Below are positions 1 to 64,000 of a stretch of 64,000 nt of DNA, piece by piece; positions within the stretch are counted from its first letter, which is position 1, and every line of letters starts with the position of its first letter. This stretch comes from a virus, in IMG/VR virus record IMGVR_UViG_3300031162_001060, positions 1 through 64,000 of that record. One strand, given 5' to 3'. The translations under genes and the position numbers were made by a program. The notes beneath the pieces are model-generated. The model worked only from the letters and a program-made list of their open reading frames with translations. It ran no database searches and was not told the DNA's origin.

Positions 1-26
1 CTGCCGTTGAGGTATAGTTTTTTCAT
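1..26 (-). CDS. start of a CDS running off the left edge
   Basis: On the minus strand an ATG at 26 opens a frame reading MKKLYLNG that continues past the window edge. Its ATG overlaps the TGA of the 52-residue gene at 23..181 (ATGA), which is the translational-coupling arrangement used throughout this genome. Only eight codons are visible, so no function can be given. Confidence 0.4.
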
Positions 27-181
27 GTGTTTGTGTTGATGTATTCGGTGGCGTCTTTTTCTGCCATGATGGTGAGGCCGCCGTAGGAGTGTTCTTGGAT
101 TTCTTCACAGTTTTGTAGGCTGCCGGTGTATAGTATGAATTTGTCTTTGAGGTCTACTATGGACCATGTTTCGTTTTGCAT
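23..181 (-). CDS. hypothetical small protein, 52 aa
   Basis: A 52-codon minus-strand frame starts at ATG 181 (MQNETWSIVDLKDKF...) and ends with TGA overlapping the next start. A TAGTAT box lies exactly six bases upstream of the ATG, matching the leaderless promoter pattern seen elsewhere here, although no good -35 is visible. The protein is soluble-looking with one cysteine and no recognisable domain. It is called from coupling at its 3' end and reading-frame quality only. Confidence 0.5.
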   Translation of the reverse strand: MQNETWSIVDLKDKFILYTGSLQNCEEIQEHSYGGLTIMAEKDATEYINTNT

Positions 182-222
182 GAGTTTATACTATGTGGAT
201 TGTTGTTGGGGCTATTAGTGTT

Positions 223-477
223 TTATTTCCGGAATATGTCGTAGCGTTTGGGTATCCATTGGAAGAGGTGTGCGGTTAGGTAGAACCAGAAGCTTACGAG
301 TAGTGGCTGTAGCATTTTGGATTGTGATGCTTTGTGGAAGGCGGCGGAGAGGGTGGGCCGGTTGGTTTTGATTGCAAGTATGTCGTAGATTATTATGTAG
401 GCGACGAGTCCTATCCAAGCGATTTCGCCTGTTTTTGCGGTGTTGTTGGTCGGGCGATTTGTGGCTACTGATACCAT
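223..477 (-). CDS. small membrane protein with two predicted TM helices
   Basis: This 84-residue protein has two hydrophobic stretches, about residues 18-35 (IAWIGLVAYIIIYDILAI) and 56-70 (LLVSFWFYLTAHLFQW), joined by a basic, hydroxyl-rich loop. The topology resembles small membrane proteins common in actinobacteriophages, which have no firm function. A TAAGAT box lies six bases before the ATG, so the message may be leaderless. Another frame on the same strand (215..418) was judged a shadow because this one has the coherent TM pattern. Confidence 0.65.
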   Translation of the reverse strand: MVSVATNRPTNNTAKTGEIAWIGLVAYIIIYDILAIKTNRPTLSAAFHKASQSKMLQPLLVSFWFYLTAHLFQWIPKRYDIFRK

Positions 478-519
478 AAGGTTATCTTACCCGATTTTGT
501 GATTGGAGCGTGAGGGCTT

Positions 520-672
520 TTGAATTACCGTAATCAAACTTCTTCTGGCTATGTGAATAGGTTCCGTAGTAAGCGGCTAGCTGAGAAGGAGGTGATTAAG
601 CCCTACGACTCTAAGTTGTGGATGAAGGACTTTCAAAACTCGTGGATTAAGGATTATGAGGAAGAAGAGTAG
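520..672 (+). CDS. hypothetical small protein, 50 aa, TTG start
   Basis: A plus-strand frame starts with TTG 520, about eleven bases after a GGAG at 505-508, and ends at TAG 672. There is an in-frame stop just upstream at 511, so TTG is the only reasonable start. The product is charged with an acidic end (DYEEEE) and contains YVNRFRSKR and LWMKDFQNSWIKDY segments. It overlaps the convergent gene at 654 by 19 bases. No family recognised. Confidence 0.45.
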   Translation: MNYRNQTSSGYVNRFRSKRLAEKEVIKPYDSKLWMKDFQNSWIKDYEEEE

Positions 673-887
673 TTGGGGTTTAGATGGTCAGAAGCCCAAT
701 AGCCTTTGACATAAAACTCTCCTCTGCCGTCAAAGTTGTCTAGAAACTCTTCTAGGCATTCGATCACCATCTGCTTCCATTGGTCATCCATGTTGTCGGA
801 GCTGCATTCTGGAGGACAAATGTCGGAGTGAACGCCCCGGCGACCTTCTCCGATGTAAGAAATTTCTGCGTGTACCATGTGGCCCAT
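654..887 (-). CDS. hypothetical acidic protein, 77 aa
   Basis: Third gene of a tight three-gene minus-strand operon: its ATG shares a base with the stop of the 44-residue basic gene upstream (TAATG). The protein is acidic and aromatic with two cysteines near residues 24-28 (CPPEC), a helical segment (WKQMVIECLEEFLDNF) and a polyserine C-terminus. No domain is recognised. Confidence comes from the coupled start and the coherent composition. Confidence 0.6.
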   Translation of the reverse strand: MGHMVHAEISYIGEGRRGVHSDICPPECSSDNMDDQWKQMVIECLEEFLDNFDGRGEFYVKGYWASDHLNPNYSSSS

Positions 888-1021
888 TAGACTCGGCCTT
901 GCCCCCTGTATCGTTTGCTGTAGTTTTTGGAAGTCTTGTTTCGGGATTGCTTGTTTTTTGAATGCTGTCCTTTGCGGGTGATGTGCTTGGAAGTGTATTC
1001 TTGTGCACCTGCTTTAGCCAT
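887..1021 (-). CDS. small very basic protein, 44 aa
   Basis: This short minus-strand gene begins MAKAGAQEYTSKH and consists almost entirely of Lys, Arg, Ser, Asn and Gln, including SKNKQSRNKTSKNYSKRYR. Such composition fits a nucleic-acid-binding peptide but no family can be named. Its ATG overlaps the end of the zinc-ribbon-like gene upstream by eight bases and its TAA overlaps the start of the next gene, so it is the middle member of a coupled operon. Confidence 0.6.
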   Translation of the reverse strand: MAKAGAQEYTSKHITRKGQHSKNKQSRNKTSKNYSKRYRGQGRV

Positions 1022-1145
1022 TTTCTTTTTCCTTTGTTACTGGTTTCATTTTATGTCCTTTTGGACAGATTGCGGTAGAGCCTGGCAATGCACCTACGTT
1101 GATCTTGCATTTTTCGCAATTGTATGTAATAGGTGTTGTCTCCAT
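1014..1145 (-). CDS. zinc-ribbon-like small protein, 43 aa
   Basis: The 43-residue product starts METTPITYNCEKCK. It has a CxxC knuckle at residues 10-13 and a second potential ligand pair, CPKGH, at 27-31, a spacing consistent with a minimal zinc ribbon. It heads a three-gene minus-strand operon. On the minus strand a TATAAT (plus positions 1171-1176) lies 25 bases upstream of the start, with an AAAGAG ribosome-site-like stretch between. The function is unknown; zinc binding is inferred from the cysteines and histidine. Confidence 0.6.
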   Translation of the reverse strand: METTPITYNCEKCKINVGALPGSTAICPKGHKMKPVTKEKENG

Positions 1146-1170
1146 TTAAGTCTCTTTCTAGGTGCTGATT

Positions 1171-1176
1171 ATTATA
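1171..1176 (-). promoter_or_regulatory. -10 box of the zinc-ribbon operon
   Basis: ATTATA on the plus strand reads TATAAT on the minus strand, 25 bases before the ATG at 1145. No convincing -35 was found. The 1146-1224 interval also holds the upstream region of the divergent plus-strand gene at 1225. Confidence 0.4.
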
Positions 1177-1224
1177 GCGTCGATTATTTCACACATGGAC
1201 ACTACGCTGCTTTATTGTATTAGT

Positions 1225-1365
1225 ATGAGTGCTAAAGAACGGATTGTAGCAGCTTTATACTTGATTGACAACTGCAGCCCTGAATTGTTTTGGAAGCAGT
1301 GTGCAAATTTACTGTTGGATGGAAGGACCATGCAGCCGTTTAATGAAAGTGTTTTAGAGTTTTAA
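1225..1365 (+). CDS. hypothetical small protein, 46 aa
   Basis: The product begins MSAKERIVAALYLIDNC and is largely helical with two cysteines. ATG 1225 is preferred because TATTGT lies six bases upstream, in line with the leaderless arrangement used elsewhere; an in-frame ATG at 1195 would add ten residues and cannot be excluded. The stop overlaps the end of convergent thyX by three bases. No family recognised. Confidence 0.5.
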   Translation: MSAKERIVAALYLIDNCSPELFWKQCANLLLDGRTMQPFNESVLEF

Positions 1366-2090
1366 GGGGCTACTTTATCGTTAGCGAGGAAATGCTTGTA
1401 AGTTACGGGCATGTGCGCTGATAGCATTTGTTCTAGAACATCAGCATAGCGACGTATTTCTAGTTGCGCAGTGTCAGCACCTCTGAGGTTAATAAAGTTC
1501 ATGAGTGCTCTAGCGTTAGTGCTAGCGTAAAACTCTGTCATAGTTGCTACGGGCACAACGTTTCGGGCAACTTCTTTGGCGACACCCATGTTAAGTAACT
1601 CTTCGTAGGCGTAAAAAGCTTGTGCGTATGCTCCTTCCATAATGCTAAGTGCACTATCGGCGGCGTCTATTGGCATCTGTTCAAAAGTGTACGCTCCGGG
1701 CTTGCCGACTTGTGTGCGCATGTCTAGACGGTCTGGCAAGTATGCTTCGGTAGTGATTTGGCTGTAGCGTCCTGAGTATTCGTTGTAGGACCATCCAATT
1801 CTGTGCCTAAACCATTCTCGGGTTACTAAGATTGGTGCCTTTACGTGGAACCTAAAGAAGTTGTGTTCAAAAGGAGTTCCGTGTTTTTCTCGCATGAGAA
1901 AGCCGATAAGCCCTTTATCTTTGTCCGTTAGTTGCTCAGATGCTTGCCCAAAGCTCACCCGTGCAGCGTTTACTACCGACAAGTCGCTAGCGTTTACAGC
2001 GTCCAGACGAATGAAGCCTTGACCGTGTTCTCCTACGTCAATACCAGCAGATGTCAGTCGTTCAACCACTGTTTGTTCTCCATTGTCCAC
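1362..2090 (-). CDS. thyX: flavin-dependent thymidylate synthase ThyX
   Basis: ThyX makes dTMP from dUMP using methylene-tetrahydrofolate, FAD and NADPH, feeding phage DNA synthesis in the cytoplasm. The 242-residue protein has the family signature region FRHRIGWSYNEYSGRYS (RHR at 95-97) and a C-terminal NLRGADTAQLEIR block typical of the substrate and FAD site. The usual signature is RHR-X7-S; here there are eight residues between RHR and the serine at 106, because of one extra residue. The gene starts inside the last 37 bases of the dehydratase gene, so the two are probably co-transcribed from the promoter at 3106-3134. Confidence 0.95.
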   Translation of the reverse strand: MDNGEQTVVERLTSAGIDVGEHGQGFIRLDAVNASDLSVVNAARVSFGQASEQLTDKDKGLIGFLMREKHGTPFEHNFFRFHVKAPILVTREWFRHRIGWSYNEYSGRYSQITTEAYLPDRLDMRTQVGKPGAYTFEQMPIDAADSALSIMEGAYAQAFYAYEELLNMGVAKEVARNVVPVATMTEFYASTNARALMNFINLRGADTAQLEIRRYADVLEQMLSAHMPVTYKHFLANDKVAP

Positions 2091-3076
2091 ACAACAGTTC
2101 GTTCGAACGATTCTTCAAGAGAAATTGGCGCTACCCAGCCGTGCTCTCGTAACTTTGTACCGTCCAGCGAGTAACGTAGGTCGTGCCCTGGGCGGCTAGA
2201 GTGATAATCTGTAAGCTCGCAGGAAGGAGAGGTTCCTAAAATGTTTCCTATCATTTCAACAATTTCCAAGTTGTTAATTTCTTTATCTCCCGCTACGTTA
2301 AAACGTTGAATGTCCGGGGTGCTTGTAGAATCGTCGTAGTCTATAGTTTCCACATTTTCTAGAATGTATTGAACGGCGTCTGCGTGATTTCGGGCGTGTA
2401 GCCACACTCTTGAACCAATGTCCCATCCGTCATCCCCTGCACGACCATGTACATGGATTAGTTCGTTGTTGAGAATGCGGCGAATAACCATAGGCACATA
2501 CTTTTCCGGGTGCTGCCTTTCTCCAAAGTTATTCATAGTGTTGGTGATGGTGATTGGTACTCCATATGTGCGCCAGTAAGAGTAGGCGATGGCTTCTTGC
2601 GCTGACTTTGATGCTGAATATGGGTTTGAGGGCCTGTGTGGTTCGCCTTCGGTGTGGTCATGTCCAGCCGGTGCAGGTCCGTACACTTCATCGGTGGAAA
2701 CTTGAATAAACTTCTCAGGCTGTACATAGCGTGCGTATTCTAGCATATGTAGAACGAGGTTTACGTTATTTTGTACAAACTCAACAGGGTCAGTGATAGA
2801 CCGGTCAACGTGAGAGTCTGATGCCATGTTGACAACATAGTCAATCTCTCCGATGTTTTCGATAAGCTGCCCATGTAGGGGTGCTCGAAGATCATGCCAC
2901 ATAACTTGTACCCTAGACGGATCGTAGTCTTCGATATTGGTAAGTCTCTCTACTCTGCCAGAGAAACGAAGTGCGTCTAGAACAATGATGTTCCAATCCG
3001 TGTTTTTCAACCAATGTTCTACGGTGTGTGACCCGATAAAGCCCAAACCGCCTGTCAATAGTACGCTTTTACTCAT
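2054..3076 (-). CDS. rfbB: dTDP-glucose 4,6-dehydratase (RmlB/RfbB-like SDR)
   Basis: This extended short-chain dehydrogenase converts dTDP-glucose to dTDP-4-keto-6-deoxyglucose, the entry to activated deoxysugars. The 340-residue length is normal. Seen motifs are the NAD-binding GGLGFIGS (9-16), TDEVYG (128-133) and the catalytic YSASK (Tyr153, Lys157). In a phage it most likely supplies a sugar for glycosylation of virion, DNA or host surface; glycosyltransferases occur at 10.1 and 16.1 kb. An AAAAGGAAA ribosome site precedes the ATG. Substrate specificity within the RmlB-like SDRs is inferred from family resemblance. Confidence 0.88.
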   Translation of the reverse strand: MSKSVLLTGGLGFIGSHTVEHWLKNTDWNIIVLDALRFSGRVERLTNIEDYDPSRVQVMWHDLRAPLHGQLIENIGEIDYVVNMASDSHVDRSITDPVEFVQNNVNLVLHMLEYARYVQPEKFIQVSTDEVYGPAPAGHDHTEGEPHRPSNPYSASKSAQEAIAYSYWRTYGVPITITNTMNNFGERQHPEKYVPMVIRRILNNELIHVHGRAGDDGWDIGSRVWLHARNHADAVQYILENVETIDYDDSTSTPDIQRFNVAGDKEINNLEIVEMIGNILGTSPSCELTDYHSSRPGHDLRYSLDGTKLREHGWVAPISLEESFERTVVWTMENKQWLND

Positions 3077-3105
3077 TTAATTTCCTTTTGCTTGTCGTGC
3101 TGATT

Positions 3106-3134
3106 ACCATACTCTCTCCGGATTTCGATGTCAA
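3106..3134 (-). promoter_or_regulatory. promoter for rfbB-thyX (TTGACA-N17-TATGGT)
   Basis: On the minus strand TTGACA (plus 3129-3134), a 17-base spacer and TATGGT (plus 3106-3111) form a sigma-A-type promoter about 30 bases before the rfbB ATG. The message would have a leader with a ribosome site. The same -35/-10 pair with the same spacing precedes ssb. Confidence 0.7.
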
Positions 3135-3141
3135 GACTAGG

Positions 3142-4950
3142 TTACCACGGCTGCACGTCGTCATCGAAGTCTTCATTGTCCAGAGCTGCATTAAGCTCTT
3201 CGTCGCTTCTAGTTTGCGGATTATCGTACCGTGAAAACTCTATTACTTCAAACGGCCACGTAGTGCCTCGCTTGCACAGTGCTGGCCACTCCCGAGCTTC
3301 TCGCTGCCCACGGTAGTGCTTGAATTCGATTAGCTCCGGATCAGTCGGGTCAGGGGCTAATGCAATACCAAATTCAGACCAACGGGACCACACAGCCGAT
3401 CCGAAGGGGCGTAGGTCGCGTTGCCCTCCAGAGCCTAACGGGGCGTGATGCTCAATCCACAATGCACAATTGTAAGTGTGCCTAATGTAATCCAAAAACT
3501 TGGCGATCTCAATTGACACCGACTCTGCAGTTCGCCCACCAGGGTCAATAAACGCTTTATACAGTGGCCCAAAGAACACAATGTCGGGTTCAATCGTGGC
3601 CACGTATTCTTCGATTAGTGCCCGATCTGCAGCGACTAGCAGATTAACACCATCGGGCTTCATCATCAAGTGAGCATCCATTTGTTCGTGCTTCTTATGC
3701 CACTTGATCTGGTCGTAAATGCGTGTGGATGTTCTACGAATGATTCTTTCTGGGTTTTCCAAGTCAATCATTAACGTGCGGGCAGGTTTCATAGCGTCAC
3801 GCCGGAATGGGTGAATCCCTGCAGCCGACATTAGTGCTACTTGTCTGGCGAGCGTAGTTTTGCCTGCGCCCTCCGCCGCCACAACAATGACGCGTTCTTG
3901 CCGTTCCAGAACATCAGGAATTACCCAATCATACGACAGGTCAAACTTGGTTTCAAGGAAGGGTGACCATTCTACGAGATTGCCTTTATCTCTGTTTTCT
4001 GACTCGCCATCCGAAAGAAACGCATCTAAGCTGGAGTTGATTCGTCCCAGCACTAGACTTTGGGAAAGACTAGACTCGTCAATGTCAGACAGATTTGCAA
4101 TTAGTTTTTGTAACCCAGTGATCTCTGCGCTAGGTTCTGTAGCAGTAGTATCTTCGTAGCTGTCGCTGTCAAACGGTTCTAATGCCTCACCAAGAGTGTG
4201 CCCAGCGTCAAGCAAGTCGGAAACATCTTTGTATTCCCCTGGCTTGAAAACTTTTACGTTACATCCAGCTTCGGTAAGCAGTTTGTTGACTGACCTAGCA
4301 TGCACATAGCCGGAATGGTCGTTGTCGCAAATTATGATGACATTACCGCCAGCTAACGCTTCAGTGTGATGAGGCATCCATTTGTTTTGCCCTTCAGCCC
4401 CGGCGCCTCCGGGGTTTGTTGTAGCCACTTTGCCTACGGCTTCTAGCGAGTGAACGTCTTTCTCGCCTTCAACCACATAGATTGGCTGTCCGGTCTGCTT
4501 TGCTTCCAGCACCTGAGGTAAACGATACAAGGGCTTTTTCAGATTAGAGGTACTCCAATCCCAGCCGCCGCTAGGATCAGGCTGGCGTTGACGGAAAGTT
4601 TTCTTACCTTTCTCATCGATAAACCGTAAAACTTCCATAACGAGGTTCCCACTCTCGTCAAAGTACTTGTATGTGTCTTTCAAGTCTAGCTTCGGTTTTG
4701 AAACTCGGGCAGTCACTTTTGTTTCGGGTGGAAACAAATCAGACATGTCTAGACCAATTGATTTGCATATCTCATCAACCCCGCAGCCCCCACCACGAAG
4801 ACACTTCATCAACACTTGATTCTGTTTGCCAACAGACACCCGCAAGGATGGATTGTCGTCATCGCTTCTGCAGGGGCACCTTGCATTCCACTGGTTCTTT
4901 CCAGCCTTACTGTGCTTTAGTCGTGACAGAACGTTATCAATCGGTTCCAT
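3142..4950 (-). CDS. DNA primase-helicase (Zn finger, TOPRIM, RecA-like ATPase)
   Basis: A replisome protein combining primer synthesis features with a RecA-like motor. In the 602 residues an N-terminal zinc-binding block (Cys25, Cys27, Cys50, Cys56) is followed by a TOPRIM domain with EGEKD (161-165) and DND (209-211), a charged linker, and a RepA/DnaB-like ATPase with Walker A AEGAGKTT (359-366) and a LMIDLENPE Walker B-like strand. The ATPase part resembles RepA-type phage helicases. The start overlaps the loader-like gene by 14 bases. Whether the primase is catalytically complete cannot be judged by eye; the extreme C-terminus is acidic (NEDFDDDVQPW). Confidence 0.85.
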   Translation of the reverse strand: MEPIDNVLSRLKHSKAGKNQWNARCPCRSDDDNPSLRVSVGKQNQVLMKCLRGGGCGVDEICKSIGLDMSDLFPPETKVTARVSKPKLDLKDTYKYFDESGNLVMEVLRFIDEKGKKTFRQRQPDPSGGWDWSTSNLKKPLYRLPQVLEAKQTGQPIYVVEGEKDVHSLEAVGKVATTNPGGAGAEGQNKWMPHHTEALAGGNVIIICDNDHSGYVHARSVNKLLTEAGCNVKVFKPGEYKDVSDLLDAGHTLGEALEPFDSDSYEDTTATEPSAEITGLQKLIANLSDIDESSLSQSLVLGRINSSLDAFLSDGESENRDKGNLVEWSPFLETKFDLSYDWVIPDVLERQERVIVVAAEGAGKTTLARQVALMSAAGIHPFRRDAMKPARTLMIDLENPERIIRRTSTRIYDQIKWHKKHEQMDAHLMMKPDGVNLLVAADRALIEEYVATIEPDIVFFGPLYKAFIDPGGRTAESVSIEIAKFLDYIRHTYNCALWIEHHAPLGSGGQRDLRPFGSAVWSRWSEFGIALAPDPTDPELIEFKHYRGQREAREWPALCKRGTTWPFEVIEFSRYDNPQTRSDEELNAALDNEDFDDDVQPW

Positions 4951-5407
4951 CGGTTCCGTACCTTTCCAAAATGTAGTTCTCTCGGGTTTTTTCGTACAAA
5001 GAAGTAAACATTGCCCTATCGGCGTTTGTTGTCAGGGCGGTTGCGTTGGACCCCAGTTTCTTTATTGTTTCAGACAAAACAGGGTGAGGTTTTTCGTAGT
5101 CGTTTGTGCCGCTGTAAATCTTCTGACTGATCCCTTGTAGAATCGTCCAAGCCTGCTCTGGTTCAGGAGGTAACTCTTCTGAATGGGTTTCTGCGAGCAC
5201 TAGTATCCGTAGCTCGCCTGGCCGGGGCATCCAACGGCGCCCCGCCAATCCGAGCCGTTTGATCGTGGACTTTGTCGCATCGAACGGCAGGTCGTGGATG
5301 TACTCCCAGAAACCTTTACTGCGCACCAGCAGCGTACTATTATCGATCGGCTTGTCCCATGTAACGCTTAATAGCTCAACAATAGTTTTACATTCGTTTT
5401 TATCCAT
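4937..5407 (-). CDS. putative helicase loader / replisome organizer
   Basis: The 156-residue protein has the layout of phage helicase-loader proteins: an N-terminal helical region (IVELLSVTWDKP), a conserved LPFDATKSTIKRL / RRWMPRPGELR segment resembling the PP-x-P-x-E-I motif region of G40P-type loaders, and a charged C-terminus. It sits directly upstream of, and overlaps, the primase-helicase, which is the usual location for a loader. It is transcribed from a leaderless-type promoter at 5414-5442. The assignment rests on resemblance and context, so other replication accessory roles remain possible. Confidence 0.55.
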   Translation of the reverse strand: MDKNECKTIVELLSVTWDKPIDNSTLLVRSKGFWEYIHDLPFDATKSTIKRLGLAGRRWMPRPGELRILVLAETHSEELPPEPEQAWTILQGISQKIYSGTNDYEKPHPVLSETIKKLGSNATALTTNADRAMFTSLYEKTRENYILERYGTDGTD

Positions 5408-5413
5408 ACACTA

Positions 5414-5442
5414 ACGCTATCGCTAAATAATCTGACTGTCAA
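5414..5442 (-). promoter_or_regulatory. leaderless promoter of the loader/primase operon
   Basis: Minus-strand TTGACA (plus 5437-5442), a 17-base spacer, TAGCGT (plus 5414-5419) and six bases before the ATG at 5407. The predicted transcription start therefore falls on the start codon, and no ribosome site is present. Confidence 0.75.
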
Positions 5443-5453
5443 CCCTGCAAAGC

Positions 5454-5480
5454 AAAAAGCCCCCCGAAACTCGGGGGGCC
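5454..5480 (-). terminator. Rho-independent terminator after ssb
   Basis: GCCCCCCG (5459-5466) and CGGGGGGC (5472-5479) form an eight-base-pair stem with a five-base loop. Read on the minus strand it is followed by a run of five T, so it ends ssb transcription before the loader operon. Confidence 0.85.
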
Positions 5481-5497
5481 TTTCACATATCCCGTTA

Positions 5498-5947
5498 TCA
5501 GAACTCTTCGAACGGGTCGCTAGACGGATAATTACCGGCGGCTGCTCCAGCCATTGGGCGGCTACTGCCCTCAGAGTTGGAGCCAGAAACGCCTCCTCGC
5601 TGACGCTCTAGGCTAGCGATGCCGTATGAGTTTACTGCGATAGTGTCCGCAATAAGCTCTACGGTGGAGCGCTTCTGTCCAGTCTCCTTGTCTTCCCAGG
5701 TCCGCTGTTCTAGCCGACCCTTTACGACAACAGGCAGACCCTTCTCAAGTACCCGTGCGGCGTGTTCAGCGGTGTTTCGCCATGCCACACAATTGAAGAA
5801 AGAAGTTTCTTCCTGCCACTCTCCGTTCTTTTGATAGCGGCGGTTCGAAGCAAGTGAGAAAGTCAATCGGGCTGAACCGTTAGACGCAAACTTCAGTTCC
5901 GGATCGGAGGTAAGGTTGCCAATAATTGTGCTGTCTGCATTGCTCAT
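5498..5947 (-). CDS. ssb: single-stranded DNA-binding protein
   Basis: SSB coats single-stranded DNA during replication and recombination. The 149-residue length is typical. The N-terminal OB fold shows TIIGNLTSDPELKFASNGSARL, FFNCVAWRN and KGLPVVVKGRLEQRTWEDKETGQKR-type segments, followed by a Gly/Ser-rich linker and an acidic partner-binding tip ending DPFEEF. It has its own promoter (5987-6015), an AAGGAG ribosome site and its own terminator, so it is a single-gene unit. Confidence 0.95.
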   Translation of the reverse strand: MSNADSTIIGNLTSDPELKFASNGSARLTFSLASNRRYQKNGEWQEETSFFNCVAWRNTAEHAARVLEKGLPVVVKGRLEQRTWEDKETGQKRSTVELIADTIAVNSYGIASLERQRGGVSGSNSEGSSRPMAGAAAGNYPSSDPFEEF

Positions 5948-5986
5948 GTTCGTCTCCTTAGATGATAGTGTTTAGCAGATACTTAT

Positions 5987-6015
5987 ACCATACATGCGTA
6001 TTGGTCGTGTGTCAA
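5987..6015 (-). promoter_or_regulatory. promoter for ssb (TTGACA-N17-TATGGT)
   Basis: Minus-strand TTGACA (plus 6010-6015), 17 bases, then TATGGT (plus 5987-5992), about 40 bases before the ssb ATG. It is identical in both boxes and spacing to the rfbB promoter at 3106-3134. Confidence 0.75.
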
Positions 6016-6023
6016 GATCGTTT

Positions 6024-6052
6024 TTGTGGATTTTTTAAAAAACTTGTAGTAT
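6024..6052 (+). promoter_or_regulatory. promoter for the 63-aa gene at 6063
   Basis: TTGTGG (6024-6029), a 17-base spacer and TAGTAT (6047-6052) end ten bases before the ATG at 6063. The leader would be only a few bases long, and there is no ribosome site. Confidence 0.5.
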
Positions 6053-6062
6053 GCTATGTAGT

Positions 6063-6254
6063 ATGACTGACGCCTATACCGCTTTGCACTCTTACTTTGT
6101 GGATACCTTGGTTGATTTAACTGACCCCGACCCCGAGGGCGAAGCAGACGTGCGCGAAGATATGGAGCAGGTCGTAAACATTATTTTTGAAGGGCTGGGT
6201 GTTGTAGTGATAGAGGCTACTTCTAATTCCGCCACGCTTACTGTTCAATTTTAA
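6063..6254 (+). CDS. hypothetical acidic protein, 63 aa
   Basis: Product begins MTDAYTALHSYFVDTL. It is acidic around residues 21-37 (DPDPEGEADVREDMEQ) and ends in alternating hydrophobic strands (LGVVVIEATSNSATLTVQF). An ATG twelve bases upstream (6051) is in frame, but it lies inside the -10 region of the likely promoter, so 6063 is chosen. No family recognised. It ends two bases before the convergent FmdB-like gene. Confidence 0.55.
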   Translation: MTDAYTALHSYFVDTLVDLTDPDPEGEADVREDMEQVVNIIFEGLGVVVIEATSNSATLTVQF

Positions 6255-6256
6255 CG

Positions 6257-6475
6257 TCACTCTATTTGTGCCGAGTTCCACAGGGCTGATCTGTCTGGGC
6301 GGTAGGTCGGATTTACGGTAGAAGGAACGCCACTAAACCCGCTAATGCCTGGAGCGCTGAATACTTTATTCACAGGCGATTCGCAAGTCGGGCAGTGTGT
6401 TAAGTTGTCTTCGGACATTTTTTGAAATGTTTCAAATTTGCCGCAGGACGGGCATGAGTATGTGTATGTAGGCAT
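6257..6475 (-). CDS. FmdB-family zinc-ribbon protein
   Basis: The 72-residue protein starts MPTYTYSCPSCG and carries two CxxC knuckles (Cys8, Cys11, Cys28, Cys31) in the FmdB/CxxC-type putative regulatory family, with F-x-x-x-Q-x-M between them. The C-terminal tail is Gly/Ser/Pro rich. These proteins are frequent in bacteria and phages and are presumed regulators, but a target is not known. It starts at a leaderless promoter (TATAAT six bases before ATG). Confidence 0.8.
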   Translation of the reverse strand: MPTYTYSCPSCGKFETFQKMSEDNLTHCPTCESPVNKVFSAPGISGFSGVPSTVNPTYRPDRSALWNSAQIE

Positions 6476-6481
6476 TTTTTT

Positions 6482-6509
6482 ATTATACGTAAACTCTGAA
6501 ATAAGTCAA
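6482..6509 (-). promoter_or_regulatory. leaderless promoter of the FmdB-like gene
   Basis: Minus-strand TTGACT (plus 6504-6509), a 16-base spacer, consensus TATAAT (plus 6482-6487), then six A residues and the ATG at 6475. Confidence 0.75.
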
Positions 6510-6570
6510 TACGCAAATGGGTAGAATATGTCTATATAGTTAAAACCGCATGTCTACAGGAGCTACGTCA

Positions 6571-7005
6571 ATGGTTGAGTCTATTTTGGATTTTCTGTGG
6601 AGCAGCGGATCTATCCCTGCAGTTATTACAGGATGTTTTGGTATTCTTGCTGTTTATTTACGAAAGTTTAGTCGTGAGAACACTAGGCAGCATCAAGAAT
6701 CAATGGAGCGACGTGAGCATGGGCATAGTGAAAACATGCGGATGCGTATAGAGTCTAGGTCTCGACTTGAGGATATCGTTGAAAGAATTGACTCGATAAA
6801 AGAGGATGTTAAAGAAGTCAAACAAGACTTGAATGTTCGTGTCGATGAAGTTCGAGAAGATGTCAAAGAAGTTAATATCGATATTGACAATAGAGTTGAC
6901 GAGTTAGGTCAGCGTATTGATGAGATTCGTGAAGACGTAATAGAGGTTAGAGAAAATCAGCAACGGCATATTGAGTGGCACGCTCAACAACCACCGCAGA
7001 CATAA
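6571..7005 (+). CDS. membrane-anchored coiled-coil protein
   Basis: The product has one N-terminal hydrophobic helix (about residues 10-30, GSIPAVITGCFGILAVYL) followed by a basic hinge and about 90 residues of heptad-like charged helix with repeated (V/I)(K/R)E(V/D)(K/R)(E/Q)D motifs. ATG 6571 (MVESILDF) is preferred because AGGAG lies nine bases upstream; ATG 6550 lacks a ribosome site. It sits directly before the holin, so an accessory lysis or membrane role (for example an antiholin or spanin-like partner) is possible but unproven. Confidence 0.65.
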   Translation: MVESILDFLWSSGSIPAVITGCFGILAVYLRKFSRENTRQHQESMERREHGHSENMRMRIESRSRLEDIVERIDSIKEDVKEVKQDLNVRVDEVREDVKEVNIDIDNRVDELGQRIDEIREDVIEVRENQQRHIEWHAQQPPQT

Positions 7006-7116
7006 AACTTTTAGCTAGGGTTTTCTATATAGAGACCTTCAGTAACCACACATTATTGCGGTAGAATATTAGTGGAAGCCTATGCTTCTTTTTATCCCCT
7101 TACAAGGAGAACCTTA

Positions 7117-7314
7117 ATGGATAGTAATGTATTAAAGCAAATTGCTGAGCGGTCACTGCTGACGTTTATGCAATCATTTTTAGCAATGTTTGTTATTACC
7201 GATCTTTCGTCTGCGCGAGGTGCTGCGGTTGCTGGACTTGCGGCAGTCCTGTCTGTACTTAAGTCGGCTGTGGCAACTAGGATTGGCAATCGTGAAAGTG
7301 CTTCGCTAGTCTAA
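7117..7314 (+). CDS. holin-like small membrane protein
   Basis: This 65-residue protein begins MDSNVLKQIAERSLLTFMQSF. It has two hydrophobic segments (about residues 15-29 and 36-51) separated by a short polar turn, then a charged tail. The ER-x-x-x-TF-x-x-(S/A)FLA start and ALSVLKS-type end resemble r1t/phage-type holins of actinophages. Holins form inner-membrane lesions that time lysis. A clear AAGGAG precedes ATG 7117; an upstream in-frame start at 7072 lacks one. No endolysin gene was recognised nearby. Confidence 0.7.
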   Translation: MDSNVLKQIAERSLLTFMQSFLAMFVITDLSSARGAAVAGLAAVLSVLKSAVATRIGNRESASLV

Positions 7315-7335
7315 CGTTATAATTGGCAGTACTAG

Positions 7336-7365
7336 TGGACAAAGGGAGCAATGGCGACATATTAT
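7336..7365 (+). promoter_or_regulatory. promoter of the 7.4-kb candidate small RNA
   Basis: TGGACA (7336-7341), an 18-base spacer and TATTAT (7360-7365). Each box matches consensus at five of six positions. The predicted start, about 7372, coincides with the 5' base of the first strong hairpin. Confidence 0.6.
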
Positions 7366-7371
7366 ATGTAT

Positions 7372-7477
7372 AGTTGAGAATGTAGTTTTTCTGCTCCTTT
7401 TGTGCTACATTCTTAATACCACTACTTAGGAGTAGTGCTTGAAAGCCCCCGGCCTAAACGCTGGGGGCTTTCTTTTT
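7372..7477 (+). ncRNA. candidate ~105-nt phage small RNA, three hairpins
   Basis: Between the holin and the convergent gene at 7454 there is a compact series of hairpins. Hairpin 1 pairs 7373-7385 with 7405-7417 (13 pairs including two G-U) around a 19-base loop containing CUGCUCCUUUUG. Hairpin 2 pairs 7420-7426 with 7431-7437 around UAGG. Hairpin 3 pairs 7441-7453 with 7460-7472 and is followed by five T, making a terminator. A promoter at 7336-7365 predicts a start exactly at hairpin 1. The loop of hairpin 1 is complementary to Shine-Dalgarno sequences such as AAAGGAG. No known RNA family was recognised. Confidence 0.6.
7441..7477 (+). terminator. strong terminator, probably bidirectional
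   Basis: GAAAGCCCCCGGC (7441-7453) pairs with GCTGGGGGCTTTC (7460-7472), then TTTTT at 7473-7477. It ends plus-strand transcription and overlaps the stop of the minus-strand gene at 7454. Confidence 0.85.
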
Positions 7478-7750
7478 GCGTCGCTTAGGGATGTGCCTGA
7501 TTCTATTGACCGCTACAGACCTGTATTGTTCCCTTCCGTACGATCCACCAAAAACGTCTACCCACTCTTCTACCGGGTTGTGCTTGGTGTTGACCACGTG
7601 GCGTTTGAACGTAAATGTCCCACGCTCCCCTGCAACTTTACATGTATCTCCTGCATGTAGGGTAACTTGCGGTGAGATGTACAAAAAGTATTCAATAACC
7701 CATCCATCCGGAGGAGTTACTGGAGCTTTGGATTTTCTTACTTTTGGCAT
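7454..7750 (-). CDS. hypothetical phage protein, 98 aa, beta-rich basic
   Basis: A 98-residue protein with a basic N-terminus (MPKVRKSK), a predicted beta core with LHAGDTCKVAGERGTFTFKRHVV and EEWVDVFGG segments, and an RSVAVNRIR / KRRKKK basic tail. The pattern (valine-rich start, G-D-x-C-K-V-x-G-x-R-G-x-F, W-V-D-V-x-G-G, R-S-x-x-x-x-R-I) resembles a small actinophage family of unknown function (DUF7246-like). GAAGGAGG precedes the ATG, with a TTGCAA-N17-TATAGT promoter upstream on the minus strand. Confidence 0.65.
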   Translation of the reverse strand: MPKVRKSKAPVTPPDGWVIEYFLYISPQVTLHAGDTCKVAGERGTFTFKRHVVNTKHNPVEEWVDVFGGSYGREQYRSVAVNRIRHIPKRRKKKAPSV

Positions 7751-7862
7751 GCTGCCTCCTTCAATTACACTATATCAACAGGATTTGCAAGTTGCAACCT
7801 GCGATCGTATTTATTTAACGATGATACAATAGTATTAGTTGATTTACGCAAGGAGCGCTCGC

Positions 7863-8723
7863 ATGAGTTTTACCAGTGGTAATCCGTACAATGAAAATAC
7901 TGCTGCGGATAATGGTCAAAATGTACCACACCGACTGTTAGCAGCAATTGATGAGAACACCGCTTTTAATGGTGGTCAGAATTGGTCTATTTGGCGTAAA
8001 AGTAAAAGTCTTTCTAAGTTTGGTGCTCGCTCTAGCGTAGGCGCCACTCATTCAACTGTTGCATCTTTCGGAGGAGAAGCCCACGAAACGCTTCTTACCA
8101 CCAACGGGATCACCAGCATTGTGTCGTCGGACAACGCAGACAACCAAACGTACAGAATAGAGTATCACACAATCAATCCTGGCGGAGACGAACTCACTTT
8201 TGGGGTTCAGACAGTCACTCTCACAGGGCAGGCGCCAGCGCCGCTTCCTGTAGCGTGTGCTAGAGTTTCGCGTGCTTACAACGTGAGCACCACAGACTCT
8301 GCTGGAGATATTTATATATTCGAAGGAGGCGCTGTAACCGGAGGTGTGCCTAACACTGCTTCTGAGATTCATTTGCAGATCGTGGCAGGCGATCAGCAGT
8401 CTAAGAAAGCCGCCACATCTATCAGCAATGTCGACTCATTTTTTATCACCCAGATTGTCACTTCAGTTATTTCTGGAAGCCCCGGCAGTCAGGTGGTGGA
8501 CTTCGATTTGGAAATTAAGGAGCTTGGTAGCGTATGGCGGCCTCAGCTTGAGTGGTCGTGTCAGATCGGTGCTCAGAGCACTTTCTTACTAGAGCTAGAC
8601 CCTGTAATCATAGTGCCAAAAAACCATGACGTTCGTATTTCAGCAGAAACTGCTTCTGGTACCGGCGTGGACGTGACAGCCTCTTTCAGAGGCTACTTAG
8701 CTATCGCCTACGAGCTTAGCTAA
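7863..8723 (+). CDS. beta-rich, possibly virion-associated protein
   Basis: The 286-residue product has a low-complexity Asn/Gly N-terminus ([20 protein letters not shown]) and then a mostly beta sequence with [23 protein letters not shown] and [17 protein letters not shown] blocks. These resemble a structural protein family seen in marine phages, but the family is not firmly recognised. ATG 7863 has AGGAG nine bases upstream; an upstream TTG would add eight residues. TACAAT at 7825-7830 may be its -10. It lies away from the main structural block, next to convergent recA. Confidence 0.55.
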
Positions 8724-9706
8724 TCAGCACCTATCGTTGAGTAAATCGTATCAGCAATTGTTTCTCTGACATCCTCGTTCTCGTCAAGATACATCTTTGT
8801 ATTGGCTCGGCCTTGTCCAATATTTTCACCCTTGTATGCATACCATGCGCCCTTCTTGTCAAGAATGCCCATTTCAACAGCGATGTCAACAATGTCGCCT
8901 GTACGACTGATTCCTTCGCCATAGGTGATTTCAAACTCGGCCTGACGGAATGGTGGAGCGACCTTGTTCTTCACAACCTTAACTCTTGTCTTGTTGCCGG
9001 TCGCTTCACCGCCGTCCTTAAGGGTTTCAATGCGACGAATGTCTAGACGCACCGACGAGTAAAACTTTAGCGCCCTGCCACCTGGAGTTACTTCCGGAGA
9101 GCCGAACATGACACCGATCTTCTCACGTAGCTGGTTAATCATGATGAGAATTGTCTTAGAATTATTTAGGTTGGCGACAATCTTACGCATAGCTTGAGAC
9201 ATCAAACGGGCATGAAGGCCAACATGACTGTCTCCCATTTCTCCTTCAATTTCGGCACGAGGCGTTAACGCTGCTACAGAGTCAACTACTACCACGTCGA
9301 TAGCGCCCGACTCAATTAGCTTATTGGTAATTGTCAAGGCTTGCTCACCTGTGTCTGGCTGAGACACCAACAGGTTGTCTATATCGCAGCCAATTGCTTT
9401 AGCGTACACAGGGTCTAAAGCGTGCTCGGCGTCAATGAATGCGCAGCGACCGCCTTTCTGCTGTGCTTGAGCAATCACGTGAAGAGCTAGAGTTGTTTTT
9501 CCGCTTGACTCTGGCCCGTAGATTTCAGTGACACGCCCCCGAGGTAATCCTCCTACGCCTAGAGCGAGGTCTAGTGCAATTGATCCCGTTGAAATAGTAT
9601 CGATCTGCATTGCAGCAGCGTCACCTAAGCGCATTAGCGTGCCTGCTCCAAACTGCTTTTCAATTTGGTTTAGTGCGTCTTCTAATAGTTTGTCTTTGTC
9701 TGTCAT
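8720..9706 (-). CDS. recA: RecA recombinase
   Basis: RecA forms filaments on single-stranded DNA and drives strand exchange. The 328-residue protein has Walker A GPESSGKT (64-71), the VVVDSVAAL Walker B region, the L1/L2 area [17 protein letters not shown] and [14 protein letters not shown], and the typical [19 protein letters not shown] strand. It is close to bacterial RecA length but lacks a long acidic C-terminus. Transcription starts at a leaderless promoter shared back-to-back with the gene at 9763. The genome also carries a Rad52-type annealing protein. Confidence 0.97.
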
Positions 9707-9712
9707 GTCAGT

Positions 9713-9741
9713 ATTGTATTCGCCTAGTGGAACACGGTCAA
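9713..9741 (-). promoter_or_regulatory. leaderless recA promoter
   Basis: Minus-strand TTGACC (plus 9736-9741), a 17-base spacer, TACAAT (plus 9713-9718) and six bases to the recA ATG at 9706. It overlaps the upstream region of the divergent gene at 9763. Confidence 0.8.
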
Positions 9742-9756
9742 TAGGAGTGTTAAAAT
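9728..9756 (+). promoter_or_regulatory. leaderless promoter of the gene at 9763
   Basis: TAAAAT at 9751-9756 lies six bases before ATG 9763; a weak TGGAAC (9728-9733) sits 17 bases upstream. The elements interleave with the recA promoter on the other strand. Confidence 0.5.
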
Positions 9757-9762
9757 ATAATT

Positions 9763-10131
9763 ATGAGTAAACGTGGACCGAAACGCCTAGTGACTAGTGC
9801 TTTCCGTATTGGTGCTTATGGTAAAACCAGTTGGCATCTAATTTTAGACTGTGGGCATGAGCACAACTCTGCCCGCAAGCCTGAAGTTGGGGGGACAAAA
9901 GTTAGTTGCAAGAAGTGTATTCCTGTGGAGTCTACGGCGCTAGCGACGGTCAGTGCGTCTCATCAAGACTTGGTGTATGGTCTGGTTGATCCTGATGATC
10001 CGATGGGTGAGATAAAGATGAAGGCGGCGATTGCGTCCAAGTTCGATGTGTCAATGGATCAGGTACAAATTGGGGGCAGTACCGCAACAGTGTTTTTGGA
10101 CGCCCAACAAGTGAAAGATATTATTGCTTAA
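9763..10131 (+). CDS. hypothetical protein with possible Cys/His zinc site
   Basis: The 122-residue product has an N-terminal segment with CGHEH and CKKC (about residues 27-31 and 46-49), which could bind zinc, and a C-terminal alpha/beta part with FDVSMDQVQIGGSTATVFLDAQQV. It has no ribosome site and appears to be translated from a leaderless message. It is divergent from recA. No family recognised. Confidence 0.6.
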   Translation: MSKRGPKRLVTSAFRIGAYGKTSWHLILDCGHEHNSARKPEVGGTKVSCKKCIPVESTALATVSASHQDLVYGLVDPDDPMGEIKMKAAIASKFDVSMDQVQIGGSTATVFLDAQQVKDIIA

Positions 10132-10747
10132 TTTTGCAGTCAATAAAGTTTTCGCGGTGACGGCGATAATACAACAGTGGCTCTGGGATATTAGACACTG
10201 TTGCCCCTAAAGCAAGCATTCGATCCCACAATGCCCAGTCTTCACATGCTGCATTTCCTGTTGCATGACTCTCGTGGGCCACATATCCCGCTTGCTGCCC
10301 TATAGAGGTGCGGTACATCATTGACCCATGGTGCCCTTCCCAACGCCAATAAACATCACCTTGTCGTATGACATCTGGTAGATGTGCGTCTCTATGGCCC
10401 ATTTTGTGCTCGCCAGTAACCATGATGTGATACGTTACAATGTCTGTATCTTGTTGTAGTAGAAGCTCTATAGCGTCCGACCTTAGCCAGTTGTCGGCGC
10501 CTACAAACATGGTGTATTCTGTCTCTACTTTCATTAGCATGTCTTGAAAGTTATCTACAGTTCCTAGATTAGTTTCACGGAGTGTGTAGTCCACCTCTGT
10601 GTATATTGACGGCAGGTGGGCGCAATCGCCTACACCATCGTCCACAAACAATATTTTTTCAGGCTGCACTGTTTGGGAAAGTATGCTTTCAATACAGTGG
10701 GCAGCTAAATGGCCATATTGGTATGACGCAATTACAACGGTTAGCAT
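10121..10747 (-). CDS. family-2-like glycosyltransferase (GT-A)
   Basis: The 208-residue enzyme starts MLTVVIASYQYGHLAAHCIESIL, with the nucleotide-binding VDDG and FVGADN motifs, and CEDWALWDRM, which supplies the ED acceptor-side acid. The fold is GT-A, family 2-like, and it transfers a sugar from a nucleotide donor. It is the last gene of a four-gene minus-strand cluster (methyltransferase, deacetylase, oxygenase, this), coupled to the previous gene by TAATG. The acceptor is unknown; phage DNA, virion glycans or host envelope are all possible. Confidence 0.85.
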   Translation of the reverse strand: MLTVVIASYQYGHLAAHCIESILSQTVQPEKILFVDDGVGDCAHLPSIYTEVDYTLRETNLGTVDNFQDMLMKVETEYTMFVGADNWLRSDAIELLLQQDTDIVTYHIMVTGEHKMGHRDAHLPDVIRQGDVYWRWEGHHGSMMYRTSIGQQAGYVAHESHATGNAACEDWALWDRMLALGATVSNIPEPLLYYRRHRENFIDCKIKQ

Positions 10748-11469
10748 TATGGTATCCTTTTTGGATCAATATCTACGACCACTGCTCCATCGACTAAATA
10801 GTCAGGGTAGTCTATCACACTTTCTGATTTGCAAAATCCGTTCATATAAGTCATGCGTGGTAACTCCGACGTGTTTGCTTCACTTCCATGCACAACCATA
10901 ACAGACCACAGCAGTACATCTCCGGCGCTAGCTAGATACTTTTTACCTTGAAGCCCGCCCCTATTAAACTTGCGCAAGTTTTGAGGAGCGTCAAAGGTTT
11001 TCCATTTATGTGACCCTTCAATAAATTCTACAGCCCCGTTGTCTTCCGTGATGTCGTCCACGACAATAATTGTCTGTAAGTAGTTGGTAGCTACTGTATT
11101 AGCAAATTGAGATTTTTCTCGAAAAATGGTATCTCGGTGCCAAGCGAATGTATCAATGTCGTCAGGTTCACGAAAGTATATTTGATTGTTGATTTGCTTG
11201 ACATTGTCGCCTAGTATTTCTTTGACGATTCCTGATAGGCGGCTGCTGGTGCGAAATTTATTGAGAGTTTGATTTGCCAGAGCCGGAAAAAATATTAACG
11301 ATTTTTTGTTGTATGCCTGCTCGCTCGGAACATGCGGGTATCCCGCTGCCGCAATGTCGCTATCACTGGTCTCGTAGGCGGCCTGCTTTATTGTTTCGCA
11401 CTCTTCTTTGGTAAATACTGATGGTACAATTGCTACTCCCTTGTCGTTTAGTTCTTGAAGCTTAGACAT
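10747..11469 (-). CDS. PhyH-family Fe(II)/2-oxoglutarate dioxygenase
   Basis: Phytanoyl-CoA-hydroxylase-like oxygenases hydroxylate small molecules using Fe(II), O2 and 2-oxoglutarate. Counting from MSKLQEL, the iron ligands are His111 and Asp113 (WHRDT) and His194 (VHGS), with Arg205 (PRMTYMNGF) for 2-oxoglutarate. All key residues are present. The start at 11469 overlaps the deacetylase stop by eight bases; ATG 11478 is an alternative. Its substrate is unknown. Position between sugar-modifying genes suggests a carbohydrate-linked substrate (inference). A second, different PhyH gene lies at 17617. Confidence 0.85.
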   Translation of the reverse strand: MSKLQELNDKGVAIVPSVFTKEECETIKQAAYETSDSDIAAAGYPHVPSEQAYNKKSLIFFPALANQTLNKFRTSSRLSGIVKEILGDNVKQINNQIYFREPDDIDTFAWHRDTIFREKSQFANTVATNYLQTIIVVDDITEDNGAVEFIEGSHKWKTFDAPQNLRKFNRGGLQGKKYLASAGDVLLWSVMVVHGSEANTSELPRMTYMNGFCKSESVIDYPDYLVDGAVVVDIDPKRIP

Positions 11470-11983
11470 AGGGAACATAATCACTGTAAATCTTGTAATT
11501 AGCGTTTTCTGCAGAGGTATCACGGACACCCTGTGTCACAGAGTACGCTTTTTCGTAGCCTGCTTTTTTTACTAATTCAACAATTCTGTCATCATAAATA
11601 CCGTAGGGGTATCTTAAATACTTTGTGGCAAAAGGTGCCGTTATTTCTTGGGTCACCTCCCTATCAGAGAGCTTAGTCAAATCTCGATGTGACCATGTGT
11701 GCCACCCTATTTCAAAGTCATATAAAGTACACATGTGCTTAACTTGCGATAAAGTGCAGTATTTTTCAAGTTTTGGTACATTGGCTGAATCGAAACTATT
11801 ATCTTGTCCCATATGGTTTCCCATAACAAACATAATCCCTGATTTAGTTTGTAAAATGTCTTGGTTTTCATACACGTTCAAATAAACCCCGTCAAACCCT
11901 ATCGGCTCATCACACGCTTGAATTTGTTCACGAGTATGGTAGTTAGAATGTTTTTCAAGCCCGATATTGTGTGCAAGTCTCAT
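11462..11983 (-). CDS. short polysaccharide deacetylase-like protein
   Basis: The protein has the NodB-type core: FDGVY near the start (metal-site acid), then WHTWSHRDL with the HxxxH metal-binding pair, and YLRYPYGIYDDRIVELVKKAGYEKAYSV, the RxPY motif with the following helix. These enzymes remove N- or O-acetyl groups from sugars. At 173 residues it is shorter than most family members and the first strand is unusual. ATG 11983 is preferred because it overlaps the methyltransferase stop as ATGA; ATG 11995 is in frame upstream. Confidence 0.75.
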   Translation of the reverse strand: MRLAHNIGLEKHSNYHTREQIQACDEPIGFDGVYLNVYENQDILQTKSGIMFVMGNHMGQDNSFDSANVPKLEKYCTLSQVKHMCTLYDFEIGWHTWSHRDLTKLSDREVTQEITAPFATKYLRYPYGIYDDRIVELVKKAGYEKAYSVTQGVRDTSAENANYKIYSDYVPYV

Positions 11984-12474
11984 TCGTACTCCCAAATATC
12001 AATTATGTGTACGTATTCGCGATATGGGATTTCAAAATGTCTGATCTGTTTACCAAAAGTGTATGGCTGTATCCAGTCTTTTATTCCGGCAATCATTATG
12101 ATCGTGTCGTAGCTTTTAGCCGACACTGAATGGATTAAATTTGCCATAGCCGGATGATTGTACTGTTCGTAGAGCACCCCTGTGGCCGTGACCAGATCGT
12201 ATTTACCGCTTATTTTTGTTACACGCTCCACGCCGTCCGGAAGTCGTGTCGCAGCTGTGTCGCTGATCTCGAAAGCGTGCTTTTCAATAGCGGGAAGGTC
12301 TTTAGTTATCCACCCCTCTCCAGCGCCAATATCCAGTGCTTTACTGAAGACTGGGCCTACGTCTTCTAGGACAGCCATGTAGAAGTTCTTTCGGTAAGTG
12401 TCTTCGGGGTCTTGCTGGTAGTTCCACGGGTCGCTGTCTGTGTACCAGTGTTCGAGTTCTTGCTTTGTCTGCAT
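11980..12474 (-). CDS. SAM-dependent methyltransferase (NodS-like)
   Basis: The 164-residue protein starts with a helical WYTDSDPWNYQQDPEDTYRK segment and contains motif I ALDIGAGEGW, KYDLVTATGVLYEQY (motif IV region) and a short C-terminal sheet. This resembles class I methyltransferases of the NodS type that modify sugars or oligosaccharides. It heads the glycan cluster and starts at a leaderless promoter at 12481-12509. The substrate is inferred only from the neighbours. Confidence 0.75.
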   Translation of the reverse strand: MQTKQELEHWYTDSDPWNYQQDPEDTYRKNFYMAVLEDVGPVFSKALDIGAGEGWITKDLPAIEKHAFEISDTAATRLPDGVERVTKISGKYDLVTATGVLYEQYNHPAMANLIHSVSAKSYDTIIMIAGIKDWIQPYTFGKQIRHFEIPYREYVHIIDIWEYE

Positions 12475-12480
12475 GCTGTT

Positions 12481-12509
12481 ATTGTACCCACTGTTCTGGT
12501 TTTAGTCAA
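12481..12509 (-). promoter_or_regulatory. leaderless promoter of the glycan cluster
   Basis: Minus-strand TTGACT (plus 12504-12509), 17 bases, TACAAT (plus 12481-12486), six bases, then the ATG at 12474. An eight-base inverted repeat (12522-12529 with 12547-12554) lies just upstream and could be an operator or RNA hairpin. Confidence 0.8.
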
Positions 12510-12521
12510 AGAGGTCCCTCC

Positions 12522-12985
12522 CTATCGTGTGGTAGTTACCGCTACGCACGATAGACATAGGCGAACCCGTCTGTGTGATATAATCCCTGTTCACTGCATC
12601 GACCCCAAGCACCGCCTATTTTTTCAGCGATGCCCACTCTCTCTAGATATGGCTCTAGTAGCCCGTGTGCCGGAACTGCGTGGGCGTTTGCTTGTTCCGA
12701 ATCTGCTTCTCAAGGCTTGATGTTCTGCGTGCAGTGTCTGGCGCATCGGTAGGTGCGTGGTTCCAGATTATCGTGCGATCCATATCGTTCCTCTTTGGAG
12801 CAGACGTGCCCTCTTTTTCTTAAGTGTTAGTACCAGTTGCGTAACGAGTGTAACCCACCGGTCCTGTAGTGAACGTTTATGTCATCGGGGTTTCCCGGCG
12901 GTTTTGTCCAGATCGTCTCCTTGTTGGCTTGCGGGTAGCCTAGTGCTTTTCTGTCATATGGTCAAGTTCCGAGTTTTGCGGGGTT
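12522..12985. ncRNA. gene-free structure-rich interval; candidate large RNA
   Basis: Between 12475 and 13032 no convincing gene is seen. One sampled 60-base line (12661-12720) has 35 G+C, against 23 in a line of the neighbouring gene (13321-13380). Exact complementarities include a hairpin 12522-12529/12547-12554 with inner 12532-12535/12542-12545, 12557-12563/12613-12619, 12671-12676/12694-12699 interlocking with 12632-12637/12680-12685 (pseudoknot geometry), 12886-12889/12894-12897, 12926-12929/12937-12940 and long-range 12607-12612/12943-12948. A TATAAT at 12579-12584 has no good -35. Strand, ends and identity are unresolved; known giant phage RNAs such as GOLLD or ROOL are the obvious comparison. 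Confidence 0.4.
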
Positions 12986-12988
12986 TAC

Positions 12989-13018
12989 TTGACATCGCTT
13001 TGTTAATATAACTGCAAT
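12989..13018 (+). promoter_or_regulatory. promoter for the WhiB-like gene
   Basis: TTGACA (12989-12994), an 18-base spacer and TGCAAT (13013-13018), followed by a GGAAGG ribosome site before ATG 13033. Confidence 0.5.
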
Positions 13019-13032
13019 AAGGAAGGTGGTTC

Positions 13033-13269
13033 ATGTTTAAAGTAAATACTCCTAGCTGGTTTAGGTTTGCCCCATGCCGTGGCAAAGATCGTTTATATTT
13101 TTCGACTAAACGAGCGCAGCGTAAATTAGCGGCAAACACTTGCCGAACAGAGTGCGCTCATGTTGACAAATGCTTACAGTTTGCTTTAGATAATGAACTG
13201 CATATTGGGGTGTGGGGAGGAAAAACAGGTCCTGAGTTGGCAAGAATGGGAGAGGCGTATGCTAGATGA
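13033..13269 (+). CDS. WhiB-like iron-sulfur transcription factor
   Basis: WhiB-like proteins bind a 4Fe-4S cluster and usually act with sigma-A in actinobacteria. The 78-residue protein has the four ligands Cys15, Cys37, Cys41 and Cys47 with the canonical C-X3-C-X5-C spacing and the diagnostic G-V-W-G-G turn (59-63), but only a short basic tail. The family is essentially confined to actinobacteria and their phages, so this is the best host clue in the window. It overlaps the next gene by 11 bases. It may reprogramme host or phage transcription (inference). Confidence 0.92.
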   Translation: MFKVNTPSWFRFAPCRGKDRLYFSTKRAQRKLAANTCRTECAHVDKCLQFALDNELHIGVWGGKTGPELARMGEAYAR

Positions 13270-13651
13270 TGCTAATTTAGCTAAAGATACGCTAGCCATT
13301 GTAGACCGAGCTGGGACACGAATACAATTTGTTGTGAGCGACCCTGACACATTAACGAGCGATACGTATGAAGTTCTAATGTGGGATGTGGATTACATGT
13401 TAATTGGCATGTCTAGCAAATATTTGGATAAAGAGTTTCATGCACAGGTGACGAGCAAGATAGCTGATGAGCTTGAAGGACTAGCCGATACTGATGAGGT
13501 TTCTGTTCCAGAGCATGTCAAAAACCGTTCGGTAACGTTGTTGAAGGGCCTATTAGAGCAAATTATCGATGATTTAATTATGGCTGAAGACATTCCAGAA
13601 GAAACCACAAACGTTGAACTTTTGATTTCTCGCCTGTTATCAGAGGATTGA
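13259..13651 (+). CDS. hypothetical protein, 130 aa
   Basis: ATG 13259 (MLDDANLAKD) has a GGGAGAGG ribosome site and overlaps the end of whiB by 11 bases, so it is preferred over an upstream in-frame ATG at 13193. The protein has a beta-like N-terminal half (RIQFVVSDPDTLTSDTYEVLMWDVDYM) and a helical acidic C-terminus. No family recognised. Its stop codon is part of the -35 of the next promoter. Confidence 0.6.
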   Translation: MLDDANLAKDTLAIVDRAGTRIQFVVSDPDTLTSDTYEVLMWDVDYMLIGMSSKYLDKEFHAQVTSKIADELEGLADTDEVSVPEHVKNRSVTLLKGLLEQIIDDLIMAEDIPEETTNVELLISRLLSED

Positions 13652-13676
13652 CTTTTCACCGATGTCGCTGTAGAAT
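13648..13676 (+). promoter_or_regulatory. promoter of the recombination operon
   Basis: TTGACT (13648-13653), a 17-base spacer and TAGAAT (13671-13676). The -35 overlaps the preceding stop codon. The leader of about 30 bases carries AAAGG before ATG 13713. Confidence 0.75.
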
Positions 13677-13712
13677 AGGCACATATTACTATTTACTATG
13701 AAAGGCTAATGG

Positions 13713-14213
13713 ATGGTTACGGATCATATCCATGAGGCGTACGCTATGCTGCGACAGTTTGAGTCTGTATTGATGGAGTTGGATCAAGAGACTTTAGAGT
13801 CCACAGACCCACAGTTATTGTTGCAGGCAGCGAGCGATCTCCATTTAGTAAAGTCTTATACAACTACGTTGTTTAATGAAATGCAAAGTATTCTGACAGA
13901 GCACTTAGGCGCTTTGGCGAGTCCTGTGACTGTTGATGGTGCTACAGTTGAGATTAAGTCTGGGTCTCCACGGAAGTCTTGGGACCACGATGCTTTGATT
14001 GACGAAGTTAGTCGCCGTATTGTTGATAAAAGCGTTGACCTTAACACAGGTGAAATTCTGGCGTCTCCGCATGACATGATTCGTCAAGCTATGGAGTATG
14101 TTGGGGTTTCCTACTGGAAGGTGACGAATCTAAAGAATCTGCATATTGATGCAGACGATTATTGTGAAGTCGGAGAACCGAAAAAGAATCTAGTTATTAG
14201 GAGAGATAAGTGA
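13713..14213 (+). CDS. hypothetical recombination-operon protein, 166 aa
   Basis: This protein has a helical N-terminal half and a DGATVEIKSGSPRKSWDHDALIDEVSRRIVD segment in the middle, a pattern seen in phage proteins encoded beside single-strand annealing proteins. The gene overlaps the Rad52-like gene as GTGA and is the first member of the operon. A role in recombination or nuclease function is inferred only from position. Confidence 0.65.
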   Translation: MVTDHIHEAYAMLRQFESVLMELDQETLESTDPQLLLQAASDLHLVKSYTTTLFNEMQSILTEHLGALASPVTVDGATVEIKSGSPRKSWDHDALIDEVSRRIVDKSVDLNTGEILASPHDMIRQAMEYVGVSYWKVTNLKNLHIDADDYCEVGEPKKNLVIRRDK

Positions 14214-14854
14214 GTATTTTACAAAGCCTGTCAGAACCATTTCCAAGTGAAGTTGAGCGTGAACTTACAAAGGGAAGCGCACGTCTAACTTACATTCCAG
14301 TTAGTGAAGTTATTACACGACTAAACAAGGTTCTTGGTGTAGACATGTGGTCGTATGAAATCATCAACTGCGGGAGGGATTCACTTGACCCTGATTATGT
14401 GGTAGCTCAGGTTCGCTTGACTGTCACGTTTGTACCTACGGACACTGCGCCGAACATCACGATTACTCGTGACGGTATTGGCGGTCAAAAAATTAAGCGC
14501 ACACGTAATGGCGACATTGTCGATTTGGGCGATGAAATGAAGGGTGCTGTGTCGGATGCTTTGAAAAAGGCGGCACAAAGCCTAGGGGTTGGTATCTATT
14601 TAGCTCGCTCTGAAGAATCGTTGTACTTGGAGCATGCGGAAGAAATTGCAGACCAGCCTGTTTCTCAAGAACACTTTGAAAAGCTTAGAGAAATACTGAA
14701 CTCTTTGGATCAAGAAACTGCTGCAAAGTGTAAGTCGTACTGGTCAACGATTTCTGATAACAAAGAGTTTGCTAATCAGAACGTGACAGCAGACTTGCTT
14801 CAGAAGGTGCTGGCATATGTAAAGACGCATCGTTCTGCTGAAGCTGCAGCGTAA
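14210..14854 (+). CDS. Rad52/22-family single-strand annealing protein
   Basis: These proteins anneal complementary single strands for recombination and concatemer formation. The 214-residue product has LTYIPVSEVITRLNKVLGVDMWSYEI and the conserved DEMKGAVSDALKKAAQSLGVGIYL helix of Rad52/Rad22 domains, followed by a helical, variable C-terminus. The GTG start at 14210 overlaps the previous TGA. It is followed directly by a Cas4-like nuclease (TAATG overlap), giving a classic annealase plus exonuclease pair. Confidence 0.85.
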   Translation: MSILQSLSEPFPSEVERELTKGSARLTYIPVSEVITRLNKVLGVDMWSYEIINCGRDSLDPDYVVAQVRLTVTFVPTDTAPNITITRDGIGGQKIKRTRNGDIVDLGDEMKGAVSDALKKAAQSLGVGIYLARSEESLYLEHAEEIADQPVSQEHFEKLREILNSLDQETAAKCKSYWSTISDNKEFANQNVTADLLQKVLAYVKTHRSAEAAA

Positions 14855-15639
14855 TGCAGGATTCACTACCTATTGAACCAATACCATATGGTATTCCGGC
14901 TTATATGTCTCCTAGTTCTATTGGAACATTTCAGCAGTGCCCCCTCAAGTATAAGTACGCCAAGCTAGATCGCCTACCTGAGCCTTCTACGGAGCCACAA
15001 GTATTAGGGTCGTTTGTGCATGAAGTTTTAGAAGAGTTATTTAAGCTGGACGCTGTTGAGCGTACTGAAACAAATGCCAGATCATTAGCTAAGTCGCTGT
15101 GGGAATCCAAATGGGCTGAAGAGTTTTTTGCTTTAACAACGAGAGACGATCCCAACAACTTTCGTTGGAAGGCTTGGTGGTGTATTGAAAACTATTTCAA
15201 AATGGAAGACCCTACTAGCTTTGAAGCTGCTGGTATTGAAGCAAAGATGAACGGCGATATTGATGGTGTTCCTATTTTTGGCATTATTGATCGTTGGACG
15301 TTAGAGAATGACAAGCTAGTAATTTCTGATTATAAGACAGGCAAAAAGCCGCGCCCGCAGTATGAGTGGGAAAAGAAGATGCAGATTGTCATATACAGCT
15401 TACTGCTGAAGGCTATGACTGAGCGTGAAGTTGAAAGAGCAGAGTTATTGTATGTGAAGTCGGGGCAGTTTGCTCGTTATGATGTGACTGAAGATTTAGA
15501 AAACTCTGTGCGCCTAGAGGTTTCTGGCACTTGGGAAGAGCTAAAGGCTAGTTGCGAGTCAGGCATGTTTGAGACACGCACCGGCCCTCTATGCAACTGG
15601 TGTTCTTATCAACCTATTTGCCCTGCATGGAAGAAGTAA
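14854..15639 (+). CDS. RecB/Cas4-like PD-(D/E)XK nuclease with Fe-S cluster
   Basis: The 261-residue protein has S-x-x-x-F-x-x-C-P-x-K-Y-x-Y near residue 29, His56 in GSFVHEVLEEL, Asp146 (GIIDRW), and the catalytic D159-x-K161 (ISDYKTGK). Cys29 plus Cys247, Cys250 and Cys256 (CNWCSYQPIC) have the spacing of the 4Fe-4S ligands in Cas4/AddB-type nucleases. It probably resects DNA ends for the Rad52-like annealase encoded just upstream. No CRISPR-related genes are nearby, so a CRISPR role is not suggested. Confidence 0.88.
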   Translation: MQDSLPIEPIPYGIPAYMSPSSIGTFQQCPLKYKYAKLDRLPEPSTEPQVLGSFVHEVLEELFKLDAVERTETNARSLAKSLWESKWAEEFFALTTRDDPNNFRWKAWWCIENYFKMEDPTSFEAAGIEAKMNGDIDGVPIFGIIDRWTLENDKLVISDYKTGKKPRPQYEWEKKMQIVIYSLLLKAMTEREVERAELLYVKSGQFARYDVTEDLENSVRLEVSGTWEELKASCESGMFETRTGPLCNWCSYQPICPAWKK

Positions 15640-15643
15640 CAAC

Positions 15644-16099
15644 ATGGAGCATATAGATTTTGCTTTGCTGGTTTCTGAAGACGTTAAAAACAAGCTAGAT
15701 CAGAAATCAAAAGACTTTTTACGTCTTGAAGAAAATCGTGAAGAATGGCGTAAGTGCATAATAGCTATTATTTCCACGGTTACAGAGAAAATTAATCAGC
15801 TTAGTGCAGAAGTACGTGCATTGCGCTCGGAGTATACTGGATTTATTATTGATCCCGCTGAAGCGTTAGAGGCTAAACTAGATAAGGCTAAACGATTTAG
15901 GTTTCATGCCGAAAAGCGGCTAATAGAAATAGATCGTTTGACTATGCTTGGCCAAGAAGCCGATCCGTCGCTGTCTTTGGCGACGTTTTTACGTGATGCT
16001 ATTGAAGCGCATAAACAGTGGCATATAGATAATGACTTAGTGCCCTCTGAGGGGGACGATAGTTTGTATGCTGCGTTAGACGGTGTTTGGGGGTTTTAG
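15644..16099 (+). CDS. hypothetical helical protein, 151 aa
   Basis: The product begins MEHIDFALLVSEDVKN and is almost entirely predicted helix, including long charged amphipathic stretches (REEWRKCIIAIISTVTEKINQ and PAEALEAKLDKAKRFRFHAEKR) suggestive of coiled coils. ATG 15644 follows the nuclease stop by four bases. Its stop overlaps the GTG of the glycosyltransferase. No family recognised. Confidence 0.6.
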   Translation: MEHIDFALLVSEDVKNKLDQKSKDFLRLEENREEWRKCIIAIISTVTEKINQLSAEVRALRSEYTGFIIDPAEALEAKLDKAKRFRFHAEKRLIEIDRLTMLGQEADPSLSLATFLRDAIEAHKQWHIDNDLVPSEGDDSLYAALDGVWGF

Positions 16100-17196
16100 T
16101 GAAGATCGGGTTTGCTACGAATGACTGGTCTCATACAGCTAAGGATGTTTTGGGCTACCCAATTATTGGAGGCTCAGGGTACATCCGTGTCGGCCAGTAC
16201 ATTAAACCGCTGCGGGATGCTGGGTATGATGTAGCAATTGGTATTTTAGCTCATAATCCCAAGACGGGATGTTTTGGTATTCACTCGTGGGATGGGAACA
16301 CTACATTTGACTGTGATGTTATCGTTATGCAGCGTTACATGCACATGGAGGTTTTACCGGATATTAAAAAGGCTCAATCAGCTGGCCAGATTGTGCTACA
16401 AGACGTAGACGATTGGTATTGGGGGTTGAGTGCTAAGAATCAAGCTAAAAAAGCCTCTGATCCTAGTTTAAATAAAATAGAAAATACAGTTTGGTACAAA
16501 AATATTATTCAACAGTCTGATGGAATTATTACGTCTACTCCTTTTTTGACGGAAAAAATTAGTAAATGGAATGAAAATTGTTTGATGAACGGTAATTATG
16601 TTACATTAAACAAATTTCGAGAGCATCGCGTACATACAAATATATACGAGAAGTACAGTTTAGGCTGGATTGGCTCTACTGCACATCGCAGTGGCGACCT
16701 AGAGATGTTAAAACCGCATGCTATGAAAATTGCCGAATTTGCTAATTGGCATCATACGGGACACACGCCAAATAACTTCCACCCTAATTTTTATAGCGAG
16801 ATTGGTGTGGGGAAGTCGATGGTTACAACCCATCCCTTTGTTGCTCCTCACGTATTGATAGATGGTATGAATTTTGATGTAGGGGTTGTCCCTTTAACAA
16901 ACATTCCGTTTAATCACGCAAAGTCGTATATTAAAGGCTTAGAGTATGCGGCGGCGTGCATACCTTTTGTAGCTTCATGGTCGCCTCAATACGAAAAGTT
17001 AGTAGAGGAGCACGGTATTGGTGAGCTAGCCAAGTCTCCAAAAGACTATGTGCAAAAGCTTAAAAAGTATCAAGATGTTAATTATCGTCAAGAAATGTCT
17101 GATTCTAATAGAAAGCGTGTTAAAAGGTTTGATATTCAGCATGGAATGTCAAACTTGTTGTTAACCATTAAATCATTAGTAAAAGGAGCGAAATGA
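16099..17196 (+). CDS. GT-B (GT4-like) glycosyltransferase
   Basis: The 365-residue enzyme begins KIGFATNDWSHTAKDVLGYP, with a glycine-rich N-terminal GGSGYIRVGQYI segment, a middle IGWIGSTAHRSGDLEML strand and the donor-site block DVGVVPLTNIPFNHAKSYIKGLEYAA, where E-x-x-x-x-x-x-P is typical of GT4-like enzymes. Length and layout fit a GT-B fold. The GTG start at 16099 overlaps the preceding TAG. Donor and acceptor are unknown. Confidence 0.8.
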   Translation: MKIGFATNDWSHTAKDVLGYPIIGGSGYIRVGQYIKPLRDAGYDVAIGILAHNPKTGCFGIHSWDGNTTFDCDVIVMQRYMHMEVLPDIKKAQSAGQIVLQDVDDWYWGLSAKNQAKKASDPSLNKIENTVWYKNIIQQSDGIITSTPFLTEKISKWNENCLMNGNYVTLNKFREHRVHTNIYEKYSLGWIGSTAHRSGDLEMLKPHAMKIAEFANWHHTGHTPNNFHPNFYSEIGVGKSMVTTHPFVAPHVLIDGMNFDVGVVPLTNIPFNHAKSYIKGLEYAAACIPFVASWSPQYEKLVEEHGIGELAKSPKDYVQKLKKYQDVNYRQEMSDSNRKRVKRFDIQHGMSNLLLTIKSLVKGAK

Positions 17197-17669
17197 AGAG
17201 AAGAAAACCAATGAAGCGCACTCCTTTAAAGAAAGGGTCTAATAATCTTAAACGCTCTCACCTTAAAAAAAGATCTGATAAAATGTCTGCTCAGTACGTT
17301 GAGCGCCGAGAAATTGTTGGGCGCTTGTTGAAAGAGCGCCCATACTGTGAAGCGTGTATGGTGTGGGGAGGGTATGACGCCGTTAACGGTTTGTTAGAGT
17401 CGCTAGTCGTGCACCAGCAGATGTCTAAAGATATCCACGAGTTAGTGAATCGCTCGCAGGGGGGAAGTATATTAGAAGAACAGAATTTGCTGGCTGTCTG
17501 TCGGCAATGCCACAGTAGAATCACTAGAGAGCCTACAACGGCAGAAACTATAGGACTTCATCTTGAAAGCTGGTGTAACCATCCACCTTATTATGTAGAA
17601 GCAGAAAGGTTAAGGCGTGACTGGAAAAACGGAATTACTACAGAGCCTTATTGGCGAGACAACTACTGA
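17193..17669 (+). CDS. HNH endonuclease, 158 aa
   Basis: A basic N-terminus (MKRRKPMKRTPLKKG) is followed by an HNH core: Cys52 and Cys55, HELVNR at 82-87 with the conserved H, Asn98 and CRQCH at 103-107. The two cysteine pairs bind structural zinc and the H, N and H positions form the nuclease motif. In phages such enzymes may be free-standing homing endonucleases or packaging-related nucleases; position among accessory genes favours the former. It overlaps neighbours at both ends. Confidence 0.82.
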   Translation: MKRRKPMKRTPLKKGSNNLKRSHLKKRSDKMSAQYVERREIVGRLLKERPYCEACMVWGGYDAVNGLLESLVVHQQMSKDIHELVNRSQGGSILEEQNLLAVCRQCHSRITREPTTAETIGLHLESWCNHPPYYVEAERLRRDWKNGITTEPYWRDNY

Positions 17670-18516
17670 ATATCCTGACTTACTAGATGAGATTAACTCT
17701 CTGTCTGGAGGGTTTTCTGATGAACATCTGCCTTTGTTGGATAGAGAGGAAGTTGATGAGACTTATTTGTCCGAATATCAAAAGACGTGGCGCAGAGACG
17801 GTGTAGTTATTTTAGAGTCGTTTATGCCTGAGAATCTAATTCAAGCTTACCGCCGTGACTGGATCCAGCATAATAGAATTAATCATGATCGCCCTATGGG
17901 ATACCCCGGCGAATGCGCTTACTTTAAAGTAAGCAGCTTGATGGATATTGCCACGTATGGTCCACTTCATGATTTAATGTCTCATTTGATAGGGGACCAG
18001 ATGGCTGTGCATCTTAACTTGACTGGGTGGAAATCTACACAACGGAATTGGCATCAAGATGGATATTTAAATCCTGACACAAACGCTGATCATTACTTAG
18101 CCGTGTGGGTCGCTTTAGACGATGTTGATCCGGATTCTGGCCCTTTTGAGTATGTGAAGGGAAGTCATGTGTTGCCTACGATTACTCAGGATGCTACTAA
18201 AGCTAGGTTGGCGGCGTCCGACAGGGACAGTCCTATGTGGCCAAAATATTCAGAGGAGTTTCTTACACCAATGTTTGAAGATATTTTGGCTCGGGGCAAT
18301 CTTACTACGGATAAGTTTATTGCGAAAAAGGGCGACGTTTTACTGTGGCACGCCCGGTTAATGCACCGTGGTTCCGTTCCAAACAATCCTGATTTGTGGA
18401 GGGAGTCAGTTATTTTGCATTATTCTGGAGTGAATCATCGCCCAGATATGATTTCGGCAGTTCAACACAATAATGGCGCTTGGTTTTTTCCAATTGATCA
18501 ACCGATCTCGTTGTAA
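17617..18516 (+). CDS. second PhyH-family Fe(II)/2OG dioxygenase
   Basis: The 299-residue product has all oxygenase ligands: His146 and Asp148 (WHQDG), His250 (MHRGS) and Arg262 (LWRESVILHY). It is longer than, and differs in sequence from, the PhyH protein at 10747, so it is a separate lineage rather than a recent duplicate. The GTG start at 17617 lies inside the HNH gene with a 53-base overlap; no better start is visible. The substrate is unknown. Confidence 0.85.
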   Translation: MTGKTELLQSLIGETTTEYPDLLDEINSLSGGFSDEHLPLLDREEVDETYLSEYQKTWRRDGVVILESFMPENLIQAYRRDWIQHNRINHDRPMGYPGECAYFKVSSLMDIATYGPLHDLMSHLIGDQMAVHLNLTGWKSTQRNWHQDGYLNPDTNADHYLAVWVALDDVDPDSGPFEYVKGSHVLPTITQDATKARLAASDRDSPMWPKYSEEFLTPMFEDILARGNLTTDKFIAKKGDVLLWHARLMHRGSVPNNPDLWRESVILHYSGVNHRPDMISAVQHNNGAWFFPIDQPISL

Positions 18517-18519
18517 GTT

Positions 18520-18900
18520 ATGGCTGCGTCCTACGGTAAATCTGCTAAAGCGAAAGCGACCCGATTACATAGTTTGTTAGTCCGATCTAGAGACTGTTTT
18601 ACTTGTAGGTGGTGTGGGGCTAAACGAGACGATGGCAAGCAGGTTCAGTGTGCACATATTATTTCTCGGTCGGTTTCTGCCACGAGAACAGATGAGCGAA
18701 ATGCTGTAGCGTTGTGTGCTAGCTGCCATTGGAAACAGTCTAAAAATCCATTGGTATGGGCGCGGTGGTTGGAAGCGGAGTTAGGCAGAGAACATCTTGA
18801 CGATTTATTACAGCGGGGCGTTCCGGGGGTTAAGGTTGATTGGGAAGCTGAAGTTGAGCGGTTAACAGCCGCTATTGACGCTTTAAATAAAAGAGGATAG
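18520..18900 (+). CDS. HNH / recombination endonuclease-like, 126 aa
   Basis: The protein has the zinc pair around Cys29-Cys32 (CRWCG), CAHIISRS at 44-51 with the HNH histidine, Asn61 (ERNAVALC) and CASCH at 66-70. This resembles NinG-like or free-standing HNH recombination nucleases. It is unrelated in detail to the HNH protein at 17193. The last codons overlap the promoter of the next gene. Confidence 0.82.
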   Translation: MAASYGKSAKAKATRLHSLLVRSRDCFTCRWCGAKRDDGKQVQCAHIISRSVSATRTDERNAVALCASCHWKQSKNPLVWARWLEAELGREHLDDLLQRGVPGVKVDWEAEVERLTAAIDALNKRG

Positions 18901-18903
18901 AAT
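18875..18903 (+). promoter_or_regulatory. leaderless promoter for the gene at 18910
   Basis: TTGACG (18875-18880), a 17-base spacer, TAGAAT (18898-18903), six bases, ATG 18910. The promoter is embedded in the end of the HNH gene. Confidence 0.75.
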
Positions 18904-18909
18904 ACAGCT

Positions 18910-19260
18910 ATGCAGCAAGTAAGAAATAAGCCGATTAGTCAAATTGAAGTAGAGAGCGAGTTGGTTCGCTTAATTTCTGAGATTGAACAAGAGACTGAAG
19001 AGTTTGAAATTCTTTCTAAAGATTATGCTGTTAAAGAATCTGAATATAAGAAAGCTTGGTATAAAGAGTACTTGGCTGCTGATGGCGCTGTGAAGCAGAA
19101 AGAAAGCTGGGCTGGGTACAAGACAAGCGATTTGCATTATGAGGCTATGATTGCTGAGGCTTTGTTAAAAGCCAAGCGAGAGCGTCTTCATTCGCTACGA
19201 ACTGCATGTGATGCTTTACGCACGATTGCGGCAAACGTAAGATCACAAGTCAAGTTTTAG
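18910..19260 (+). CDS. hypothetical coiled-coil protein, 116 aa
   Basis: The product is almost wholly charged helix (VESELVRLISEIEQETEEFEILSK-type heptads, then a lysine-rich segment), with the tryptophan/tyrosine cluster KKAWYKEYLAA. Proteins of this kind recur in phage early regions next to recombination genes, but no function is known. It has no ribosome site and a leaderless promoter. Confidence 0.65.
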   Translation: MQQVRNKPISQIEVESELVRLISEIEQETEEFEILSKDYAVKESEYKKAWYKEYLAADGAVKQKESWAGYKTSDLHYEAMIAEALLKAKRERLHSLRTACDALRTIAANVRSQVKF

Positions 19261-19270
19261 GAGAACTGTT

Positions 19271-19894
19271 ATGGAAAAGCAGCTACTTAATGTGGGGTGC
19301 GGTACTCACTACATAGACGGATGGGTTAACACGGACGTGTGGCAGGATCATTCTACTACGCCTGATGTTTTGGTAAAGATGGATGAGCCATATCCGTTTG
19401 ATGATGATACGTTTGATGCGATCTATCTGGGCCATGTTTTGGAGCATATTGCGTGGCCTAGGCTTGGTGTCTTTTTAACGGACATGGTTCGTATTGCTAA
19501 GCCGGGTGCTCCTGTTCTTGCGGTTGGGCCTGATGTCCATAAGTGCATTAAGCGGTGGGCAAATAAACTAGAGCCTTGGGATATGGTGGTCTCCACCATG
19601 GAGCATCAAGACGTAGACTCGCAAATCTATCACATGTCTGACGACGGTAAGTATCTTACTAAGACTCCGCCGGAGTGGTGGGATGGTGCAGCGCATCATT
19701 GGAATTGCTATGAAGAGCGTTTAGAGCTAGTCATGAACACACATTTTGATAATGTGAAGGTTTACTCTCCCTACATTGAGCGGGATCTTCCAGGCAACCG
19801 CCAAGATTGGTATGACTCCCGAACAAACATGCGTTGGCCTACCGTAGGGTACTGGTGGTGGCAGTGTGCAGTTATGGGGTATGCGCCGTCGTGA
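19271..19894 (+). CDS. class I SAM methyltransferase-like protein
   Basis: The 207-residue protein contains motif I LLNVGCGTHY, GWVNTDVW, DDTFDAIYLGHVLEHI (post-motif II to IV region) and RIAKPGAPVLAVGPD, all typical of small-molecule or glycan methyltransferases. An AGGAG site precedes ATG 19271. Its final bases overlap the GTG of the ParB-like gene. The substrate is unknown, but modification of sugars or nucleotides fits the neighbours. Confidence 0.75.
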   Translation: MEKQLLNVGCGTHYIDGWVNTDVWQDHSTTPDVLVKMDEPYPFDDDTFDAIYLGHVLEHIAWPRLGVFLTDMVRIAKPGAPVLAVGPDVHKCIKRWANKLEPWDMVVSTMEHQDVDSQIYHMSDDGKYLTKTPPEWWDGAAHHWNCYEERLELVMNTHFDNVKVYSPYIERDLPGNRQDWYDSRTNMRWPTVGYWWWQCAVMGYAPS

Positions 19895-20676
19895 TACACA
19901 ACATTACATCTAATCTTGCAGCTTTAGCGGTAGATATCGACATGCTTGTCCCGCTAGAAACCAACGCCCGCAAAGGGGATGTTGGGGCTATCATGGCGTC
20001 TTATAGTAAGTTTGGGCAGCTTAAGCCTATCGTTGCTGTAATGAATGACGATGAAACCTGTACAGTCATTGCGGGCAACCATCAGTTAGAGGCGGCCAAG
20101 CAGTTAGGTTGGCAGCAGATTGCTGTAGCGATTGTAGACTTAGATTCAGAAGAAGCGTTAGCTTTCTCTTTAGCAGATAATCGAATTTCTGACTTGGGAG
20201 ACACTGACGAATCTATTTTGTTAGACATTCTTTCCCAAAATGTGTCGCTAGATGAAGATTTTTATAGCTCGTTAGGCTGGGATGACTTTTCTATAGCTTC
20301 AATTGAAAACGCTGTTTACTCGGCAGATATTGCACGCTCCCCAAATGATGGTTGGGTTGCACCGACTATTTCAATGGATCGTGTACCTGAACAAAATAAT
20401 GTTCCGGCGTATGTGGCAGATAGTAAAGATGAGGATCCAACAATCAAGTTAGATCCGAAGGAAGTTGCCACTGAGTCAATTGTGACACAAGGCAGCACTG
20501 CTGTGAATGCGTCCGGATCGCGTAATGTTACTATTCAGTATACGCTGGTGTTTGAAAACACCTCCCAGCAGGCGGAATGGTACGGGATTATACAGAAGCT
20601 GCGTGCAAGCCCTGTTTACGAGGGGGCTACAACTACGGAACTTTTGTTCGATTTTATTCGCCAGCATTTGGACTGA
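19891..20676 (+). CDS. ParB/Srx-like nuclease-domain protein
   Basis: Counting from GTG 19891 (overlapping the previous TGA), the N-terminal domain has YSKFGQLKPIVAV and the ParB signature VIAGNHQLEAAKQLG (60-73), then a SLADNRISDLG helix. The C-terminal half is a distinct, low-complexity-to-helical region with VVTQGST- and TSQQAEWYGIIQKLRASP-type segments. It stands directly before the PAPS-reductase-like gene, an arrangement like IbrB-IbrA. Such ParB domains can be nucleotide-binding or nuclease-like; partition is not implied. Confidence 0.82.
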   Translation: MIHNITSNLAALAVDIDMLVPLETNARKGDVGAIMASYSKFGQLKPIVAVMNDDETCTVIAGNHQLEAAKQLGWQQIAVAIVDLDSEEALAFSLADNRISDLGDTDESILLDILSQNVSLDEDFYSSLGWDDFSIASIENAVYSADIARSPNDGWVAPTISMDRVPEQNNVPAYVADSKDEDPTIKLDPKEVATESIVTQGSTAVNASGSRNVTIQYTLVFENTSQQAEWYGIIQKLRASPVYEGATTTELLFDFIRQHLD

Positions 20677-20680
20677 CTTG

Positions 20681-21865
20681 ATGACTAGAAAACAAATGTA
20701 CCTAGATATCAACTGTGTTGAAGCCGCCCGTCAACGTGTTCGCCACGTCTACGATATTTTTGATACGGTGTGTGTTCAGTTTAGTGGAGGCAAAGACAGC
20801 ACTGCCGCTTTGTACTTAGCTAAAGAAGTGCATGAGGAGCGGGGGTTAGGTCCGGTAAAAGCTATTTTTCGCGATGAAGAGTTTGTCTCGCCAGCAGCTA
20901 TAGAATTTGTCACTGAAGTAAGTCAATACGATTGGGTAGACATGGAGTGGTATTGTCTACCGCAGTTACAAGAAGTATGGTATATGGGCATGCGGCAATT
21001 GGTGTTGCTGTGGTCGGCGTTCCGTGAAGAGTGTGGGATGCTTTTGCGAGATTTTCCAGAGAACGCTATTAGGGCAGAAGCCTTTGGGCTTTCAGGAAAC
21101 ATGCAACTGCCTCGTAGAATTGACGAGTACACGATGCAGGGCAAGCGTGGCAGCGTGGCTTTCATTACGGGAGTTAGAGCAAACGAGTCGATGGTGCGTT
21201 ATCGCTCTGTGACTCAGAAGCTCCACGAGAATTATATTAACCGTCCGCAAGGGCTGCCTAAAGGGATACCTCTAAGATTTGCCAAGATTCTGTATGATTG
21301 GACATCTGATGATGTTCTTAAGTTCATTCATGAAGAGCACAATGCTTCGTACTGCAAGTACTATGACTATGCTGCTTTAGGAGGGGCTAACCAGCGTGTC
21401 GGTACTCCATTGTTTTCTACAGCAGCTAGACGTTTGACTGACGTGATCAAGACTGAACCTGAGTTTTATGACAGCTTGATAGAGCTTTACCCAGAAATTG
21501 AAACACAGGTTCATCTTTGGGGAGAGTACGATATTGAGTTATTGGTAGAGGTGTTTTCCGATGAAGGGTGGGACGGCGTTAAAGAGTGTATTGATATTCA
21601 TTTCCTAGATGAAGATTATCGACGTTATGCGCTAACATTTGCAGATAAGTTTAGATCGGCTCACAAAAAAGACCCTTATGCGTATCCGTTAGACCATCTG
21701 GTGCGAACGTTATTACTAAACGCTATCATGGGTAGCCCATCTCCAGTGGGGCCTCAAACCATTGCTCATAAGAAACGTTTGGCCCGTTATTCGATTGATG
21801 ATGAGTCAATGCGATTAGCAGACGCTGATAGCCTTGACTTACAAGACGATTATAGGATAAGTTAA
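20681..21865 (+). CDS. PAPS-reductase-like PP-loop protein (IbrA/DndC-like)
   Basis: The 394-residue protein has the PP-loop FSGGKDST at 34-41 and, downstream, FRDEEFVSPAAIEFV, TGVRANESMVRYRS and LYDWTSDDVLKFI, the layout of PAPS-reductase-superfamily enzymes of the DUF3440/IbrA kind rather than assimilatory CysH. Such enzymes adenylate substrates and are linked to sulfur transfer, including DndC in DNA phosphorothioation. It lies between two ParB-like genes. The reaction is unknown; ATG 20681 is chosen because earlier codons overlap the ParB gene. Confidence 0.8.
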   Translation: MTRKQMYLDINCVEAARQRVRHVYDIFDTVCVQFSGGKDSTAALYLAKEVHEERGLGPVKAIFRDEEFVSPAAIEFVTEVSQYDWVDMEWYCLPQLQEVWYMGMRQLVLLWSAFREECGMLLRDFPENAIRAEAFGLSGNMQLPRRIDEYTMQGKRGSVAFITGVRANESMVRYRSVTQKLHENYINRPQGLPKGIPLRFAKILYDWTSDDVLKFIHEEHNASYCKYYDYAALGGANQRVGTPLFSTAARRLTDVIKTEPEFYDSLIELYPEIETQVHLWGEYDIELLVEVFSDEGWDGVKECIDIHFLDEDYRRYALTFADKFRSAHKKDPYAYPLDHLVRTLLLNAIMGSPSPVGPQTIAHKKRLARYSIDDESMRLADADSLDLQDDYRIS

Positions 21866-21869
21866 AATT

Positions 21870-22397
21870 ATGTATAAAAGTGTTGCTACTGAAAGTTTGC
21901 GTGAGTCGTTTTGGGGGTCAACTACGTATGTAGTCTCCCATGATTTTCAACGTCTAAAGGCTTCGGTTGAATCGTACGGCATCTTACAGCCGATCGTTTG
22001 TCAAGAAACAACTGATTGTATAATCGATGGATTGCATCGGTGGCGTATTGCAAAGCTATTAGATATGCCCGAAGTCCCAATCGTGTATGTAGATGTGCCA
22101 GATGAAGAGGCCGCCGTTATGCATGTGGTTCTTAATCGAAATCGTGGTTTGGTAATAAATAGATTTTTGTCTGAATTGATTCAGGAGCTGGTGCTAGTGC
22201 ATGAGGTTGATGCTGAAGAACTGCAAGATCGTTTAGGATTAAACGATGAAGAGTTTAGTTTGTTGCTAGATGGGTCTTTGATTAGAATGCGTAAGATTAA
22301 AGAACATAAATATTCTCCAGCATGGGTTCCAATTGAGTCCCCCACAGGTGAAAATATTGTAATTGAACGACCTACTGGTGATTCTGAGATAGTTTAA
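21870..22397 (+). CDS. second ParB-like domain protein
   Basis: The 175-residue product has LKASVESYGILQPIV and the ParB box IIDGLHRWRIAKLLDM (51-66), followed by a helical EELQDRLGLNDEEFSLLL region. It is much shorter than the ParB at 19891 and lacks its C-terminal half. TTGACT (21834-21839) lies 18 bases before TAAGTT, which ends six bases before the ATG, so a leaderless promoter is likely. It closes a ParB / PP-loop / ParB triad. Confidence 0.8.
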   Translation: MYKSVATESLRESFWGSTTYVVSHDFQRLKASVESYGILQPIVCQETTDCIIDGLHRWRIAKLLDMPEVPIVYVDVPDEEAAVMHVVLNRNRGLVINRFLSELIQELVLVHEVDAEELQDRLGLNDEEFSLLLDGSLIRMRKIKEHKYSPAWVPIESPTGENIVIERPTGDSEIV

Positions 22398-22398
22398 A

Positions 22399-22740
22399 AT
22401 GGAGAAAATGATGGAACTAAACGCCTATCAGGTAGGGGCTAAGGCTACAGCGATTTATCCTCAAGAGGCAGCTGTTGAGTATTTGACTTTAGGTCTGGCT
22501 AGTGAAGCTGGTGAAGTGGCGGATAAAGTTAAAAAGCATATTAGAGACTCAAACGGCGACTATACTAATCCTGACTTTGTATCAGCAATCACCAAAGAAC
22601 TTGGCGATGTAATATGGTACGCTGCTGTCCTGTCGTGGGAACTGGGCGTGGATCTTAGTGACGTTGCGGAACAGAACATTAAAAAGCTGTACGATCGCGA
22701 AGTGCGAAATAAAATCAAGGGGTCTGGAGATGAACGATAA
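22399..22740 (+). CDS. MazG-like nucleotide pyrophosphohydrolase
   Basis: This 113-residue protein has the MazG/all-alpha NTP-PPase pattern: LGLASEAGEVADKVKKH, supplying the E-x-x-E metal ligands, and ITKELGDVIWYAAVLS, supplying the E-x-x-D pair. It would hydrolyse non-canonical or excess NTPs. It may start at ATG 22399 or the internal ATG 22408. It overlaps the DUF932 gene by 11 bases. Confidence 0.85.
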   Translation: MEKMMELNAYQVGAKATAIYPQEAAVEYLTLGLASEAGEVADKVKKHIRDSNGDYTNPDFVSAITKELGDVIWYAAVLSWELGVDLSDVAEQNIKKLYDREVRNKIKGSGDER

Positions 22741-23671
22741 ATCTTGGGTGGATCTAGCTACTAAGGTATCTTCAGAGTGGAGTAACGACGAGATTCTGCT
22801 AAAGTCTAAAGGAGACTATAGTGTCACGTTGAGTCCAACTTTGATGCATGACGATATTATGGGTAAGATCGTTACCTTCCCTAATAGGTACATTATTAAT
22901 CGTGTTAGTTTAGATCAGACTCACCGTGTAATGTGGGAAATTGTTAAAGACCGCTATTCCATTGTTCCTAATTCTACCATCATAGATAGGGCACGCGATA
23001 TTGTTTTACACGCAAACGGTAGTGCGTCACTGCACAGTTGTGGCGTCTTAGAAGAAGGGCGTAAGTTCTTTGCTGTTGTAAAGCACAGCATCACAACTCT
23101 GTTAACTGCGGCGGGTAAAGACATTATCGACAATTACATTGTTGTTATGACTTCCCACGATGGCAGCATCCCTATTTGTTACTACAATTTAGATGTTCGT
23201 GCAGAGGCAAATACGGTGTATAGGTTTTCAGCAGACACTGATTTCAGTTTACGGAAGCGGCATACGCCTAATAGTTCCGTTGAAGCTACCGATGCTCCTG
23301 AAGCTTTACGTATGCGAGAGGCTTGGTCTGCGGCATTGGATAGTATTCTTTCAGACTTTACTGGCTCTTTTATTTCTTCAGCGGGCATGTTTAAAGTTAT
23401 GGAAGAAATTTGGTCTACGCAAACTGCGTCTTCAGCTAAAAGGCGCTCTAACGCTGAAGCTGTGCATGATGAGATTAAGCGGTTGTATAGGCAGCCTCAT
23501 AATATGGGAATGTTTGGCGAGACGAAGTGGGCTTTTTATAATGCCGTTATGGAGTATATCGACTTTTATAGAGATATTCCAGAGTTAGAAGCCGTCCAGC
23601 ATTCTTTAGAAGTCGATAATTTTAGCCATAGGCTAAAACTGAGCGTTTTTAACGCAATACAGGCTTTGTAA
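22730..23671 (+). CDS. DUF932 phage/plasmid-like protein
   Basis: The 313-residue protein carries DUF932 features: RVMWEIVKDRYSIVPNSTIIDRA, CGVLEEGRKFFAVVKHSI, YIVVMTSHDGSIPI and AEANTVYRFSADTDF-type blocks, then a helical C-terminus. DUF932 proteins occur on plasmids and phages and their biochemical role is not established. ATG 22730 overlaps mazG. The gene ends one base before the convergent terL stop. Confidence 0.7.
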   Translation: MNDKSWVDLATKVSSEWSNDEILLKSKGDYSVTLSPTLMHDDIMGKIVTFPNRYIINRVSLDQTHRVMWEIVKDRYSIVPNSTIIDRARDIVLHANGSASLHSCGVLEEGRKFFAVVKHSITTLLTAAGKDIIDNYIVVMTSHDGSIPICYYNLDVRAEANTVYRFSADTDFSLRKRHTPNSSVEATDAPEALRMREAWSAALDSILSDFTGSFISSAGMFKVMEEIWSTQTASSAKRRSNAEAVHDEIKRLYRQPHNMGMFGETKWAFYNAVMEYIDFYRDIPELEAVQHSLEVDNFSHRLKLSVFNAIQAL

Positions 23672-24988
23672 TCATAAGATTATTTCAATTTTTCTACGAA
23701 GGCCCATTCCAAGTCCAGCGCAGTGATTAAAGGCGTGTACTGTAGCGTCTACTTGGTCGTCGTGAATGCGTGCTTCAGGGAATGAAGATATTTCGTCTAA
23801 AAAGTCAGTGTTCCACTCTGCTCTAATTAAACGAACGTTTCCATTGGCTGCGGCCGCTGACAAAGGTTTGGCTCTAGTAACTTTATCACCTGTTGCGCGC
23901 TGTCCAGTAAAGTTGTATCCGGGCACAACGTAACGGGCGTATTGGTCAATCAGGTTTTTGCCTGAAGATCCGGGTTCCTGTTCCATCATAATTGCAATTT
24001 CGGGGCCATCTTCTGCGGCTGTGGCTCTAATGAACTTTTCAATCTTGTCGCCTTTGGCTCGGATGCGCCGGATATCCATGACATAAAAAACACCTTTGTC
24101 GAAGGCTCCTAGGCAGCCTACTGTCCAGTCAGGGTCAGGGTTAGACTGTGTGGGTTCGGTGCCTGCTAAATCCCAGAAGCGAACTATTTGTGTTTCCGTA
24201 GAAAACGAAGGTATTTCGTTGTGGTCAACAATTTCAAAGCTTTCTCTGTCAAAGAGCGACCCTAGAGTGGTTGACCACCAGTCACCAAATTCTAGTCGCT
24301 GCCTTTCGATGGGGTCTAGCTCTTGCAGCACTGAGCGGTACTTTACAGCATCAATACCGGGGTTGTCTGTAAGTAGCGATGGAATAAATATTCTCCCTTT
24401 GTCTTTACCTTCAACTAGAAAGCGCTGACGCACCCAGTTGGGGGCAGGGTTAGTTGCTGCTCGCATACGTAAGGGTACTTGGGCTAGTGGGCCGGAAGCT
24501 GGTCCACGAAGCCGAGAGAACATGTAACGGTAATCAGACTCTCTAATTTCAGTGACCTCGTCCATTCCAATAAACTGAAACTCGGACCCTTTGTAACGCA
24601 GGTAGTCGTTTACATTATTGAGGTACCCGAATGTTACTCTTGCTCCACTAGGGAACGTAGCGGTGTAGCTATTGGCATTCCAATGGACATCCTCGAACTG
24701 CATTGTCCAATCTCTAAATCTGTCCATCAACGCTCCTGGCAGGGCAAGGTCAGCGTAGGTCCTGCGGAATAGAATAGCTGAGTAGCCTGGAACGTCTACG
24801 TATTGCAAAGCAGCCATGATTAATGCTGAGCTTTTGCCTCCACCGGCAGCGCCGCCGAACAACACTTCTTGTTGTAGGGATTTTAAAAATACTTTTTGTG
24901 TAAGCGAGGGTTCTTCAATCCAATAGTCAGATCGTCGCGGTTCTAGGTATTCACGAATTTTAGCCCAGTCTGGAGAGGAGGTGGTCAT
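23672..24988 (-). CDS. terL: terminase large subunit
   Basis: TerL cuts concatemeric DNA and pumps it into the prohead. The 438-residue protein has Walker A GGAAGGGKSS (45-54), the Walker B FIGMDEVTE, and the nuclease acids in FWDLAGTEP and HDDQVDA near the C-terminus, so both domains appear complete. It is on the minus strand, opposite to the portal and the other head genes, and converges with the DUF932 gene. No small terminase gene was recognised. Confidence 0.96.
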   Translation of the reverse strand: MTTSSPDWAKIREYLEPRRSDYWIEEPSLTQKVFLKSLQQEVLFGGAAGGGKSSALIMAALQYVDVPGYSAILFRRTYADLALPGALMDRFRDWTMQFEDVHWNANSYTATFPSGARVTFGYLNNVNDYLRYKGSEFQFIGMDEVTEIRESDYRYMFSRLRGPASGPLAQVPLRMRAATNPAPNWVRQRFLVEGKDKGRIFIPSLLTDNPGIDAVKYRSVLQELDPIERQRLEFGDWWSTTLGSLFDRESFEIVDHNEIPSFSTETQIVRFWDLAGTEPTQSNPDPDWTVGCLGAFDKGVFYVMDIRRIRAKGDKIEKFIRATAAEDGPEIAIMMEQEPGSSGKNLIDQYARYVVPGYNFTGQRATGDKVTRAKPLSAAAANGNVRLIRAEWNTDFLDEISSFPEARIHDDQVDATVHAFNHCAGLGMGLRRKIEIIL

Positions 24989-24994
24989 ATTTGC

Positions 24995-25023
24995 TTGAAT
25001 CCTTTACATTTTCACGGTAAAGT
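24995..25023 (+). promoter_or_regulatory. leaderless promoter of the portal operon
   Basis: TTGAAT (24995-25000), a 17-base spacer, TAAAGT (25018-25023), six bases, ATG 25030. It would drive the small membrane protein and portal away from terL. Confidence 0.65.
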
Positions 25024-25029
25024 ATAGAC

Positions 25030-25188
25030 ATGATGAAAATTTTTAATCGCAACAACATTGCTCACTTGCTAATATGTTGTTCTGTCGTTTTAATTGGTAC
25101 TGGTATTAGTATACTAAGTTTAGGGTGGGGTTTAGCAAGCGCTGGCCTTACGTGCGGTCTGTACGGCTATTTATTAGGGGCTGAGTAA
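25030..25188 (+). CDS. small two-TM membrane protein before portal, 52 aa
   Basis: The product begins MMKIFNRNNIAH, followed by two hydrophobic helices (about 13-34 and 36-50, separated by a Gly-Trp-Gly turn) and ends GAE. It starts at a leaderless promoter and its TAA overlaps the portal ATG (TAATG), so it is cotranslated with portal. No family recognised; the two-helix architecture resembles holin-like or accessory membrane peptides. Confidence 0.65.
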   Translation: MMKIFNRNNIAHLLICCSVVLIGTGISILSLGWGLASAGLTCGLYGYLLGAE

Positions 25189-26687
25189 TGGCATGGAATT
25201 CCACATCCAATAAATCTGCGCTCTCTGCAGGCGCAGAAATGAAAGCGGCACCTATTTCTGTAGGTGCACCTGTATCGTATAGCCCCTCTATCACCGCTAA
25301 TGCGGGTTACCATGATGGGTGGGATATTAGAAAAGCTTATAGAGACGGCGTAGCGAGGGTAACGTGGGTTTTTCGCAGCATTGATGTTATTGCGTCCAAC
25401 CAAGCTCGTTTGCCTATGGTGCTTAGGAAGGACAACAATCCGTTTGGCGAGATTGTAAATGACAGCGATCTGTTAAAGTTGTTTAACAACACCGCTAATC
25501 AGGGTGAAAACGCTTTTGCTTTTAGGTTCCGTTTATCTGCTCAACTGTTAATGAGTAGCCGTGGCGTTTTTGTTGAAATTGTGCGTGGGCGCGGAGGCGA
25601 TCCAATTGCGTTACATCTCTTACCTCCCAATGATACTTCTCCTATTCCTGATGTAAAGCGGTTTGTGAAAGGCTTTGAAGTAAAGGTAGGGACGCATGAA
25701 AAGCGAACGCTTAAGCCTGAAAATGTAATTTGGATTCGCCGCCCACATCCGCTTGATCCATACTTGTCGATGACCCCTATGGAAGCCGCTGGCGTAGCTA
25801 TTGAGGTTGAAAACTTAGCAAAAATATATAACCGGAACTTTTTAATTAACGACGGTCGCCCTGGTGGGTTGCTGGTTATTCGCAGCGAAATTGATGAGGA
25901 CGATAAGGATGAGTTGCGCTCTCGGTTTGCTGGTAATATTGGACGAGCAGGAGCCGTCGGAGTTATTTCAGCGGACGATGGCGCCGACTTTGTCGATACT
26001 GCAGCTAGCCCACGAGATGCTGCCTATATTCAGATGCGCACTATTACTAAGGAAGAGATTTTAGCTGCGTTTGGTGTTCCTGAATCTATTATTGGCAACT
26101 CGTCTAACCGGACTTTTGCAAATGCATCAGAAGAAGGGAAAGTTTTCTGGATGGAAACTATGTCTCCGCATTTAGATTTGATTGCTAGGTCTTTTGATAA
26201 GATTGACGATTCGTACTATATTGATTTTGATACTGGGAATGTTCCTACTTTAGTTTTGGCCCGCCAAGAGCGCTCTGCGCATAGTTTGTCCGAGTTCCAA
26301 ATGGGCTTAATTAGCGTTAATGAGTATCGTGAGGCCATTGGTCGCAAGCGGGTTGAATCGGATATTGCTGATTCGTTGTTGGCTAATCCTAATCAGACTC
26401 CGATTGCTAATACCGAAAAGAGCCAGAAAGAGATTGAGGCTGAGCAGAATGCTGAGATTGCTGCGGAAGGTGGCGCTTTAGGGGGCGCTCCGGGCGCTCC
26501 GGGCGCCCCTGGTGCACCTGCTGCCGGAATGGGGCAGTCGTTAGATCAGCAAAGGGCTGCAGCTTTTAATCAAGATGTAGCGGAGTTTAGTCAGGAAACT
26601 GGCACGTTTGTTCCTGCTGGTAGTGTGCAGGGCACGGATCAGATTGAGGCGCCTGCTAGCGATATTCCTAGTGAATCTGCTCTGTAA
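25188..26687 (+). CDS. HK97-type portal protein
   Basis: The portal dodecamer is the DNA entry vertex. The 499-residue protein has the family core: VTWVFRSIDVIASNQARLPM, LLPPNDTSPIPD, WIRRPHPLDPYLSMTPMEAAG, KIYNRNFLINDGRPGG and EILAAFGVPESIIGNSSNRTFANASEEG, the last being the conserved clip/stem region. The C-terminal tail is low-complexity (Gly-Ala-Pro repeats near residues 426-450) and Gln-rich. It is coupled to the small membrane gene. Confidence 0.95.
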   Translation: MAWNSTSNKSALSAGAEMKAAPISVGAPVSYSPSITANAGYHDGWDIRKAYRDGVARVTWVFRSIDVIASNQARLPMVLRKDNNPFGEIVNDSDLLKLFNNTANQGENAFAFRFRLSAQLLMSSRGVFVEIVRGRGGDPIALHLLPPNDTSPIPDVKRFVKGFEVKVGTHEKRTLKPENVIWIRRPHPLDPYLSMTPMEAAGVAIEVENLAKIYNRNFLINDGRPGGLLVIRSEIDEDDKDELRSRFAGNIGRAGAVGVISADDGADFVDTAASPRDAAYIQMRTITKEEILAAFGVPESIIGNSSNRTFANASEEGKVFWMETMSPHLDLIARSFDKIDDSYYIDFDTGNVPTLVLARQERSAHSLSEFQMGLISVNEYREAIGRKRVESDIADSLLANPNQTPIANTEKSQKEIEAEQNAEIAAEGGALGGAPGAPGAPGAPAAGMGQSLDQQRAAAFNQDVAEFSQETGTFVPAGSVQGTDQIEAPASDIPSESAL

Positions 26688-26804
26688 TTTTCGTGACAAC
26701 TTATATATAAATACTACTTAAACCTATTTATATAAACCCAATAAATTAGTGTAGCGTGTGCTGCTAACATATAGTCAGAGCACCTTTGTAAACGAAGGAG
26801 AACA

Positions 26805-28364
26805 ATGTCTACGGCATTTATGGAAACTGCAGTTGAAAGGGAAGAAGACTTTACCGTTAAAGCTATTTCAGGTCAGATCGGCATTGATAAAGCTGAAGGT
26901 ATTGTTGAAGCTTTCGTTTCTGGTATTGGCAACAAGGATTCAGTTGGCGACATTGTACTTTCAGGAGCATTTAACGGGTCTCTTAAGCGTCGAAAGCCTC
27001 GTGTGGTTTGGGGGCATGACTGGAATCAGCCAATCGGCAAGGTTTTAGAAATTTACGAAGTTACAAAAACCGACCCTAGGCTTCCAGAAAAAATGAAAAG
27101 TGCTAAAATTGGTGGTTTATACGCTAAAGTGCAGTTTAATCTAAATACTGAGCGAGGGCGAGAAGCCTTTGCTAACGTAGCTTTTTACGGGAATGAACAA
27201 GAATGGTCGATTGGGTATAAGACTTTAACTGCTGATTATGACGCCGCTTCTCAAGCAAACCTGCTTAAAGAAGTAGAATTGTATGAGATTTCTCCCGTTC
27301 TCCACGGGGCTAACCAACTTACTGGCACAATCTCTGTAAAGGACATCGAAGAAGGGTCTATTACCAAAATGCACTCGGAAAATACTGACAAGCCTTCAAA
27401 TCAGGATGATTCCGTGTCATCTATGATAGCTGCAGGGCTTACACAGGCGTTACGTAAGCCTGTGAAAATTATTAAGATTGATGGCAATTCGGTTATTTTT
27501 GAAACAGGCGAAAACATGACATGGATGGCGACTTTCTCTATGGATGAGGATCGGTTGATGGTTGGTAAGCCGACTCGTGTTACGCCTAGCGTGTCTTATA
27601 CCCCGGTTGGAGATTCTGCGCCACCATCCATGATGGTTAAGGAAAACGATACGGAGCTTCCGGACTCACTTCGTGATGAAGACCCTGAGCAAGGAACTTG
27701 GGGTACTCCTAATGTTGCGTTGGCGTGGTCAAAGACGTTTGGGTGTTCTGGGTATCACTCTCATGGGGCGGGGTATCTTCCTTGTGACACTCATGAAGAG
27801 TATTTACAGGCACTGAAGCGGTTTGACGGTAATGCTAATATTAACGCCCAGAATAACAATTTGGCAGGAGTTGAAGAGGCTAAGGATGCTGTTGGAGGTT
27901 GTTCCTGCGGGACGGAAGAAAAGGGTCATGGAGATTATGTAAAGCGGGATAAGCCTGAGTATTTGTCTGATCCCATGGCGCTTTTGTTAATGGCTTACAA
28001 TGAAATGTTGAAGCTTAGAGGCGCTGGCGAGTTGCGTGAAGCGACGTTGCGGCTTATTGCTGGTGTTGAGGATTATTTAACTTCTGCTCCTATGTCTCGT
28101 GGTGCAGAGCAGGGCGAGAAGTCCACTTCTGGGTTTATTGTGCATATCAAGTGTTCTGATACGGAAGCGCTTGATATTTCTTCTTCGCTTGTAGGCGTAC
28201 CGGTGTTTTCGTTCAAGACAGATGACGGTGTTGATGTGCATTTCTCTTCGAGCGTTGAACATGATGAACTCATGGTTAAGGTTGCTGATTCGTTAGCAGC
28301 TCTTGAGTTTGTGCCAGTTATTAGTGTTACCAGCCCCATTGACACCGATGAGGGTGTTCAATAA
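26805..28364 (+). CDS. HK97 prohead protease with Cys/His C-terminal extension
   Basis: The N-terminal domain (about residues 15-180) is an S78-type prohead protease, with GIVEAFVSGIGNKDSVGDIV, WGHDWNQPIGKV (catalytic His region) and LYEISPVLHGANQLT. The remaining roughly 330 residues are an unusual extension with a GCSGYHSHGAGYLPCDTH motif near residue 320 that recurs in later proteins, a CSCG motif and a predicted C-terminal alpha/beta region. AAGGAG precedes the ATG. The extension may be cleaved or serve as a scaffold (inference). Confidence 0.88.
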   Translation: MSTAFMETAVEREEDFTVKAISGQIGIDKAEGIVEAFVSGIGNKDSVGDIVLSGAFNGSLKRRKPRVVWGHDWNQPIGKVLEIYEVTKTDPRLPEKMKSAKIGGLYAKVQFNLNTERGREAFANVAFYGNEQEWSIGYKTLTADYDAASQANLLKEVELYEISPVLHGANQLTGTISVKDIEEGSITKMHSENTDKPSNQDDSVSSMIAAGLTQALRKPVKIIKIDGNSVIFETGENMTWMATFSMDEDRLMVGKPTRVTPSVSYTPVGDSAPPSMMVKENDTELPDSLRDEDPEQGTWGTPNVALAWSKTFGCSGYHSHGAGYLPCDTHEEYLQALKRFDGNANINAQNNNLAGVEEAKDAVGGCSCGTEEKGHGDYVKRDKPEYLSDPMALLLMAYNEMLKLRGAGELREATLRLIAGVEDYLTSAPMSRGAEQGEKSTSGFIVHIKCSDTEALDISSSLVGVPVFSFKTDDGVDVHFSSSVEHDELMVKVADSLAALEFVPVISVTSPIDTDEGVQ

Positions 28365-28394
28365 GATACTCTGTAAAGGATTTAGGAGTTTATA

Positions 28395-30467
28395 ATGAGT
28401 GAAAATCTTAACGAAGACCTTCAAAAGTTTGAAGAGATTCAGTCGCTACTAGATAGCGAAGAAAAAGGTATGCATGACGCCGAAAAGGGTGGGCATGAGG
28501 ATGAAAAGGGTCAGCGTTCTATTTTCTTGACTGAGATGCGGTTTAAGGAAATGCAGGACGCTGGTGAACTTATTTCTGAAGATGCATATGCGGAGTTGGC
28601 TGAAGATGATCAACTTCTTATGGAGAAGGTCATGGTTATGGATGAGAAGGGGAAAGAATGCATGGGCTGGGCGTTCCGTTTCAAGTCTGAAGATGACGAA
28701 GACGCCGCTGAGGAAGAAGCTGAAGCTGAAGCTGAAGAAGACGCTGAAGTTGAAGAAGACGCTGAAGCTAAAGCTGAAGTTGAAGAAGACGCTGAAGCTA
28801 AAGCTGAAGCTGAAGAAGACGCTGAAGCTAAAGCTGAAGCTGAAGAAGAAGCTGAAGAAGGCGCTGAAGTTGAAGAAGACGCTGAAGCTGAAGCTGAAGA
28901 AGACGCCGAGGAAAAGACTGATCAAGACTCCGAGACCAAATCCGATGAAGACGATAGTGGTTCTGCAGAAATTGTAGAGGAGAAAGCGGAAGTAGACGAA
29001 ACCGACGCAGAAGTTAATGAGAAGGCCGCAATCATTATGTCAATGATGCGCAAACCTCAGAGCGATAAGCCCTCAGTTTTCCTTACCGACAGTCGGTTTA
29101 AAGAAATGATGGATGATGGTGAACTGATTGAGCCAGAAGCCTACGATTCTTTAGATGATGACGCTAAGGGCGCCTATCAAGAAGTTGAGGTTTTAGAAGA
29201 AGGCACTGGTAAGGGGTATGGTCGTCGGTATCGGCGCCGCAGCCCACTAGAGATTAACGCCATGCGCAAGGCAGAAGATGACAATGCGGTTGAAGATATC
29301 TTTGAGACTGCAGAAGAAGCTTCTGAGAGAGCATCCGCACTTGGATGTGAAGGCACCCATCGTGCAGGCAAGATGTTTATGCCGTGTTCATCCCACGATG
29401 AATGGATGGACTTAATGAAGAAAGAAAAGAAGGCTAAGGAAGAAGAAGCCGAAGCAGAAGCGGAAGCGGCCACTGCACAACGTCAAGCGCAGGCACAGGC
29501 TGCTGCACAGGGCGGAGCACCCGCTCCGACGCAGATGCCTGAAATGAAGACGGATGAGTTCTTGTGTGGGTTTAGTCGCAAGTCTGTAGAGCAGCCTTGT
29601 GACTTCTGTGAAGGAGGGTGTATGCCAACTGAAGATCTGCCAGGTTTATCCGATATTGAAACTCGGGTAAAGTCGTTGCATGAAGGCTCGGAAATTATCG
29701 GGTCGGGATATTCAACCCCAGACGACATTTATGTTGTTGATGTTAAGCGTGCCGACGATTCCACGATTCAAGTGTTCTTGTCTGGTGAAGGCGAAGAGCT
29801 GGGGTGGATTCGGATCGATGAGGCAGAACTTGAAGGCAAGTCAGGCGAGTTTGAGGATATTGTGTCTCAGGCTGACGCTGAGAAGGCTGCAGTGGATGCT
29901 TTGTCTGATCTGGAAATCAAGGGCGATGTCATGGGCGTTATGGTTGATGTGTTTGCCAATCAAGATGTTTATGTCGTTGAAGTTGACACTTCAGAGAAGA
30001 GCTACGATGTGTTCGTGTCGCCTGAAGGCAAGGTTCTGGGCTTTGATGAGTATGAAGTTGAAGATCCGTTTGGTTATGACCTGAGCGAAGAAGATGAAAT
30101 TAAGGCGTTAGAGGCCGAGTTGCAGATTAAGCGTATGTACTCCCGTGAGCAGCGTGAGGCGATGGCCGAGTCAGGCGAGGCTTTAGAGGATGGATCTTTC
30201 CCGATTGCGGATGTTGCTGATCTTGATAATGCTATTCAGGCGTTTGGGCGAGCTAAGGATAAGGAAGCCGCCAAGAAGCACATTATGAAGCGTGCTAAGG
30301 ATCTTGGCAAAATGGACATGATTCCTACCGACTGGACAGAAGATGAGGGAGATGCTGCTCCTGCTGCTCCTGCCCCAGCCGAGGCTGACGGCGAAAAGAT
30401 GGATGATCCTGAGCTGCTTGATGCTTTAGCTGAGTTTCAGCGAATGATGGAAAGCGACGAAATCTGA
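28395..30467 (+). CDS. large acidic repeat protein, possible scaffold
   Basis: The 690-residue protein has two related N-terminal-type segments (S-I-F-L-T-E-M-R-F-K-E-M-x-D-A-G-E-L and S-V-F-L-T-D-S-R-F-K-E-M-M-D-D-G-E-L) separated by about 70 residues of Glu/Ala repeats, then a GCEGTH...PCSSH motif, an Ala/Gln-rich stretch, two repeats of an alpha/beta unit (YVVDVKRAD and YVVEVDTSE), and a C-terminal REQREAMAESGEALEDGSFPI domain. Position after the protease and the extreme acidity suggest a scaffold or internal head protein, but this is unproven. Confidence 0.7.
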   Translation: MSENLNEDLQKFEEIQSLLDSEEKGMHDAEKGGHEDEKGQRSIFLTEMRFKEMQDAGELISEDAYAELAEDDQLLMEKVMVMDEKGKECMGWAFRFKSEDDEDAAEEEAEAEAEEDAEVEEDAEAKAEVEEDAEAKAEAEEDAEAKAEAEEEAEEGAEVEEDAEAEAEEDAEEKTDQDSETKSDEDDSGSAEIVEEKAEVDETDAEVNEKAAIIMSMMRKPQSDKPSVFLTDSRFKEMMDDGELIEPEAYDSLDDDAKGAYQEVEVLEEGTGKGYGRRYRRRSPLEINAMRKAEDDNAVEDIFETAEEASERASALGCEGTHRAGKMFMPCSSHDEWMDLMKKEKKAKEEEAEAEAEAATAQRQAQAQAAAQGGAPAPTQMPEMKTDEFLCGFSRKSVEQPCDFCEGGCMPTEDLPGLSDIETRVKSLHEGSEIIGSGYSTPDDIYVVDVKRADDSTIQVFLSGEGEELGWIRIDEAELEGKSGEFEDIVSQADAEKAAVDALSDLEIKGDVMGVMVDVFANQDVYVVEVDTSEKSYDVFVSPEGKVLGFDEYEVEDPFGYDLSEEDEIKALEAELQIKRMYSREQREAMAESGEALEDGSFPIADVADLDNAIQAFGRAKDKEAAKKHIMKRAKDLGKMDMIPTDWTEDEGDAAPAAPAPAEADGEKMDDPELLDALAEFQRMMESDEI
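28713..28910 (+). repeat. tandem Glu/Ala-coding repeat
   Basis: About 200 bases of near-tandem GCTGAAG/GAAGAAGACGCTGAAGC units encode the alternating Ala-Glu-Ala-Glu-Glu-Asp stretch of the acidic protein. The unit phase is kept in frame, so slippage would change length without breaking the gene. Confidence 0.9.
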
Positions 30468-30485
30468 TCTTAGGGGGGTCGTATA

Positions 30486-30671
30486 ATGCTACCTTCCGTG
30501 CCGGGAAGACGAGTTGATTTAGCAAACGAAGCGTTACATCGAATAGGAAGTAAAGCTGCGCTAGGGTGTGGCTCTGCACAGAAAACGTTAGAATATTATT
30601 ATGACAACGGGGTTTTAGTGGAGCGAGTTGCTCTCTCTATTGAAGGGGATTCAGCAGATAATGTTAAGTGA
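30486..30671 (+). CDS. hypothetical small protein, 61 aa
   Basis: The product begins MLPSVPGRRVDLANEALHRIG, with a Gly-Cys-Gly turn and a C-terminal strand. A GGGGGG ribosome site sits just upstream of ATG 30486. The stop overlaps the start of the next giant gene at 30661. No family recognised, but position in the structural operon and coupled ends support reality. Confidence 0.65.
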   Translation: MLPSVPGRRVDLANEALHRIGSKAALGCGSAQKTLEYYYDNGVLVERVALSIEGDSADNVK

Positions 30672-33600
30672 AACTCCTAACGATGTAGAGACTTCTGTTA
30701 AAGTTGGCCCAGAAATCGGCCCTAACGCTGATGCTTTAACTGCTCTTACACGAGGCAGAGGCCCTAGGCGGGGCAATCTTGAAGATCTATTAAAGTATTG
30801 GCGTCCGATCATGAAAAAGCCTGGCGGCTTTCGGCGGTGTGTCGTTATTTTGATGGACAAACCCCAGTTTGGTGGCCGTCCTCAGCGTATTTGTGCTTGG
30901 CTACATCATGAGTTGACTGGTAAGTGGCCGAACGAAGGCAATCATCACGGGCGCGGCAAGGGCAAAGGCAAGCGGAAACGGCGTGGTAAGCTTACGCGTC
31001 GTGTAAGGTCTGCGGCACGTAAAGCAAAGTCTGCAAATTATACTCAGAACGATTACGCTGGGTCTGCTTTGCGGCAGGCTATTAGTGAGTCTCGCTCATC
31101 CGGCGGCATTTTAACGCAGCCTATTGCGGGGCGTCAAAACGTGGTAGAGATGAAAGCTGCTTTGTTTGTTCATTATTCAACGATGTCTACGAATGATGTA
31201 ATGGAGGATGAGGTTAAGTCGTTGGAGGCCGACATGCAGATTAAGCGTGTTGGAGCGTTTGGCTCTAATAGTCGTTTTGGTCAGGCTGCTCAGGCTGCAG
31301 GGTCTACAGCTTTGCCTGGCAACATTAGCCCCTTTAGGTCGCCACGGTCAGCGGCTCGTTCTGCGATTTACCGGACACTGACTCCAGGCGGCGGTAGTGG
31401 GCGAGGCAGGCGTTTGACTAGTGCAGCGGGCCGGTTGGCTGGCCGTGCGGGGCGAGGTGCTAGGAACCGGTTCCGTTGTCCTCCAGGGTTTGTGAATGGT
31501 GGTACGTTTACGGATCGTCGGTTTAGTACCTGCGGGGCGTTGGTTTTACGTATTCCTGGGAGCGGTCCGGGTTCGTTATCGGCTGCGGTACAGCGTTCTT
31601 TAGCTCGCTTGGCGCGTCAAGCTGTACAGGCACAGAATGTTGGTGATCGGCGTAATCGTGGAGCGGTTCCGTCTTCTCAAATTATTAGTAATGCAGCGAT
31701 TCCGTCTACGCCTAAGTCGGTGTCTACTACTCGTTTAGCAGATAGCACTAATCTGGTGTTAAACGCTATTGGGGCTGACCCTAATTTAGATCGTGTTGTG
31801 AAGAGGGACGGTGTAATTTTGGAACCGTTAGATTTGCGGTTCTTCGCTAACCAAACTGCTGATTTTGATGATGTGGTAGATAGTAATCTGGTTGTGGGGC
31901 TAGCTACAGCTGATTTGCGTGGCAATAAGGCAGTGGGGGCGGCACAGACTCTTAATGCTGGCGGGCGTGGTGTTTATTTAGCGATGCCTGATGTGGGAAT
32001 TTTAAAGTTTTCTAGGGTTGGTGGCGAACTTTCTCCAGCTGATCGGTCTTCGTTGAGTCGTGGCTTGCCCACGAGTATTAGTCGTGCGGCTAATTTGCCT
32101 GATCCGTCTGCGGGTTGGCGTAGTTTTGTTGATCGCTCAGGCGGCAAATTTGCTTTAGAGTTTGGTAATCTTGACACAGATGGCAAGTTTGAGGTTGATG
32201 GGCGAGATAATGAACTTGTTCAGGTTGTTGGTCCTGGCCAGAGTAAGCTGACTGTGCCGATGTGGGTGTATGAAACGTTTTTGTCTAGGACAGCTCCGCG
32301 TCGTGCTAAGAACGACCCGATTTTTGAACTTGTTCCGGAGGGCAAGTCTGCAAACCCTTTTTTCGGAACCGCCAAGGCGGCCCAGAGCGATACGCTTTAT
32401 AGTCAGTATCAGACAGATATTGCAGTTAAAGTAGGCGATTACAAAGATTGGGCATATTTAGGGGGGCTTAATTTTAAACGCGTACGTCCGGGTGGCGTTC
32501 CTTTGCGTCGGGCGTTAGGTGGGTTTGCTTCGGCGTTAGCGTTTTTTGATCCGACTATTAGTAGGTATCGGTGTCCTCCAGGCTATACGGGCGGTGGGCA
32601 GTTAACGAATGTTCGGGGCACGACTTGTGGCCGCAGTTTGCGATCTTCCACGATGCAAATTTTGGGTAATTTGCAGGATGCTCGTGGAAAACTTTACCGT
32701 GACCGGGATAGCGACGTGTTCCTTGGGACTCGTCTGGGCGGTGTAGTTGTGGACGATATTGAAGAAGGAAGTTTTAGAGATAGTGTTGTACAAGCACAGA
32801 CATCTTTCGATGAGATTATCGAAACTTTTGATGTTCTTTCAGACCGCCTTCCTCCGGTTGACACGCTAGATACGCTTTCCACTGTAAATATGCCCCCTTT
32901 GACTGATGATTTACGTTCAGCTTTAGATGATCTCGGCAAGAAGCTAAGTGATACTTTGCAAGCAGTGCAGTTCAGTGGGAATGATGCGCTCGATCAGCCT
33001 TCTTGGGAGGGGCTGGCTTCCCGATTGCAGGATGTTGCTACGGTTGAGGCACAGCGTCAAGCATATCTAGAGTTTTACGGTTTAGGGTCGCTCGGTTATC
33101 GTGGTGATCGAGTTGATATAGAGATTGAAGAGTTTGCTAGTCGTCTTGTAGGTATCGCCAATAATCAACGTGTATCGACTAGGCTTGATGAAGTCACAGA
33201 AGAGGGTGTGACGGCTGTGCCTCTGCGTCAGCAAGTAAAACAACGAATTGAAGCTTTGCTAACTATTCACGAAAGAGGCGATTTATGGGATGTAGGTAGT
33301 TTGGCTGATTATAATGAGCTTCTTGATCAGTTGCCGATGCCTGATACCGACGAGGAAGAGCGGTCGCTAGGGTTTATGACGGCCATGTTCCGTGATGCTA
33401 CCGTTGAGCAGATATTAAAGTATGACGATAAAGTGAGTGATGCTCCGGATAGTCTCTCTATGGAAGAGTACACATATTTAGTTTCTGCTATAAATAGCAT
33501 TATTGATCGTGAAGTCAATCCAGACAGGTTCGACGAGTTAGAAGCAAGTCGTCGTAAAATTGTTGATATAGCCAACGATAGGCGTGATCGAGAGTTGGGT

Positions 33601-35523
33601 CAATTAGATAGACCGAGTGATGAGAGGACTGAGGATGCTTTGGTGTATCTTGTTTTGACGACTACTGACCAAAATATGCATCGTCTCCATGTAGGAGATT
33701 ATGCGGCGCGTTTAGTTGATCGTGTTTATAGCCAATTCAGGGCTGAGGGCGGTGACGCTTACGACCTTTTCGCTAAGAACGTTACGATGGAGGACGGGCT
33801 TCAGATGCTCATGGAACAAATAGTTACCGATGTGTATTTGAGGAATGATGTCAATCCTGATGAGTTGGCTGGTAGTGCATTTGGTTGGGCCACTGCTATT
33901 AAATTAGATATTTCTGACGAAGATAAAGTTGTGGTTGAGAGGGTTTTTAAAGAAACTGTCTTACATGCTCAGCGTAGCTTCGAGGTTCATCGTACTAGTG
34001 TTGAGACGGCCAGAACAGCAGTGGATTTAGATGATTTGTACATGAAACTGTTAGAGGCAGATAGGGATGTTGGTCAACTTGTCGCAGGGATGACCCTGAG
34101 GGATTTTGAGCGTTATGGGGGAGCATTACAGAAGTACATTGATACTTTGTATGGGATAGACGGGCAGCAAGCGAATTTGGCGGCGTTGGTTGCTTTTAAA
34201 GCTGAGATGCGAGAGAGTCGTGCTAGGAGAGTGAGAGATATTGCGGGCAATCTTACGCTTATGACGAATGATAGGCGGTTATTGCCTGGGCCAGACGGTG
34301 CTCCCGTTTGGCAGGCTGCTAACAGAGCAAGACAGAAAAATACTCAAGAGTTGCTTGTACAGGCCGGACTTCAGGGCTTAACGCAGGACGACTATGATGT
34401 TGCGCTTCCGGGCGAAACGGCGTTTGACACTATGTCTCGCCTTGAGGGTGAAGGCAAACTAGAAGAGTGGGCAATGAAAGCTTTACTTGCGGCTCATCCG
34501 GATGAAGCGAAGCGGGATCGTAGCAAGCGGGTAATTATAGCTAGATTTGAGGCCAAAACAGACGACGAAAAACAGCTAAGAGTTGAGATTGATAACGTTT
34601 TCGATACCCTTACCGGTGCCCGTATTTACAACAGCGAGATTGTCTTAAGTTCAGATTTTTATGTGACAGTATATGATGAGGACGGGAACGAGTTAACTCG
34701 TGACAAAGTCAGCCGCTCGACGCCTAATGTGACACGTGTTTTAGAGTTCTATAGTGATAGCTCTTATGTTGTAAGACATAATTACGTTATTGTAAATGAC
34801 CGGGGATCCGATCCAGAAGCGCTGTATAAAGTGCGCTTACCTGATGGCAGTACGCTTAGACTAGACAATAGAAGGCAAGGGATTTCTAATATCGTTAATC
34901 CTAGATTTATTGCAATGACATATGCTGCGGGGTTTAAAGAGAATCAGAAGCTTGATCTGGGGTGGGACGGTAAATATGTTTGGCCAAAGCAGGGCGTTCG
35001 CTCTGACTCGACTGTAAAAATTCAAGCTCTTACTCAAGCGTTTGGAAATATAGTTAATAATTATGATGATGCTAAAGCTGCTATAGCTAATGGTCAGCGG
35101 TTGTCTGATGTCCAGATAGCTGCGTTGCTACTATTCAATGGTGACGACAGTAAACGCGACCGTGTAGTTTCGTTACTGAATTATAATAATATAACGTTGA
35201 CTGACAGTAAAATAGAAGACTGGGCGCAGTTTCCTGAATTCATACGTGCTTTAAAGGCTGAGAAAGGGAGCAATCATGAAGTCCATGTTTCGGACTTTTT
35301 TAAAAATGGCTACATGTCGGGTTCGTCTGGTAGCGCCGCCGACCTAATCGATCAAATTAATAATTTCATTCCGGCAAGTTCTAGTAGTAGAGTAAGTTCT
35401 CCTTTCGAAATTTCTTCGCTGAATGCTTATTTTGATCAAAGCGTCATTAATACTTATACAGTTGGAATGGATTCAGGCGTTATTGACCTTTCTTTAGTAG
35501 ACCTAAACGAGATGGGATGTTGA
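30661..35523 (+). CDS. giant structural-region protein, 1620 aa
   Basis: The ATG at 30661 overlaps the preceding TGA; an upstream in-frame ATG at 30628 is less likely. Residues about 36-100 contain LLKYWRPIMKKPGGFRRC and a basic GRGKGKGKRKRRGK tract, similar to a segment found in other phage head-associated proteins. Two related cysteine motifs, RCPPGFVNGG...STCG (about residue 272) and RCPPGYTGGG...TTCG (about 637), follow. The rest is mixed helical/beta with repeated acidic blocks and no recognised enzyme domain. It is probably a virion or injected protein (inference). Confidence 0.8.
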   Translation: MLSETPNDVETSVKVGPEIGPNADALTALTRGRGPRRGNLEDLLKYWRPIMKKPGGFRRCVVILMDKPQFGGRPQRICAWLHHELTGKWPNEGNHHGRGKGKGKRKRRGKLTRRVRSAARKAKSANYTQNDYAGSALRQAISESRSSGGILTQPIAGRQNVVEMKAALFVHYSTMSTNDVMEDEVKSLEADMQIKRVGAFGSNSRFGQAAQAAGSTALPGNISPFRSPRSAARSAIYRTLTPGGGSGRGRRLTSAAGRLAGRAGRGARNRFRCPPGFVNGGTFTDRRFSTCGALVLRIPGSGPGSLSAAVQRSLARLARQAVQAQNVGDRRNRGAVPSSQIISNAAIPSTPKSVSTTRLADSTNLVLNAIGADPNLDRVVKRDGVILEPLDLRFFANQTADFDDVVDSNLVVGLATADLRGNKAVGAAQTLNAGGRGVYLAMPDVGILKFSRVGGELSPADRSSLSRGLPTSISRAANLPDPSAGWRSFVDRSGGKFALEFGNLDTDGKFEVDGRDNELVQVVGPGQSKLTVPMWVYETFLSRTAPRRAKNDPIFELVPEGKSANPFFGTAKAAQSDTLYSQYQTDIAVKVGDYKDWAYLGGLNFKRVRPGGVPLRRALGGFASALAFFDPTISRYRCPPGYTGGGQLTNVRGTTCGRSLRSSTMQILGNLQDARGKLYRDRDSDVFLGTRLGGVVVDDIEEGSFRDSVVQAQTSFDEIIETFDVLSDRLPPVDTLDTLSTVNMPPLTDDLRSALDDLGKKLSDTLQAVQFSGNDALDQPSWEGLASRLQDVATVEAQRQAYLEFYGLGSLGYRGDRVDIEIEEFASRLVGIANNQRVSTRLDEVTEEGVTAVPLRQQVKQRIEALLTIHERGDLWDVGSLADYNELLDQLPMPDTDEEERSLGFMTAMFRDATVEQILKYDDKVSDAPDSLSMEEYTYLVSAINSIIDREVNPDRFDELEASRRKIVDIANDRRDRELGQLDRPSDERTEDALVYLVLTTTDQNMHRLHVGDYAARLVDRVYSQFRAEGGDAYDLFAKNVTMEDGLQMLMEQIVTDVYLRNDVNPDELAGSAFGWATAIKLDISDEDKVVVERVFKETVLHAQRSFEVHRTSVETARTAVDLDDLYMKLLEADRDVGQLVAGMTLRDFERYGGALQKYIDTLYGIDGQQANLAALVAFKAEMRESRARRVRDIAGNLTLMTNDRRLLPGPDGAPVWQAANRARQKNTQELLVQAGLQGLTQDDYDVALPGETAFDTMSRLEGEGKLEEWAMKALLAAHPDEAKRDRSKRVIIARFEAKTDDEKQLRVEIDNVFDTLTGARIYNSEIVLSSDFYVTVYDEDGNELTRDKVSRSTPNVTRVLEFYSDSSYVVRHNYVIVNDRGSDPEALYKVRLPDGSTLRLDNRRQGISNIVNPRFIAMTYAAGFKENQKLDLGWDGKYVWPKQGVRSDSTVKIQALTQAFGNIVNNYDDAKAAIANGQRLSDVQIAALLLFNGDDSKRDRVVSLLNYNNITLTDSKIEDWAQFPEFIRALKAEKGSNHEVHVSDFFKNGYMSGSSGSAADLIDQINNFIPASSSSRVSSPFEISSLNAYFDQSVINTYTVGMDSGVIDLSLVDLNEMGC

Positions 35524-35524
35524 C

Positions 35525-38248
35525 ATGACTGATTTTTCTGTTCAGCAGGCGCTAACCAATAAAATAATTCGAGGTTTATCTGAGAAGCTGTTCTGTGAAG
35601 TTCATCCTACTCGTCCACGTAAACCTAATGGTGTGGCGCAGCGTTATAATCCAGATTATCGTTCTGATCTTGATCCGAAACGTGTGGTTACTGGTGCGCC
35701 CACGGTCGTTAGTAGAGAGAATGGCAATACGTCGATTGGTGATGTTGAGTCGGCGGTTTCTCATGTTGTTGATGGCGGTTCGTTGTCTGCGGTTCCTGAC
35801 AAGGTTTTAGGTGAAACGATTGTTCGGGATATTGCTAATGGTAGTGGCCGGTTTGAGGTTATTGCGGATCGTACAACTCCGGATGGTGTGTTGAAGTTTC
35901 GGGATACGTCTACTGGCGTGGTGTATGGTTTGAAGCATCATGATGGTGAGGATGCTTTGGAGGATGCTGGGCGTGTAGAGATTTTAGCTTCTCGTGTTGC
36001 TGAGGAGTTTGGGTTTGCTCAGGGCCGTATGCGTGTGGCTAGCGACTTGGGCGAGAATGGTTCGTTTGCGGTTTTGATGGAGATGCCTGATTCGGTTGTG
36101 GCTGGGGATACTCGTGACTTAGTTCCGGTGCAAAGTTTATCCCAGGCGGATACGGATGACGTGGTTCGTTTGGTTTTGATGGATTTTGTTTTGTCTAACC
36201 CGTCTCGTAGTCCTTTGGATATTATGGGTTCGTCTGATGATGGCGTGAGTTTGCATCCGGTTTCGCATTCTGGGCATTTTATAGGCGTTCAGCGGAGGGA
36301 TCGTCAGGGTTTGCAGCGGTTTGTTGAGGATGCTGTGGAAGCTAACCATCCGGCTTTGGTGGAGTTGCAGCGTAGGTTGGGTAGTGATGATCGGGAGAAG
36401 GTTGTAGAGTCGTTGAGGCGTTTGTCTGCGCAACTTAATGATGAGGGAAATATTGTCGGTCTTAAACGGTTTATGGCTGATACTGGTAGGTTACCGACTT
36501 CCAATAGGGACGGTATGCGCAGTAAGCATGATTCGGTTTCGGATCGGATGGCGACGTTGCGTTTGGTTGCCCCTGAAGAGGTATTAGATTTGTTAGATGG
36601 TGCTGAAGCTCCGCAGCGTTCGGGCGCTAGTGTAGTTGGCGTTAAAGCCCCTAAAAGTGCTGCTGCTAGAAGTCAAGATTTTTCTGCTTTAAAGACTAAA
36701 GAGAAAAAAACGGCTCTTGCTGATATTGTAAAGTCAATGCCTCATCTTGAGCAGGTACTTGGCTTAAACCTGACATATAAGAGTAGTGGTGGTAAAGGTA
36801 GTAAACGCAAGGCAGGTGAATTGCGTAATTTACGTGAAGATCAAGTTGAAGAGGCTTTAGAATCTATTATTTCTCACTTTGAGGGAAATATTGATTTATT
36901 GTTATCTCAAACTGCGCCGGGTTATGATAGTCCAATGTTAGTTGATGGACAACTCACTGATGCTGCAAAAGAAACTCAGGCGTGGTACAATGTGGCAAAC
37001 AAGTTGGCGGGGAACATAGCGGATGAGTTGGGTGTTCGCCCAGAAACTGCTGCTGCACTACTAGCCATATTTTCAGCGGGAACTGACTGGAGAGACAATG
37101 TTGCGTTAGCTGTCCACGCTGCTAGAGTGTGGAAGCAAAATGACGTTATTGATGAGTTTGCTGCGAAAAAAGTTCAAGACTCTTATTTAATAGCGAAGAG
37201 GAATGGTCTCAAGTATAAAAAGGGTCAAGCCCTAGTTGAAGCTGAAGCACACGTTGCTGATATTGAAAGTTTATCTCCTGCTGAGTTTATAGAAGGCTTG
37301 GGTGGGGAAGTAGGTCAGCCACTACAGGATCAGGGCGGTGGGTTTGTTTCGGTGTATTTGCGAAGTAAGGTAAAAGATTTTGGTGGAGAAGGCGGCTTAA
37401 AGAAAGTAGGGATTACTCCTTCAGAATCAGGTGATGGCTCCTACTCGTTGACTATGCTAGATGGCGACGCTTCGACTGGTATGCATAGTACCTATAAATT
37501 CAGAAGTGCTGAGGAAAAGTTTTTCGAAAAATTTGGAAAAGCTTACAATCCTAATAAAGCATCTGCGGCAGAAAAAGAATTTTTTGAAGAGGCTAGTCAG
37601 GGCACATCTACTTACGAAAAAGCTTTTCGTTTATTAGATGCGGATAAAGCCAGTAAAGACATGACTACCCAAGAATATGTGACAACGCATATTTCAGGCG
37701 AGTTAGGGACTGATGCTAAAGTTAGGTCATTTTATAATAATATTGTAGATCCTGCAGACACTCGCTTTCAGAGCTTAACTGCTGATACCCATCATTTCAA
37801 TGCTGTGTCGCTTATACCTGCGGGCGGATCATTTAGAATAACTAAAGAAAATAACCCTGCGCCGTGGAAAGATCGTATAATTCCCAAAAAAGGTATTGAA
37901 AGCATCTCCTCTATGTTCGCTACTAAAGCGACCACGGGTGGTTTCAGTGGCGGGTATTGGCTGGCTAGAGAAGCCGCCTTGCGCAAAGCCGCTGAATATG
38001 GTATTTTACCAAGAGAAATGCAGTCAATTTTGTGGGAGCAGCAACGGAGACTGTGGATAAACTCAGATTTGAAAGATGGTGTCGCTGAAGATATTTATAA
38101 GACTCTTCGAAAAATGGGTGTTATAGATGAAGAACAGTTTAGAGCTTTGTATTTACAGAAGTACGCTGAGGCTGTAGGCGCTACGTTACCGACTGAACAA
38201 TATACTGAGATTGAAGATAGAGCAGGACTACTGACTGGACTAATGTGA
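35525..38248 (+). CDS. 907-aa phage protein with kinase-like and DUF7178-like regions
   Basis: Residues about 130-240 contain YGLKHHDGED...EILASRVAEEFGF and VVRLVLMDFVLSNPSR, an order reminiscent of HipA/PI3K-like kinases, but the catalytic Asp of the NxDRH motif is replaced, so it would be a pseudokinase. Later, ALLAIFSAGTDWRDNVALAVHA and VRSFYNNIVDPADTRFQ...TADTHHFNA resemble a phage domain (DUF7178-like). Between them are low-complexity helical segments. Two bases separate it from the 1620-residue gene. It may be an injected or tail-associated protein; both domain assignments are tentative. Confidence 0.75.
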   Translation: MTDFSVQQALTNKIIRGLSEKLFCEVHPTRPRKPNGVAQRYNPDYRSDLDPKRVVTGAPTVVSRENGNTSIGDVESAVSHVVDGGSLSAVPDKVLGETIVRDIANGSGRFEVIADRTTPDGVLKFRDTSTGVVYGLKHHDGEDALEDAGRVEILASRVAEEFGFAQGRMRVASDLGENGSFAVLMEMPDSVVAGDTRDLVPVQSLSQADTDDVVRLVLMDFVLSNPSRSPLDIMGSSDDGVSLHPVSHSGHFIGVQRRDRQGLQRFVEDAVEANHPALVELQRRLGSDDREKVVESLRRLSAQLNDEGNIVGLKRFMADTGRLPTSNRDGMRSKHDSVSDRMATLRLVAPEEVLDLLDGAEAPQRSGASVVGVKAPKSAAARSQDFSALKTKEKKTALADIVKSMPHLEQVLGLNLTYKSSGGKGSKRKAGELRNLREDQVEEALESIISHFEGNIDLLLSQTAPGYDSPMLVDGQLTDAAKETQAWYNVANKLAGNIADELGVRPETAAALLAIFSAGTDWRDNVALAVHAARVWKQNDVIDEFAAKKVQDSYLIAKRNGLKYKKGQALVEAEAHVADIESLSPAEFIEGLGGEVGQPLQDQGGGFVSVYLRSKVKDFGGEGGLKKVGITPSESGDGSYSLTMLDGDASTGMHSTYKFRSAEEKFFEKFGKAYNPNKASAAEKEFFEEASQGTSTYEKAFRLLDADKASKDMTTQEYVTTHISGELGTDAKVRSFYNNIVDPADTRFQSLTADTHHFNAVSLIPAGGSFRITKENNPAPWKDRIIPKKGIESISSMFATKATTGGFSGGYWLAREAALRKAAEYGILPREMQSILWEQQRRLWINSDLKDGVAEDIYKTLRKMGVIDEEQFRALYLQKYAEAVGATLPTEQYTEIEDRAGLLTGLM

Positions 38249-38478
38249 GCATGAGTACTTTTAATGAAAATTCTTTTGTAGAGGTAGATTATTCTGATTT
38301 TTCTTCAAGGGCTGATGTTGAATTAGGGATGGAGCAGCTTAGGGCAGAAGAGTTGGGGGAAGACGAACTAGAAGTTGACTATCCTAACTTAATTCAACAT
38401 TTGAGAAACGAAGGTTTCGAAAGTCTAGCTCAAAAGTATGAACAACTCATGGAAGAAATGGATCAGTCAGATGGCTAA
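38245..38478 (+). CDS. hypothetical acidic protein, 77 aa
   Basis: The GTG start overlaps the previous TGA (GTGA). The product begins MSMSTFNENSFVEVDYSDF and is acidic and helical, with an ELGMEQLRAEELGEDELEVD segment. It ends overlapping the next start. No family recognised. Confidence 0.6.
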   Translation: MSMSTFNENSFVEVDYSDFSSRADVELGMEQLRAEELGEDELEVDYPNLIQHLRNEGFESLAQKYEQLMEEMDQSDG

Positions 38479-38677
38479 GCGATACAACTTCTCATATGAT
38501 GGTAAACCTTATGGCTATGTTGTTTTTGAAAATGGCGAACTAATCGATATGCAGTTCTATGATCCTCAGCTTCATTTAGACATGTCTCAATGGATAGAAG
38601 GTAAAAAGTTTACGAGCATCAGAGACCTAGTTGGTCGTGGCGCATCTATGTGGAACATTGAAGAGGTTAACGTATGA
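38471..38677 (+). CDS. hypothetical protein, 68 aa
   Basis: The product begins MAKRYNFSYDGKPYGYVVFENGEL and looks like a small beta protein ending WNIEEVNV. ATG 38471 overlaps the preceding stop by eight bases, and its TGA overlaps the next ATG (ATGA), placing it within a coupled string. No family recognised. Confidence 0.6.
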   Translation: MAKRYNFSYDGKPYGYVVFENGELIDMQFYDPQLHLDMSQWIEGKKFTSIRDLVGRGASMWNIEEVNV

Positions 38678-39252
38678 ACGAGACATATTACAAGACAACA
38701 GACGACGCTTTTGTTATTATCCGGGTGCAAGACCCTCGGGCAGCTGAAGCGCACTCGATTATTCATGAGCAGATGAACGTTGATCGGGTATTTGATAAGA
38801 TTGAGAAACTTCGTGACATCGACGCTTTGATGTTCACGGAAGAACGTTTAAAGTTTTTCTTTCCAGAGCTATCCGAGATCGATAGGTCAGAATATTCCGA
38901 GGCGTACACTGCTATTGATGAGTTTAACGCTGAGGCCCTGTTGACTAAGCAGCATATTGAGACAATGTCTGACGATGACTTGGCGGATTACATATTTTTC
39001 TTTTCGATGAATACTGATGGTTTGCTAATACCTGCTGATGTGGATGCGTTTATGCAGGCAATATTTTTTGGTTGGGGCATTAACGTAAATATGCCTGGCG
39101 CAGAAGCCGATATTGACGATGCAACCATGCGAGAGATACTAGAATATAGTTATGCGATACTTAGGGTGGTAGAGCAAGATCAAGACCCCACGTTTGTTCA
39201 TAATTTTATTAAACTTAGCGGTGGGGCTGTTCCTAGTGAAGAGCGAAGGTAG
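38674..39252 (+). CDS. hypothetical acidic protein, 192 aa
   Basis: The product is mostly acidic helix with a central FFFSMNTDGLLIPADVDAFMQ segment and a WGINVNMPG turn. It is coupled at both ends. Its final codons overlap an in-frame GTG of the next gene, but the better start there is just after the stop. No family recognised. Confidence 0.6.
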   Translation: MNETYYKTTDDAFVIIRVQDPRAAEAHSIIHEQMNVDRVFDKIEKLRDIDALMFTEERLKFFFPELSEIDRSEYSEAYTAIDEFNAEALLTKQHIETMSDDDLADYIFFFSMNTDGLLIPADVDAFMQAIFFGWGINVNMPGAEADIDDATMREILEYSYAILRVVEQDQDPTFVHNFIKLSGGAVPSEERR

Positions 39253-39256
39253 TGCA

Positions 39257-40792
39257 GTGGCTAAAGATCCGTTAGAAGATCAAACAGTTCCTACAAAGAA
39301 GATGGCTGAAAGGCTGTCCAAAATTTTAGGCTGCTCTGGAGCGCACAAAGTAGGAGACGACGCTTGGGGGCCTTGCGATTCTCCTAAAGACCTGAAAAAG
39401 CTTATTGAGTTAGGCAACCCAGCATTTCGTGAATGGAAGAAACGGCAGCAAGCAAAAAAGAACCTTGAAGAGTTTTTAGAACTTAAAGCTAAAGGTAAAG
39501 GAAAACGGTATTTTGATACCCGTGACGCTGCCGAAAACGCTGCTAAAAATATGGGCTGTGTTGGGGCGCATCAAACCCGTCAAGGCGTTTGGTCGCCGTG
39601 CATGACACCCGAAGATTTTAACGCTGCACACGCACATTTGAGTGTGGGCGGATCTCCTGTGTTGAGGCTGAAGCGGCCTATTCGTAGAGTTGTCACGAAT
39701 AATCGGGTGTGGGAGAATTTGCGTGAGCGTGGCCCTCGTGGAATTGAAACGTTGCCTGGCGGGGGTTTAGTTTCTGCTAAGTCTGTGACGGCTTCAGATT
39801 CGTTTAAGCCTACTCAGGGGATGGTGTCGGAAGCTGAGCGGGCGTTGAAGTGGCGTAAGGAGTTTAAGCGTGGCGGTACTGCTGTGGGCATTGCGCGTGC
39901 GCGCGATATTGCCAATGGCCGTAATTTGCCGTATAAGACTGTGAAGCGTATGAAAGCGTTTTTTGATCGGCATCAGAGCGATTCTAAGGCGCAGGGGTAT
40001 CGTCCGGGTGAGAAGGGTTTTCCGTCGAATGGTCGTATTGCTTGGGCGTTGTGGGGCGGCGACCCTGGATACACTTGGGCTAAGGATATTGTTGCTCGGG
40101 TTGAGGGGTCTGATAAGTCGTTTGGGTCAATTGAGGAGAAGCGTTTTTACACTCGGAAGCGGCGTGAGGAGTATGCTAAGCGTGGTTGGGCTTTGCCTGA
40201 TGGGTCGTTCCCGATTCGTGATGTAGGCGATTTGAATAATGCTATTAAGGCGTATGGGCTGGGAAAGAGCCAGGAACGTACACGGAAGCATATTATTAAG
40301 CGTGCCCGTGCGTTGGGTAGGTTGGATTTGGTTCCAGATAAGTGGAAGGTGCGTAAGAAAGATTTTTTTGAGATGCCTGAGGAGAAAAAGTTGGGGCCTA
40401 ACGATCCTAAGACCCCAGCGTTACCTTCAGAGCGGATTAGTGGGTCTTCTCGTAACAAGCCGGGGTCTGCGTCTAGTGGGCGAAACAAGATTTCTTTGAG
40501 TCCGGCGGTTGAGGCGTCTCTTCGCAATAAGGTGAAAGAGCATAATAAGAAGATGCGTGAACAAGATAAAGACGATTTGACTGTCACTTTGGGTATGTTG
40601 AAGGCGGTTTGGCGGCGTGGGGCGGGGGCTTTTTCGCAGACTCATCGCCCTAAGATGGGTCGTCAGCAGTGGGCTATGGGTCGTGTGAACGCGTTTTTGC
40701 ATCTGGTTTCTACCGGTAAGCCTAAAAACGATAAGTACACGACCGATAACGATCTTTTACCCAAGAAGCATCGTCGTTCTTTAAAAAAGTGA
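39257..40792 (+). CDS. basic structural-region protein with two GCxGxH...PC motifs
   Basis: From GTG 39257 (GAAGG seven bases upstream) the protein has 511 residues. Near the N-terminus are ILGCSGAHKVGDDAWGPC and NMGCVGAHQTRQGVWSPC, two copies of the motif also in the protease and acidic proteins. A central REEYAKRGWALPDGSFPI...IIKRARALGRLDLVPDKW domain matches the C-terminal domain of the 28395 protein (DUF6582-like). The C-terminal part is very basic with RRGAGAFSQTHRPKMGRQQWAMGRVNAFL. Function unknown; an earlier GTG at 39236 is possible. Confidence 0.72.
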   Translation: MAKDPLEDQTVPTKKMAERLSKILGCSGAHKVGDDAWGPCDSPKDLKKLIELGNPAFREWKKRQQAKKNLEEFLELKAKGKGKRYFDTRDAAENAAKNMGCVGAHQTRQGVWSPCMTPEDFNAAHAHLSVGGSPVLRLKRPIRRVVTNNRVWENLRERGPRGIETLPGGGLVSAKSVTASDSFKPTQGMVSEAERALKWRKEFKRGGTAVGIARARDIANGRNLPYKTVKRMKAFFDRHQSDSKAQGYRPGEKGFPSNGRIAWALWGGDPGYTWAKDIVARVEGSDKSFGSIEEKRFYTRKRREEYAKRGWALPDGSFPIRDVGDLNNAIKAYGLGKSQERTRKHIIKRARALGRLDLVPDKWKVRKKDFFEMPEEKKLGPNDPKTPALPSERISGSSRNKPGSASSGRNKISLSPAVEASLRNKVKEHNKKMREQDKDDLTVTLGMLKAVWRRGAGAFSQTHRPKMGRQQWAMGRVNAFLHLVSTGKPKNDKYTTDNDLLPKKHRRSLKK

Positions 40793-40891
40793 ACGCAACC
40801 CGCTCTAGCTTAACAGATTTCTAAGGTATACTATGAATAGTTTAGTGCTGTTTGCCGGTTAAGTAGTGTCAGCGTTCTACGAGGGAGGTAG

Positions 40892-41245
40892 ATGATCGTG
40901 CTCGCAGGTAAGTATAATATCACCGTCGATCAGGGCGCAACATATTCGCAAGTGTTTACTTGGAAAGATTCTAATAGTGCTCCTATTGATTTGACTGGGT
41001 ACACTGCCCGAATGCAGGTCCGTAAACGCAGGCGAGACGACCCGACCCTTCTTGATTTGACGACCGAGAATGGCGGTATTACTTTGGGTAGTACTGCGGG
41101 GACGATTACGGTGTCAATTAGTGCCGATGCTACTGCTGCGGTTGCTGCGGGGGATCATGTTTACGATTTAGAGTTGGAGTTTGAATCGACTGTGTCTCGG
41201 CTGGTTATGGGTGCGTTTACTGTGCGAGGTGAAATCACCCGATGA
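40892..41245 (+). CDS. phage tail/baseplate-type beta protein, 117 aa
   Basis: The product has the pattern of a widespread phage tail-associated family: AGKYNITVDQGATYSQVFTWKD, IDLTGYTARMQVRKRR, NGGITLGSTAGTITVSISADATAA and VYDLELEF...GAFTVRGEITR. These are predicted beta strands like BppU-type upper-baseplate N-terminal domains. A GGGAGG site precedes the ATG. TATACT at 40827-40832 may be a -10. The TGA overlaps the next ATG. Confidence 0.75.
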   Translation: MIVLAGKYNITVDQGATYSQVFTWKDSNSAPIDLTGYTARMQVRKRRRDDPTLLDLTTENGGITLGSTAGTITVSISADATAAVAAGDHVYDLELEFESTVSRLVMGAFTVRGEITR

Positions 41246-43959
41246 CGATTAATAAGATAGAAATTGTCGAATCCGATCTATCCGTAGTTGTTACGTCTCC
41301 GGGGCCTCAAGGCACTGCAGGCAAAACTGTGCTGGGCGGGGACGGTGTCCCGTCCGATGAACTAGGGATTGACGGCGATTTCTATATCGACACTAATGCG
41401 TCTAATATTTACGGGCCAAAAGCAAACGGCTCTTGGGGCAGCCCACGGTCTTTGCTAGGAACTGCAGCAACTATTGCTGTTGGCACTACTACTTCTGTTC
41501 CTAATAGTGGGACAGCTAGTGTCACGAATAGTGGCACGACTAATGCGGCCACGTTTGATTTTGTGTTGCGTGATGGTGCGGATGGCAAGTCGGTTTTGAG
41601 TGGTTCTGGTGTCCCGTCGGCGGGCCTGGGTGTGGACGGTGATTTTTATATTGATACGTCTAGTGATACGATTTATGGCCCGAAGGGGGGTGGCGCGTGG
41701 GGGGCCGCTACTTCTTTGATTGGCCCTCAGGGCATTCCTGGGAAGGGTGTGGCTTCTGGTGGCACGGTTGGACAGGTTTTGGTTAAGAGCAGCAGCGTTG
41801 ATTATGCTACGGGCTGGGGTGATGCTATTAGTTCGGGGGTGTCGGTCCCTGACGGGGCGACGGTTAGCGTTTTGGGGCTGCCTGGCGTAACTATTCATAG
41901 TATTGGTTCTATCAGTTTAGCTGATGGGCTTACACAGTTGTATGGTCCTTTTTTTGTTGATAGACCTATTGATGTAGCAGAGTGTGCGATTGAGGTCACT
42001 ACGCCGTGGGCCGGTGGAGCGGTTTCGTTACATCTTATTCAGGCTGATGAAGATTGGCAGCCAATTAATGGAACGGATGTAACTGTAGCTGCTAGCGTGG
42101 ATTGCAGTACCGCAGGCATAAAGCTTGTAGCAGGGTTATCGTTAAATTTGGAGCGAGGCCGCTGGTTAACAGTTTTGAAAGAAACGGTTGATGGAGCGGG
42201 CACACTTCGAGGGTTTAGTGGCGCTCCGCCGGGTGTTTCGTTTTTTTCGGACACGTTTTCCGCTATAGACGCTTCTGGTTTTTGGCGTAAGTTGTCGCCT
42301 ACGTCTCTTGCCGATAAATGGTCAAGGGCAACGTATGACATTGATGACCGTGGTTTTCAACAGCCCATTTTGTTGAAATGGAATCGTCCATTTTCGGTGT
42401 TGGATTCGTTAAATCCTGTGATGTGGTTGGATGCTTCGGATGCGTCCACGATCACGCTCGGCGCTGGGTCTCTTGTGACGACGTGGGCTGACAAGTCCGG
42501 CAACGGCTACGACATGGCGCAGGGGACAGTGACGTACCAGCCAGATAGCGGCACGCGCACCTTGAACGGGTTGAACGTTCTGGACTTCGACAATGACAAC
42601 ATGGAAAACGTTACGGTTTCGACGTCAAACCAGTCTGTCGTGTTTATGGTTTCCGACGATGACGTGATAACGGGCACAGCGCGTTATCACGCATTCGGCC
42701 TAACAAGTGCAAGCCCAACTGTCGGTATTCTTGGCGGCACACAGTACCGGATCGGTCAGGGAACTGTTCTGGATCAGGGCACGGCAGCGACTGGCGTCAA
42801 GCTGTGGCGGGCCGTGTTTGACACAACGGACACGTTGCACGTCGATCAAGTTTCCGAAATATCTGGCAACGCCGGAACAAACGCGATGACTGGATTGCGG
42901 ATCGGTTCTTTGGGCGGTGCTACCTACGGCATCAATGCCGCTTTGGCTGAAATTATCATCGTAGACGGCACACTGACAGCGCAGCAGATTTCCGACGCTG
43001 AAACGTATCTGGCGAACAAGTGGGGAATTGGTCCTGGCAAAGTCGGTGTGGTTACGACTACTGCTGGCAGTGGCGAGGTGTTGTTGTCTTGGTCGGCTCC
43101 TGATTCTATTTTGCCGGTGACTGATTATATTGTTGAGTATTCTACGGATGATGTTAATTGGACAACGTTTGTTGATGCTGTGTCGGCGGCTACTACGGCG
43201 ACGGTTACTGGTTTGATGAATAGTACGTTGTATTATTTCCGGGTTGCTGCTGTGAATAATGGGGGTACGGGAGAATTTTCGGATTCGGTGACCGCTACGC
43301 CGATATTGTCGCCGCTCGACCTCAGCCCGCTTGCCTGGTACGACGCATCCGACACTGGCACGATTACGGAGTCGGGTGGGGCTGTCTCGCAGTGGGATGA
43401 TAAGTCGGGCAACGGCTACGACCTGACACAGCTTACGAGCATCAGACAACCGAAAACGGGAACAGCGACTTTGAACTCGTTGAACACGGTGGAGTTTGAC
43501 AACACAACATCGTTCCAACATCTCTTTAACACTTCGATTGACGTTTCTAGTGGCAATCACACGTTTTTCTTGGTGATAGATATTGCGGCAGGCGATACTG
43601 ATCATCCGTTGTTGACTTCGGGCACGCTGACAGGCGGTTACGCGTACTTAGGATCCCAGGGAAGTTCGTCGACTGCCATCTCAAACTGGACGACGACATC
43701 GCTTCATGTTGATAGCGTACTACAGACTCCGACGACACGCGACGATGTTTACACTGCGCTTGGTACGGGTCCGGGTCTGTTTCGGGTCGTGGCGCAAGCG
43801 AACGTCTCGGGCATGTCTTACGGTTACGGCCAAGACCCGTTCGATTGGGATTACGGAACGAAACTGGCTGAGGTGATTATCGTTGACGGCACGCTGTCGG
43901 CGCAGCAAATCTCTGACACCGAAACGTACCTGGCCGACAAGTGGGGGATAACGCTATGA
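41242..43959 (+). CDS. tail fibre/adhesin with two lectin-like modules
   Basis: The 905-residue protein starts with a collagen-like Gly-rich segment and two copies of a G-D-F-Y-I-D-T...Y-G-P-K unit. A roughly 190-residue domain (nt 41840-42395) is paralogous to one in the next gene. Then come lectin-like module 1 (nt 42411-43032), an FnIII domain (43042-43305) and module 2 (43312-43956). The modules show WLDASD...QWDDKSGNGYD and end TLTAQQISD(T/A)ETYLA(N/D)KWGI, resembling concanavalin/LamG-type domains. It is presumed to bind host surface glycans. Confidence 0.82.
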   Translation: MTINKIEIVESDLSVVVTSPGPQGTAGKTVLGGDGVPSDELGIDGDFYIDTNASNIYGPKANGSWGSPRSLLGTAATIAVGTTTSVPNSGTASVTNSGTTNAATFDFVLRDGADGKSVLSGSGVPSAGLGVDGDFYIDTSSDTIYGPKGGGAWGAATSLIGPQGIPGKGVASGGTVGQVLVKSSSVDYATGWGDAISSGVSVPDGATVSVLGLPGVTIHSIGSISLADGLTQLYGPFFVDRPIDVAECAIEVTTPWAGGAVSLHLIQADEDWQPINGTDVTVAASVDCSTAGIKLVAGLSLNLERGRWLTVLKETVDGAGTLRGFSGAPPGVSFFSDTFSAIDASGFWRKLSPTSLADKWSRATYDIDDRGFQQPILLKWNRPFSVLDSLNPVMWLDASDASTITLGAGSLVTTWADKSGNGYDMAQGTVTYQPDSGTRTLNGLNVLDFDNDNMENVTVSTSNQSVVFMVSDDDVITGTARYHAFGLTSASPTVGILGGTQYRIGQGTVLDQGTAATGVKLWRAVFDTTDTLHVDQVSEISGNAGTNAMTGLRIGSLGGATYGINAALAEIIIVDGTLTAQQISDAETYLANKWGIGPGKVGVVTTTAGSGEVLLSWSAPDSILPVTDYIVEYSTDDVNWTTFVDAVSAATTATVTGLMNSTLYYFRVAAVNNGGTGEFSDSVTATPILSPLDLSPLAWYDASDTGTITESGGAVSQWDDKSGNGYDLTQLTSIRQPKTGTATLNSLNTVEFDNTTSFQHLFNTSIDVSSGNHTFFLVIDIAAGDTDHPLLTSGTLTGGYAYLGSQGSSSTAISNWTTTSLHVDSVLQTPTTRDDVYTALGTGPGLFRVVAQANVSGMSYGYGQDPFDWDYGTKLAEVIIVDGTLSAQQISDTETYLADKWGITL
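42985..43032 (+). repeat. adhesin module end repeat, copy 1
   Basis: DNA encoding QQISDAETYLANKWGI. Similar sequence, with mostly synonymous changes, ends the modules at 43903-43956, 47708-47764, 49995-50052 and 62709-62759, giving homology for recombination between fibre genes. Confidence 0.75.
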
Positions 43960-46900
43960 TTCGTAACGACAGAATAGAAAATGGAGTTGTTGTAAGCGCA
44001 GACATTATAGACGTTAACACTAACACTATCAGCGAAGAAGTCAACGGTGTAATTGTTTCAACTCGGGCGCTCACAGTTGAAGAGCAGGAGCGTTACGCTA
44101 AACAGTTGCTTAAACTTTCAGGTCCGTATGGTGATGAAAAGCTGTCATCTTCGACAACCGGAGATTTGTTGGTTTATGATGGGACATCGTGGTCGAACGC
44201 TCCAGATATTAGTGGTAACGCTGGTAGTGCGTCTGCGTTGCAAACTGCTCGGAATATTGGTGGCGTGTCGTTTGATGGCACATCCGATATTAGTTTGCCT
44301 GGGGTGGATGCGGCAGGCACTCAGGACACGTCTGGCAACGCTGCGACGAGTTCAACGTTAGCGCAAGCACGAACCATTAATGACGTGTCGTTTGACGGAT
44401 CGGCGTCTATTAAAATCGATGGGATTAGTGCAGGTGCTGCTCTTGAAGATGGGGCTTCGACCAGCACGTTAGGTTTACCGGGGGTCGATATTTTTAGTAT
44501 TGGCTCGATTGGTTTGGGGGCGGGTGTCACTCAACTGTATGGTCCTATTTTTGTGGATCAGGTTGTTACTATAACTGACTGCGCTGTTGAGATTATTACA
44601 GCGTGGACGGGTGGCACAGTGTCGCTGCACATGGTTCAGGCCGATTCAGAATGGCAGCCGATTGTGGGAACGGACGTGACGCTCACGTCTAGCGTAGATT
44701 GTAGCACGACTGGCGTGAAAGCTACTACGGGCCTTTCGATTGATCTTTCTAGGGGCCGGTGGTTGACGGTTGTGAAAGAAACCGTTGAGGGCAACGGGGT
44801 TATTCGTTCGTTTAGTGGCGCTCCTCCGGGGGTTTCGTTTTTTTCTGACTCGTTTTCTTCAACTGATGCTTCCGGTTTTTGGCGGAAGATTGCTCCGACT
44901 GCTGTAACCGATAAGTGGTCTAGGTCGAAGTATGCCAGTACGGACCGGGGGTTTCAGCAGCCGATGTTGATGAAGTGGGTTAGGTCGTTTGAGCCTACAG
45001 ATATCGGAGCTATTTTGTGGTTGGATGCTGCTGATACTACGACTATTACGGAGTCGGGTGGGGCGGTTTCGCAGTGGGACAACAAGGGCACGTTAGGAAA
45101 CTTTACGCAGCCTACAGCCTCAGGTCAGCCCACGACTGGTGCGACTTCTTTAAATGGTAAAAATGTTGTTGATTTTGTTGATGATGTTTTAACTAGCGTT
45201 GATTCTAATTCGGTGTGGAACGTTTTACATAATGGCACTGAATATGTTGTTGCGGCGGTTGTTAAGTTTGGCAATGTTGCTGATCCAGATGATTTGTATG
45301 GTCTTATGGGCACCGGGTATATCCAAGCAAACCACGGTATGTATATTGCATATGACGATCGGGTGTCTGCTTCTCGCAATGATGCTTTGATTGATTATGT
45401 GGCTAACGGCACGGGAACGCAGCCGGTTAATAATATCACTGGCGATGGTGTGGTGCCTGCAAATACGTTTAGCGTGTTGAGCGTGTTTGTTGATCCTAAT
45501 AATGGTGTGGTTGCGGAACGGTCTGAGATTTATGTTGATAATGGTGAGGCTATTGCCAATAATACTGCGTCGGGTTCGCCTAGCACGGCGGATGCGACTT
45601 ATCCTTTGCAGATCGGTTCTGTTGGTTTTAATCAGAATTTGTTGACGGGTAGTCTGGCTGAGATCGTGGTTGTTGCTGGGGCGAATGCTACGGAAGTTAA
45701 TCGTAACAAGTTGCACACGTATTTAGCTGCCAAGTGGGGCATTGATATTTCGCCGCCGTTCTCTCCGTTAGAGCTGAGTCCTGTTTTGTGGCTAGATGCT
45801 TCTGATGCGACGACGATTACGGAGTCTGGTGGGTCTGTAAGCCAGTGGGATGATAAATCAGGTAATCTTAATAATGTGTCGCAGGCTACGGCGTCGTATC
45901 AGCCAAAGACGGGTACTGCGACGATGAACGGGTTGAATGCGTTGGAGTTTGATACCCCTGGAGGGTTGCAACATTTGGCCAACGCCACGTTCCCGTTTAT
46001 CGGAACGGATTATGATATTTTTATGACGCTTCGGGTTGATCGTAACAACACTTCATTTACGTTGTTTTCAAGCGCTAACAAGAATGGTGTTGCTGGTATT
46101 GCTTTACAAGGAAGCACCAGCATCGCTCTTCAAGCCAATATGCCGTACAGTGAAATCTATATTGATGGAGCGCTGTTCACTGACACGCAAAGAGGGCAGC
46201 TGTATGATGCTACGGCAACCAATTCTACGATAGTAGTGCATGGTACTGATGTTACCGCTACACTTTATGACGGTATTTCTATTAGTCGTCATGCAACTGA
46301 TCCGGGCTTTGGGGATGGTACAGTGGTTGGTGAGGTTATTGTAGTGCCTTCAAGCACTATGTCTCCTGCTTTGGTTGCTGAGACTGAACAGTATTTAATT
46401 GATAAGTGGGTGTTTTCGCCGTTGAATCTTCAGCCTGCGCTGTGGTATGACGCTTCGGACACGTCTACGATCACAGAGTTATCTGGCTCGGTGTCGCAGT
46501 GGGATGATAAATCTGGCAATGGTTATCATTTGACGCAGCTGACGGGGATATATCAGCCAACAACGGGGGTTCGTACGTTAAACGGTCGGAATGTGCTTGG
46601 TTTTGATGGGGCCGACGACCGCATGATCACTGGAGCGTTTGCTTCTAATTTGACGCAGCCGAACACGATTTTTGCCGTATTTATTCCTGAGAAAACTACG
46701 GCGTATTATGTCTATGATGGTAGAGACGGCAGTAATCGCCACGCCTTGGTACCTAATACCTCTGCCTCCCTTTTTGCAGGTAATAGTTTAGGGTTGGAGA
46801 ACGCTGATACTGTTCCGCAAGTTGCTCGTGCCGTGTTCGATGGGACATCCAGTTCTTTGTACATTGATGGGGTGCTTAAGCGTACTGGAGATGTGGGTAC

Positions 46901-47768
46901 GCATTCGCTGGGCGGTTTGACGGTTGGTTCCCGGTATTCATATCAGAGCTTCTTCAAAGGCGCTATTGCTGAGATCATTGTATGTGATGGCCTATTGTCG
47001 CAGCAAGAAATTACGGTTACTGAAGATTATTTAACGAGAAAGTGGGGCACAGGGTTCTCGCCGTTGGATCTGTCACCGACGTTGTGGCTCGACGCCTCCG
47101 ACGAAACAACAATCACCGAATCAGGCGGATCCGTCTCGCAGTGGGATGATAAATCGGGCAACGGCTACAACCTGCAACAGGGTACGGGCGCTAATCAACC
47201 AGCTACGGGTACTCGCACGTTGAACGGTCTAAACGTGTTGGACTTTGATGGCACAAGTGACTATTTGGCGGCCTCGCTCGCAGCGAGCGCTGGGTTGTTC
47301 ACCGTGTTTGCTGTATTCGAGCAAGATGCAAGCAGTAACGATGCAGTGCTCACATTGGCTCCGGCTTCGGGTGACGATTGGAATAACACTGCGGGCGCAA
47401 CACTGACTACAGGCAATCCAGCGTCGAATATGATAGCTGAGATTACTCATCGCTATATCAGCCTAGCGGATCAGGCTTTTATCACGGGCACGCCGCCGTC
47501 TCCCGCTGGCGTGTACGTGGCAGTAGTAGATAACACCGCTCTAACAGTTTCAAGCGGCTCCAATACAGATTCTGGTACGAGCTTTGGAGGCTCAGCTTCA
47601 AGTAACCAAGTGCTTATTAGCGCACGATTCCTGTCCAGCGCTGTGCGGGCTGATCTTGGACTGAATGGCGCAATAGCCGAAGTTATCTTAGTTGAGAACA
47701 CCTTGACGGCGCAGCAGATTTCCGACGCCGAAGCGTATCTTGCCAACAAGTGGGGAATCACGCTATGA
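43956..47768 (+). CDS. large tail fibre/adhesin with four lectin-like modules
   Basis: From ATG 43956 (ATGA overlap) the protein has 1270 residues. It begins MIRNDRIENGVVVSADIID, a start domain repeated at 47788 and 50559. Next are tail-fibre repeats (GNAGSASALQTARNIGGVSF and similar), a domain paralogous to that in the upstream gene (nt 44420-44992), and four lectin-like modules at about 44990-45755, 45756-46419, 46420-47058 and 47059-47768. The first three are AT-rich like neighbouring genes, while the last uses more C-ending codons. It probably determines host range. Confidence 0.82.
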   Translation: MIRNDRIENGVVVSADIIDVNTNTISEEVNGVIVSTRALTVEEQERYAKQLLKLSGPYGDEKLSSSTTGDLLVYDGTSWSNAPDISGNAGSASALQTARNIGGVSFDGTSDISLPGVDAAGTQDTSGNAATSSTLAQARTINDVSFDGSASIKIDGISAGAALEDGASTSTLGLPGVDIFSIGSIGLGAGVTQLYGPIFVDQVVTITDCAVEIITAWTGGTVSLHMVQADSEWQPIVGTDVTLTSSVDCSTTGVKATTGLSIDLSRGRWLTVVKETVEGNGVIRSFSGAPPGVSFFSDSFSSTDASGFWRKIAPTAVTDKWSRSKYASTDRGFQQPMLMKWVRSFEPTDIGAILWLDAADTTTITESGGAVSQWDNKGTLGNFTQPTASGQPTTGATSLNGKNVVDFVDDVLTSVDSNSVWNVLHNGTEYVVAAVVKFGNVADPDDLYGLMGTGYIQANHGMYIAYDDRVSASRNDALIDYVANGTGTQPVNNITGDGVVPANTFSVLSVFVDPNNGVVAERSEIYVDNGEAIANNTASGSPSTADATYPLQIGSVGFNQNLLTGSLAEIVVVAGANATEVNRNKLHTYLAAKWGIDISPPFSPLELSPVLWLDASDATTITESGGSVSQWDDKSGNLNNVSQATASYQPKTGTATMNGLNALEFDTPGGLQHLANATFPFIGTDYDIFMTLRVDRNNTSFTLFSSANKNGVAGIALQGSTSIALQANMPYSEIYIDGALFTDTQRGQLYDATATNSTIVVHGTDVTATLYDGISISRHATDPGFGDGTVVGEVIVVPSSTMSPALVAETEQYLIDKWVFSPLNLQPALWYDASDTSTITELSGSVSQWDDKSGNGYHLTQLTGIYQPTTGVRTLNGRNVLGFDGADDRMITGAFASNLTQPNTIFAVFIPEKTTAYYVYDGRDGSNRHALVPNTSASLFAGNSLGLENADTVPQVARAVFDGTSSSLYIDGVLKRTGDVGTHSLGGLTVGSRYSYQSFFKGAIAEIIVCDGLLSQQEITVTEDYLTRKWGTGFSPLDLSPTLWLDASDETTITESGGSVSQWDDKSGNGYNLQQGTGANQPATGTRTLNGLNVLDFDGTSDYLAASLAASAGLFTVFAVFEQDASSNDAVLTLAPASGDDWNNTAGATLTTGNPASNMIAEITHRYISLADQAFITGTPPSPAGVYVAVVDNTALTVSSGSNTDSGTSFGGSASSNQVLISARFLSSAVRADLGLNGAIAEVILVENTLTAQQISDAEAYLANKWGITL

Positions 47769-47787
47769 TACTAGATAGGGGGCCGAC

Positions 47788-47905
47788 ATGATTCGTAACG
47801 AAACAGCACAAAACGGTGTTATCATTTATGCTGATATCATCGATACCACTACCAGTACTGTCAGTCGTGAAGAAAACGGTGTGATTGTTTCAACACGCTC
47901 GTTTA
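47788..47905 (+). repeat. direct repeat copy A of the MIRNE domain
   Basis: About 118 bases nearly identical to 50559-50676, both beginning ATGAT(T/C)CGTAA(C/T)GAAACAGC. The conservation at DNA level indicates a recent duplication or gene conversion. Confidence 0.8.
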
Positions 47906-47949
47906 CTGCCGAAGAGGTGGGGCATCTAGTAAATGTTTACTTAGCTTAA
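47788..47949 (+). CDS. truncated copy of the MIRNE start domain, 53 aa
   Basis: This 53-residue frame reads MIRNETAQNGVIIYADIIDTT and is nearly identical in DNA to the start of the gene at 50559 for about 118 bases, then diverges at AEEVGHLVNVYLA and stops. It looks like a truncated paralog left by a module exchange. A short leader and GGGGG stretch precede it. It could still be expressed, but a function is doubtful. Confidence 0.6.
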   Translation: MIRNETAQNGVIIYADIIDTTTSTVSREENGVIVSTRSFTAEEVGHLVNVYLA

Positions 47950-48004
47950 ACTCTGATTAGGCTATAATACAAGTGTATGTGCACAAAAATAGGGGAGTAG
48001 GCTT

Positions 48005-48268
48005 ATGGTTAATTTATGGACGGATGATCGTAGCGAGGAGTGGGTTCCTGCATATAATGCCCTGGAGGTTACTCCGAATGACGCTGTCGATTTGGCTAAC
48101 ACTACCCGCGCTTTGTATGTGGGCGGTGCTGGTGATTTGAAGGTTGATATGTACGGTTCGGGCACGGTCACGTTCGTGGGTGTGGCTGCTGGGACGGTGT
48201 TGCCTGTTCGTGTGGATCGGGTGTATGTGACTGGTACGACTGCGACGTCGATCGTCGCTCTTTGGTGA
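48005..48268 (+). CDS. phage spike/tail-associated beta protein, 87 aa
   Basis: The product matches a small beta family widespread in phages: PNDAVDLANTTRALYVGGAGDLKVDM, GTVTFVGVAAGTVLPVRVDRV and TGTTATSIVAL(W/Y), usually found in tail or baseplate gene clusters. TATAAT (47964-47969), with TTAGCT 16 bases upstream, and a GGGGAG ribosome site precede the ATG. A role at the tail tip is inferred from context. Confidence 0.75.
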   Translation: MVNLWTDDRSEEWVPAYNALEVTPNDAVDLANTTRALYVGGAGDLKVDMYGSGTVTFVGVAAGTVLPVRVDRVYVTGTTATSIVALW

Positions 48269-48272
48269 CGTC

Positions 48273-49091
48273 GTGACTTCTCTCGGGTTGTCTTATGTTC
48301 GTGGCGGCGCGGCTGCGTCAAATGACCCGTGGTATCAAGACCTTGCAACGGTGCCAACATCGCAGGGTTCGGCAACGGTTACTGCTGACGCTACACCGCA
48401 CACGAAAGGCGCATGGACCGAAATTATTGCGTCCAACGCTGTTGAGACTTCTGCCCTTTACTTCTACGTCAGCGGCGTGTCTGTAAGCGCAACGAACACG
48501 GCAATGCTGCTCGACATCGGCATAGGCAACGCTGGCGTCGAAACGGTTATTGCATCAAATATTGCTATTGGCGGATCTTTTTCGAACCATTTTGTCTTGC
48601 CGCTCAGGATTGCAGCAGCGACACGAATTGCAGCACGCGTTCAGGCGCTAATACCGTCAGACACTGCAACGGTTGAAATCAGTTCGTTGGCTTTTGGCGC
48701 GGCAAGCGCTGTGCCGACCACAGTAGACATTCTTGGAGCAGACACAGGAACGTCGCAAGGGTTTCAGTTTTCTGGCGCGGACACCTGGTTCGAGGTAGTG
48801 GCGAGCACGAGCAAAGAGTACGAAGCGGTCGGCCTCGTCCCAAGTCTCGCTACGACAACCCACCCCGCCAACTACTATAAAGACCTCGAAATCGGCGTTG
48901 GCGCGTCGGGTTCAGAAACTGTCGTCCACGAACAAACCGTGTACTACACCTCTGCGGAATCAGTATCGACGTACATCCCGCCAGTGTCATTCATTTCCCA
49001 AACGACAATCGCAGCAGGGTCACGGCTCGCTATTCGCAGCAATTTCAGTTTCCCAACTGGCGTAGTCATCATCGGAGTGCCGTCAACATGA
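48273..49091 (+). CDS. beta-rich tail-region protein, 272 aa
   Basis: The product is Ser/Thr/Ala-rich and beta-predicted, with two related halves containing WTEIIASNAVETSALYFYVSG and WFEVVASTSKEYEAVGLVPSL, and IGIGNAGVETVIAS / IEIGVGASGSETVVHE-like strands, suggesting an internal duplication. Start is GTG 48273, four bases after the preceding stop. From about 48300 on the codons favour C and G at third positions more than the flanking genes, so this stretch may be an import. Probably a fibre or virion decoration protein. Confidence 0.65.
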   Translation: MTSLGLSYVRGGAAASNDPWYQDLATVPTSQGSATVTADATPHTKGAWTEIIASNAVETSALYFYVSGVSVSATNTAMLLDIGIGNAGVETVIASNIAIGGSFSNHFVLPLRIAAATRIAARVQALIPSDTATVEISSLAFGAASAVPTTVDILGADTGTSQGFQFSGADTWFEVVASTSKEYEAVGLVPSLATTTHPANYYKDLEIGVGASGSETVVHEQTVYYTSAESVSTYIPPVSFISQTTIAAGSRLAIRSNFSFPTGVVIIGVPST

Positions 49092-49309
49092 CCTGCTCTC
49101 TCGTGTATTTCACTGACACCGGCAAGGCGGACTCCATCGGGACGGTGCTTGCTGATCCAATGCCGCCCAACTTCACCGTTCGGCAACTAACCGACGAGGA
49201 AGAAACCGGGCTGCTTGAGGGTCGGTTGATGTGGGACGCTGCCACGTTGTCGTTCGTCGATAACCCGAACTGGTCGCCTGAACCGCCGCCCGAGCCTGAA
49301 CTGCCGTAG
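49088..49309 (+). CDS. tail-fibre-region protein ending PPEPELP, 73 aa
   Basis: The product starts MTCSLVYFTDTGKADSIG and ends SPEPPPEPELP. The FTVRQLTDEEETGLLEGRLMWDAATLSFV stretch resembles short fibre-associated proteins. The C-terminal PPEPELP also occurs in slightly longer form in the gene at 50279. ATGA couples it to the gene upstream. Function unknown. Confidence 0.6.
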   Translation: MTCSLVYFTDTGKADSIGTVLADPMPPNFTVRQLTDEEETGLLEGRLMWDAATLSFVDNPNWSPEPPPEPELP

Positions 49310-49311
49310 CT

Positions 49312-50055
49312 GTGAGCCTGATCGGGTTGGGTGTGTCGATGCCGATGCCTGCGGGTGTTGGCGTAGCGGCAGGTGGCTTCTCGCCGCTTGACCTGTCACC
49401 GACGCTATGGCTCGACGCCTCGGACACAAACACGATCACCGAATCGACGCCGGGTAGCGGTGTCGTGTCGCAGTGGGACGACAAATCAACAAATGGCAAC
49501 AATTTTGTTCAGGCCACCGGATCGTTTCAGCCTGCTACTGGAACACGAACAATCAATAGCCTAAACGTAGTTGACTTCAACGGAAGCACCACATTTTTAG
49601 AGATCAACCCGTCAACATTTGCGGCGGCTCAACCGTTCACAATCTTTGCAGTAGCCGAGCATGACACCGACGTCTATAGCCGCATTTTTTTGCAAAGAGG
49701 AGGCACGAACGTACTGTTTGCCTTCATCAATACTGAACGGACGTACTCTGGCGCTGGCCTTTTTGTTTATGGCACGACCGGCGACGCGCCAACTGGGTCG
49801 CCTTTGTTGCTCAGGTACACGTTTGACGGGGCTTCGTCTAACGGATTTATCGACGGGGTGCAAACCGTTAGCGGCAACTTCGGCACTAACGAATTCGAGA
49901 CTGGTCGCGTCGTGAGGATCGGTGCCTATGAATCCGGTGTACAAGCTCTCGACGGTGCGGTAGGTGAAATCTTTTTGGTTCAAGGCACCCTGACGGCGCA
50001 GCAGATATCCGATACTGAAACGTATCTGGCTGACAAGTGGGGGATCACGCTCTAG
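49312..50055 (+). CDS. free-standing lectin-like adhesin module, 247 aa
   Basis: After a short Gly/Val/Pro-rich start (SLIGLGVSMPMPAGVGVAAGG), the whole protein is one lectin-like module, with LSPTLWLDASDTNTIT, VSQWDDKST, ATGTRTINSLNVVDF and the TLTAQQISDTETYLADKWGITL end shared by the fibre genes. GTG 49312 is three bases after the previous stop. It may be an exchangeable fibre tip or a secreted adhesin; no signal peptide is evident. Confidence 0.75.
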   Translation: MSLIGLGVSMPMPAGVGVAAGGFSPLDLSPTLWLDASDTNTITESTPGSGVVSQWDDKSTNGNNFVQATGSFQPATGTRTINSLNVVDFNGSTTFLEINPSTFAAAQPFTIFAVAEHDTDVYSRIFLQRGGTNVLFAFINTERTYSGAGLFVYGTTGDAPTGSPLLLRYTFDGASSNGFIDGVQTVSGNFGTNEFETGRVVRIGAYESGVQALDGAVGEIFLVQGTLTAQQISDTETYLADKWGITL

Positions 50056-50081
50056 CATGGAGATCACGCTATTGCCGTAAC

Positions 50082-50279
50082 GTGCGGCTCGCTGACGCAT
50101 ACGGCGAGTATCTCGAACCCGACTGGCCGGGCGAGTTGCGTTGCGGCGATTGCGGGAAGTTGTTGGCTGAGTTGGTGAACGCTCCGTTTCGGGTGATGTG
50201 CCCAGATAGGCAATTACGCTATAATAAATTAAGTACTGTCCCTTATCCCTACATTTTACCTAATTGGAGGTTTACATAA
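50082..50279 (+). CDS. possible degenerate Com-like zinc-ribbon protein
   Basis: A frame from GTG 50082 encodes ELRCGDCGKLLAELV and FRVMCPDRQLRYN. This resembles the Mu Com family (CxxCxKLLA...CPRCxxxN), but the second knuckle reads CPDR instead of CPxC, so the fourth ligand is missing. An in-frame GTG at 50037 would start inside the adhesin gene. Its tail overlaps the promoter and ribosome site of the next gene. It is probably decayed, or a marginal coding region. Confidence 0.35.
   Translation: MRLADAYGEYLEPDWPGELRCGDCGKLLAELVNAPFRVMCPDRQLRYNKLSTVPYPYILPNWRFT
50220..50225 (+). promoter_or_regulatory. -10 box before the gene at 50279
   Basis: Consensus TATAAT at 50220-50225, with only a weak -35, precedes a GGAGG ribosome site and ATG 50279 by about 50 bases. 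Confidence 0.4.
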
Positions 50280-50545
50280 TGAATTGGTACACATGGCCAA
50301 CTGAAGCTGCGTTTGATGCGTGGCATGCCACCGTTGTTGACGGGTTAGGTATGCCGTGGATTGGTCAAAATCAAGCTACGGGTGAGCCTGAGCCGAATAA
50401 TCAGCATACGACGGCTTATACTGCGGTAACTGAGGTTGCTGCTGATGATTGGCGTGCAGTGGTTGGTGATGATATCGTTGCGGGTTACGCTGATGGTTTG
50501 GGAGCGTTGAGTGAGGCGCCTCCGGAGCCTGAAGAATTGCCGTGA
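50279..50545 (+). CDS. tail-fibre-region protein ending PPEPEELP, 88 aa
   Basis: The product begins MNWYTWPTEAAFDAWHATVV and ends PPEPEELP, the same tail as the gene at 49088. It is acidic with several tryptophans in the N-terminal half. GGAGG precedes ATG 50279. This kind of small protein often sits beside fibre genes as an assembly factor, but no family was recognised. Confidence 0.65.
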   Translation: MNWYTWPTEAAFDAWHATVVDGLGMPWIGQNQATGEPEPNNQHTTAYTAVTEVAADDWRAVVGDDIVAGYADGLGALSEAPPEPEELP

Positions 50546-50558
50546 TTGAGAGGGTCGT

Positions 50559-50676
50559 ATGATCCGTAATGAAACAGCACAAAACGGTGTTATCATCTAC
50601 GCTGATATCATCGATATCACTACCAGCACTGTCAGCCGTGAAGAAAACGGTGTGATTGTTTCAACACGCCCGTTTA
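50559..50676 (+). repeat. direct repeat copy B of the MIRNE domain
   Basis: Nearly identical in DNA to 47788-47905; it forms the intact start of the 303-residue fibre gene. Confidence 0.8.
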
Positions 50677-51470
50677 CTGCTGAAGAAATCGAACGGTACG
50701 GTCCGCAGCCGTTAGCTATTGAAGGGCCGTATGGCGATGAGTCGTTGTCGTCTGCTGCTGCTGGCGAGGTTTTGACCTATGATGGGGGGCAGTGGCTTAA
50801 TAACCCAGTGCCTGAACAAATTGTTGTTGCATCGGCAGACGCCGGTGCAGCTGGATATAACGGCGGTTTTATCCCTGGTGCTTCCTTCGTAGGGCAGATT
50901 AGTAACACAGGTCATGGTATTAATGGAAATTATTTATATTGGAATTGGATTACTGTTGTTAAAGAACTAACTATCACCGCTTTGTTTATTAAAGTTGGCA
51001 CAGTTGGGGTATCGGGCGATTTACTGAGAATTGGTTTGTTTTCTTTCGACCTTGCGGATTTACCGACCGCCTCTAGTTCTGGATACTATTTTACTTTGTA
51101 TGAAGATTTTGGCACGCTTCCTTTAGATGTTGCTGGTCAGCAAACAATCGACTTGTCGTCTTCTCCTTTTGTTGTTCCGCCAGGGTTGTATGGTTTAGGA
51201 ACTGCGTCTAATTACAACTCTTCTGGTACGATGCCAAGGTGTGATGGCGTAGCGATTGCGCACAAATATGATGTTCCTATGAGTTACACGTCCGCTTCGG
51301 CAGGAATTCGCTCATACTCAAACCCTCGCCATACGGGCAATCAAGTATCAAACGTTAACAATGGTTTTCCGGCTACCCCTCTTATTGCTCAAAATGGGTG
51401 GGCGGCAGCGGCATCAACTATAGCTGATGCTGGAGCTATTGTATTTTTTAAAGGATATACGACGCAATGA
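50559..51470 (+). CDS. tail-fibre-like protein, 303 aa
   Basis: It begins MIRNETAQNGVIIYADIIDIT, the same start domain as 43956, then YGDESLSSAAAGEVLTYDGGQW, a linker and a beta-rich C-terminal domain with GLFSFDLADLPTASSSGYYFTLYEDFG and VPPGLYGLGTAS segments. The C-terminal domain shows no lectin-like module, so this may be a fibre with a different receptor tip. It overlaps the next gene (ATGA). Confidence 0.7.
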   Translation: MIRNETAQNGVIIYADIIDITTSTVSREENGVIVSTRPFTAEEIERYGPQPLAIEGPYGDESLSSAAAGEVLTYDGGQWLNNPVPEQIVVASADAGAAGYNGGFIPGASFVGQISNTGHGINGNYLYWNWITVVKELTITALFIKVGTVGVSGDLLRIGLFSFDLADLPTASSSGYYFTLYEDFGTLPLDVAGQQTIDLSSSPFVVPPGLYGLGTASNYNSSGTMPRCDGVAIAHKYDVPMSYTSASAGIRSYSNPRHTGNQVSNVNNGFPATPLIAQNGWAAAASTIADAGAIVFFKGYTTQ

Positions 51471-51775
51471 GTGTAAAGCAACATCGAACTTTCCGAGATG
51501 GTATCTGCGTTCAATGTGAAACCATTGATTACGACAGCGATTCGTTTACTTTAGAAGTGGACGGTGTCGTTGTAAAAACTCGTGCACTAACGCCAGAAGA
51601 ACGCCAAATGTATGGGCCGCAACCACTAGGTATAAACGGTGTACAAGCCACGCTTCTTGCAGTGTTTGAGCTAATTCCTCTTATTGACGCTGCTAATGCT
51701 GTAGGGTTAACTCCTGAGGATTTGACTCAAGAAGCTTTAGGTTGGCAAGTTATGAAAGATGCAGGTTTGGCATAA
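51467..51775 (+). CDS. fibre-associated protein, 102 aa
   Basis: The product begins MSVKQHRTFRDGICVQCETIDYDSD, with VDGVVVKTRALTPEERQMYGPQPL, which is related to the start domain of the MIRNE fibres, and a C-terminal LTPEDLTQEALGWQVMKDAG helix pair. The last part is related to the C-terminus of the gene at 52797. It is coupled at both ends. Function unknown. Confidence 0.62.
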   Translation: MSVKQHRTFRDGICVQCETIDYDSDSFTLEVDGVVVKTRALTPEERQMYGPQPLGINGVQATLLAVFELIPLIDAANAVGLTPEDLTQEALGWQVMKDAGLA

Positions 51776-52800
51776 TGAGTGATTTTACGCAGCCTATAAA
51801 TACGGTGTTTGTTACTGAGGCGGATAATTCGGTTACTGTGGCGTCTCCGGGGCCTAAGGGCGATCCTGGCGCTGATGGTAAGACGGTGTTGAGTGGTTCT
51901 GGGGTACCTGTTGCGGGTTTGGGTGTGGACGGTGATTTTTATATTGATACGTTGGCTTCGGATTTGTATGGCCCTAAGTCTGCTGGGGTGTGGGGTGTTC
52001 CTACGTCGCTGATTGGGCCTCAAGGGGATACAGGTGAGACGGGTCCGACCGGTCCGACCGGACCTACGGGAGCTACCGGTGCAACCGGGCCTGCAGGAGT
52101 TGATGGTACTGCCGTGTTGAACGGGGCGGGCGTACCGTCTGCAGGGTTAGGGGTTGATGGAGATTTTTATATTGATACGACTAATGACGATATTTATGGC
52201 CCTAAAACGAGTGGGGCGTGGGGGACGGCCACGTCTTTGATCGGGCCAACTGGTCCGCAAGGTTCGGGCGGTATAGGAGACCTTTTAGGAGAAGTGCATG
52301 TAACTAGCACTGCTACTTCTATTTCTTTTGTTAATTCAAATAACGCTTGGGATTCGTATCCGATTTTAAAGCTGTTCGCAACGTATGTCCGGGGAGGGTC
52401 CGGCCTAGGGGTTGATTTAACTATGGAAATTAATCAGATCACATCAACCGACTATGGGTACCTTACCAGCAGGGTATCTTCTCTTAACGATACTCAAACT
52501 CAAACGAGTTCTGCGTCTTCTGTAAAGTTACACACAATAGGCAACAGTTCAGTATATATAATGGACATGACTATTGACAATTCTCAATCATCTAGAGCGC
52601 AGCGCATTTATGAAGCTACTATAAGTGACTCATATTATTTCTTTGCTGGCCCAACATGGTCAGGAGCTACAACATCGATTTCGGGTGGAGTTGTTGTAAA
52701 CAGTTACGACACTATTGATCAGATCGATATTCGCATAGATAATTCTAATGGGAATACTATTTCTGCAGATTCGTATTTTAAGTTGTATGGTTTATTATGA
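51775..52800 (+). CDS. collagen-like tail fibre protein, 341 aa
   Basis: From ATG 51775 (TAATG overlap) the product starts MSDFTQPINTVFVTEADNSV, then has collagen-like GxY triplets (GPTGPTGPTGATGATGPAG) between two G-D-F-Y-I-D-T...Y-G-P-K units, followed by a beta C-terminal domain with GGVVVNSYDTIDQIDIRI. The N-terminus is related to that of the fibre gene at 41242. The collagen stretch would form a trimeric shaft. Confidence 0.75.
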   Translation: MSDFTQPINTVFVTEADNSVTVASPGPKGDPGADGKTVLSGSGVPVAGLGVDGDFYIDTLASDLYGPKSAGVWGVPTSLIGPQGDTGETGPTGPTGPTGATGATGPAGVDGTAVLNGAGVPSAGLGVDGDFYIDTTNDDIYGPKTSGAWGTATSLIGPTGPQGSGGIGDLLGEVHVTSTATSISFVNSNNAWDSYPILKLFATYVRGGSGLGVDLTMEINQITSTDYGYLTSRVSSLNDTQTQTSSASSVKLHTIGNSSVYIMDMTIDNSQSSRAQRIYEATISDSYYFFAGPTWSGATTSISGGVVVNSYDTIDQIDIRIDNSNGNTISADSYFKLYGLL

Positions 52801-53069
52801 AACGTCAAGATAAATACGGAGAATGGGTATCTGAAGACGGTGTTGGTTGGTTGTTAGAAACACCGTCAGATCAGTACGCAGAGTTAACTGTTCGAGATCC
52901 CGGTGTGGTACCTAAAGGTCCGCTTCAGCCTGTTGGGGCGCTTGCTACGCTGCTGGCGGTTACTGAAACGTTAACAGTAGACGACGCTGCAAAAGCTGTT
53001 GGTTTAGAGCCTGAGGATCTTGTGCATGAAGCTGAAGCGTGGCAGCTTGTAGTAGACACGACACCCTAG
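52797..53069 (+). CDS. fibre-associated protein, 90 aa
   Basis: The product begins MKRQDKYGEWVSEDGVGW. Its C-terminus (LTVDDAAKAVGLEPEDLVHEAEAWQLV) is clearly related to that of the 102-residue protein at 51467, so the two are paralogs. It is coupled to the collagen-like fibre by ATGA and precedes a 196-base gap before the capsid gene. Possibly a fibre chaperone. Confidence 0.62.
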   Translation: MKRQDKYGEWVSEDGVGWLLETPSDQYAELTVRDPGVVPKGPLQPVGALATLLAVTETLTVDDAAKAVGLEPEDLVHEAEAWQLVVDTTP

Positions 53070-53265
53070 TTGTGGTGTACTAGTTGCCAGCTTCAGGTGA
53101 TATACATTAAACTATTCTATGTAAAGAAGACCTAGAAACTTCTAAAAGTTTCCGTGATTTACTTTACGTTAATGATAGCATAATATTTGACCGGTGTCAC
53201 CACATTTATGTGTTGGGTCGCCTGTCATTAGACAGTAAACATGTTAATTACCTTAAGGAGAAAAC
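53070..53265 (+). promoter_or_regulatory. intergenic region before the major capsid gene
   Basis: This 196-base gap holds a perfect seven-base-pair hairpin, GAAACTT-CTAA-AAGTTTC, near 53133-53152, a CATAAT (53179-53184) preceded by weak TTTACT-like -35 candidates, and an AAGGAG site before ATG 53266. It probably carries the capsid gene promoter, but no consensus -35 is visible. Confidence 0.4.
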
Positions 53266-54576
53266 ATGAGTTTTGATGAGAGTCGGCTCAACGAGGTGAA
53301 GACTGCTCTTCAGGCCAAGATGGCTGAACAGCAGCAAATCGTTGACTCGATGCAGGTGGAGGGCACCACTGTTATCGCTGATAGCGAGAAGAAGGCTGCC
53401 TTCCGTGCTAATATGGCAGAGATTGACGAGATGAAGAGTCTTATCGATGGCATGACTAGCCTTCGTGACATTTCGGCTTGGTCGTCTGAGGCTGAGTACA
53501 AGTCGGTTGCGGCTGAGGTTGCTGCCGGTGTTGAGCGTGAGGTTTCGTATCACCGTACTATTGGTGATGCTTTCCTGGCTTCTGACGAATTTAAGTCGCT
53601 TCAGAATGGTAAGGCGGGTGTGAACATGCACTCCCCATTCGAAGCCAAGACGCTTGCTCAGAAAGATCTGTATCCGGAGCTTCCGGGCGGCGCTCATACC
53701 GCTCCTGGTGCTTTTGGTGCGGTTCAGCGTGATGGTATTGTTCCGATTGCTCAGCGTCGTAGCCGGGTTCGTGACTTGTTCCCGACTCGTACGACGAACG
53801 CTGCGGTGATTGAGTACTTCCGCCAGACGGGCTTTGTCACGGCGACGGGCTGGAGCGGCAATAACGCTTCGGTGGTTCCTGATTACGCTAACGGTAAGTT
53901 CTCGGACACCCTTGGCAAGCCGCAGTCGTCAATGACGTTCACTGGCGAGCAGGCTCCGGTTCGGACCATCGCTCACTGGGAAGCTGCTCACCGTAACGTT
54001 CTTGCCGATGAGCCGCAGCTTCGCAGCATCATCGACAACGAGCTTCTGTACGGTCTTCGTATTCACGAAGATGATCAGATTCTGCAGGGTACGGGCACTG
54101 GCGAGGACCTTCAGGGTATCCGTAACGCCGGTATTCAGACCTATCAGTGGAGCACTGGTGTCACTGGCGACAACAAGGCGGATGCTATCCGTCGTGCAGC
54201 TACGCTTGCTTACTTGGCTTACTACGAGCCGACCGGTGTGATTGTTCACCCGGCGGATTGGGAAGACATGGAGCTTGCTAAGAACAGCCAGGGCACGTAC
54301 ATGCTGGCGATGTCGGTTGCGAGTGGTGCGGATTCCCGCATTTGGCGCGTTCCGGTCATCGATACTCCGGCGATTGATGCTGGTTACGCTCTGATTGGTG
54401 CTTTCGGCACCGGCGCTCAGCTTTACGACCGTGAGTCGGCTTCGATCCGTATTTCGGAAAACCACGCTGACTTCTTTATCCGTAACGCTATTGTGGTGCT
54501 GGCTGAGGAGCGTCTTGCTCTCGCTGTCAAGCGCCCCGAGGCTTTCGTTGAAGTTCACTTCAACTCCGCTCCTTGA
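53266..54576 (+). CDS. HK97-fold major capsid protein
   Basis: The 436-residue protein has an N-terminal coiled-coil region (about residues 1-75, delta-domain-like) and then an HK97-fold body with GIVPIAQRRSRVRDLFPTRTT, APVRTIAHWEAAHRNVLADEPQL, ELLYGLRIHEDDQILQGTGTGEDLQGI and a C-terminal A-domain strand. Codons are more C-ending than in neighbouring genes, as expected of a highly expressed gene. It is followed by a strong terminator. Confidence 0.96.
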   Translation: MSFDESRLNEVKTALQAKMAEQQQIVDSMQVEGTTVIADSEKKAAFRANMAEIDEMKSLIDGMTSLRDISAWSSEAEYKSVAAEVAAGVEREVSYHRTIGDAFLASDEFKSLQNGKAGVNMHSPFEAKTLAQKDLYPELPGGAHTAPGAFGAVQRDGIVPIAQRRSRVRDLFPTRTTNAAVIEYFRQTGFVTATGWSGNNASVVPDYANGKFSDTLGKPQSSMTFTGEQAPVRTIAHWEAAHRNVLADEPQLRSIIDNELLYGLRIHEDDQILQGTGTGEDLQGIRNAGIQTYQWSTGVTGDNKADAIRRAATLAYLAYYEPTGVIVHPADWEDMELAKNSQGTYMLAMSVASGADSRIWRVPVIDTPAIDAGYALIGAFGTGAQLYDRESASIRISENHADFFIRNAIVVLAEERLALAVKRPEAFVEVHFNSAP

Positions 54577-54613
54577 TCCTGAGTAATTAGGATAGGGCTT
54601 GAAGCCTAGTTGA

Positions 54614-54643
54614 GAACCCCCGGTCTTCGGACCGGGGGTTTTC
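54614..54643 (+). terminator. terminator after the major capsid gene, UUCG loop
   Basis: AACCCCCGGTC (54615-54625) pairs perfectly with GACCGGGGGTT (54630-54640) around a C-UUCG-G tetraloop, followed by TT. The 3' arm overlaps the -35 region of the next promoter. Confidence 0.88.
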
Positions 54644-54654
54644 GCATGTATACT
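54626..54654 (+). promoter_or_regulatory. leaderless promoter for the gene at 54661
   Basis: TATACT (54649-54654) lies six bases before ATG 54661; TTCGGA (54626-54631), 17 bases upstream, lies in the terminator loop and 3' arm. Confidence 0.5.
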
Positions 54655-54660
54655 ATAAGT

Positions 54661-55398
54661 ATGCCTGTTTTTGATGGTTTTGATGATTTACCTTTTCCGG
54701 TTTGGACAAGGCATGATGTTGATTTGTTAGAATCTATTGATCCTGATTTGTGTTTTGGTTTAACTAACGTTGTTGAATATTTGGCTCACAATAATGGGAT
54801 TTTGGATAGTCGTAATTTTGATTTAATTCTGCTTATGCACGCTGTAGTAAATTCAGGCGGGCGAGAAGATATTTATTCGCTACATGGGACTGAAGCAATA
54901 GTTAGTGTGGCTAGCGAATTTTGCTTGATTGATTGCTTGTATGATAGGCAGTCTTTAGAGGCTTTAGAGTTACAAGATAACGGTGTCTTGTTTTTAGCGG
55001 TTAATGAGGCTAGTTCTGCAGCGTTAGACGCTGCTTTGTGTTTATCTGATCGTGCTTCTTCTGTTTTCAGGTATCGGTCTGTGCGTCCGTGTTTGGCGTT
55101 GTTTGGGGTTTGGGAAGAATTTGCTGGAACAATCCTGGCCACGTTGTTGACTTTGGGGGAAGTCTCTACTAAGATAGGCTTCCTGATCGAATATTTGAAG
55201 GCTTCTAAACTGGTGCCTTTGGATGACGTGACTGCGATGAGCATGTTGTTGAAGCTGTCTGATGTAGGGTTGTTTGATGTGTATTGGGACGATCGATTAG
55301 ACGGCATAATTTCTATTAACGTGGAAGCTGCAGGCATATTTTTGCTGTTTTCGGATCGGGAAGATCTTGCCCGCCAGTTGGCCGAGTTGACTCAGTAA
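54661..55398 (+). CDS. hypothetical protein, 245 aa
   Basis: The product begins MPVFDGFDDLPFPVWTRHDVD, is acidic and alpha/beta, and has a hydrophobic central helix cluster (WEEFAGTILATLLTLGEVSTKIG). ATG 54661 is chosen because TATACT lies six bases upstream and earlier in-frame codons lie inside the terminator. It stands between the capsid gene and RNR. No family recognised. Confidence 0.65.
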   Translation: MPVFDGFDDLPFPVWTRHDVDLLESIDPDLCFGLTNVVEYLAHNNGILDSRNFDLILLMHAVVNSGGREDIYSLHGTEAIVSVASEFCLIDCLYDRQSLEALELQDNGVLFLAVNEASSAALDAALCLSDRASSVFRYRSVRPCLALFGVWEEFAGTILATLLTLGEVSTKIGFLIEYLKASKLVPLDDVTAMSMLLKLSDVGLFDVYWDDRLDGIISINVEAAGIFLLFSDREDLARQLAELTQ

Positions 55399-55529
55399 AA
55401 AGTTGTAAATAGTTGTCGGTTTTTACGTATCTCGTGGTAACTTGACGCCACGGCGAACTGATGTCGGCGTACAATACTAAAACCATCTTTAATTTAACCG
55501 CCTCATTTAGACCACAAGGAGAATATACT

Positions 55530-57479
55530 GTGGGCCTTGATATTATTTCTGACGACTTTGCTAACTCTTATGCAGACAAAGACCCCGGTTGGGGGTTTAA
55601 CGGTTTAGGTTATATTGTTTATAAGCGAACGTATGCTCGTCCCGTGGCAAATGGAGAACGCACTGAAGAGTGGCATGAAACAATTCAGCGGGTAGTGAAC
55701 GGTGCGCAAGCTGTTGGCGCTGGCCTTACTCAAGAAGAAGCAGAAATTCTCTATGATAAACTTTTTTACCTTAAGGGCAGTGTAGCTGGCCGAATGCTGT
55801 GGCAGCTAGGCACTGAGAATAATACTCGTATCGGCGGGGACTCGTTGGTCAACTGCTGGTTTGTTGATGTTCAGTGCCCCGAAGACTTTTCGTGGGCCAT
55901 CGACCGTCTCATGCTTGGCGGGGGCGTTGGTTTCTCATGTAATCAGCCTGAGCGACTTGGCGTGGTGAGGCATGCCACGATTACGCATGCTGATGTCAAC
56001 GATGCCGACTTTATTGTGCCCGATACTCGTGAAGGTTGGGCGGAACTTATTGAGCGTGTGGTTAAGGCGTTTGTTGGTGGACCTGAGGTTAAGAATTCGT
56101 TGACTTTTGCGACGCATCTTATTCGTCCGTACGGTGAACCTATCCACGGATTTGGTGGTACTGCGTCGGGTCCGGATATTCTTATTCAAGGGGCGCTTCA
56201 AATAGCGGATGTTTTAGCTGGTGCTGCTGGTCGTCATTTGAATTCTGTAGAGGTTTTGGATATTCTTAATATTATTGGCTCTATTGTGGTTGCTGGTAAT
56301 GTTCGCCGTTCTGCTGAGATTGCGTTGGGTGATGTGGATGATGAGACGTTTATGATGGCTAAGCGTTGGGACCTTGGTAATGTGCCGAACTATCGAGCGA
56401 TGTCCAACAACTCTGTGTTTGTGTCTAATGAGCAGATGCAGCGGCTGGCTCTTGATCCGGATGCGAATATTTGGTCGGGCTACAAGGGCAACGGGGAGCC
56501 TTACGGGTTCTTTAATTTGGAGAATGCCCGCGAGTTTGGCCGCATGGGAGAGATCGCCCGAGATGATTCTATTGTGGGCGTTAATCCGTGTGCTGAGATT
56601 CCGCTTGCTCACCGAGAGTCGTGTAACTTGTGCGAGATTTTCTTGCCCCGAATTGACTCGGTTGACGAGTTGATCGAAATGTCGTCATTACTGTTTAAGG
56701 TTCAAAAGGCTATTGCCGCCATGCCTTACGTTGATCACCAGTCGGATGTCATTACCAGCCAGAACATGCGTTTGGGTTTGGGCGTGACCGGCGTGGCTCA
56801 GGCTCTAGACAAGATCGACTGGCTGGACGAGGCTTATGTGTCGCTTCGCAAGCTGGATGAAGAGTGGTCTGCCGAGCGTGGCTGGCCTGAGTCGGTGCGC
56901 CTGACTACAGTCAAGCCGTCAGGTACTCTGAGTCTACTTCCGGGCGTTACGCCGGGAGTCCATCCGGGGTTTAGTTCCAAGTTTGTTAAGCGTATGCGTA
57001 TTGCCGCAGATCACCCATTGGTTCAGTTCTGCACCGACCACGGCTATGACACGTATCCGGTGTTGAACTTTGATGGTACCGAGGATGCTCGTACATCGAT
57101 TATTGATTTCCCGTGTGAGTTCCCTGAGGGCACTTTGCTTGCCGAGGATATGACTGCTATTGAGCAGATGGACTTTGTGCGTAAGCTTCAGAGAGTGTGG
57201 GCTGATAACGCTGTTTCGGTTACGGTTTATTACCGCATGGAAGAACTTCCGGACATCATGGAGTACTTGGGTGAGCATTGGAAGGAGATGAAGTCGGTGT
57301 CGTTCCTTCTTCACTCGGAGCACGGGTTTGCTCAAGCTCCTTTGGGAGAGTTGACCGAGGAAGAGTACACCGAGATGGTGAGCGCTCTGACCCCGTTCGG
57401 TATGGATCATGTTGCAGCAAACACTGCGATGGAGTTGGATGACGATGATTGCGCTACGGGAGCGTGCCCTGTTCGGTGA
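55530..57479 (+). CDS. nrdJ: class II (B12-dependent) ribonucleotide reductase NrdJ
   Basis: Class II RNR makes dNTPs from NTPs or NDPs with adenosylcobalamin and needs no oxygen or small subunit. The 649-residue protein has VNCWFV (first redox cysteine), GGGVGFSCNQPE, NPCAEIPL and CNLCEI (active-site Cys and Glu), the VKPSGTLSLLPGVTPGVHPG signature and a CATGACPVR C-terminal thiol pair. GTG 55530 has AAGGAG eight bases upstream and is preferred; an in-frame ATG at 55461 lies next to a TACAAT that is probably its own promoter -10. Confidence 0.93.
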   Translation: MGLDIISDDFANSYADKDPGWGFNGLGYIVYKRTYARPVANGERTEEWHETIQRVVNGAQAVGAGLTQEEAEILYDKLFYLKGSVAGRMLWQLGTENNTRIGGDSLVNCWFVDVQCPEDFSWAIDRLMLGGGVGFSCNQPERLGVVRHATITHADVNDADFIVPDTREGWAELIERVVKAFVGGPEVKNSLTFATHLIRPYGEPIHGFGGTASGPDILIQGALQIADVLAGAAGRHLNSVEVLDILNIIGSIVVAGNVRRSAEIALGDVDDETFMMAKRWDLGNVPNYRAMSNNSVFVSNEQMQRLALDPDANIWSGYKGNGEPYGFFNLENAREFGRMGEIARDDSIVGVNPCAEIPLAHRESCNLCEIFLPRIDSVDELIEMSSLLFKVQKAIAAMPYVDHQSDVITSQNMRLGLGVTGVAQALDKIDWLDEAYVSLRKLDEEWSAERGWPESVRLTTVKPSGTLSLLPGVTPGVHPGFSSKFVKRMRIAADHPLVQFCTDHGYDTYPVLNFDGTEDARTSIIDFPCEFPEGTLLAEDMTAIEQMDFVRKLQRVWADNAVSVTVYYRMEELPDIMEYLGEHWKEMKSVSFLLHSEHGFAQAPLGELTEEEYTEMVSALTPFGMDHVAANTAMELDDDDCATGACPVR

Positions 57480-57510
57480 TGCAAATAAGTTAATAGTATA
57501 GTCAAGAAAG

Positions 57511-57539
57511 TTGCAATCACTTGAAATTTGGGGTATTAA
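57511..57539 (+). promoter_or_regulatory. promoter of the candidate RNA after nrdJ
   Basis: TTGCAA (57511-57516), a 17-base spacer and TATTAA (57534-57539) predict a start near 57546, just before the first arm of the candidate RNA. Confidence 0.55.
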
Positions 57540-57545
57540 AGTATT

Positions 57546-57668
57546 TTTGTACCGGCAAATTAGACTAACCCCAAAGGAGGAGATTGTGATTATCGGCTGA
57601 GGTGCCGGTAGCTGTAAAGCAATCAACATCTATTGCGGGGCTTAGTCGATTTGACTAAGCCCCGCTTT
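57546..57668 (+). ncRNA. candidate regulatory RNA with alternative helices
   Basis: Downstream of nrdJ, TACCGGCA (57550-57557) is an exact complement of TGCCGGTA (57603-57610). The latter can instead pair with TATCGGC (57591-57597), so two exclusive structures exist. Between them is AAAGGAGGAG followed by only a four-codon frame (GTG ATT ATC GGC TGA), an orphan ribosome site. The element ends in the terminator at 57635-57665. The layout resembles a leader or riboswitch-like element but no downstream gene is in the same transcript. Identity unknown. Confidence 0.45.
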
Positions 57669-57669
57669 G
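57635..57669 (+). terminator. terminator overlapping a promoter
   Basis: GCGGGGCTTAGTC (57635-57647) pairs over 13 bases with GACTAAGCCCCGC (57653-57665) around a five-base loop, followed by TTTGTTGTT. The loop and 3' arm carry the -35 of the next promoter. Confidence 0.9.
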
Positions 57670-57679
57670 TTGTTACAGT
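57651..57679 (+). promoter_or_regulatory. leaderless promoter for the gene at 57686
   Basis: TTGACT (57651-57656), a 17-base spacer, TACAGT (57674-57679), six bases, ATG 57686. The -35 sits in the loop and 3' arm of the terminator hairpin. Confidence 0.75.
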
Positions 57680-57685
57680 AGTAAT

Positions 57686-58048
57686 ATGGTGTCTGTACTA
57701 CAGCATTTAAAAGAAAATCATGTTCATTATGAACTAATGATGGTCGCAAAGTGTGTAAAGCGTCAAGGCTTGGCAGAGACCGTGCCAATAGATGACGACG
57801 ACCAATTGTCTTTACCTGCTATTTTGGCTATTCAGCCAGGCATGTTACAAGGGCGAGCTAAGTTGTCGAACAATTTTGATGAACTTATAGCCCACGTTCC
57901 GGGTTGGCGTCGGCAGGTGTTTACTTTGTGCTGGGAAGCTATTGAGTTAGAAGTTGAAGAAGACATTGTGGCTTGGTCGGAGAGAGTCGGCAAAGAGGCG
58001 GTGTTTAAAAGAATTATGTCATTGGCTAATGAGATAGCTCACGCATAG
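57686..58048 (+). CDS. hypothetical protein, 120 aa
   Basis: The product begins MVSVLQHLKENHVHYELMMVAKC and is mostly helical with an acidic middle (VPIDDDDQLSLPAIL) and a WRRQVFTLCWEAIELEVEEDIVAWSERVGKEA helix. No ribosome site; translation from a leaderless message is likely. Recurrent helical proteins of this sort lie near nucleotide-metabolism genes in phages, but no family was recognised. Confidence 0.65.
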   Translation: MVSVLQHLKENHVHYELMMVAKCVKRQGLAETVPIDDDDQLSLPAILAIQPGMLQGRAKLSNNFDELIAHVPGWRRQVFTLCWEAIELEVEEDIVAWSERVGKEAVFKRIMSLANEIAHA

Positions 58049-58064
58049 TTATAGTATAGTTAGC

Positions 58065-58093
58065 TTGACATGCGTGCTGGGTTTTACTAAACT
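58065..58093 (+). promoter_or_regulatory. leaderless promoter for the gene at 58100
   Basis: Consensus TTGACA (58065-58070), a 17-base spacer, TAAACT (58088-58093), six bases, ATG 58100. Confidence 0.8.
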
Positions 58094-58099
58094 AGCTGT

Positions 58100-58486
58100 A
58101 TGCGACACGAAACTAGATGGCACAAATATTATGAAGCGCTACTCGCTTATGAGTCACGGTATGGTGACGCTCTTGTGCCTACAGGACATGTAGAGTTTAT
58201 TGGTCCTGATGAGTGTATCAATTTAGGCAATTGGGTTAGTTATATGCGCACTAGATACAGGCAAGGTAAGTTGGCTTCGGATCGCATAAATCGGCTCGAA
58301 AATTTAAACACATGGACGTGGGGGCCGGTTAGGCCGGGACCTAAATCTAAAACTTATATTTCGGAAAGAAATAGTAGTATCTATAGTGAACATAAGAGTG
58401 GGCAGACTCTAGCTAAAATTGGAAGTAAATATAGTCTGTCTAGACAGAGAGTACATCAGATAGTAAAGGAGTATTCCGATGAGTAG
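58100..58486 (+). CDS. helicase-associated domain plus HTH protein, 128 aa
   Basis: The N-terminal half (WHKYYEALLAYESRYGDALVPTGHV, NLGNWVSYMRTRYRQGKL) matches a helicase-associated (HA) domain with its tryptophan spacing. The C-terminal YSEHKSGQTLAKIGSKYSLSRQRVHQIVKEY is a sigma-70 region 4-like or ECF-type helix-turn-helix. Together they suggest a DNA-binding regulator. It has a consensus leaderless promoter and its TGA overlaps the next ATG. Confidence 0.75.
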   Translation: MRHETRWHKYYEALLAYESRYGDALVPTGHVEFIGPDECINLGNWVSYMRTRYRQGKLASDRINRLENLNTWTWGPVRPGPKSKTYISERNSSIYSEHKSGQTLAKIGSKYSLSRQRVHQIVKEYSDE

Positions 58487-58787
58487 GGATAACGCCGAGT
58501 GGAGTAGATTCACTAGCAAAATTGTAGTAAACGAAGAGTCAGAGGAGACCATCACAATGCAACCGTCACCAGTTATAGCGTTAATTAATGGGCTAATTAC
58601 TATTGTTGTGCTTTCAGCTATTTCGGCGTTGGGTTTAATGATTGCTAATAGTGTGCTTGTTGGAGCATGGCCGGAGTTTACTGAGATTGCCCCAGGGATC
58701 GGGTTCTTTGACGCATTCCATGTTTCGTATATTGGCTGGTTTGTGTTTATTATGAAGCAGACTGTTGTTGCGAATGTGATGAAGTGA
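58479..58787 (+). CDS. two-TM membrane protein, 102 aa
   Basis: After a polar N-terminus (MSRDNAEWSRFTSKIVV) there are two hydrophobic helices, about residues 28-55 and 74-94, separated by a short periplasm-like segment with PEFTEIAPGIG. It overlaps the HTH gene by eight bases. Similar small membrane proteins are common in actinophages. No function known. Confidence 0.65.
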   Translation: MSRDNAEWSRFTSKIVVNEESEETITMQPSPVIALINGLITIVVLSAISALGLMIANSVLVGAWPEFTEIAPGIGFFDAFHVSYIGWFVFIMKQTVVANVMK

Positions 58788-58788
58788 T

Positions 58789-59259
58789 ATGGCTGTTACT
58801 GAGAGTGTTTCGTCGTGGCAGGATCATGCGTGGGAGCACGTGAGTAGTGTGTTTGAGCGTAGGTCTGGTCGGGTTGTGGCTTTGGATGATATCCGGGCGT
58901 ACGTTAATAATCTAATTGATACTTACTTTTTGGGCAATATGCCTTTGGTTGATTTGGATGTGTGGGCGGATCTTGCTGTGATGACTAAGGATGCCGATGT
59001 TGAGTTAGATAAGGATTTTGTCTGGGAGACGTTGTGTAATAAGCAGCGTGATTATGGTCCTGATAATATTTTGCGGTTTGGGCATCGTGGGTTGATTGTC
59101 CGGTTGCATGATAAGGTTGCTAGGCTTGAGAATTTGTTGAAGTCTGGTAGGACTCCGGAGAATGAGTCTGTTGCGGACACATATTTGGATATTGTGGGTT
59201 ATTGTGTGATTGGTTTGATGCTTTTAGACCGGAGCTTCCTAAAGCAAATGGCTGATTAG
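58789..59259 (+). CDS. DUF1599 / nucleotide-modification-associated domain 1
   Basis: The 156-residue protein carries the DUF1599 (Nmad1) signature: CNKQRDYGPDNILRFGHRGLIVRLHDKVARLENLLKSG and ENESVADTYLDIVGYCVIGLMLL. The family is predicted to act with systems that make modified nucleotides or DNA in phages; its biochemistry is not settled. Here it sits alone, about 36 kb from the ParB/PP-loop genes. It starts one base after the membrane gene stop. Confidence 0.8.
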   Translation: MAVTESVSSWQDHAWEHVSSVFERRSGRVVALDDIRAYVNNLIDTYFLGNMPLVDLDVWADLAVMTKDADVELDKDFVWETLCNKQRDYGPDNILRFGHRGLIVRLHDKVARLENLLKSGRTPENESVADTYLDIVGYCVIGLMLLDRSFLKQMAD

Positions 59260-59324
59260 TCTGGGAGCCGCGTGTCGATGCGGTATTATATTCTCAGTAT
59301 TCGTTTTTTTCTTAGGGGCTGTGT

Positions 59325-59657
59325 ATGGCTGTTCCAATCGAGGGCGTGGGGCGTGTCAGTCCTGACGATGATTTACGCAATAAAAGCATTCGGGACCTCG
59401 ACAAAATTATGACGAGTTTGCGTGCTAAAAAGAAAGCAAACGGAAAGCTTACCGCCAGTCAGCAACAAATATTTGATAATGCTCAAAAAATGAAAGGTGC
59501 CCGAGCCGATTGGCGTGATAGGACTGGTATTAAGGGCGCTCATTTGCGTGGAGCGAGTATTCCGATGCTGAGAGCCAATCGGAAGGACCCGCAAGCTTGG
59601 GCTGCTGGTTTGAAGTCTGCGCAAAAGCGCTCAAACCCTAAAAAGCCTACACCATAA
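59325..59657 (+). CDS. basic hypothetical protein, 110 aa
   Basis: The product begins MAVPIEGVGRVSPDDDLRNKSIRDLDKIMT and is strongly basic with a KKKANGKLTASQQQIFDNAQKMKGARADWRD helix and a KRSNPKKPTP tail. A GGGG stretch before ATG 59325 may be a weak ribosome site; TATTAT lies further upstream. It precedes the connector genes. No family recognised. Confidence 0.6.
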   Translation: MAVPIEGVGRVSPDDDLRNKSIRDLDKIMTSLRAKKKANGKLTASQQQIFDNAQKMKGARADWRDRTGIKGAHLRGASIPMLRANRKDPQAWAAGLKSAQKRSNPKKPTP

Positions 59658-59674
59658 GGGAGGGGTTAAAAAAT

Positions 59675-60334
59675 ATGGCTTTAATCACGGTGGCAGACAT
59701 AACAACCTACATGGATATCACGTTAACAAACTTGCAAGAAGACGCCGCCCAGTTTGTTATTGATGGGCTGCAGTCTGAGTTAGAGATGTATTTACGTCGG
59801 CCTGTTGAGCAGACCACGTTTACCGAGTCGTATCGTATTCCTGATTATGGTAGGGGTGTGTCGAATAATCCGTATTTTTATAATTATTCTATGGAGCCTA
59901 TTTTTTCCCCTAATACAACTGGGTTGACGAGTGCTGGTATGTTGTATATGCCGGGTACGTATACGCTGTATTTGGATCAGAGTCCTGTTGTGTCTGTGTC
60001 GTCGTTGACGATTACGCAGTCTTCTGCGTCTGCTGCGGCTAATCCGCAGACGGCTGAGTCTGATTATATTGTTCGTGAGTATGGGGTTGATTTGAAGAAT
60101 GCTTTTGCGAATGATAAGGTGGATATTACGTATGTTGCGGGTTTGGATGGTGCGAATATTCCTGCGTTTAAGTTGTTGATGTTGCGGGCGGCTACGCGTG
60201 AGATGCAGAATATGCATGATGATGTTGTTGGTTTGAAGGATTTGACGACTCGTAATGTTGCTCCGTTGGAGACTGGTTTTTCTGATCGTGAGTTGTTTAG
60301 TTTGCGTAAGTATCGTCGTGTGAGGGTTGCTTGA
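59675..60334 (+). CDS. head-tail connector (gp6/adaptor-like)
   Basis: The 219-residue protein has an N-terminal helical bundle (TVADITTYMDITLTNLQEDAAQFVIDGLQSELEMYLRRPVEQ), a middle beta region, and a C-terminal LLMLRAATREMQNMHDDVVGLK helix. This helix-beta-helix order matches HK97 gp6-type connectors (Ad1) that join portal and tail. A GGGAGGGG site precedes the ATG. From about 59840 the DNA is notably rich in T/G-ending codons. Confidence 0.75.
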   Translation: MALITVADITTYMDITLTNLQEDAAQFVIDGLQSELEMYLRRPVEQTTFTESYRIPDYGRGVSNNPYFYNYSMEPIFSPNTTGLTSAGMLYMPGTYTLYLDQSPVVSVSSLTITQSSASAAANPQTAESDYIVREYGVDLKNAFANDKVDITYVAGLDGANIPAFKLLMLRAATREMQNMHDDVVGLKDLTTRNVAPLETGFSDRELFSLRKYRRVRVA

Positions 60335-60335
60335 T

Positions 60336-60950
60336 ATGGCGGGGCGTAAAAAAGTTTTTGATATTAAGATTAAGAAGACTAAAGATGAGGCTACTCCACA
60401 TCTTAACGCTATGGAGCGGCGAGCGATTAAGGGGTTTAAAAGCCAGTTTAAATGGGCGACTCGCCACCTTAAGCAGGACATTAGAAAAGATTTTTCTACT
60501 AGTGGCGGCGGCAAGTGGGCTGCTCTGGAACAAGAGACTGTAGCGTGGAAGCTGGATGAATACGGGGCGCGAGGTATTTTGGTTGCTTCGGGTGACTTGA
60601 GAAAGAGTTTAACTGTTGATAATGCAAGAGGAGCGGTACGGAAATATGGTTCTCATAAGATGCAGTTTGGTACTGATCTTAGAGATGTAGCTAACAATAG
60701 AAATGTGGTTTATCCTGCTTTTATTCAATACGGAACATCTAACATGGAGGCCCGTAAGTTTTTGTTTGACTTTGGTGATCCTTACGGTAAACGATTTTCC
60801 CGCAAGTTAGGTTACGCTATTAATGAACGTATTATTTATGGCGGTACAGTAGGGAAACACTACACGTGGTTGAAGAAGACTGGCCTGCGAGGAGCAGATA
60901 CGCCTGGCTGGATAAGGACTTACAGTGGCAGTGTTTTGAAGGGGCAGTGA
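60336..60950 (+). CDS. gpS-like virion morphogenesis / tail completion protein
   Basis: The product has a basic N-terminus (MAGRKKVFDIKIKKTK), then GGGKWAALEQETVAWKLDEYGARGILVASGDLRKSLTVD, SHKMQFGTDLRD, and YPAFIQYGTSNMEARKFLFDFG. This is the pattern of phage virion morphogenesis (gpS-type) proteins, with the W-x-x-L start, G-D-L-R-K-S and Y-G-T-x-x-x-x-A-R-x-F blocks. ATG 60336 follows the connector stop directly; 60327 is a possible but less likely start. Confidence 0.72.
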   Translation: MAGRKKVFDIKIKKTKDEATPHLNAMERRAIKGFKSQFKWATRHLKQDIRKDFSTSGGGKWAALEQETVAWKLDEYGARGILVASGDLRKSLTVDNARGAVRKYGSHKMQFGTDLRDVANNRNVVYPAFIQYGTSNMEARKFLFDFGDPYGKRFSRKLGYAINERIIYGGTVGKHYTWLKKTGLRGADTPGWIRTYSGSVLKGQ

Positions 60951-60956
60951 TTTGTT

Positions 60957-62771
60957 ATGATGAGTGGTAGCCGCATGGCTAAGCAGTATGTTTCCAACTT
61001 TTTGGCAGCTGATTTACCTGCACGTTTAATTAATTACCGCAACTACTGGAATTTGACATCTAGCCAGTTGCCTGACCCGTTGATGTACGCTAGTTATGAG
61101 CCGTTTGCATTGGATCGGTGGCCTACGATTATTACGCTGGTTATGGGCACTGATTCGATTAACAGAATGGGTTATTCTGGGATGGGTGAGCCGCAGTTGC
61201 AGGTGTCGTATGATATGCGTACGTATGTGTGGGTGCGAGCGACAGGTACTCAGGCGGTCACGGATCAAAGAGATAACTTGACGACTGTTGTGCGTGAAGC
61301 GCTGATGGATCATCCTTCTTTGTCAGCGTACGATAATTCTGTACCGTGCTCACCGAAAATTGATGAATCTACTATTGTGGAACAATTTTCTGATTTGACT
61401 TTGATTAAGGGTGAGCGTCTATTGGCGGGTGCTTTTGTAGGGTACACTCTCACTTTGGACGAGGATATTACTGCTGAGTCGTTGGGGGTTGTGTACACAA
61501 CTAGTTCTGTTGTGCAGCCTATTCCGGTGGTTCCTAATGCTCCCACGAATTTGCTTGCTGTGGCGGGGGATGAGGATGTGGCTTTGTCTTGGGTTGAGTC
61601 TTCGTGGAATGGCGGCGTGTATGACATTTCTGGGTATGTGATTCAGCGGAGTTCGGATGGGGGTTTGTCGTGGTCTACTGTTGTGGCGGATACGGGTTCT
61701 GTTGATGGGTTTTATCGTGTGGCGGGTTTGTCGGCTGATACTTATCAGTTCCGGGTTGCGGCGTTGAATGAGGCTGGTACTGGTGCGTATTCGGCTTCTT
61801 CGAATGCTGTTACTGTTGTGACTTCTGTTCCGGGTCAGGTTGGTGTTGTTACACCGACGGCGGGTGTCTCTGAGGTGGCGTTGTCGTGGGCGGCGCCGTC
61901 GCCGGGTTCTAGTCCGATTACTGATTATGTTGTGCAGTATTCGATTAATGGTTTGAATTGGACTACGTTTGCTGATGGTGTGTCGGATGCGACGACGGCG
62001 ATTGTGACTGGGTTGACGAATGAGACGTTGTATCATTTTCGGGTTGCTGCGGTGAGTGATGTTGGGACTGGGTTGTATTCTAATTCGGTTAGTGCTAGGT
62101 TTGTAGTGTTTTCGCCGTTGGATCTTTCACCGACGCTGTGGCTTGACGCCTCTGACACGGGCACGATTACCGAGTCGGGTGGGTCTGTGTCGCAGTGGGA
62201 TGACAAGTCCGGCAACGACAATCACGCTACAGAGGCCACAGCGGCATATCAGCCGACGACAGGCACTCGGACAATGAACAGCCTAAACGTGTTAGACTTC
62301 GCAAGCAACCGTTTGCAAGGAACATACGACACCACCTTGCCGTGTCATATTTTCGCGGTAGCTCAACTGGATGCAACTTCAGCCGAGCGCAGCCTTGTTG
62401 ACGGGAAAAGTTCTGCGCGAAGAGTTATTGGCACAACGGCTGCGAACGAATGGAAAATCACAAACAGTTACCTCGCCGGTACAACCATCACTGGTGGTTC
62501 TGTTGATACGGAAGCTTACGTCTTTCACGCGTATTTCGATAATGGTGCTTCTAGTGAGCTGTTTGTTGATTCAGTCTCGATTGTCTCTGGCGACGCCGGA
62601 ACCAGCGAATCGGTCTCGGGGATTACAATCGGTTCCACTTACGTTTTCACTCTTGATCCTTGGGACGGCATTATTGCCGAAATCGTTATCGTAAGCGGCA
62701 CCCTGACGGCAGAGCAGATCTCTGACACCGAAACGTACCTAGCGAACAAGTGGGGGATGACACTACCGTAG
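60957..62771 (+). CDS. tail completion-like protein fused to FnIII and lectin modules
   Basis: Residues 1-185 resemble tail-terminator/completion proteins, with KQYVSNFLAADLPARLINYRNYW and LDRWPTIITLVMGTDSINRMGY. This is followed by two FnIII-like domains (nt about 61530-61820 and 61830-62105; PNAPTNLLAVAGDEDVALSW and PGQVGVVTPTAGVSEVALSW) and one lectin-like module (62107-62768; SPTLWLDASDTGTITESGG to SDTETYLANKWGMTL). A conserved tail part carrying the same adhesin module as the fibres is unusual. Either of two adjacent ATGs could start it. Confidence 0.78.
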   Translation: MMSGSRMAKQYVSNFLAADLPARLINYRNYWNLTSSQLPDPLMYASYEPFALDRWPTIITLVMGTDSINRMGYSGMGEPQLQVSYDMRTYVWVRATGTQAVTDQRDNLTTVVREALMDHPSLSAYDNSVPCSPKIDESTIVEQFSDLTLIKGERLLAGAFVGYTLTLDEDITAESLGVVYTTSSVVQPIPVVPNAPTNLLAVAGDEDVALSWVESSWNGGVYDISGYVIQRSSDGGLSWSTVVADTGSVDGFYRVAGLSADTYQFRVAALNEAGTGAYSASSNAVTVVTSVPGQVGVVTPTAGVSEVALSWAAPSPGSSPITDYVVQYSINGLNWTTFADGVSDATTAIVTGLTNETLYHFRVAAVSDVGTGLYSNSVSARFVVFSPLDLSPTLWLDASDTGTITESGGSVSQWDDKSGNDNHATEATAAYQPTTGTRTMNSLNVLDFASNRLQGTYDTTLPCHIFAVAQLDATSAERSLVDGKSSARRVIGTTAANEWKITNSYLAGTTITGGSVDTEAYVFHAYFDNGASSELFVDSVSIVSGDAGTSESVSGITIGSTYVFTLDPWDGIIAEIVIVSGTLTAEQISDTETYLANKWGMTLP

Positions 62772-62807
62772 CACCACCTAGTCACTTATCTCACGACCAG
62801 CGTAAGC

Positions 62808-62813
62808 TATAAT
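62808..62813 (+). promoter_or_regulatory. -10 box seven bases before the gene at 62821
   Basis: Consensus TATAAT with seven bases to ATG 62821; the -35 is weak (TTATCT, 16 bases upstream). Confidence 0.5.
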
Positions 62814-62820
62814 AGATACT

Positions 62821-64000
62821 ATGGCTAGGAAACCTCGTGTAGTACCATTTCAACCGAACCCTCGGGACGGTGACCTTGATGGTCTAGTTCAAGACGGAAC
62901 GATCTGGGAGCGTCCTAAAGGGGCGTATTTGCGTTTTATTGATACGGGTGAGATTTGGAGTGAGTTTGGGCAGGTTGATCGTGGCAGCGTAGAGCTTGTT
63001 CGCCCAGACGGTTCTGTTTGGGAGTTTACGCCGTCGTGGGTTCAAGATGATTCTACTGTTGGCGGTACTTTGGGTACGTTGGGGGATAGGTTGCCGTTGG
63101 TGTTTGAGTCTAACGGCATGTTGCCTCGTGGGTTTTTGGGGACGACGTTGGCGGATGAGTCTCGGTTTGATGATGCTGTGGATGATGTAGAAGTTCTGTC
63201 TATGGTCTATAGCGAGGCTGCTGAGGCTGAAATGAGTGAGAAGCTAGATAGATTGTTGTTGCCTGAGGCGGTTGAGAGTGGTTTAATTACGCAGGAAACT
63301 CAAAATAAGTTGCGAGCTTTTCGTAGTTGGTCGATGATGGGTGAGAGAGGAATCGATTCGCTGGCTATTTCTAGCCGTGAAGTATCGTTTGATTATTTAG
63401 AAGAAACTTTGCTTTCGGGGCCGCTGGAGAAGCGAGGTTTGTCTAAGGGAGAACTGTACGATAGCATTCCTTTAGGTTATTATTTGCGAGATCTCGTACG
63501 ATATGGAAACAAAGAAACAGTTACTTATCTTAGGGCTGAGTTAAAAAGACTGCAACGACAAAACACTTTGCGTAGGCGCCCTGTAGAAGAACTACTGGGA
63601 CCTATAGATGAAGATTCTGTGCAGGGGTTCTTGGCGGTGGTTAAAACTATGCCAGTTTCGACATGGCATGAGCATCACATAAAAGAGGCTGCAGAGGCTT
63701 ATGCTCGCCGTGACTTTGATAAATTAAATTATCATTTGGAGTGGCTAGACACTCACAGTGACCCTAGTAGAACGGCTGATCAGTTTGGATGGCGGAGTCA
63801 GCTACAGTACATGGCTGATAACCCTGAGCTGTTAGATACTATATTTCGTGCGGGAGCCGATCTTAAAGACTACGACTATCTTACGGGCTATGCTTTTCAA
63901 TCTACGCTAGCTCAGATTAGAAAAAATGTAAGTAGGCGCAGGTCGGATAAAGCGGCGCTGGCCGCTGATAGGAACACTAAGCGCGACTCGTCTCACGGCA
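62821..64000 (+). CDS. large structural-region protein, partial at right edge
   Basis: The frame runs from ATG 62821 past the edge (393 codons visible). Near residues 14-30 it has DGDLDGLVQDGTIWERP, an EF-hand-like Asp-rich motif seen in large actinophage structural proteins. Later segments are helical and acidic with repeated YL and RRD motifs. No ribosome site; the TATAAT seven bases upstream suggests a leaderless message. Its full length and role cannot be judged here. Confidence 0.75.
   Translation, partial: MARKPRVVPFQPNPRDGDLDGLVQDGTIWERPKGAYLRFIDTGEIWSEFGQVDRGSVELVRPDGSVWEFTPSWVQDDSTVGGTLGTLGDRLPLVFESNGMLPRGFLGTTLADESRFDDAVDDVEVLSMVYSEAAEAEMSEKLDRLLLPEAVESGLITQETQNKLRAFRSWSMMGERGIDSLAISSREVSFDYLEETLLSGPLEKRGLSKGELYDSIPLGYYLRDLVRYGNKETVTYLRAELKRLQRQNTLRRRPVEELLGPIDEDSVQGFLAVVKTMPVSTWHEHHIKEAAEAYARRDFDKLNYHLEWLDTHSDPSRTADQFGWRSQLQYMADNPELLDTIFRAGADLKDYDYLTGYAFQSTLAQIRKNVSRRRSDKAALAADRNTKRDSSHG

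Follow-up and report, generated by a model that had tools for sequence, protein, structure and literature searches.

Does the short stretch that follows a phage holin gene encode a small RNA (sRNA) of its own and, if so, which transcripts would that RNA act on? We addressed this in a window of 64,000 bases, taken from the 65,933 bases of virus record IMGVR_UViG_3300031162_001060, in which a structured element at 7336–7477 lies between an r1t-type holin gene and a convergent DUF7246 gene (Table 1). Among cultured phages, Gordonia phage GMA6 has the closest major capsid protein (48%), which suggests an actinobacterial host. Neither DNA nor the holin and DUF7246 proteins led to near-relatives among cultured phages, and two profile scans of genome contigs with the DUF7246 and holin alignments returned no host or prophage relatives. 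Just 5′ of the holin, positions 6550–7005 encode a 151-amino-acid coiled-coil-like protein with weak matches (XhlA, E = 0.09), which may belong to the lysis cassette.

A predicted sRNA gene behind the holin

The first-pass annotation had described a near-consensus promoter, a hairpin of 13 pairs, a second hairpin and a strong terminator. All four were found again, the main hairpin (SL1) now with 14 pairs, the two terminal ones being G-U (arms 7373–7386 and 7404–7417, loop 7387–7403). The 5′ arm of SL1 starts eight bases past the last base of the −10 box, and the terminator hairpin, at 7441–7472, is followed directly by its T run. A consensus scan of the window gave 7 promoter-like sites where 6.4 were expected, so that the promoter taken alone is not above chance. 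The fold is far more stable than that of shuffled sequence: the minimum free energy of the 121-nt stretch was −49.6 kcal/mol, compared with −25.5 ± 3.3 kcal/mol after shuffling (z = −7.4). A search of Rfam 15 gave no family above its gathering score, the best sub-threshold match reaching 25.3 bits against a cut-off of 75. The earlier statement that no credible gene occupies the stretch holds for the sRNA part but not at the terminator, which the 3′ end of the DUF7246 gene overlaps. We read positions 7373–7477 as a predicted sRNA gene that is served by a separate sigma-70-type promoter and ends in an intrinsic terminator; the stable RNA would be about 105 nt long here and about 85–90 nt in most relatives.

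Table 1 Features of the holin–sRNA region, in window coordinates
Feature	Position	Strand	Evidence
Small 5′ hairpin of the holin mRNA leader, GGAAGCCTATGCTTCT	7074–7089	+	Hairpin scan
Holin leader box ATCCCCTTACAAGGAGAA, including the Shine–Dalgarno sequence	7094–7111	+	Conserved in all relatives
r1t-type holin gene	7117–7314	+	Pfam PF16945, E = 1.9e-8, above cut-off; PHROG 443 holin
Predicted sRNA promoter TGGACA-18-TATTAT	7336–7365	+	10 of 12 consensus matches; position and spacing kept in relatives
ACAAAGGGAGCA, 12-bp complement of the sRNA loop, overlapping the −35 box and the spacer	7339–7350	+	Second-best SL1-complementary place on the strand
SL1, 14-bp hairpin with 17-nt loop	7373–7417	+	Fold; covariance search; covariation
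Anti-Shine–Dalgarno loop core GCUCCUUUUGU	7393–7403	+	Identical in most relatives
SL2, second hairpin, lineage-specific	7420–7437	+	Fold; missing from L129 and sister-clade loci
Intrinsic terminator, 13 pairs then TTTTT	7441–7477	+	Scan; comparable terminator-like hairpin folds in relatives
DUF7246 gene, convergent, 3′ end overlapping the terminator	7454–7750	−	Pfam, E = 1e-12

Conservation and compensatory change in relatives

Relatives were gathered by DUF7246 homology and then by holin-clade alignment; some of the loci share contigs. In 41 of 41 other IMG/VR loci found by holin homology, which represent at least 16 distinct sequences, the element follows the holin directly and on the same strand. 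Promoter, hairpin and terminator also follow the holin in the loci found through DUF7246, a kept neighbour in L082–L088 and L104–L120. Fold z-scores in the relatives ranged from −4.9 to −8.6. Promoter position and a spacing of 17–18 bp were kept in 22 of 22 aligned haplotypes (window included), with a TTGAYY-like −35 box, a TAnnnT −10 box and the hairpin at a nearly constant distance. The loop core GCUCCUUUUGU was kept while the DUF7246 protein diverged to 49–78% identity; its variants comprise ACUCCUUUUGU, GCUCCGUUGU, CGCUCCUUUAUUGU, ACUUCUUUUGU, a short GCUCUU form and others. In L136 and other sister-clade loci, about 15–45 bases past the holin stop, the −35 region sits inside an operator-like inverted repeat, for example ATCGCTTGAT-CAACC-ATCAAGCGGT (seen by eye, without statistics).

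In covariance searches with a model built from only two sequences, each of the 13 hits in 186 kb fell at the expected position. A refined model matched 29 of 29 sources at the expected place (E = 7e-14 to 0.02), and its sole other match among those sources, in L157, was weak and antisense (E = 0.19). Applied to another 816 kb, the refined model returned the known copies and two weak matches (L030:3291–3340, minus strand, E = 0.03; L028:3112–3144, minus strand, E = 0.54). These two were the only matches in the 40 loci of distant r1t holins (among L001–L080) that the covariance search covered. Hits of a loop pattern scan other than the known relatives were rejected because they do not fold into SL1.

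The stem sequence changes while its pairing persists. Across 16 distinct sequences, 91.7% of cells were paired, compared with 77.1% in shuffled and 28–49% in slid alignments. Changes on both sides occurred in 10 of the 14 SL1 pairs, and 30 cells were changed on both sides against 10.3 ± 2.5 after shuffling, in an alignment that was fitted to the model and therefore leans towards structure; the alignment from the two-sequence model gave the same covariation picture. The earlier expectation of compensatory changes in three stems around a conserved loop was accordingly borne out for the main stem, with a nearly invariant loop, whereas the second hairpin proved lineage-specific and is missing from most relatives, including L129 and the sister-clade loci.

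The locus thus combines a predicted, conserved promoter and terminator, flanking a structured RNA, with compensatory changes that keep the structure. We consider it almost certain that this is a real, conserved phage sRNA gene, as predicted from sequence, and it would add to the known structured RNAs a family that Rfam 15 lacks. Gene, structure, conservation and holin linkage were computed; that the gene is transcribed is what we infer.

Candidate targets of the loop and the stem

The fold bore out the proposed loop presenting CUCCUUUU. An unpaired, conserved complement of GGAG is present throughout, as CUCC in most relatives and as CUUC or CUCU (with G-U pairing) in a few, and by its sequence the loop is a generic anti-Shine–Dalgarno sequence. 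Scored against shuffled loops, its fit to ribosome-binding sites had z-scores between −1.3 and −3.7 in nine records and of +1.6 in the tenth (G003), at best a weak to moderate fit to such sites in general. The first-pass annotation had named the holin site as one such partner, and here the claim parted in two: the loop is of the anti-Shine–Dalgarno type, but it does not single out the holin, which ranked 50 of 88 in the window and 27th of 79 gene families. The ranking led us to reject the holin as the preferred loop target. The AAAGGAGG site near 57.5 kb, also put forward as a loop partner, was not picked out in any scan.

Near-perfect single sites complementary to the loop occur in G001 (CACAAAAGGAGCAAA) and G002 (CAAAAGGAGCTAAA); they were rejected as covarying targets, since the two sites belong to non-orthologous genes, one of them a singleton, and the leaders of the orthologs match less well. 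The best loop-complementary leaders belonged to a HAD-like protein family, assigned by sequence motif (G008 L173–L178, L214 and five other records; combined z = −4.5). Within the window, the loop also finds a complement in ACAAAGGGAGCA, a type of match that is shorter in L138 (10 bp) and L129 (7 bp) and is missing from the sister clade. With read-through from the holin, the transcript could mask its loop by way of ACAAAGGGAGCA, whereas one started at the sRNA promoter would not.

For these comparisons, simple gene sets were made for the window and for 13 related records, some of which are fragments, and the leaders of the genes were compared with the sRNA. For the 5′ strand of SL1, the holin led the 79 families with a combined z of −5.6 (the runner-up had −3.1), in a ranking that used simple gene calls and was made after the holin complementarity had been seen by eye. 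Within the sister clade, the holin ranked 1 of 47–152 genes in G003, G005, G006, G007 and G013 and 3–7 in G001, G004, G009, G010 and G011, ten records that share ancestry and are not independent. The predicted helix between the 5′ strand and the holin leader has 11–16 bp and −22 to −25.5 kcal/mol in several sister-clade records, and mismatches shorten it in four. The two partners also show a paired change: leader GUCCCC goes with sRNA GGGGAC (L151, L157), and AUCCCC with GGGGAU (L136).

The window's own clade (G000, G002, G012) differs. There the holin ranked 66 of 88 (window), 76 of 76 and 69 of 70 for the same strand and was average for the loop, and G008 likewise lacked a holin match (103 of 215); the leaders of the window's clade have drifted in the same leader box. 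No convincing target common to this clade was found. When the whole hairpin was scored with loose duplexes, the holin was not on top, and the 5′ strand of SL1 is itself buried in the stem. The interaction search against phage mRNAs therefore put the holin at or near the top in the sister clade and not in the window's clade, and the suggested antisense regulation has a link to the holin through the 5′ strand of the stem, in the sister clade only, and not through the loop.

The holin leader has features of its own. A UAUCCCCUAACAAGGAGAA-like box is strongly conserved ahead of the holin start in all relatives, most of which carry CCCCTAACAAGGAGAA, and the relatives' leaders have a comparable short hairpin (by eye). 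As a phage-wide motif the box was rejected, with one copy in the window. Box and 5′ hairpin suggest post-transcriptional control of the holin, irrespective of the sRNA.

Proposed role and comparison with known RNAs

We propose that the RNA represses translation by base pairing, that its ancestral target was the holin, and that in the window's phage it has been retargeted or pairs through the loop alone; we regard the chances of this as about even. The hairpin would display a CU-rich anti-Shine–Dalgarno loop, and pairing at ribosome-binding sites would block translation. The ancestral and best-supported target would be the adjoining holin mRNA, whose leader sequence UCCCCUAACA, immediately upstream of the Shine–Dalgarno sequence, would pair with the 5′ strand of SL1 in the sister clade. 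This complementarity was computed, and we infer pairing in the cell, repression and, through a delay or tuning of lysis, an effect on its timing. In the window's clade, where the stem match is lost, the RNA would act through its loop or on another target.

Accounts of lysis timing usually invoke the biochemistry of the holin protein, antiholins and the structure of mRNA. Our more tentative suggestion, which we hold to be possible at somewhat under an even chance, is a dedicated lysis-timing RNA: an unrecognised sRNA family, fixed beside the r1t-type holin of uncultured aquatic phages, that keeps holin translation off by pairing at the leader; release would come once holin mRNA is plentiful enough or the sRNA declines. 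If this is true, an RNA regulator conserved beside a holin adds a layer to lysis timing, and leader and sRNA form a testable pair whose pairing can be broken and restored. Our search of the open-licence literature turned up no case of a phage holin under sRNA control, although such a negative counts for little.

Other readings share part of this evidence. The free loop CUCCUUUU could act as a generic anti-Shine–Dalgarno sequence or 16S-tail mimic, pairing with numerous ribosome-binding sites of phage or host and damping translation at large instead of serving one dedicated target. The nearly invariant loop core on varying stems is the pattern of the alpha-r14 RNAs with their ultraconserved anti-Shine–Dalgarno motif (PMC10746234), and the better-than-shuffled fit in nine of ten records and the near-perfect sites in G001 and G002 agree with it. 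However, the enrichment is modest, in G003 it runs the wrong way, and no family is clearly outstanding except one present in only six genomes. Mimicry of the 16S 3′ end, as the first-pass annotation had it, fares weakly: CUCCUUU is common to loop and 16S tail, but in most loops the base ahead of CUCC is G instead of C and mismatches the tail. Generic binding also leaves the fixed place beside the holin and the sister-clade stem match unexplained, and we think it unlikely.

The constant position 3′ of the holin on the same strand would equally suit a 3′ untranslated structure and terminator of the holin mRNA, stabilising the message or repressing it in cis through the leader, with no separate sRNA; the complementarity described above would also serve for pairing between leader and SL1 in cis. 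Moreover, read-through into SL1 is expected in the window because the scan found no terminator-like site between holin and SL1. A pure 3′ untranslated region would not need a promoter, yet the −35 and −10 boxes and the nearly fixed distance to the hairpin are kept in all 22 haplotypes, which makes this reading distinctly improbable. That the hairpin instead binds a protein or a host sRNA, as a sponge or decoy, and not phage mRNAs would account for the large, nearly invariant single-stranded loop and for the want of a convincing phage target in the window's clade; it sits poorly with the sister-clade complementarity to the holin leader, and we give it little credence.

Finally, we compared the putative repressor with known RNAs. 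Type I toxin–antitoxin RNAs of the trans-encoded kind are similar in that a small RNA adjoins the gene of a small membrane-damaging protein, with short leader complementarity in the sister clade; here, however, the protein is a phage holin, the RNA lies on the same strand, repression is putative and the match is lost in the window's clade. The actinobacteriophages D29/L5 and WC1 carry intergenic non-coding RNAs to which no function has been assigned (PMC5712189, PMC10986025); expression revealed those, whereas the RNA described here is predicted from sequence. The trans-acting alpha-r14 and NfeR1 sRNAs of Sinorhizobium have conserved anti-Shine–Dalgarno motifs in their loops, variable stems, and block ribosome-binding sites (PMC10746234). 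The phage RNA shares the conserved loop and the stems of variable sequence, but theirs are three hairpins with CCUCCUCCC on alphaproteobacterial chromosomes, and here there is one hairpin, with GCUCCUUUUGU, beside a holin. The 6C/B11 RNAs of Actinobacteria, in a passage of PMC10470900 citing Mai et al. 2019, pair through their loops with ribosome-binding sites and repress; they have two C-rich loops and are encoded by a host chromosome gene, in contrast to the one CU-rich loop of the phage RNA, which has no Rfam match. By its anatomy, the phage RNA therefore appears to resemble alpha-r14 and 6C/B11 while standing outside any Rfam family.
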